Shown one piece after another: positions 1-22,021 of a DNA stretch of 22,021 nt (within the stretch, counting starts at the first letter, position 1; every line of letters starts with the position of its first letter). The notes under the pieces are model-generated. The model had not been told where the DNA came from and searched no databases. It saw nothing but the letters and a program-made list of their open reading frames with translations. The stretch comes from a virus. The stretch spans positions 1 through 22,021 of the IMG/VR virus record IMGVR_UViG_3300034092_002372; one strand, given 5' to 3'. The position numbers and the translations under genes were made by a program.

Positions 1-1152
1 CGCCAGATCCTTGTTGTAATCCTTGGCCGCGCCGGACAAGCCAGCAAGCGCGCGGTCATACTGATCGGCGCGAGTTACGCCAAGAGCGACGGCGGTGTTG
101 ACGACGTCTTGGCTTCCAAAGATCTTGCGCAGCTCGGCCTGCACGTCGCCGCCGCTGATTCGGATGGACTCGACCAGCGTGCCAAGCGTCGTAGACAAGC
201 CATCGACCGACAAGGTCTGGGCATCGAACGTACGGCCGACGTCCTTGAAGCGCGCCTCGATGTCCGAACTCGAAGCACGCAGACCCTTGAGCACGGCATC
301 CAAGCCACGCAGCGACTCCGCCTCGGTCTGGCCGGCCTGACGCAGCACCGTGAACGCAGCCAGCACGTCTTCGAGGCGCACGCCCAAGGCGATCGCGCTG
401 TCCCCGATGCGATCGAAGCCGGTCGACAAGATTCGGAAATCGGATGACGTCTCCTTCGACACCAGCCGCAGCTTCGAGAAGATGTCGACCGAGTTGTTGC
501 TGGCGTCCGCGAACGCGTCGTTCACGTTCGTCAGCAGGTTCACCGACTCCGCGAGCGTGATGTTTTGGACGCGCGCAAACGTGGCCGCGTCCGTGACCTT
601 CTGCACGACGTCCGCGGTCGTGGCGAACCTCTTCTGGAGCAGTACCTGCGCGGCCGAAGCCACCTCCTGCTCGGTGACGAAGTTCTTGAACTGCAAGGCC
701 AAGGTCGTGAGTTGACGCTCGACCTTCTCGAAGCCAGCGGCGTTCGAACCCAAGCTGGCTTGGATCCGCGCGTTGATGACCTCCACCTCGGTCGATGTTG
801 TCAGGAACTCCTTGATCTTTTGCGTCAAGACCGTGACGGCCGTGCTGACCGAGACGATCTGAAGCGCGGCCTTCTTGAACGACTCTCCAAGACCCTCGCC
901 AGTCTTCGCGCCTTCGTCGCCCAACTTCTTGACCTGATCGCCGGCGGTCTGCGACTTCTTGCCCACGTCGTCGAGCGCGTCGCCGGCCTTGCCCGCCGCA
1001 CCGGCCGCGTTGTCAGCGGACTTCGCCAACGAGTCGAAAGCCTTCTTGGCCTCGGTCGAAAGCCCCTGCACCTCGCCGACAAGCCGCCGAATCTGATCGG
1101 TCAGCTTGTCGTCGAGCTGTGCTTGGATCTTCAGTTCAGCGTCGTTTGCCAT
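1..1152 (-). CDS. Tail tape measure protein (N-terminal part, runs off the window)
   Basis: Translating the minus strand from the ATG at 1150-1152 gives 384 codons with no stop up to the window edge, so the gene is cut at its 3' end. The protein begins MANDAELKIQAQLDDKL and has an acidic/basic helical N-terminus of about 80 residues. A hydrophobic stretch follows (ALQIVSVSTAVTVL, about residues 90-105), and then a long Ala/Leu/Val-rich helical region. That composition, and the position right after a tail chaperone frameshift pair, fit a tape measure protein, which sets tail length and is threaded through the tail tube. The region around residues 240-380 (DRIGDSAIALGVRLEDVLAA, LRGLDAVLKGLRAS) resembles the conserved tape-measure core domain. 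The start overlaps the end of the frameshifted chaperone product by 17 bases, as in lambda. The C-terminal half cannot be seen. Confidence 0.88.
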   Translation of the reverse strand, partial: MANDAELKIQAQLDDKLTDQIRRLVGEVQGLSTEAKKAFDSLAKSADNAAGAAGKAGDALDDVGKKSQTAGDQVKKLGDEGAKTGEGLGESFKKAALQIVSVSTAVTVLTQKIKEFLTTSTEVEVINARIQASLGSNAAGFEKVERQLTTLALQFKNFVTEQEVASAAQVLLQKRFATTADVVQKVTDAATFARVQNITLAESVNLLTNVNDAFADASNNSVDIFSKLRLVSKETSSDFRILSTGFDRIGDSAIALGVRLEDVLAAFTVLRQAGQTEAESLRGLDAVLKGLRASSSDIEARFKDVGRTFDAQTLSVDGLSTTLGTLVESIRISGGDVQAELRKIFGSQDVVNTAVALGVTRADQYDRALAGLSGAAKDYNKDLA

Positions 1153-1917
1153 GCTGTGCCTTGCTCCTCGACTCCGCCGCCCTCTGCTCGGCCTCCATCA
1201 ACTTTCCGCGCTCGCTCGCCGCCATATCGACCAGCCGCATCAGCTTCGCTGGCTGCTCGCTGTAGCCGCCGGACACGGGCATCACGCCACGCTGCACGTT
1301 CGACCACGCGCGAAGCACCAAGCGTCCGAGATCGCCGGCGTCGCTCGACGGGCACCGATCCCGCTGAACCTGCCCGCGGCCTTCGCACTCCTGACATTCC
1401 AAGTCTAGGCCAAAGCACGACGCGCACGTTCGGCCGTATACGGCGCTCGTGCTCGGCTTGTCGCAGCCCCACCGTTCACGCAGCGCCGGCGTCCTGCACT
1501 TCGGACACTTGGCAGGCTGTTCGCCGAAGGCCGCGTGGACGGCGGCTAGGACTTTCCCGCTTCGTCCTTCGTCACGCTCTCGCGCCGGACGATGGCGTTG
1601 AACAGCTCGAGCACGACGGCCGTCGGCAAGACCTCGATCATCTCGCGCTGCGCGTAGCCGTCCTCGCCCTTCGTGAACGCAATCGCACCATCCGGCCCTT
1701 CGAGGTTGCGCCATCCGACCAGGGATCGGCGCACGGTCTCGATCATGATCCGCGCGTGCTGCGTCGCGCCCTCGGCCTCCGTGAACGCGGCCAGCTCGGC
1801 CTCGTCGTAGACCGTGAACCAGCGCAGCAGGAACACGGTGCGAGCCTCCGGCGCGTGCTCGCGCTCGGCGGTCAAGACATACTCCCGCGGCTTGCGGGGA
1901 TCGATGGAGAGCTTCAT
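1136..1917 (-). CDS. Tail assembly chaperone, -1 frameshift product (gpGT-like) with zinc-binding extension
   Basis: This is the predicted 260-residue product of a -1 ribosomal frameshift at the GGGAAAG heptamer (1552-1558). The first 122 residues come from the upstream frame and 138 from the downstream frame, which ends at the TGA at 1136. The downstream frame has no ATG or GTG codon before its cysteine-rich part, so it is unlikely to be a separate gene. In lambda the gpG/gpGT pair chaperones tape measure and tail tube assembly. The extension here carries CPKC (138-141), Cys152, CASC (165-168) and CQECEGRG (175-182), the last matching the DnaJ-type CxxCxGxG zinc motif. A helical, charged tail follows (about 220-260). 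The frameshift itself is inferred from sequence. The stop overlaps the tape measure start by 17 bases. Confidence 0.78.
1546..1917 (-). CDS. Tail assembly chaperone, unshifted product (gpG-like)
   Basis: A 123-residue protein starts at the ATG at 1915-1917, with the AGGAT Shine-Dalgarno-like sequence just upstream. It ends at the TAG at 1546, two codons past the slippery heptamer. The sequence is mixed alpha/beta with no catalytic motif: an N-terminal basic segment (KLSIDPRKPREYVL), an aromatic LLRWFTVYDEAEL stretch, and a C-terminal VLELFNAIVRRE helix. I assign the role by position between the tail tube and tape measure genes, by size, and by the frameshift signal at the 3' end, which is the hallmark of this family in long-tailed phages. 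The leader contains a strong hairpin and a translation-start sequence shared with the gene starting at 8248. Confidence 0.83.
   Translation of the reverse strand: MKLSIDPRKPREYVLTAEREHAPEARTVFLLRWFTVYDEAELAAFTEAEGATQHARIMIETVRRSLVGWRNLEGPDGAIAFTKGEDGYAQREMIEVLPTAVVLELFNAIVRRESVTKDEAGKS
1552..1558 (-). other. Programmed -1 ribosomal frameshift site GGGAAAG
   Basis: On the minus strand the heptamer reads G-GGA-AAG in the frame of the upstream gene, the X-XXY-YYZ arrangement that allows tandem slippage to GGG-AAA. It is the same heptamer used by lambda G/GT. It lies six bases before the in-frame stop TAG (1546-1548). Slipping joins the 123-residue frame to the downstream frame without another stop until 1136. 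Confidence 0.82.
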
Positions 1918-1929
1918 GCCGCCATCCTA
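1909..1929 (-). repeat. Shared translation-start sequence, copy 1
   Basis: The minus strand reads TAGGAT-GGCGGC-ATG-AAGCTC across the start codon of the tail chaperone gene. It matches 8240-8260 at 20 of 21 positions. The AGGA element is a plausible ribosome binding site 7 to 8 bases before the ATG. Both copies lie directly downstream of a strong hairpin. Confidence 0.75.
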
Positions 1930-1934
1930 ACGAA

Positions 1935-1963
1935 CCACGCCGCGCTGATCGGGCGCGGCGTGG
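1935..1963 (-). terminator. Strong hairpin after the tail tube genes (attenuator or terminator-like)
   Basis: A perfect 11-bp stem (CCACGCCGCGC paired with GCGCGGCGTGG) encloses a 7-base loop. It lies in the 70-base gap between the second tail tube gene and the chaperone gene. A second, smaller inverted repeat (CTAGG/CCTAG, 1964-1984) precedes it in the direction of transcription. On the minus strand the stem is followed only by TTCGTTAGG, not a proper T-run. Partial termination or protection of the upstream mRNA end is therefore more likely than full termination. Confidence 0.6.
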
Positions 1964-1987
1964 CTAGGTTGGGACAAGTCCTAGCTG

Positions 1988-3502
1988 TCAGACGCCGATG
2001 TCCCAGATGATCGCGAACTCGTTGTCTCCCGATACGCTGGACGAACTACCTGAGTGCAGAGCAAAGCTCGTATCTCGAACGATAAGACCGTTTCGATCGC
2101 CTTGGCCAATCGACTGCACGGCCATCGAAGGGAAGTTGAGCCGGAACTTGCTCGGCGCCGTCACGCCAGCGACAACGTCCATGCGCACGCGATTCGCCGC
2201 GAAGTAGCTTGCCATGAGGTCGAAGTTGACTTCCTGAGTCAACTCGGGATCGATCGCCAAAGTCGGCGTGCGGCCGTTGTAGTAGATTCCGTCGATCCCC
2301 GTCGAAGCGGTCATGCAACGACGATACTGGATGTCGTTGCCCATGTCGGCCGTAAAGGTCGACGTGCATAGAGTCTTCTGACCGCCAAAGCTGGTGATCG
2401 CATCGTTGCCAATCGAGACCGTGCTGCCGAGCAACACCGGCGGCGTCGCGTCGTCATATGCGATTCCAGAAACCCCGCCAGAGTCGACGACCGCGTCCTT
2501 GATCCCTTGGAACGTAAAGTTCATCAGCATCGGCTCGCCGATGTTGCCAGAGATCGTCACGTTGCCACGCGCCCCTACGATGCTCTCGCGGATGCCATCC
2601 TTGGACAGACCAATCGTGACCGCGGCACCGACTTGCCCGACTTGGACGAACGCGGTGCTGACGGAGGAAGAAAGAGACACCGTTCCAAGAAGCACGCCGG
2701 TGTCCGCATCGTAGAGATTGACTGACTCGTTGATGGCAAAGCTGCCCTGAAGCCGACGAACGATGACCGATTGAGAAGATGTGGGAGAAGTGGTTCCGCC
2801 CGTGTTGTAGTACGCAACTGCGACTCCATTGCCGGATCCCTGACCGACAATGGTCACGCCTTTCGCAAACGTCTGTGGGCTGCCGGTCGCGAATGTCATC
2901 GCATACAACTGCACCGAAGACGGGAACCATCCGACCGCATCAACGGCTGGCGTGCCAGTGCTTGAGAATGAACCGCCAGTAAAGGTCCAAGCCGATCCAC
3001 TTGTCACTGCGGTGGAGTTCGCCAGATAGGCCGTTGCACCGATCTCTCCCTTTGTGGCCCAGACGTACGGAGCGCCCGTGTAGTAGTCGCCGACGACATA
3101 GAGAGTCGCGCCGCTGGCAGTCTGCGTGATGATCGTGCCGTGGCGCAGAGGCCCGCCAGTAATGGTCGCCGGCGAGAGAGTGATGCGGTAGCACAGTTCG
3201 CGCCGGAACCCGCAGGCGATCAGCGGCAAGTCGAAGGCAGGCCGCGTGCTCGTTGCAGCGGTTCCCGTCTTTGCCGCCGCTTCCAGTGAGAAGGAGCAGG
3301 TGCCGAGAACTGCTCCGGCCAATGGCGACAGAGGAGTAAAGGATTCACGCGCCACGTCGCGCTGATAGGTCTCGACCTCAAAGGTCATCGTCGGATCGAG
3401 CGCCAAATACTTGCCGGCGGCCGCGGTGAAGTTCGAGCTCGAAGCAGTGCCCTCGATCCGCTCTTGCGCGATGAAAAGCTGTTGTAGTCGTGTCAGTGAC
3501 AT
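1988..3502 (-). CDS. Tail tube protein, copy 2 (long form)
   Basis: This 504-residue structural protein starts at the ATG at 3502 and is clearly paralogous to the gene just upstream (3537-5027). The N-terminus (LTRLQQL, FEVETYQRDVARE, FTPLSPLAGA) and the C-terminal 200 residues (GLSKDG.RES, FQGIKD, YYNGR, GQGDRNGL, FALHSGSSSS, SGDNEF) are nearly the same in both. The middle, about residues 110-290, has diverged and is rich in Gly, Ser, Thr and Val, as expected for extra beta domains. The place between tail terminator and tail chaperone is that of the major tail protein, which polymerises into the tube. About 500 residues is long for a tail tube subunit, so an added surface domain is likely. 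Its codons look somewhat less GC-rich than those of the packaging genes, as in the paralogue. Confidence 0.8.
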   Translation of the reverse strand: MSLTRLQQLFIAQERIEGTASSSNFTAAAGKYLALDPTMTFEVETYQRDVARESFTPLSPLAGAVLGTCSFSLEAAAKTGTAATSTRPAFDLPLIACGFRRELCYRITLSPATITGGPLRHGTIITQTASGATLYVVGDYYTGAPYVWATKGEIGATAYLANSTAVTSGSAWTFTGGSFSSTGTPAVDAVGWFPSSVQLYAMTFATGSPQTFAKGVTIVGQGSGNGVAVAYYNTGGTTSPTSSQSVIVRRLQGSFAINESVNLYDADTGVLLGTVSLSSSVSTAFVQVGQVGAAVTIGLSKDGIRESIVGARGNVTISGNIGEPMLMNFTFQGIKDAVVDSGGVSGIAYDDATPPVLLGSTVSIGNDAITSFGGQKTLCTSTFTADMGNDIQYRRCMTASTGIDGIYYNGRTPTLAIDPELTQEVNFDLMASYFAANRVRMDVVAGVTAPSKFRLNFPSMAVQSIGQGDRNGLIVRDTSFALHSGSSSSVSGDNEFAIIWDIGV

Positions 3503-3536
3503 GGAATCTTTCGTCCTTGGCCGCGGGCCTTTTGGA

Positions 3537-5027
3537 TCAGACGCTCAAGTCCCAGATGATGACGAACTCGTTGTCGCCGCTTGTGCTGCTCGAGCTGCCC
3601 GAATGCAGCGCGAACGCGATGTCGCGCGTGATCAATCCGTTGCGATCGCCTTGGCCGACAGATGTGATGGCCGAGTTGATCGCCGAAAGGCGAAACTTGT
3701 CAGGAGCCGTGCTTCCAACAGTCACGTCCAGGCGCATGTTTCCCGACGTGAAGTAGTTGTTCATGTAGTCGAAGTCGAGCTCCGGCGACTGGTCGGGATT
3801 GATCGTGCCGTTCGGGCTGCGACCGTTGTAGTAGATCCCGTCGATGCCAGTCGCGGCCGTGATGCAGCGGCGATACTGCACATCGTTCGCCATGTCGATG
3901 TTGAACGACGTGGCGCACATGCTCTTGGCGTTCGCCAGCGACGTAATGCCAGCGTCGGCGACCGTCATCGCAGATCCAAGAAGAACCGGCGGCGTGTCGT
4001 CGTCGTAGGTAACGCCAGAGATGCTGCCCGAATCGATCACGTTGTCCTTGATGCCTTGGAAGTTGAAGTTCAAAAGCACAGGCTCGCCCACGTTGCCCGA
4101 GATCGACACGCTGCCGCGCGCGCCCTTGATCGACTCGCGCACGCCGTCCTTGGACAGGCCGATGCTGACGGTCGGCGAGATGTTCTTGACCGAAGCAGTG
4201 TCGAACGACTGGATGAACGTCGACACAGCAATGGTCGTTGACGCAACCACCGCTCCATCGCGATAGACCGTGCAGTTGGTGTCCGAGCTGGTGAAGGTGC
4301 CTTGGATCCTTCGGACATACAGCGGAACCGCGGAACCCGTCGTGGACTGAGCGTAGTAGAGGATTGCAATCGCGCCCGTCGAGTTGCCGACGATCACATC
4401 GTTCGCGGACAAGGCGACCGCGATGCCACCCGTAGTCGTGATTGTGTACAAGGCGACCGAGCTAGGCCAGTAACCAACGCCAGCGTCGCTCACCACCGCG
4501 GTCGTAGTTCCAACACCCGATCCACCAACAGTTGCAGCGGCGGTCGTCAGGCTCGAACCGTTGCCTAGGTTGTTGTTGGTGCCCTTGGTACACCAAACGT
4601 AGGTCGAACCAGTGAGGTAGGTGCCGACGACAAATGCAGTGCCCGATCCCGACGTGATCGTCGCGCCGTGGTTGATTACGGCAGTCGTGCCCGCGCCAAA
4701 GGTCAGACGAATCAGGCGCTCGCGCCGGAAGCCCGAGGCGACCAGAGGCAGGTCCCACTGCGGGATCGCCGAGATCGTCGAGGAGACTTTCGCATTCATC
4801 TCGAGCGAGAACGTGCAGTTGCCAAGCAACGCGCCAGCCAACGGCGACAGAGGCGTGAACGTCTCGCGCGCGACATCGCGTTGGTACGTTTCGACCTCAA
4901 AGGTAATCGAAGGGTCGATGGCCAAGTACTTGGCATTGCCAGAAGAGAACAACGCGGGAGAAGAGATAACCGTGCCTTCGACGTTCTCGGCCGCGATGCA
5001 CAGTTGCTGGAGTCTTGTCAGTGCCAT
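3537..5027 (-). CDS. Tail tube protein, copy 1 (long form)
   Basis: This 496-residue protein starts at the ATG at 5027, nine bases after the tail terminator stop. It shares the conserved N-terminal block (about residues 1-100) and C-terminal block (about 300-496) with the neighbouring gene at 1988-3502. The Thr/Ser/Gly-rich central part is different. Judged by position after the tail terminator it is the best candidate for the main tube-forming subunit. The conserved ends probably form the tube core, while the variable centre would face outwards; this is inference. No catalytic motif, signal peptide or transmembrane segment is visible. Only 34 bases separate it from its paralogue, so both should lie on one transcript. 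Confidence 0.82.
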   Translation of the reverse strand: MALTRLQQLCIAAENVEGTVISSPALFSSGNAKYLAIDPSITFEVETYQRDVARETFTPLSPLAGALLGNCTFSLEMNAKVSSTISAIPQWDLPLVASGFRRERLIRLTFGAGTTAVINHGATITSGSGTAFVVGTYLTGSTYVWCTKGTNNNLGNGSSLTTAAATVGGSGVGTTTAVVSDAGVGYWPSSVALYTITTTGGIAVALSANDVIVGNSTGAIAILYYAQSTTGSAVPLYVRRIQGTFTSSDTNCTVYRDGAVVASTTIAVSTFIQSFDTASVKNISPTVSIGLSKDGVRESIKGARGSVSISGNVGEPVLLNFNFQGIKDNVIDSGSISGVTYDDDTPPVLLGSAMTVADAGITSLANAKSMCATSFNIDMANDVQYRRCITAATGIDGIYYNGRSPNGTINPDQSPELDFDYMNNYFTSGNMRLDVTVGSTAPDKFRLSAINSAITSVGQGDRNGLITRDIAFALHSGSSSSTSGDNEFVIIWDLSV

Positions 5028-5036
5028 GTAGTTCTC

Positions 5037-5501
5037 TCAGTACTTGGTGGTAGGGTCGCCGTACAGCGTTCGATACAACACCTGCACCGTGACTTGCGCC
5101 TCGGCCAGCGGGTTCGTCGGGTCGGCCTCGAAGACTTGATCGCTGAGGATCTTCGTCGTCAGCGCGTTGCCGCCACGAGTCCAGTCCGTGGTCAACGCAA
5201 CGCGCACGTCCGTCACGAGATCCTGCAAACTTGTCTTCCATGCGGAATCGTAGACGCCGCACACGATGAGGAGATCCATCGTATGCTCCACGATGCCAAG
5301 CCGGCTGTCGTCGTGCGTCTCGCCCTGCGGCACGACGATCAGACACGGATAGGTCGGCACCTCGAAGGCGTTGCCGCCCCAGCGACGCACCGTGTTCGGC
5401 ACCGTCTTGTACGTCGCCGGCGTCGTCGCGATCGCCGCGAGCACGGTGTCGATGTTCGACAAGATCGACTCTCGTACGGTTGTCGATGCCGGGTATGCCA
5501 T
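5037..5501 (-). CDS. Tail terminator protein (lambda gpU / SPP1 gp17-like role)
   Basis: A 154-residue protein begins MAYPASTTVRESILSNIDTVLAAI, has a central YPCLIVVPQGE strand and ends with AQVTVQVLYRTLYGDPTTKY. An N-terminal helix that 'samples' short intervals, followed by a beta-sheet with a YPAL/YPCL-type strand, is typical of proteins that cap the tail tube and attach it to the head. The place immediately before the tail tube gene agrees. The start is the ATG at 5499-5501, which overlaps the stop of the previous gene as TGATG, a strong sign of translational coupling. An alternative upstream start giving 261 residues is rejected because the added part is the upstream gene read in another frame. 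Confidence 0.72.
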   Translation of the reverse strand: MAYPASTTVRESILSNIDTVLAAIATTPATYKTVPNTVRRWGGNAFEVPTYPCLIVVPQGETHDDSRLGIVEHTMDLLIVCGVYDSAWKTSLQDLVTDVRVALTTDWTRGGNALTTKILSDQVFEADPTNPLAEAQVTVQVLYRTLYGDPTTKY

Positions 5502-5836
5502 CAGCGGATCTCCTCGAACGTCACGGTAACAGATCCCGTCTGCGAGCTGCGCCGCACGCGATCGAGCGTGTCGTCGGCGAACCGAACGTCGAGCGCCGAA
5601 CCACCAGGAGGCGTGTAGCTGATCGCGCCCACGGGCCCATCGACCAAGTCCCACACGCGCTCGACCTCGTCGAGGATGCCGTCCGAGCTGTCGTACACGA
5701 GATCCCAGCGCCGCAGCGCCCGCTCGTTGATCTGGCGGGCACGGCTCTGGCCGCTCTGCTGGGGAGCCTGCACGGCTCGCCGGATGCTGGTCTCGATCAG
5801 GCGCGCCGGGCACATGGTCCAAGTGTAGAGGGCCAC
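5501..5836 (-). CDS. Small neck or minor tail protein, unassigned
   Basis: A 111-residue protein starts at a GTG (5834-5836) with GGGGAG about nine bases upstream. It contains RALRRWDLVYDSSDG..DEVERVWDLVDGPVGAISYTPPGG, a pattern of aromatic beta strands with a TPPG turn. This resembles short minor tail proteins of the lambda gpM or DUF2460 kind, but I cannot assign it firmly. It lies between the gp10-like protein and the tail terminator, where head-completion or tail-joining proteins are encoded. Its stop overlaps the start of the tail terminator (TGATG), so the two are translationally coupled. Confidence 0.6.
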   Translation of the reverse strand: MALYTWTMCPARLIETSIRRAVQAPQQSGQSRARQINERALRRWDLVYDSSDGILDEVERVWDLVDGPVGAISYTPPGGSALDVRFADDTLDRVRRSSQTGSVTVTFEEIR

Positions 5837-5840
5837 GAGG

Positions 5841-6506
5841 TCAGCTCCCCGCGCGCGCCGCGGCGCGCTTGACGGCCTCGTTGAATCGAACCACGCGGTC
5901 CTTCGTCACGGCGACCGATCGCCACGAATCCCGGAAGCCCAGCCGCGGCGGGACCTCGACCGACTTCTTGAGGATCCAGAGCCACTGCAAGTCGCTCGAC
6001 TTGGGGTCGGCACGCTGCCGGCCGGGCTTGCCCTCCGACACGATGAACGTCTTGCCCTTCTTCGTGGTCAGGAAGTGGACCTGCTTCGGGTAGCGAGAAA
6101 GCAAGTCCCGCGCGCTCGGATACCGAGCCACGCCGGCACCGGTCAGGTTGTCCGACAAGGGGATCGTCAGGTTGCGAGCACGCTTCGGCGTGATCGTGCC
6201 GCCGTACTCTTGCAGCCTCGCGTACTTTGTTCCTTGGCTGAAGACCAAGAGCGTCAACGGCTGGCCCTGACCGAGCCCACCGCCCACCGTGTGCGAGAAC
6301 GACTTGCGCAGCAAGCCGCTGCGATTCTGGAGCAGCACGCCTGAGTTCTTCGGGCCCGAGTAGCCGCGGAACCGCTTGGCCTTCATGTAGCCCTCGAAGA
6401 AGGCTCCATGCGCGCGGAACGCCTTCCGCATCTCGACATCCACCGCGCTCGGCAACTTCGCCAGCACGCGACGCAATCCCTCGATGTCGAACGAGAACTT
6501 GCTCAC
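5841..6506 (-). CDS. HK97 gp10-like neck / virion morphogenesis protein
   Basis: A 221-residue protein starts at the GTG at 6504-6506, which overlaps the stop of the adaptor gene as GTGA. It opens with SKFSFDIEGLRRVLAKLPSAVDVEMRKAF, the usual 'helix of a gp10-like protein', followed by SGLLRKSFSHTV and YARLQEYGGTITPKRARNLTIPL. The pattern Y-A-x-x-x-E-Y-G-G-x-I-x-P with a following L-x-I-P-L is typical of the HK97 gp10 and Mu gpG/P2 gpS-like tail completion families. These proteins link the head to the tail. At 221 residues it is longer than most relatives, owing to an insertion (about 130-190) with an FLTTKKGKTFIV strand pair. A start further upstream is open, but it would lie inside the previous gene. 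Confidence 0.72.
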   Translation of the reverse strand: MSKFSFDIEGLRRVLAKLPSAVDVEMRKAFRAHGAFFEGYMKAKRFRGYSGPKNSGVLLQNRSGLLRKSFSHTVGGGLGQGQPLTLLVFSQGTKYARLQEYGGTITPKRARNLTIPLSDNLTGAGVARYPSARDLLSRYPKQVHFLTTKKGKTFIVSEGKPGRQRADPKSSDLQWLWILKKSVEVPPRLGFRDSWRSVAVTKDRVVRFNEAVKRAAARAGS

Positions 6507-7120
6507 AGCGCGATCCGCTTGTAGCGGTTCAGCGTGTACCGAACCTCCTCGAGGAACTGGTAGTCCTTCGTGAACTGCGTCGAGCTGTCGCCCATCGTCA
6601 CGTTCCCACCAGGCGTCGTCCGACGACGATGCAGGTAGGCCACCTGCAAGTCGCACGCCTGCGCGAGGTCCGCGTAGCTCGAGATCAAGTTCGCCGTCGT
6701 CGTAGCCAGACCCCCCGTGTAGGTGATCTGGATGTAGTACGGCAGGATCGGCCGAGCCATCGACCCGGCCGTGAACGGCGTGCCTTGGCTCACCAGACGG
6801 ACAACGCCGGCCGTGTCCTCGAGGACGTAGTCGTCGTTGCGCACGAGCGTCGTCGCGGTCGTGAAGTCCGTCGTGTCGTTCAGCTTGATCGTGAACGTGG
6901 CCGCGCCGTTCACGGGCGCGCCCTTCAGCGTCACCAGCCGGCGGGACAGCTTGATCGGATAGACCTCGACGCGCGAGGTCTGGAGGCTGTGACGCCGCAT
7001 CTCGGCGTCGAATCGCTCCGACACCGACGTGATGAGCTGGTCGATCAGCGAGTCCTGCGACACGTCCGCATTCGCGATGCCGAGCAGCGTCTTGACTCGT
7101 GCGCGTGTCGTGTAGTCCAT
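6503..7120 (-). CDS. Head-tail connector (adaptor, HK97 gp6-like)
   Basis: A 205-residue protein starts at the ATG at 7118-7120. The N-terminal helical part (DYTTRARVKTLLGIANADVSQDSLIDQLITSVSERFDAEMRR) is the characteristic opening of gp6/gp15-type adaptors, which form a ring under the portal. A beta-rich insert follows (about 45-125: VYPIKLSRRLVTLKGAPVNG, YVLEDTAGVVRL). The C-terminal helices (SSYADLAQACDLQVAYLHRRR, KDYQFLEEVRYTLNRYKRIAL) complete the family pattern. Its stop overlaps the GTG start of the gp10-like gene by four bases. Confidence 0.78.
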   Translation of the reverse strand: MDYTTRARVKTLLGIANADVSQDSLIDQLITSVSERFDAEMRRHSLQTSRVEVYPIKLSRRLVTLKGAPVNGAATFTIKLNDTTDFTTATTLVRNDDYVLEDTAGVVRLVSQGTPFTAGSMARPILPYYIQITYTGGLATTTANLISSYADLAQACDLQVAYLHRRRTTPGGNVTMGDSSTQFTKDYQFLEEVRYTLNRYKRIAL

Positions 7121-7123
7121 GGG

Positions 7124-7516
7124 TCAGAGCACCGAAAGGTTCACGTTGGCGAGGGCGTCGGGAGTCAGCTCCTCGTTGAACTGAATCGCCACGCAGCTCG
7201 TCTGCGCGCTGCTCGACGGCGTGATGAGCGCGCGCACATAGAGCTTCACCGCGGAGTGGTCGACGATCACCGATCCAGATGTAAGTGCCACGTCGCCGGA
7301 GAAGGTGATGGCATCCCCGAAGTTGGAGTAGCTCACGCCGTCATCGCTGTGCTCGACCTGCACGACGCAAGACTTGCCAGTCGACGCGAAGTTGCACTGA
7401 ATGAGGAAGCACAGGTGCCGATAGTTCGCGCCAGTAACAGCCGTCGTCGAAGACGAAGCGCCGCCTGCCGTGCGAACAAGCGTGACCTTGAGGCCGGTCT
7501 TTTGATCGTTGAACAT
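7124..7516 (-). CDS. Beta-sandwich structural protein, tandem paralogue B
   Basis: A 130-residue protein starts at the ATG at 7516, one base after the stop of its paralogue at 7518-7937. Shared marks are NYRHLCF (against GYRHTLF), VEHSDDGVSYS (against LQQSADNANWS), VDHSAVKLYVRALIT (against VSHSAVQQYLRASVT) and a final strand CVAIQFNE (against YMQFNA). It is rich in Ser, Thr and Val, with no helix-rich region and no catalytic motif. Position and composition suggest a capsid decoration or neck-decoration protein, but the family is not recognised and the role is inferred. Confidence 0.68.
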   Translation of the reverse strand: MFNDQKTGLKVTLVRTAGGASSSTTAVTGANYRHLCFLIQCNFASTGKSCVVQVEHSDDGVSYSNFGDAITFSGDVALTSGSVIVDHSAVKLYVRALITPSSSAQTSCVAIQFNEELTPDALANVNLSVL

Positions 7517-7517
7517 T

Positions 7518-7937
7518 TCAGCCTCGGTAGGCGTTGACCGTGTTGGTCTTGGATGTGTTGACCGCGTTGAACTGCATGTAGCCGATGATCGGCACTACGT
7601 TGGTTCCTCCGGTGTGCGTGACTGAAGCACGCAAGTACTGCTGAACAGCGGAGTGTGATACCAAGATGTTTCTTGAGGCGGACGTTCCATCGCCCTGAGC
7701 CACAGAAAACTCGAACTCTGTTCCCGGAACGTCCGACCAGTTCGCATTGTCGGCGCTCTGCTGCAACTTGCCCGTGAACGCGCGAGCGCCGGTGATGTTG
7801 GCGTTGACGACGAACAACGTGTGCCGGTAGCCGTTCGGAGTGATTGCTTCCGTGGTTTCAGTCGTCGACGCACTGAGCACCACGCCGGGCGCGCGTAGGC
7901 TTCCGACGCTGACCGATGTGCTGCTATCGAAGTTCAT
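7518..7937 (-). CDS. Beta-sandwich structural protein, tandem paralogue A
   Basis: A 139-residue protein starts at the ATG at 7935-7937, overlapping the previous stop as ATGA. It has the repeated pattern of an Ig-like or jelly-roll fold: a GYRHTLFVVNANITG strand, KLQQSADNANWSDVPG (a typical 'S-D-x-x-x-W-x-D-V' edge), and SHSAVQQYLRASVTH. It is paralogous to the next gene downstream. No cleavage signal or membrane segment is visible. Genes of this type just after the major capsid gene often encode head decoration proteins. That is an inference from position, as I do not recognise the family. Confidence 0.68.
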   Translation of the reverse strand: MNFDSSTSVSVGSLRAPGVVLSASTTETTEAITPNGYRHTLFVVNANITGARAFTGKLQQSADNANWSDVPGTEFEFSVAQGDGTSASRNILVSHSAVQQYLRASVTHTGGTNVVPIIGYMQFNAVNTSKTNTVNAYRG

Positions 7938-8248
7938 CCCTCGCTCGCTTTCTTGCGGCCGCGCCGCTTGGACTCCACGCTACCTGATTCCTGCTGCGGC
8001 GCGTCTGGCGTGATCGCCGGCACCGAAGCCGTGTACCTAATGAGCATCGCCGTCGGCCACTTGGCCTTCGACGTCAGCACCGCGCCCATCGGCGCCGGCA
8101 CGAGCTTGTACTCCTGTCCCGCGATCTCGCGCGCGACCCACGGGTCGTCCACGTCGAGCGTCTGGCCGGACAAGAGCCAGACCTTGTTGAGGCCCGCGGC
8201 CTTCGGGTCGTGCAGGACGTTCCCGTGGTTCACCATCATGAGCTTCAT
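7934..8248 (-). CDS. Hypothetical protein with basic C-terminal tail
   Basis: A 104-residue protein starts at the ATG at 8246-8248 with an AGGAT element eight bases upstream. The N-terminal 60 residues (KLMMVNHGNVLHDPKAAGLNKVWLLSGQTLDVDDPWVAREIAG) look folded. The C-terminus is disordered, with a Ser-Gly-Ser linker and the basic cluster SKRRGRKKASEG. I do not recognise the family. It belongs to the head-to-neck block and overlaps the next gene by ATGA. Its first residues and leader match those of the tail chaperone gene (the repeat at 8240-8260). An alternative in-frame start at Met4 or Met5 is possible. Confidence 0.6.
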   Translation of the reverse strand: MKLMMVNHGNVLHDPKAAGLNKVWLLSGQTLDVDDPWVAREIAGQEYKLVPAPMGAVLTSKAKWPTAMLIRYTASVPAITPDAPQQESGSVESKRRGRKKASEG

Positions 8249-8260
8249 GCCGCGATCCTA
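8240..8260 (-). repeat. Shared translation-start sequence, copy 2
   Basis: The minus strand reads TAGGAT-CGCGGC-ATG-AAGCTC across the start codon of the gene ending at 7934. It differs from 1909-1929 by a single base. Both genes begin with Met-Lys-Leu and both follow a hairpin about 20 bases upstream of the start. Confidence 0.75.
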
Positions 8261-8270
8261 CAGAAGGAAG

Positions 8271-8303
8271 AGGGCCGCCGCCGCGCTCGGCGACGACGGC
8301 CCT
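8271..8303 (-). terminator. Strong hairpin after the capsid genes (attenuator or terminator-like)
   Basis: A stem of 14 pairs, two of them G-U, encloses a 5-base loop. The outer arms AGGGCCG and CGGCCCT are perfect. It lies in the 74-base gap after the small beta-rich gene at 8323-8760. On the minus strand it is followed by CTTCCTTCTG, which is pyrimidine-rich but not a true T-run. Partial termination or mRNA stabilisation after the abundant capsid messages is the likely role. Confidence 0.58.
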
Positions 8304-8322
8304 CGTGCTCATCTCGACTGGA

Positions 8323-8760
8323 TCAGTCGATCGAGAACGACATCGTGTTCAAGGTCACGCTCGTGCCAGTTGCGTTCAGCAACAGGACGGTCACGCCCAG
8401 ATCACACGCAGCCGTACCCACGGTCGCCTGAATCTTGATGAACCGCTCGCACTTGTCGGTCGTGCCAGCGGTCGCGCTGTTCAGACGAATGCGACCCACA
8501 TACACGGCCTCATCGTTTGCTGCGACGACTTGAGTGAAGGCCGCGCCCGTCAGGTCGGCATAGGTGCCGCCCGAGGTAGCGCAGTCGCGCACGATCACAT
8601 CGACCGTGCCGCTTGAGCCAACCGTACCCGCGTCGAAGATCACCACGGCTTCGGCGAAGCCCGTGGTGTCGATCTCTGAGGATGTGGCCACTGCCGCGCT
8701 GTAGTTGTCGGCCTTGAGGGCCTGCACAACTTTGTGGTGTGAACGGAAGTCCATTTGCAT
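8323..8760 (-). CDS. Small beta-rich structural protein after the major capsid gene
   Basis: A 145-residue protein starts at the ATG at 8760 with AGGAG about 10 bases upstream, 30 bases after the capsid gene. It shows alternating beta strands: AEAVVIFDAGTVGSSGTVDVIVRD, ATSGGTYADLTGAAF, ERFIKIQATVGTAACDLGVTVLLLNA. The 'SGGTYADLTG' edge and the FIKIQATV strand echo the tandem paralogues at 7124-7937, so it may be a distant third member. A head decoration or cement protein is the most likely role, from its position. No sequence motif proves it. Confidence 0.65.
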   Translation of the reverse strand: MQMDFRSHHKVVQALKADNYSAAVATSSEIDTTGFAEAVVIFDAGTVGSSGTVDVIVRDCATSGGTYADLTGAAFTQVVAANDEAVYVGRIRLNSATAGTTDKCERFIKIQATVGTAACDLGVTVLLLNATGTSVTLNTMSFSID

Positions 8761-8790
8761 CTGAGTGTTCTCCTAGTTGTTGATCGAAGA

Positions 8791-10011
8791 TCAGGTCTGG
8801 GCCGCGAGGCCAGTCGAAACGCAGAAGGCTTCGGGGAAACGAACGCCCACGTCGACGGTCATTCCGGCGAGGATCTGGGTCTGGCGCTTCGTGAAGTTCG
8901 TGCCTTCGCGGCTTGCCGCGAGGACCATGGTGCCCCACTCCGCGACCATCGAAGCCGCGAACGCACCCAACAAGATCTTGTCGTTGGGCAACTGCGTCGA
9001 CAGCACGTAGCGGTGACCAAGCACGCGCTCGATCATGCTGCCGTCGATGAACGGACGAACCTTCGGGTTGACGTTCGCGCTGCTCGACACGGTGTCGAGT
9101 TGCTTGCGAAGTTGACGGAACTGGTTCGGGTGGAAGGCCCACACGAACTCGCCCACGGTCTGCGCGTTGTCCTCGAACAACTTGTGCTCCATGTTGATGA
9201 GCTCGTTGTACGAGGTGGCCGCATCAAGAGCACCAGTGAACGATTGGGTGTTGATGCCACTCGTGTTCATGATGCCCGTCGGCTGACCAGCGGCACCCGT
9301 GCCGTTGAACACCGCCGCGTCGATCTTGAGACCGATGTCGCGGGCCAGTTGAGTGCGCACGAGTTGCTCGGCACCAGGAGCGCCCAGCTCGATCAGACGA
9401 TTCGACAGCGTGCAGAGCGCGAAGACGTCGTGCGGGTACAGGTCGATCTGTCCGAAGGACATGTCGCCGCTCGTGACGGCTTCGACCTCACCCAGCCAGT
9501 AGGCCGTGGTCGCGCCCGTGATCTTCGGGATCTGCACCGGCGAGCCGGTCAAGCCAGACATGCGCACGGTGCCGGCCTGATAGGCCACGATCGCCGCTTG
9601 CAGCAGCGGGATGATCTGGGCCGACATGACTTGGTTCGGCACGATGAAGCCGCCGAGCGAGTCGACGGTCGTCACCATGTCCTTCGTCACCACGGCCGAG
9701 TCCATCGTGCCCGCCGCGGCCGAGCACATCTCGTACTCGAGCGGAGCGAACTTCGCGACGTTGCCCTTCATCAGGCCGCCGATGAGCTTGGCGAAGGAGA
9801 ACTCCTTCACCTCCTTGCTGTCCTGCGCCAGACCGGGCACCGCGAAGCGAGCCGCCTTGGCGTCGGCTTCGCGACGCTGGGCGTCCAGCTTCTCGTCCAG
9901 TTGCTTGGCAAGACGCTCGCACAACGCGGCGTCACGCTGGTCCAGATTCGACTTGAGCTGGCCGATGAGCGCCTGCGACAGCGCCTCGACCGACTGGTTG
10001 TTGATTTCCAT
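8791..10011 (-). CDS. Major capsid protein, HK97 fold
   Basis: A 406-residue protein starts at the ATG at 10009-10011 with AGAGGAAAG upstream. The first 65 residues are charged and helical (QALIGQLKSNLDQRDAALCERLAKQLDEKLDAQRREADAK), like an HK97 delta domain that scaffolds assembly and may be removed by the protease. The body has the usual HK97-fold signatures: GGFIVPNQVMSAQIIPLL (about 119-136), VQIPKITGATTAYWLGE, DLYPHDVFALCTLSNRLIELG, a DIGLKIDAAVFNGTGAAGQPTGI stretch (the N-G-x-G...P-x-G-I hallmark), and C-terminal strands ending in FCVSTGLAAQT. It follows the prohead protease directly, as usual. Confidence 0.92.
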   Translation of the reverse strand: MEINNQSVEALSQALIGQLKSNLDQRDAALCERLAKQLDEKLDAQRREADAKAARFAVPGLAQDSKEVKEFSFAKLIGGLMKGNVAKFAPLEYEMCSAAAGTMDSAVVTKDMVTTVDSLGGFIVPNQVMSAQIIPLLQAAIVAYQAGTVRMSGLTGSPVQIPKITGATTAYWLGEVEAVTSGDMSFGQIDLYPHDVFALCTLSNRLIELGAPGAEQLVRTQLARDIGLKIDAAVFNGTGAAGQPTGIMNTSGINTQSFTGALDAATSYNELINMEHKLFEDNAQTVGEFVWAFHPNQFRQLRKQLDTVSSSANVNPKVRPFIDGSMIERVLGHRYVLSTQLPNDKILLGAFAASMVAEWGTMVLAASREGTNFTKRQTQILAGMTVDVGVRFPEAFCVSTGLAAQT

Positions 10012-10038
10012 CGTTCTTTCCTCTGCGGTCTAGGGTTG

Positions 10039-11880
10039 TCACAGGGACCGAGCGACGCGCTCGGCCACCTGCGCGAAGAACGCCGCAGCGTCCTCGCGTC
10101 CAGACGACCGCAGAGCGGCCGTCTTGTTCTTCTCGACCTCGAGCGCCTTCGCGATCGAAGCCTCGTCCATGCGCTTCTCCAGCGCCTCGATCGAATCATT
10201 GAGGGCGCGGAAACGCTTGTCCAGAGCCGTGATCGCATCGGTCAGCGCACGCAACGCCATGACCTGCTCGGACTCGTCCTCCATCTCGCCTTGCATGTCG
10301 TATCCCATCTCCTCTTCCTCCGAGGAGACCTCGATCTCGACCTTGCGCAGCGTGGAGAACTTGTGCGCCACAAAGACGTCCGTCTCGCTGTAGCTGCCAT
10401 CCTCCTCCTTCTCGTAGATCTTGATCATCGCCGCCGGGTCTTCGGTCGTGCCCTCGACCGAGAAGTCCGAGTTCGGCACTTCGATCTTGCCGGCCGTCTC
10501 GATGTCGACGATCTCGCCGCACGCCTCGCCGCCGCTCGACTCCCACATCACGAAGTCGCCGACCTTCAGTTCGTCGGGCGCGGCCTTCGTCGTCGGGCAT
10601 CCGCAGGACACGCACGACTTGTCCGCCGACGCCGTGCCCTCGCGGCACATCGAGTACGCGACGGCGACCACCTGATCGATCTTCCACTCGGGATGCTCGT
10701 CGATCAGCTTCGGAATCTTCGAAGACACGCACTCCTGCAACGGATCGGTCGCCGCCGTCTGCTCCGCGACATCGCTCTTCGTGCTCTTCTTCATCGGATC
10801 GTATGCCCAGTTCTTCAGCGAGATGTCGCGCTTGGAGATCGGGCACGCCTCGCTGACCGGCTCGCCCTGCTCCATGTTCTTCATCCGAGCCACGAAGGAC
10901 ACCGTCCGCTTGGCGTTGTCCACGAGCCGGCGGTCCCACTTGTCCTTCGGCGTCTCGAGCAACTCGAGGTTCCGCTTGATGACCGCGTCCGCGTCGACGC
11001 TCGCCTTGCGGCTGCACTCGTTCGCGTCCCACGCCTTCAGCTCGCCGGCCGACATGTTCACCGCATCGCGCCACGACGAGTAGACCGCGTCGAGTTCGTC
11101 CTGCTCCAGCTTTTCGACCGCGCCCAGCGCGAACGTGCGACGCTCCGGCACGCTGCCGGCAACACGCTGCAACAGCTCGTCAGCCATCGTGCGAGTCAAC
11201 TTGCCCGCCTTCACGAGGTCCTCGAGCGCCTTTGCGATCGGGTCCTTCTTCTTGGCGCTCTTCGAGAGCAGCGCGTTCGGGTTCGCCGGGATCGAGCAGT
11301 TGGACAGCTCGAGTTGCTGCTGCTCCTCGTACAGGACGCCGTAGGGGCCGAGGCCGAGTTCCTTGCGCTCGGCCTCGTTCTTCGGCTTGTACGCGCGCGT
11401 CGGCACGAAGCCGACGCTGACCGCGCGCAGACCGCCCTCGTCGATCATCCGAAGCACCGCCTCGGACATCGGGTTCGCGGACTCCGAGAAGTAGGTGATG
11501 GACTCCATCAGCACGGGCCGGCCGGTCTGCTTTTCCTGCGACCAGTCATGCACGCGACCGATCGGGAAGTCGTCCGAGTTGTGACCCCACAACGCGACCG
11601 GGTTCTTCTCGAACTCCGTGAACTTCCAGCCGGCGACGCGGATCACGTCGCCCATGCGGTCGGCCGTCTCGTCGCTCGCGACAAAGCGCCGCGTGCGCGA
11701 GGTCTCGTCGGCCTTGATGACGGGAGCCGCAAAGCCGCGGACGTGGATGGCGCTCGTGTCCGTCTTGATCGCGAACACGTCCTCCGACTTCGCAGCCGAC
11801 AACTCCTCGAGCGTCGCGACGCCGCACAGGATTCGGGCAGCGAGCCGCTGCACGTCCGAGTTCTTGGTCAGGATCTCCAT
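10039..11880 (-). CDS. Prohead protease (HK97/S78-like) with extra domains and a C-terminal coiled coil
   Basis: A 613-residue protein starts at the ATG at 11878-11880, six bases after GAGGA and eight bases after the portal stop. Residues 45-215 form an HK97-type maturation protease, with candidate catalytic His100 in VALWGHN and Ser155 in RAVSVGF. Further parts follow. A helical segment (about 255-375) ends in SKRDISLKNWAYDP. A short KIP domain (ECVSSKIPKLIDEHPE, VVAVAYSMCRE) comes next. A TUDOR/DUF2945-like barrel (about 460-540) starts GDFVMWESSGGEACGEIV and contains VAHKFSTLRKV. An acidic linker leads to a coiled coil (about 555-600, MALRALTDAITALDKRFRAL). The coiled coil could act as internal scaffold. 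Typical proteases of this family have about 200 residues, so this one is unusually composite. Confidence 0.85.
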   Translation of the reverse strand: MEILTKNSDVQRLAARILCGVATLEELSAAKSEDVFAIKTDTSAIHVRGFAAPVIKADETSRTRRFVASDETADRMGDVIRVAGWKFTEFEKNPVALWGHNSDDFPIGRVHDWSQEKQTGRPVLMESITYFSESANPMSEAVLRMIDEGGLRAVSVGFVPTRAYKPKNEAERKELGLGPYGVLYEEQQQLELSNCSIPANPNALLSKSAKKKDPIAKALEDLVKAGKLTRTMADELLQRVAGSVPERRTFALGAVEKLEQDELDAVYSSWRDAVNMSAGELKAWDANECSRKASVDADAVIKRNLELLETPKDKWDRRLVDNAKRTVSFVARMKNMEQGEPVSEACPISKRDISLKNWAYDPMKKSTKSDVAEQTAATDPLQECVSSKIPKLIDEHPEWKIDQVVAVAYSMCREGTASADKSCVSCGCPTTKAAPDELKVGDFVMWESSGGEACGEIVDIETAGKIEVPNSDFSVEGTTEDPAAMIKIYEKEEDGSYSETDVFVAHKFSTLRKVEIEVSSEEEEMGYDMQGEMEDESEQVMALRALTDAITALDKRFRALNDSIEALEKRMDEASIAKALEVEKNKTAALRSSGREDAAAFFAQVAERVARSL

Positions 11881-11888
11881 GCGGTTCC

Positions 11889-14195
11889 TCAGATGATGGG
11901 CGCGATGACGCACCGGCAGTTGATGACTTCTTCGGGCGCGCCGTTCGGGTCGTTCGGAAAGCGCAGGCCCGGCTTGAACTCTTCTCCGGGCTTCACGATC
12001 CTGCCGTCGAGTTCACGATGGCTCTCGCGCGTGGCCGCGTCGTTCGACGCCACCCACTGCAATCCCGTCGCGCCCGACTCCTGGTATCGGTCGAAGCTGG
12101 CGGAGTTGTACGCCTTGCCCGTCTCCGTGCGCGCGATCGTAAGCGCACGCGCCTCCTTATTGCCGAACACGCGGCCCAGCTCCTCGTCGAGCTCGGGCAG
12201 GATCTCGGTCAACTCGCCAGCCAACTCAGGCGTCGAAGTCGGGCCCGACAGCTTCACGAGAAGACGGTCGCGAATCTCGTCGGCAAGACGCGAGGTCACG
12301 CCTTCGACGATCTGCGCGCGCTGGTCGGCGATCAGGCGCAGGATGCGAGGCTCCGTCACGTCGACCGACACCATGCCGAGAAGCTGCGCCGTCTCGGTTA
12401 GGCCGGCCTGCCACGTCGCGGTCACGGTCTGGGCGATCAAGGCGTCGAGCTGCTCGGCCCATTGTTCCTTGTTCAGGAGGAGGTAGGACTCGACCTCGCG
12501 CTGCGTCCACGCCTTCGAGGTGCTGGCGATGCCGTTCTCGGCCACGTCGCGCAGGCGCTCCTTCTGCGCGCGCTCGTAGCGCCGAAGCCACGTCAGGACC
12601 TCGGACGCCATCTTGCGCTCGGATTGGTCCAGCGTCTTCGCGTAGACCGCCTCCACGAAGGCCACGCGCTCTTCGCGCGTGTCGAGCATCTTGGACCGCA
12701 TCTCCGCGGCCGCAGGCGCAGCGGGCGCGGAGACGCCGCCAAGGATGACGCGCGCCTGATCAAGGCTGATGGACGGGAAGGCCGCGTTGATGAGCGCCGC
12801 GCCGGCGTCGACCGTCAACTGGCCGGAGCCGACGCGCTCGGCGATGAGGAGCAGGGATTCGACCTGCGCGCCGTTCAGGCCTTCAGGCGCAGCCGGCGTC
12901 GCCGGCGCGGCTGGAGCCGCAGGCATCGGCTCGGCGTTCGGCGCGCCAGCATCCGGCGCGACGGGCTCCGAGTCGCCGGTGTTCGGATCGTTCACCGCGA
13001 ACACCTGATTCGAAGCCGGCACGAACACCGTCGACGCGGAGTCCACGGTCTCGGCCTCGAGGCCAAGAATCTTCGTGGCGTCGTTAAAGCTCAAGCCGAC
13101 ACCGTAGGCGGCCAGCTCCGCGGCGAGCTTCCACTTCGAGCTCTGGTCCTCTTGCAGCGACGCGATGCCCGAGTAGTCGAAGGACACCATGCAGCCCGCG
13201 AGCCGCGGGTCCTGCAACCGGCCAAGGAAGTGGCTGTTGATCTTCTCGGCCACCGAGTCGAGGTAGCCCTTCACCGACTGCCAGAACTGCCGGTAGGCCT
13301 CGGTGACGTTGTTGTAGGTCGCCGTGTCGTAGTTCCCGATCACCGGCGGAGGCACCTGCAAGATGCTGCACACCGTGTCCCGCACCCAGCCCAGCGTCTC
13401 ACGCTGGAGCATGTCCTTCGGCGTCGCCGGATTCGGCAACACGTCGACCTTGCCGGTCAAGACCTTGAAGCCGCCGACCACGTCCGGGTCGCGCATCGCC
13501 TCGTTCGCCGACTCCTGAAGCCGGAACTCCTCGTCGTTCGACATCCCCTCCTCGTACTTGAGGAAGGCACCCGGACCGCCGCCGCGCATGACGGCTTCTT
13601 GATATCGCTCGGTCTGGAAGCCGACCGAGATCACGCGCATCGCCGCGTCGAGCGGCGACAAGCCGCGCTGCGGGTCGGCCGGGTTGTAGTCGTAGAAATG
13701 GACCGTCGAGCCGACCGGAAAGACCGGCGGCGCGCTCGTGCTCGAGGCACCGTACTGCACGCGCTGGATGCGGCCGGTCGACGGGTCGCGCTCGTCCTCG
13801 ACGTAGCTGCCAGACACAGGAACGATGACCGTGGGCATCGGGATCGGCGCGCGCGCGTCGATCGACGGCACGATCGGCTTGCCCTCCGCGTCCATCAGGA
13901 ACCACCAATCCTCGCCCGAGAGCTTGCGGTGGCTCATGCCGGCGGCCAGCAGGTCCGACAAGCCCATGTCCGAGTTCGGCATGTCGAAGAGCTGCCGGAT
14001 CGGATGATCCTCGGGCACCTCCTGCGCATCGGCCGCGTCGGACTCCCACACTTTGAGCGGCACTTGACGCACGGCCTCGGTCAGCACCTGAACGCAGGCG
14101 AACACAACCCAGGAGTCGTAGAGCGGATCCTCGACTTCGTCGCGGCCGCCAAGGCTCGCGCGCTGCAAGCCGATCTGCTTCAGCAAAGAATCCAT
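11889..14195 (-). CDS. Portal protein fused to a Mu gpF-like head morphogenesis domain
   Basis: With the ATG at 14193-14195 the protein has 768 residues. The portal part, about residues 1-430, shows DPLYDSWVVFACVQVLTEAVRQVPLKVW near the N-terminus. It also has HFYDYNPADPQRGLSPLDAAMRV, FLKYEEGMSNDEEF and the ILQVPPPVIGNYDTATYNNVTEA segment typical of HK97-type portals. A Pro/Ala-rich linker and an LNGAQVESLLLI...AGAALINAAFP segment (about 445-500) lead to a helical region. The C-terminal 150 residues are Mu gpF-like: ARTETGKAYNSAS, ESHRELDGRIVKPGEEF, and a final INCRCVIAP. The protein makes the DNA entry ring, and the gpF part would sit inside or around it. An in-frame GTG at 14288 has a better Shine-Dalgarno sequence (GAGGA), and a TTG at 14318 is also open, so the true start is uncertain. 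Confidence 0.88.
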   Translation of the reverse strand: MDSLLKQIGLQRASLGGRDEVEDPLYDSWVVFACVQVLTEAVRQVPLKVWESDAADAQEVPEDHPIRQLFDMPNSDMGLSDLLAAGMSHRKLSGEDWWFLMDAEGKPIVPSIDARAPIPMPTVIVPVSGSYVEDERDPSTGRIQRVQYGASSTSAPPVFPVGSTVHFYDYNPADPQRGLSPLDAAMRVISVGFQTERYQEAVMRGGGPGAFLKYEEGMSNDEEFRLQESANEAMRDPDVVGGFKVLTGKVDVLPNPATPKDMLQRETLGWVRDTVCSILQVPPPVIGNYDTATYNNVTEAYRQFWQSVKGYLDSVAEKINSHFLGRLQDPRLAGCMVSFDYSGIASLQEDQSSKWKLAAELAAYGVGLSFNDATKILGLEAETVDSASTVFVPASNQVFAVNDPNTGDSEPVAPDAGAPNAEPMPAAPAAPATPAAPEGLNGAQVESLLLIAERVGSGQLTVDAGAALINAAFPSISLDQARVILGGVSAPAAPAAAEMRSKMLDTREERVAFVEAVYAKTLDQSERKMASEVLTWLRRYERAQKERLRDVAENGIASTSKAWTQREVESYLLLNKEQWAEQLDALIAQTVTATWQAGLTETAQLLGMVSVDVTEPRILRLIADQRAQIVEGVTSRLADEIRDRLLVKLSGPTSTPELAGELTEILPELDEELGRVFGNKEARALTIARTETGKAYNSASFDRYQESGATGLQWVASNDAATRESHRELDGRIVKPGEEFKPGLRFPNDPNGAPEEVINCRCVIAPII

Positions 14196-14270
14196 GGACC
14201 TAGAGACGCCGGCAAGCTGCGGGCGCTCGACGACGAACTCGCTCCCGGGAATACGCCGGAAGGGACTCGG

Positions 14271-14297
14271 TTGGCTTCGCTTGTCCACCGCTATGAT
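14271..14297 (+). promoter_or_regulatory. Putative plus-strand sigma70-type promoter
   Basis: TTGGCT (14271-14276) and TATGAT (14292-14297) resemble -35 and -10 boxes. The 15-base spacer is shorter than ideal. The -10 box stands out in this GC-rich sequence and lies about 34 bases before the ATG of the plus-strand gene at 14331. If the portal starts further upstream, this sequence would lie inside its 5' end. Confidence 0.4.
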
Positions 14298-14330
14298 CCT
14301 CGCATCGTCCAGCCTCAAAAGTCCGACCGT

Positions 14331-14528
14331 ATGCTCAGGCCCCGAACGAAGGGACCAGACGCACTCGTCGTCGTGACGACAAGGCTACACAAGTCGACGT
14401 ACTCCGCCCTGTTCGCGATCGCAACTCGGCATCGCATCAAGTCGTCGGTCCTGATTCGTCTCGCGCTCGAGGAGGTAGTCCGCGCGTCTTGCGGTACATC
14501 GCGGCCTCCCTCTGGCCCAGCAAAGTGA
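14331..14528 (+). CDS. Putative ribbon-helix-helix DNA-binding protein on the opposite strand
   Basis: A 65-residue plus-strand frame from ATG 14331 to TGA 14528 reads like a CopG/Arc-type repressor. A strand VVVTTRL (about 13-19) is followed by helix A, STYSALFAIATRHR (22-35). After the turn IKSS comes helix B, VLIRLALEEVVRA (40-52). The pattern R-L...L..IA...I..S.LIR.ALEE is the ribbon-helix-helix signature. Codon third positions are GC-rich like those of real genes here. It has a promoter-like sequence upstream but no clear Shine-Dalgarno sequence, so it could be leaderless or weakly translated. Its last 92 bases are antisense to the 3' end of the gene at 14437-14703. It is the only supported plus-strand gene in the window and might be a local regulator. 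Confidence 0.5.
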   Translation: MLRPRTKGPDALVVVTTRLHKSTYSALFAIATRHRIKSSVLIRLALEEVVRASCGTSRPPSGPAK

Positions 14529-14703
14529 GACTCGCGTAGAGCAGGATGCCGCCTCGGCCGTCGCCCTCCGAGCCGAGCACGATCCATCCGCGCTGGCAGA
14601 GCGCGAACAACTGGTTCGGGGTGCATTCATCCGGCTTGCCCTCGTCGCAGAGAATCAAACACGGCAGCACCAAGTCATCCTTCACGATCTTCTTGACCAC
14701 CAT
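14437..14703 (-). CDS. Small hypothetical protein downstream of the large terminase
   Basis: An 88-residue protein starts at the ATG at 14701-14703, four bases after AGGAGG. A second ATG at 14739, in frame and also behind AGGAGG, would add 12 very basic residues (MGGRRRIRRGGR). The sequence VVKKIVKDDLVLPCLILCDEGKPDECTPNQLFALCQRGWIVLG has four cysteines in the first 50 residues, and a Gly-Gly-Ile-Leu-Leu-Tyr strand follows. I do not recognise the family. It lies between terminase and portal, where phages often carry small accessory genes. The strong ribosome binding site supports it as real. Confidence 0.6.
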   Translation of the reverse strand: MVVKKIVKDDLVLPCLILCDEGKPDECTPNQLFALCQRGWIVLGSEGDGRGGILLYASLTLLGQREAAMYRKTRGLPPRARDESGPTT

Positions 14704-14765
14704 GCGCCCTCCTCTTCTGATTCTCCGCCGACCGCCCATGTTCCTCCTCGTGGTGTGCGCATTCT

Positions 14766-16406
14766 TCAGCGACTACGCCTGAACACCGACAAGCTACTCC
14801 GCGGTGCCACGCCGATCGAAGGACGCACGCTCGCGCCGCGCGACAGGCCGATGATCGCGGAGTCCCACTGGTCGGGGCTGCGGCCATAACGCTCGCGCAG
14901 GCCGTCCTTGCCGTCGTCCCGATGCAACGCGACCCGCGTTCCCTTCGCGCTGTCCTCGAACTCGTAGCGCGCCCACTGAGCCTGCCGCCACAGCTCCGAG
15001 AACTTCTCCGGGATCGTGATCCGGCGTTCCTCCAGCAGACGCTTCGCCACCCAGTGAAGCTCGCTCTTGCGATCGCTGAACACCATCTGGCCGGTCAGGT
15101 CGCGCCAGTCGTACTTCGCCGATGCGCCGAAGTCGACCGAGTCGACGTAGAAGCCAAGTTGCTTCAAGCGGTCGACCACGCCTGCGCCCATGCCCACCGC
15201 GTCGATATGGATGTTCCGCGCCGGGATCGACTCGCCCTTTAGCCCCCACGCGCGCGCTAGCTCGACGATCTTGGACGAGGTCTGCATCAAGTCGGGCAAG
15301 CGCCACGAGATCTGCTCGCGTAGGACGCCGTTCGACCAGAGCGTCGCCACGCTCTCGTCGCTTCCTTGCCGCGCGACGTCGACGCCGAGATGCAAGTCGC
15401 CGACGCTCTTCGGCTCGCCGAGATCCGCGCCGAGCGCCGCGACCAGCATGCCCTTCGTCACGAACCGACGCTCGAGGCTCTGCTCGGGAAACTTGCCGAG
15501 CACGTAGGCCGACCAGAGCGGTGAGTCCGCGCCCCACTCCGCGCGCATCTGCTCGACCCACTCCTTGTCCGCCAGCCAGTCGGGCGCGACGTGAAAGGAG
15601 TCGTAGGGCACGGGATCCGGCGCGTCGTCATCGCACGACGAGATCCGCACGCGGTGCCAGCGCGTGCCGTTCCTGAAACTGCGCGCGAAGAAGTGATCCG
15701 ACTCCGCGTCGATCGTCGGGTTCGCGGTCAAGAGGACGTGGACGTTCGGGCCCGACAGCGATCCCTCGATGGCTCGATAGACCGCGTCGTCCACGCCGGC
15801 GGCCTCGTCGATGATGACCACCAGGCGCTTGTCGCCGACCTCGGCCTCGCGCTGGAATCGCTCGAGGTCAACGTCCTCGGCGTCGACCTCTTCACCTTCG
15901 ATCGCGTCGGGCAGGCGCACGCCGGCATGCCATCCTTGGAATCGGTCCGGCGAGTTCGTCGAGATGCCGAGCGCGTAGTGCTCGGGCGCGACAGACAGAC
16001 GGATCGTGCCTAGCTCGCCGGGCATCGCCGGCCACTTGGTCTTCGCCTTGGACCACATCGAACCGATGCGCTGCCACAGCACGTCGCGCACCTGCCGGCC
16101 CGTCGGCGCGGTCGTCAGCACGACGCATTTGCTCGTGTAGATGAACGACAGCACCGCCAATGCGCCGATCTCCGTCTTGCCGGCCTTGCGCCCGGATCGC
16201 ACCGTCACGAATCGCTTGGTCGATAGCTGCTGCATGATCTCGCGCTGTGCTGCCCAGAGCCGCGCGCCGAAGACCTTGCGCGCGACACGCTCCTCGTCGC
16301 CGCGGTACTTCGCGAACATAGCCTCGCCGACCTCGAGGCTCTGGCGCTTCGTCGCCTCCATCAACGCCTCGAGCATCAGGGCCCGCGTCGCGTCGTCATA
16401 GATCAA
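14766..16406 (-). CDS. Terminase large subunit
   Basis: A 546-residue packaging motor protein. The ATPase domain has the Walker A motif SGRKAGKT (71-78), the Walker B motif LVVIIDE (195-201, with catalytic Glu201) and the coupling motif LLTANPT (225-231). The RNase H-like nuclease domain has LHLGVDVARQGSDES (about 343-357), then HIDAVGMGAGVVDRL, and DSAIIGLS near the end, which supply the usual metal-binding acids. The protein pumps DNA through the portal and cuts concatemers into unit lengths. The start overlaps the end of the HEXXH gene by 11 bases. The preceding zinc-ribbon gene is the likely small subunit. Confidence 0.94.
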   Translation of the reverse strand: MIYDDATRALMLEALMEATKRQSLEVGEAMFAKYRGDEERVARKVFGARLWAAQREIMQQLSTKRFVTVRSGRKAGKTEIGALAVLSFIYTSKCVVLTTAPTGRQVRDVLWQRIGSMWSKAKTKWPAMPGELGTIRLSVAPEHYALGISTNSPDRFQGWHAGVRLPDAIEGEEVDAEDVDLERFQREAEVGDKRLVVIIDEAAGVDDAVYRAIEGSLSGPNVHVLLTANPTIDAESDHFFARSFRNGTRWHRVRISSCDDDAPDPVPYDSFHVAPDWLADKEWVEQMRAEWGADSPLWSAYVLGKFPEQSLERRFVTKGMLVAALGADLGEPKSVGDLHLGVDVARQGSDESVATLWSNGVLREQISWRLPDLMQTSSKIVELARAWGLKGESIPARNIHIDAVGMGAGVVDRLKQLGFYVDSVDFGASAKYDWRDLTGQMVFSDRKSELHWVAKRLLEERRITIPEKFSELWRQAQWARYEFEDSAKGTRVALHRDDGKDGLRERYGRSPDQWDSAIIGLSRGASVRPSIGVAPRSSLSVFRRSR

Positions 16407-16761
16407 GGGACGCCTCGTCGTCGCAAAGAGCCGACATCAACTCTGGATTCAGACGGCAAAGAAGCAGGAAGCCGCGAGAGAGCTTCGTCGTCATGTCCTC
16501 GTTCGTGTCGCCGTGGATCTTGCCCACGTCCTCGCTCGTGTAGCCGACGACCTCCAGCACGCAGTGCGTCAGCTCGTGCATCAGGAACTCGCGCGCCGGC
16601 CCGTCTTCGAGGTCGCATCGCAGCGCGATCTCGTGCGTGTCCGTGTCCGTGTGCGCCCATTCGTCGTCCGGCAACTGCTCGACCACGCGCAGCCGATAGC
16701 GCGAGAATCCCAACTCGACGTGCAGGATCTCGAGCGCCGCGATCTGGTCGAAGATGTGCAT
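16396..16761 (-). CDS. Small HEXXH putative zinc metallopeptidase-like protein
   Basis: A 121-residue protein starts at the ATG at 16759-16761, three bases after the previous stop. It contains the motif HELTH (62-66) in REFLMHELTHCVLEVVGYTSED, the helix of many zinc metallopeptidases, such as the SprT, ImmA/IrrE and related groups. Upstream is a strand pair (RVVEQLPDDEWAHTDTDTHEIAL) that would edge the active site. The third zinc ligand cannot be assigned with certainty; downstream candidates are His83 and Glu87 in GKIHGDTNED. It lies between the presumed small and large terminase genes. The substrate is unknown, and it may also be a non-proteolytic fold with a conserved zinc site. Confidence 0.72.
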   Translation of the reverse strand: MHIFDQIAALEILHVELGFSRYRLRVVEQLPDDEWAHTDTDTHEIALRCDLEDGPAREFLMHELTHCVLEVVGYTSEDVGKIHGDTNEDMTTKLSRGFLLLCRLNPELMSALCDDEASLDL

Positions 16762-16764
16762 CGG

Positions 16765-17466
16765 TCAGGTCTCCTCGGGCTCGGGATCCGTTGACTCCGC
16801 GAGCCGCGGCAGCGGCTTCGACATTTCCGACATGAGGCGATCTCGCACCAAGCTCGTCACGCGGTCGCCCGCGTGCTCGCGCACGATGACCAGGAAGCGC
16901 CCCAGCATCTCGACGATCTCGCCCTTGTTGACGACCTGCGTCTTTTGAAGATGGATGGACCACGCGCCCTCGATCCGTCGCGCGAGCTTGTCGAGGTTCG
17001 ACCCGAGGTGCTCGAGGTTCGAGCCGACGCTCGCGCCGGCGTCGATCAATTCGCCAAGCTCCTCAAGCAACTCGGCCGCCCGAGGATCGCCGCTCGACAA
17101 CGCCTCGCGCATCTGGCCGAACTTCGTCTTGATCGAGCGCCGCCATTCCGGCGAGTCGTGCTCGTCGACCATCGCCATTAGCCGCTGCGTCACGCTGTCC
17201 AGCGCGGCGATGGGCTCTTTCAGGTCGAAGAGGTTGCGGTCCTCGCGCGCCGACTCGTAGGCCGCGGCAAGCTTGCCAAGCGGGCGCGAGTAGCGACCAT
17301 GCTTGAAGTTGCCCTTGCCCTTGCCGGATCCAGCAGCACCGCCATGCGTGACACAGACATTCTTGCCGGCGACTGCCCACGCTCTGCATGGATCGCCCGT
17401 TCGAGCCGAGTGGGCATGGCAACGCTTTTTCGGAGTATTCATAGGTAAAACGACGCCATAGGTCAT
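16765..17466 (-). CDS. Zinc-ribbon DNA-binding protein, probable small terminase subunit
   Basis: With the ATG at 17464-17466, overlapping the nuclease stop as ATGA, the protein has 233 residues. An ATG eight codons later (17442) lacks a Shine-Dalgarno sequence. Near the N-terminus Cys16, Cys27, Cys38 and His41 form the pattern C-x10-C-x10-C-x2-H-G-G, followed by a basic KGKGNFKHGRYS segment. This 'HGG' zinc motif is common in phage proteins encoded just before the large terminase. The rest is helical (AAYESAREDRNLFDLKEPIAALDSVTQRLMAMV, LLEELGELIDAGASVGSNLEHLGSNLDKLARRIEGAW), as in oligomerising small terminase subunits. Binding to the packaging site is inferred from position and composition. 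Confidence 0.68.
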   Translation of the reverse strand: MTYGVVLPMNTPKKRCHAHSARTGDPCRAWAVAGKNVCVTHGGAAGSGKGKGNFKHGRYSRPLGKLAAAYESAREDRNLFDLKEPIAALDSVTQRLMAMVDEHDSPEWRRSIKTKFGQMREALSSGDPRAAELLEELGELIDAGASVGSNLEHLGSNLDKLARRIEGAWSIHLQKTQVVNKGEIVEMLGRFLVIVREHAGDRVTSLVRDRLMSEMSKPLPRLAESTDPEPEET

Positions 17467-17978
17467 TCCAGCACCGTCCGCAGTCCTGCCTGCGGCGTCC
17501 ATGAAAGCATCGGCTGGCCCTCCTTGCGGATCATCCGATAGCCGTCGCGCATCATCGGCTCGATGACGCCGACGCGGCTGTACTGCATGCGCGCCGCGTA
17601 GCCGGCCGACTTCGCCGGCCAGTAGTACGGCCACACGAACACCGACGACAGCACGACGAGGCCACGCCAGTCGCCAAGCGTCCAGACCGAGTCCATGTAC
17701 GTGATCGCCTGGTGCATCGCCTCGTCGAGCGTCTTGCCGCTGCGCTTGCACTCCACGCCCACAAAGCCCTCGTTCCAGCCGGCCGCGATGGCCTCCGGCG
17801 TCGGCACGAGAATCATGTCGATGCGACGCTGGGTCTGGATATGCCAGAGACCGGAACTCTTGCCATGCACCTCGTCGTAGATCTTGAACAGGCGCGAGAG
17901 CTGGATCCGTCGACGGATGTCCTCGACCGATCGCTTCTCGTCCGCAAAGCCCTCGACGCTTAGAAGTTGGTCGGCCAT
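17463..17978 (-). CDS. PD-(D/E)XK nuclease candidate coupled to the helicase
   Basis: A 171-residue protein starts at the ATG at 17976-17978, overlapping the helicase stop as TGATG. An in-frame ATG at 17990 would add four residues. It shows the nuclease pattern RIDMIL (Asp54), then FVGVECKR (Glu76, Lys78), and QAITY (Gln90, Tyr94). The D-(x)n-E-x-K core together with a Q-x3-Y motif is typical of RecB/Cas4/AddB-like nucleases. The N-terminal helix EKRSVEDIRRRIQLSRLFKIYDEVH leads into the core, and the C-terminal part is aromatic (VFVWPYYWPAKSAGY). Encoded right after a UvrD-type helicase, it may cut DNA as part of recombination or processing of replication ends. Nuclease activity is inferred from the motif only. 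Confidence 0.68.
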   Translation of the reverse strand: MADQLLSVEGFADEKRSVEDIRRRIQLSRLFKIYDEVHGKSSGLWHIQTQRRIDMILVPTPEAIAAGWNEGFVGVECKRSGKTLDEAMHQAITYMDSVWTLGDWRGLVVLSSVFVWPYYWPAKSAGYAARMQYSRVGVIEPMMRDGYRMIRKEGQPMLSWTPQAGLRTVLE

Positions 17979-19657
17979 CACTGGTCCCATTCTACATACG
18001 CGTTCCGCTCACTCCGGCCGAGGAGCACGAGCTTGCGCGCGGCGCGCGTCATCCCGACGTAGAAGACACGACGGACCACGTCGCGCTGCGCCGGCAAGCC
18101 GACCCACTCCTCCATGCCCTGCCTCGACAAGTCCGGCGAGAGGTAGACCACGTCGGCCTCCGCGCCCTTGACGCTGTGGATCGTGCCGACGATCACCCGC
18201 GGCTTCTCGGTCAAGGCGGCCACGCCGCGCGCCGCGGCGATAGCCGTCGCGTACTCGCAACGCTTCCGGGCATCCGGCAGCAGGAGGTCGACGAGGATCT
18301 CCCACGGCCGCTCGGCCGTCAGGGCCGCAAGCAATTTGTCGAAGGCCTCAGGCAAGACCAGCTCCCATAGCTCGCTGTCCTCCAAGCCGCGGGTCCACTT
18401 GGTCGATTCGTCGACGCGGCCCTTGAGTGCCTCCTTGCCGCCGCGCACGAAGAAGCCCGCGGCCTTGACGTGCTGCGCCCATCGCCACATGACCTTCGGC
18501 GTCCACCACCGCCGGCGCTCGATCAGGTCGTCGAGGCGCTCGCCGCCGAACAGGTCCGGCCGGATGGTCTCGAGGAAGGCGCGAAGGATCTCCACGCCGC
18601 CGCGGAGTGGGTTCCAGTCGCCGCGCGCGACGAACGGGTTGTGGTAGGGCACGCCGGCCCGCCGCAGTTCCCGCAGCGCGCCGTTCAAGTGGTATGCGCA
18701 TGACGCCAGCACCATGCATGTCTGGCCCTTCGCGAGCTCGGCCACGAGGTCTTTCACGACGAGGTCGGCCTGCTTGAGGGAAAGCCACCATGCGCCGTCC
18801 CGGCGTTCGACCACGCCGTCCTCGTCCTTGGGGAAGTACTCGAATGGGTAGCGCCAGCTCGATCGGTTGATCCAACTGACCGCCATCGAGTGGACCGCCT
18901 TCGGCACGCGCCACGACTTCGATAGCACGCGGTAGGAGTCCGCCGGCAGTTCCGGCTCGAGGAATGCCCGAGGGCTCGCGCCCTTGAAGTGGAAGATCGA
19001 CTGGTCGGGATCGCCGACCAGCACCACGCCTTCGAGGTCGCTCGCCCACTTCCTGACGAGCGCCAGCTCCAGCGGCGAGAAGTCCTGGACTTCGTCGTAG
19101 CACGCGATGCGCACGCCGTTCGGCGGGCCGAAGCTGTCGAGGCACACCTCGATGAGGTCGGTGAAGTCGTAGTACCCGGCGACCGCCTTCCATTCTTTCC
19201 AAAAAGAAAAGAATTCACGAGCCGCGCTCGACCACTCCTCCTGCGGACGCTGTCGCGCCCTAAGCGTCTGGGAAGCCCTCAGAGCAGCGTCGCCGCTCGA
19301 CTGGGCCTCGGAGTCGTCCACGACCGCGAAGTCGTCGCTGACGCGCGCAGAGCGGCCCGTAAGGTGCCACGCCGTCGTGTGGTGCTGGGCCATCCACTCG
19401 TTGAAGTCGGCCGTGTGGCTTTCGGCCAAGGCCGGCTGGCCGAGGATGCGGAAGCAGATCGCGTGCAGGGTGCCCACGTTCCGCTCCTCGATGTCGATCC
19501 CGCGACGCTTGATCTCGCGGGCGGCCGTCGTCGTGAAGCTGGCGAGGAGGATTTCGTCCCGGCCGAACTTGTCACGCCACTGCTGGACCTGCCGGACGAC
19601 CCACGAGGTCTTGCCCGTCCCGGGAGGTCCGATGACTCGGTACTCCTTCAGCGTCAT
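17978..19657 (-). CDS. UvrD/Rep/PcrA-type superfamily 1 helicase
   Basis: With the ATG at 19655-19657 (GAGG eight bases upstream) the protein has 559 residues. A longer reading from 19750 is rejected because it has no better start. The helicase motifs are complete: I GPPGTGKT (10-17), Ia LLASFTTTAAR (37-47), II DEVQD (188-192), III VLVGDPDQSIFHFKGA (212-227), IV LSKSWRVPKAV, V GTIHSVKGAEAD (491-502) and VI VFYVGMTRAARKL (531-543). It should unwind DNA from 3' to 5', as the family does. It is followed without a gap by a PD-(D/E)XK nuclease, which suggests a split AddA/RecB-like pair or a replication-repair role. The primase upstream lacks its own helicase domain, so this enzyme may serve the replication fork. 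Confidence 0.92.
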   Translation of the reverse strand: MTLKEYRVIGPPGTGKTSWVVRQVQQWRDKFGRDEILLASFTTTAAREIKRRGIDIEERNVGTLHAICFRILGQPALAESHTADFNEWMAQHHTTAWHLTGRSARVSDDFAVVDDSEAQSSGDAALRASQTLRARQRPQEEWSSAAREFFSFWKEWKAVAGYYDFTDLIEVCLDSFGPPNGVRIACYDEVQDFSPLELALVRKWASDLEGVVLVGDPDQSIFHFKGASPRAFLEPELPADSYRVLSKSWRVPKAVHSMAVSWINRSSWRYPFEYFPKDEDGVVERRDGAWWLSLKQADLVVKDLVAELAKGQTCMVLASCAYHLNGALRELRRAGVPYHNPFVARGDWNPLRGGVEILRAFLETIRPDLFGGERLDDLIERRRWWTPKVMWRWAQHVKAAGFFVRGGKEALKGRVDESTKWTRGLEDSELWELVLPEAFDKLLAALTAERPWEILVDLLLPDARKRCEYATAIAAARGVAALTEKPRVIVGTIHSVKGAEADVVYLSPDLSRQGMEEWVGLPAQRDVVRRVFYVGMTRAARKLVLLGRSERNAYVEWDQ

Positions 19658-19671
19658 GGCGTGGCCTCGAT

Positions 19672-19687
19672 TGTTCCACGTGCAACA
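19672..19687. promoter_or_regulatory. parS-like palindrome (candidate ParB or other dimeric protein site)
   Basis: The 16 bases TGTTCCAC-GTGCAACA form an inverted repeat of TGTTnCAC with GTGnAACA, mismatched only at the n positions. They differ by one base from the parS-type sequence TGTTCCAC-GTGGAACA found in several bacteria. The site lies 15 bases upstream of the helicase start codon, so a bound protein would cover the ribosome binding region. No ParB gene is seen in this window. Confidence 0.5.
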
Positions 19688-19748
19688 GCGCACGCCTGCC
19701 GCGATCCTGCCAAGGGCCTCCCCCCCTGTTTCGCGCGCGCACGGGAGC

Positions 19749-19780
19749 AAAAAAGGGCCTTGGCCGACCAGAAAAGCCCT
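19749..19780 (-). terminator. Rho-independent terminator between primase and helicase
   Basis: On the minus strand the arms AGGGC(TT) and (AA)G-GCCCT form a stem with one bulged G, followed by a run of six T. It lies downstream of the TGAGAGAC array and upstream of the helicase leader. It would end transcripts coming from the primase gene and implies a separate promoter for the helicase operon. Confidence 0.65.
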
Positions 19781-19816
19781 GCACTGCTAGGGGATTTCAT
19801 GGGCGTGCCCTCCCCT

Positions 19817-19998
19817 TGAGAGACCTTGAGAGACCTGAAACAGGTACCCCAACACCTAGTCTCTCACCGCAAGACCTTGTGCTGCATACACTTACGCTCA
19901 TTTTGCCCCCTGTGAGAGCTGAGAGACCAGCCCCAAACTCCGAGGAGCCTCGCAAAAGTTCCCGTGCGCGCGCGTACTCGCGCGCCTCAGGTCTCTCA
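19817..19998. repeat. Array of TGAGAGAC boxes (iterons or operators)
   Basis: Five exact copies of TGAGAGAC occur in the intergenic region between the primase and helicase genes. They are at 19817-19824 and 19827-19834 (direct, 10-base spacing), 19859-19866 (inverted), 19920-19927 (direct) and 19991-19998 (inverted). A variant TGAGAGCT lies at 19913-19920. Four of the five are extended to TGAGAGACC. Repeated boxes in both orientations next to a replication primase suggest an origin or a multi-site operator; the sequence does not tell which. Confidence 0.65.
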
Positions 19999-20013
19999 CC
20001 TCTCCCACCGCGA

Positions 20014-21906
20014 TCAGAACGGCACGCCATCAGACCCCTCCTCCCGGATGTCGAGCAGCACGACGTCTGGATCCCAGATCAGCCGGCCGCCTTTGGTCAC
20101 CTTCCACGCGGTGCGCTGAAGCCGGCCTTTGCGGTCGTCCGCGATCTGGCCGTCCTTCGACTTGAGCCGGAAGTTGAACTTGTCGCTCGTGCAGTCGCAG
20201 CGGCTGAGGGCCACGCCGATTTCCTTGGCGAACCTGAAATTTTGGAAGCCGGCCGGGAGCGAGTTCTGGACGGTCATCAAGCCTTCGGTCGTCAGCCAGA
20301 CCTCCCCTTGATGAACGAACGGCTGGTTCTGGCTGATGGCGTCGTCGCGCGGCAGGTCGAGGCTGGCCTGCACCATCAGGCGCTGCACAAGGACCGTCAG
20401 GCTGATCTCGACCGCGCCGCCGTATCCAATGTCCACCCGCTCGACAAGTCGCAGCAGGCGCGAGAAGAGGCCGTCTGGCGCGAGCCAAACGCTCGACCGC
20501 ATCGTCCCGATGTTGAGCTGGAGTCCGTCGGCGATGCGCGCGGCGAACTTGCTGTGTTCGCGTAGGTTCTCGATCGCGCCGACCTTCACCTGCCCGGCCA
20601 TCGTGTACAGGACGTGGTCCCCGTTGTCGCCGCCGAAGCGCACGAGGCGCAGAAACGCCTTGTGCTTGGGAATGTCGAGCGTCTCATTGACGATCGCGAA
20701 CGCGGCGGCGACGAGCTGGTCGGCTTCGACTTGGGCTGGCTGGGCGGACGGGACGACGGGCGCGTTGATCGGTTCGCCCTTCTCGTCGACCGCGATCTGG
20801 AGGATCGGCTGTTCACGGACGGTGGCGCGCACGGCTTCGAGCTCGTCGAGCGTGGCGTCCAGTTGATCCATGCGCATGGAGTTCGCGATCTCGTCGTTGC
20901 GCTCCTGAAGTTTCTTGTCGTTGTGCTGCTTGCGTGCCTTGGCGATCGTGCGCGTCAGCTTCTCGGCGTTGAAGTCCTTGCGATCCATGGACCCGCCGTG
21001 CTTGCGGCGGTGTGCGATGAGTACGTCGCAGATCTCTTGATCCTCCCACCCGTCGTAGCTGACCAGGCGTGACGCGAGCGACATGTCGTACTCGGAGTCG
21101 GACTTGAACTTCTTGGTGCGGTGCCACACGGCGTGGAAGTTCAGGTCGTGCGCGAGAAGGACGTCGAGCTTGGCCGATGGCTTGACATCGAGGTCGATCG
21201 CCAGCGGATGCAGGACCTCGACCTTGGTGATGGACCGCGGCTTGGCGGCGAAGTCGTCGAAGTCGGACGGGTTGTAGCGCGGGATCGGATCGAAGGGCGT
21301 CGATGCGACGGCGAGTCGCGGCGGCGTGTACTTGTGGTTCAGCGTGCCGGGTAGCCGGAGGATGCGCGAGAGGTCGTACGTGTTGTCGACCGTGTAGTCG
21401 GCGACCTTCCGCACGAATTGCTGGAAGCCCTCGACGATGGCCTGCGCGCGCGAACGCTCCTCGTCGGTCTCGAGGATCCACGGTTCCTTGAACAGCCACC
21501 AGCCGTGGATGCCGCCGCCAGTCGTGTTGATGATGCTGGGCTTGAGCGGGAGGTGCATGACGACGTCGACGATCTTCTTCATCTCGGTCGGCAGTCCGGC
21601 CTTGCCGTGCTGCTCGTTCTTGACGTCCATGTCGATCCAGATCCCGCCGATGACGGACGCGGACCGCACGCTTCCGCGCGCGAACTCCGGCGCGGACTTG
21701 GCGTCTTCGCGCGCCTTGACTTCATCGTGCAGGGCGCAGGTGAAGTAGGTATTGCACTTGTGGTGGTGCTTGGCGGCGAACTCGGCGGCGGCGTCGATGC
21801 TGGTGAACCAGTGCGCGCGCTTGCCGGATTCTTGCCAGATGACCAGCTTGTGCTGTTCGGATACGGAGTCGCCGAAGATGGCGTGCAGGAAGGAGGCGGA
21901 GTCCAT
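20014..21906 (-). CDS. Primase-polymerase of the archaeo-eukaryotic primase superfamily
   Basis: With the ATG at 21904-21906 the protein has 630 residues. The reading frame continues to a GTG at 21978, but that codon lies inside a hairpin. The three AEP motifs are visible: IWIDMDV with Asp92 and Asp94, TTGGGIHGWWLF with His134, and YDLSRILRLPGTLNHK with Asp178 and the RLPGT signature. Residues 285-345 (MSLASRLVSYDGWEDQEICDVLIAHRRKHGG, AEKLTRTIAKAR) resemble a primase C-terminal (PriCT-like) domain. The remaining 280 residues are not recognised and contain no Walker A motif, so no helicase is fused. The enzyme should synthesise primers, and perhaps DNA, at the phage origin. The next region downstream carries repeat boxes that may be that origin. 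Confidence 0.87.
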   Translation of the reverse strand: MDSASFLHAIFGDSVSEQHKLVIWQESGKRAHWFTSIDAAAEFAAKHHHKCNTYFTCALHDEVKAREDAKSAPEFARGSVRSASVIGGIWIDMDVKNEQHGKAGLPTEMKKIVDVVMHLPLKPSIINTTGGGIHGWWLFKEPWILETDEERSRAQAIVEGFQQFVRKVADYTVDNTYDLSRILRLPGTLNHKYTPPRLAVASTPFDPIPRYNPSDFDDFAAKPRSITKVEVLHPLAIDLDVKPSAKLDVLLAHDLNFHAVWHRTKKFKSDSEYDMSLASRLVSYDGWEDQEICDVLIAHRRKHGGSMDRKDFNAEKLTRTIAKARKQHNDKKLQERNDEIANSMRMDQLDATLDELEAVRATVREQPILQIAVDEKGEPINAPVVPSAQPAQVEADQLVAAAFAIVNETLDIPKHKAFLRLVRFGGDNGDHVLYTMAGQVKVGAIENLREHSKFAARIADGLQLNIGTMRSSVWLAPDGLFSRLLRLVERVDIGYGGAVEISLTVLVQRLMVQASLDLPRDDAISQNQPFVHQGEVWLTTEGLMTVQNSLPAGFQNFRFAKEIGVALSRCDCTSDKFNFRLKSKDGQIADDRKGRLQRTAWKVTKGGRLIWDPDVVLLDIREEGSDGVPF

Positions 21907-21917
21907 GGCGGAGCGAG

Positions 21918-21939
21918 CGTGCGCGAGAGAAAGCGCACG
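21918..21939. promoter_or_regulatory. Hairpin in the primase leader
   Basis: A 7-bp stem CGTGCGC/GCGCACG encloses the 8-base loop GAGAGAAA, 12 bases upstream of the primase start codon. It could hide the translation start, which itself has no clear Shine-Dalgarno sequence. The surrounding leader is low-complexity: pyrimidine-rich on the minus strand, GAGAGAG-like on the plus strand. Confidence 0.4.
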
Positions 21940-21970
21940 AGAGAGAGGGACGGTGCGGAGCGTGGATGGA

Positions 21971-22004
21971 GGAGCCACGCTCGTGGTTGGCCGAGCGTGG
22001 CTCC
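21971..22004. terminator. Perfect 13-bp hairpin at the right edge
   Basis: GGAGCCACGCTCG pairs perfectly with CGAGCGTGGCTCC around an 8-base loop. On the plus strand it is followed by GTTTCG, and on the minus strand by TCCATCC, so no strong T-run exists on either side. It lies 65 bases upstream of the primase start and probably ends a transcript from outside the window or structures the primase leader. Confidence 0.5.
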
Positions 22005-22021
22005 GTTTCGAATCTAGCGGC

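What the first reader, a model, noticed from the sequence alone, without database searches (positions are those of the whole stretch)
19817..19998. TGAGAGAC box array beside the primase gene
Five exact 8-base copies plus one variant occur within 182 bases in both orientations, two of them 10 bases apart (one helical turn). The boxes lie between the primase-polymerase and helicase genes together with GC hairpins. This is the best candidate for the replication origin or a cooperative repressor operator in the window.
Basis: partly seen in the sequence, partly recalled or inferred. Interest (0 to 1): 0.6.

Follow-up and report, generated by a model that had tools for sequence, protein, structure and literature searches.

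The report
Phage replication origin beside primase gene
The repeated TGAGAGAC boxes are most likely protein-binding sites that mark where this uncultivated phage starts copying its DNA, and the same layout with different box sequences follows the primase gene in many unrelated phages, including the laboratory phage TM4.

Summary
In detail: five exact TGAGAGAC copies plus one variant in 182 bp, between a primase gene and a UvrD-type helicase gene. There are none elsewhere in the 22 kb, and no octamer clusters this tightly in 300 shuffles. In distant relatives (45% identical primase) the same spot keeps the same layout, but every box has changed together to TGTAGTAGGATC. Lineage-specific box arrays lie directly 3' of the primase gene in many other phages, among them TM4, Cheetobro, FP_Epona and THSA-485A. 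The primase differs most between lineages in its C-terminal part. In the pair Cheetobro/Ruthiejr the primase-helicase core is ~99% identical, yet its last ~90 residues and nearly all boxes have changed. GC skew changes sign at the array in the window's own group. Phage P4, with annotated 8-bp origin repeats directly 3' of its primase gene, is the best-studied parallel. I conclude that this is an iteron origin (or cis-required replication region), probably read by the primase's C-terminal domain. It differs from P4 and PICI origins: the primase is archaeo-eukaryotic without a fused helicase, there is no AT-rich stretch, and an inverted GC element is added. Binding and origin activity are inferred, not shown.

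The parts
19817..19834 (+). Block D: two TGAGAGAC boxes in tandem, 10 bp apart (19817-19824 and 19827-19834)
   Evidence: identical in L001-L003
19859..19866 (-). Block C: single box
   Evidence: distance to block B (54 bp) is the same in L005, which has a different box
19911..19928 (+). Block B: 18-bp double box TGTGAGAGCTGAGAGACC (variant half 19913-19920, exact box 19920-19927)
   Evidence: L005 has a tandem reversed pair at the equivalent place
19990..20007 (-). Block A: 18-bp double box TGGGAGAGGTGAGAGACC (exact box 19991-19998)
19960..19974 (+). TCCCGTGCGCGCGCG, inner copy of the inverted GC element, next to a CG hairpin (19966-19985)
   Evidence: CCCGTGCGCG occurs only twice in the window, both here
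19732..19746 (-). TCCCGTGCGCGCGCG, outer inverted copy of the GC element
   Evidence: both copies also in L004-L006, one exact plus one altered in L022
19720..19726 (-). G7 run following the outer GC element
   Evidence: pattern CCCGTGCGCGCGCG N2-8 AGGGGGGG found in 8 viral contigs, reversed control pattern 0
20014..21978 (-). Primase-polymerase of the archaeo-eukaryotic (AEP) type, 654 aa; motifs WIDMD (114) and TGGGIHGW (153), no Walker A; C-terminal part (~361-654) is the proposed box reader
   Evidence: PHROG 2478; Foldseek to RepB' primase and CAPP prim-pol; motif scan; identity by segment
17978..19657 (-). UvrD/Rep-type helicase with Walker A GPPGTGKT, first gene after the array

Best explanation
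The region 19732-20007 is the phage's replication origin, or its essential cis-acting replication region. The TGAGAGAC boxes are iterons, in four blocks with orientation (read along the primase gene) + / - - / + / - -. They are bound as duplex DNA by the product of the adjacent gene, a primase-polymerase, most likely through its fast-evolving C-terminal part. Binding would bend or melt the DNA and bring in a helicase (the UvrD-type helicase encoded next is the first candidate). The primase domain would then lay down primers, so that forks leave in both directions. Shown here: the array, its conservation of position and layout, coordinated box change between lineages, concentration of primase divergence in the C-terminus, and the skew switch. 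Inferred: that the protein binds the boxes, that replication starts here, and which helicase acts.
For: (1) The array is non-random and unique in the record. (2) It is kept in L001-L003 while spacer bases vary. (3) L004-L006 (primase 45-47% identical) have the same gap, orientation order, B-to-C distance of 54 bp and inverted GC element, but the box is TGTAGTAGGATC. (4) In 16 of 31 surveyed phage loci the strongest octamer cluster 3' of the primase gene beat every control window of the same locus; 3 more have visible arrays that a few control windows equalled (L024, L081, L082), 2 have degenerate boxes. TM4 and 4 clear further loci of 11 (L121, L127, L128, L131) add to this. (5) Clostridial and mycobacterial phages keep ~99-108 bp between the two central blocks although boxes differ. 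(6) Primase identity window/L005 is 52-65% over residues 1-360 and 26-45% after that, against 70% for UvrD and 77% for SNF2. (7) Cheetobro/Ruthiejr: protein ~99% identical over the core, last ~110 columns 75%, and nearly every box changed from GGGGACAT to AGGGACAT. (8) GC skew changes from negative to positive at the array in G002 and G003, and more weakly in G001; third-position skew of co-directional genes in G003 changes from -0.16..-0.24 to about 0 exactly there. (9) P4: 8-bp 'ori type 1 repeats' directly 3' of the alpha primase gene, found by the same octamer count. (10) PICI origins and SaPI/SCCmec iterons lie directly 3' of the initiator gene and are read by its C-terminal domain (PMC6092414; PMC7581432).
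Against: No binding or replication data. About a third of the surveyed phages with related primases have no array (L026, L029, L089, L092, L095, L097, L098; L122, L123, L126). In the mycobacteriophage set, box similarity correlates no better with the C-terminus (rho 0.61) than with the rest of the protein (0.65), and C-termini often vary anyway. The C-terminal part has no recognised fold. There is no AT-rich stretch (gap 62.5% GC, window 64.1%). FP_Epona and THSA-485A show no skew switch at their arrays. In P4 the region behind the primase gene is 'crr' and a second repeat set marks ori itself, so the array could be only the cis-required part.
Confidence: 0.77

Rival explanations
1. The boxes are a cooperative operator: a phage repressor or activator binds them to control transcription of the UvrD-terminase-structural genes.
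For: The array lies upstream of a gene in a long co-directional operon, and box pairs 10 bp apart fit cooperative binding.
Against: No promoter-like site in the region. Arrays follow the primase gene even where the next gene is RusA, endonuclease VII or a hypothetical gene. Box change tracks the primase. Boxes spread over 180-300 bp with a fixed ~100-bp gap in other phages, and skew switches here.
Confidence: 0.1
2. It is a cis-acting replication element but not the start site itself, like P4 crr (copy control or helper region), with the true origin elsewhere in the genome.
For: In P4 the repeats directly 3' of alpha are annotated crr and a second set lies at ori several kb away. Contigs of this phage are incomplete.
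Against: No second box cluster in 22 kb of the window or 23.7 kb of the near-identical contig; skew switches at the array.
Confidence: 0.1
3. The functional unit is a folded single strand: a large stem-loop origin as proposed for plasmid pRN1 and Bordetella phage BIP-1, or a transcript leader/terminator.
For: Inverted boxes can pair (18-nt arms 89% complementary). The pRN1 stem-loop lies just 3' of its prim-pol gene (PMC4234260). Fold z-score -2.0.
Against: Most phages have tandem same-direction boxes with no pairing partner close by; 5 of 100 shuffles fold at least as well; no Rfam match; coordinated change of tandem copies is expected for duplex-binding sites.
Confidence: 0.06

Closest known systems
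Phage P4 crr/ori with alpha protein
   Same: 8-bp repeats in both orientations, annotated as 'ori type 1 repeat', directly 3' of the primase gene, with pairs 9 bp apart; the box GGTGAACA resembles GGTGAGAG.
   Different: P4 alpha carries Toprim primase and D5-type helicase in one protein and a second repeat set at ori; the window's primase is AEP-type without Walker A and no second set was seen.
PICI / SaPI replication origins (pri-rep-ori) and the SCCmec Cch2 origin
   Same: Iterons directly 3' of the primase/initiator gene; element-specific iterons; C-terminal domain as reader shown for Cch2 and reported for SaPI Rep (PMC6092414, PMC7581432). Related phages L034, L093, L094 carry the same Cch-type HTH_56 domain.
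   Different: PICI origins have an AT-rich region between iteron sets and a fused or adjacent initiator helicase; the window has no AT-rich region and no helicase in the primase, and adds an inverted GC element. PMC6092414 called the organisation unique to PICIs.
pRN1 plasmid ORF904 prim-pol and its downstream origin
   Same: Prim-pol gene with the essential origin region directly downstream (PMC4234260).
   Different: pRN1 needs a ~100-nt stem-loop and its protein has a fused SF3 helicase; no iteron array is described there.
RSF1010 RepB' primase
   Same: Among the best-matching known folds for the N-terminal domain, solved with its initiator DNA (3h25).
   Different: Sequence identity is 11%; RSF1010 iterons are read by a separate initiator, RepC (own knowledge, not tested).

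Membership tests
P4-type alpha/crr origin | 8-bp repeats in both orientations directly 3' of the primase gene | tested here: met
P4-type alpha/crr origin | Toprim primase and D5-type helicase in the same protein as the repeat reader | tested here: not met
   window primase: AEP motifs, no Walker A, no Pfam domain
P4-type alpha/crr origin | second repeat set at a separate ori | tested here: inconclusive
   none in 22-24 kb, but contigs are incomplete
PICI/SaPI pri-rep-ori | iterons immediately 3' of the initiator gene | tested here: met
PICI/SaPI pri-rep-ori | two iteron sets flanking an AT-rich region | tested here: not met
   gap 62.5% GC versus 64.1% for the window; AT-rich stretches occur in relatives L030, L033, L034
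PICI/SaPI pri-rep-ori | initiator binds the iterons through its C-terminal domain | not testable with these tools
   indirect support only
Iteron replication origin in general | replication starts at the repeats | tested here: inconclusive
   GC-skew switch at the array in G002, G003 and weaker in G001; no mapping data
Transcriptional operator array | boxes overlap a promoter | tested here: not met
   no sigma-70-like site; other promoter types not covered
AEP prim-pol | DxD and GxH catalytic motifs and prim-pol fold | tested here: met
   WIDMD, TGGGIHGW; Foldseek probability 0.92-1.00 to RepB' and CAPP prim-pols, E-values only 0.02-0.05

The most novel reading that the evidence does not exclude
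A class of phage origins in which the initiator is a helicase-less primase-polymerase that itself reads the iterons. The inverted CCCGTGCGCG elements on opposite strands would act as paired priming sites for the two forks, and a separately encoded UvrD-type helicase would be recruited instead of a self-loading ring helicase.
Probability: 0.25. Interest if true: 0.75.

Novelty: new variant of a known kind. Interest (0 to 1): 0.6.

Why it matters
If right, one simple rule (look just 3' of the primase/initiator gene for a lineage-specific box array) locates the replication origin in a broad range of phages from sequence alone. That includes TM4 and other cluster K mycobacteriophages; the cluster K paper, as searched here, describes other repeats but no origin array there. 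The same arrays show origin specificity changing repeatedly while layout stays fixed, which gives natural experiments on how an initiator and its origin co-evolve. It also shows that the organisation once called unique to PICIs occurs in ordinary phages.

Tried and rejected
(a) Chance clustering: rejected. (b) RNA family, promoter or terminator: none. (c) GC skew as a general test: works in the window's group but not in FP_Epona or THSA-485A, so it is only supportive. (d) Rank correlation of box similarity with C-terminal identity in 11 mycobacteriophages: did not separate the C-terminus from the rest. (e) Structure of the C-terminal part: modelled (pLDDT 75.5, pTM 0.52), no PDB match. My impression that residues ~560-626 form a winged helix rests on secondary structure alone. 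(f) A looser GC-element pattern mostly gave hits without a box array, several inside coding sequence. (g) Meiothermus MMP7 has no array. (i) That the AEP domain itself tracks the arrays: rejected, because arrays also follow DnaG-type primases (L093, L094).

Full report
OBSERVATION. The window is an IMG/VR virus record of 22,021 bp. All identified phage genes read leftward: primase (20014-21978), UvrD helicase (17978-19657), then terminase, a portal-MuF fusion, capsid and tail genes. No octamer reached five copies in 182 bp in 300 dinucleotide shuffles. Two blocks are in fact 18-bp double boxes facing each other. A perfect 15-bp inverted pair, TCCCGTGCGCGCGCG, encloses three of the four blocks, and CCCGTGCGCG occurs only at these two places in the window.

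CONSERVATION WITH A CHANGED BOX. Three near-identical contigs (L001-L003) keep every exact box, while bases between boxes vary. Three more distant contigs (L004-L006, primase 45-47% identical) have a gap of similar size at the same place. It has the same order of block orientations, the same GC element in inverted copies and the same G7 run, but the box is TGTAGTAGGATC. The distance from the second to the third block is 54 bp in both groups. A position-preserving, coordinated change of all copies is what a duplex binding site and its reader do when they co-evolve.

A WIDER RULE. A profile of the primase found 63 loci. In a survey of 31 phage loci, the strongest octamer cluster in the 750 bp behind the primase gene exceeded every control window of the same locus in 16. 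Three more had an array equalled by a few control windows (L024, L081 = TPA4, L082 = Aminay), and two had degenerate boxes visible by eye (L022, L025). The rest had none. Isolates with arrays include GMA4, TPA4, Aminay, Marcoliusprime, Urkel, Cheetobro, Bock, MLC-A, THSA-485A and FP_Epona, and TM4. Relatives in bacterial genome assemblies add L121, L127, L128 and L131, with a weak L130; six others were negative or not better than controls. Boxes differ in almost every lineage, yet the two central blocks stay ~99-108 bp apart in clostridial and mycobacterial phages. Two of these phages (L093, L094) have a DnaG-type zinc finger instead of the AEP domain, with a DUF927 helicase and a Cch-type HTH_56 domain; the mycobacterial protein has D5_N/DUF5906. 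The arrays therefore belong to initiator proteins of several architectures, not to the AEP domain as such.

WHO READS THE BOXES. Between the window and L005 the primase is 52-65% identical up to residue 360 and 26-45% beyond, while UvrD (70%) and SNF2 (77%) are better conserved overall. In mycobacteriophages the helicase core is 81-82% identical and the last 110 columns 17-34%. The sharpest case is Cheetobro versus Ruthiejr. Their primase-helicases are ~99% identical across the core, and differences concentrate at the two ends of the protein, in particular the last ~90 residues; nearly every box changes from GGGGACAT to AGGGACAT. Spacer bases in that gap differ too (70.5% identity overall), so the change is not confined to the boxes. 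Binding of iterons by the C-terminal domain has been shown for SCCmec Cch2 and is reported for SaPI Rep (PMC7581432). Against over-reading: the rank correlation over 55 phage pairs did not single out the C-terminus, and the window's C-terminal part has no recognised fold.

ORIGIN EVIDENCE. In the contig of L001 (G002) the 5 kb left of the array have skew -0.116 and the 5 kb right +0.076; the maximum of this contrast over the contig lies within 0.5 kb of the array. The contig of L005 (G003) behaves the same, and that of L022 (G001) more weakly. In G003 the five co-directional genes on the left have third-position skew -0.16 to -0.24, and those on the right about zero. Leftward negative and rightward positive is the sign of an origin, and gene direction does not change there. 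FP_Epona and THSA-485A do not show it. The positive control is P4: its record annotates 8-bp 'ori type 1 repeats' in crr, directly 3' of the alpha primase gene, and a second set at ori. The same octamer count finds them (GGTGAACA, 5 copies behind alpha, 11 in the genome).

MECHANISM. I infer that the prim-pol binds its boxes, opens the DNA and primes. The window's protein has AEP motifs (WIDMD, TGGGIHGW) and a prim-pol fold but no Walker A, unlike the P4-, mycobacterial- and clostridial-type initiators. A separate helicase is therefore needed; the UvrD-type gene next door has one (GPPGTGKT). The inverted GC elements on opposite strands could be priming sites for the two forks. That is speculation prompted by the fold match to RSF1010 RepB' bound to initiator DNA.

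COMPARISON. It works like a P4 or PICI origin but fails two membership features: no helicase-bearing initiator and no AT-rich region. I therefore call it a new variant of a known kind. [quoted passage not shown] the phages listed here appear to share it.

LIMITS. No experiment was done. The contigs are incomplete. The survey loci are not independent of each other, and the array definition (exact octamers) misses degenerate boxes.

Noticed in passing
L113:8077-8300 (TM4 record about 44.08-44.30 kb): Mycobacteriophage TM4 carries a box array (TGACGGAT-like) behind gp70, overlapping the annotated small ORF gp71, with ~105 bp between the central pairs; a ready laboratory test of the origin model.
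   Followed up: partly
L012:939-1199 and L013:7641-7664 plus flanks: An unrelated low-GC phage group carries CCCGTGCGCGCGCGCGAGGGGGGG next to repeated GCGGGTACCCC boxes and a TATATATA stretch, between amidoligase and terminase genes rather than beside a primase. A reversed control pattern has no hits in the collection.
   Followed up: partly
window:20014-20034 (-): The primase ends in an acidic tail with VPF (also in L005 and L022), resembling the SSB C-terminal tip DDDIPF; a possible docking signal.
   Followed up: no
L084:5703-5918 and 9775-9914: Thermus phage Riverbug has eight GGTAGTCA boxes inside the end of its annotated primase gene and a second array of eight GTTCACCA boxes 4 kb away.
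   Followed up: no
L083:5130-5777: Meiothermus phage MMP7 encodes as a separate gene a protein similar to the C-terminal part of the L025 prim-pol, so that part may exist as a stand-alone domain.
   Followed up: no
L092:5656-8739: Rhizobium phage RHph_TM27B protein annotated 'putative integrase' is a prim-pol relative, probably misannotated.
   Followed up: no
L087:9597-9824 and L115:4594-4819: Cheetobro and Ruthiejr differ by one base in nearly every box, with changes in the last ~90 residues of a primase-helicase whose core is ~99% identical.
   Followed up: yes
window:11889-14318 (-): Portal protein fused to a Mu F-like domain in one 809-aa reading frame.
   Followed up: no
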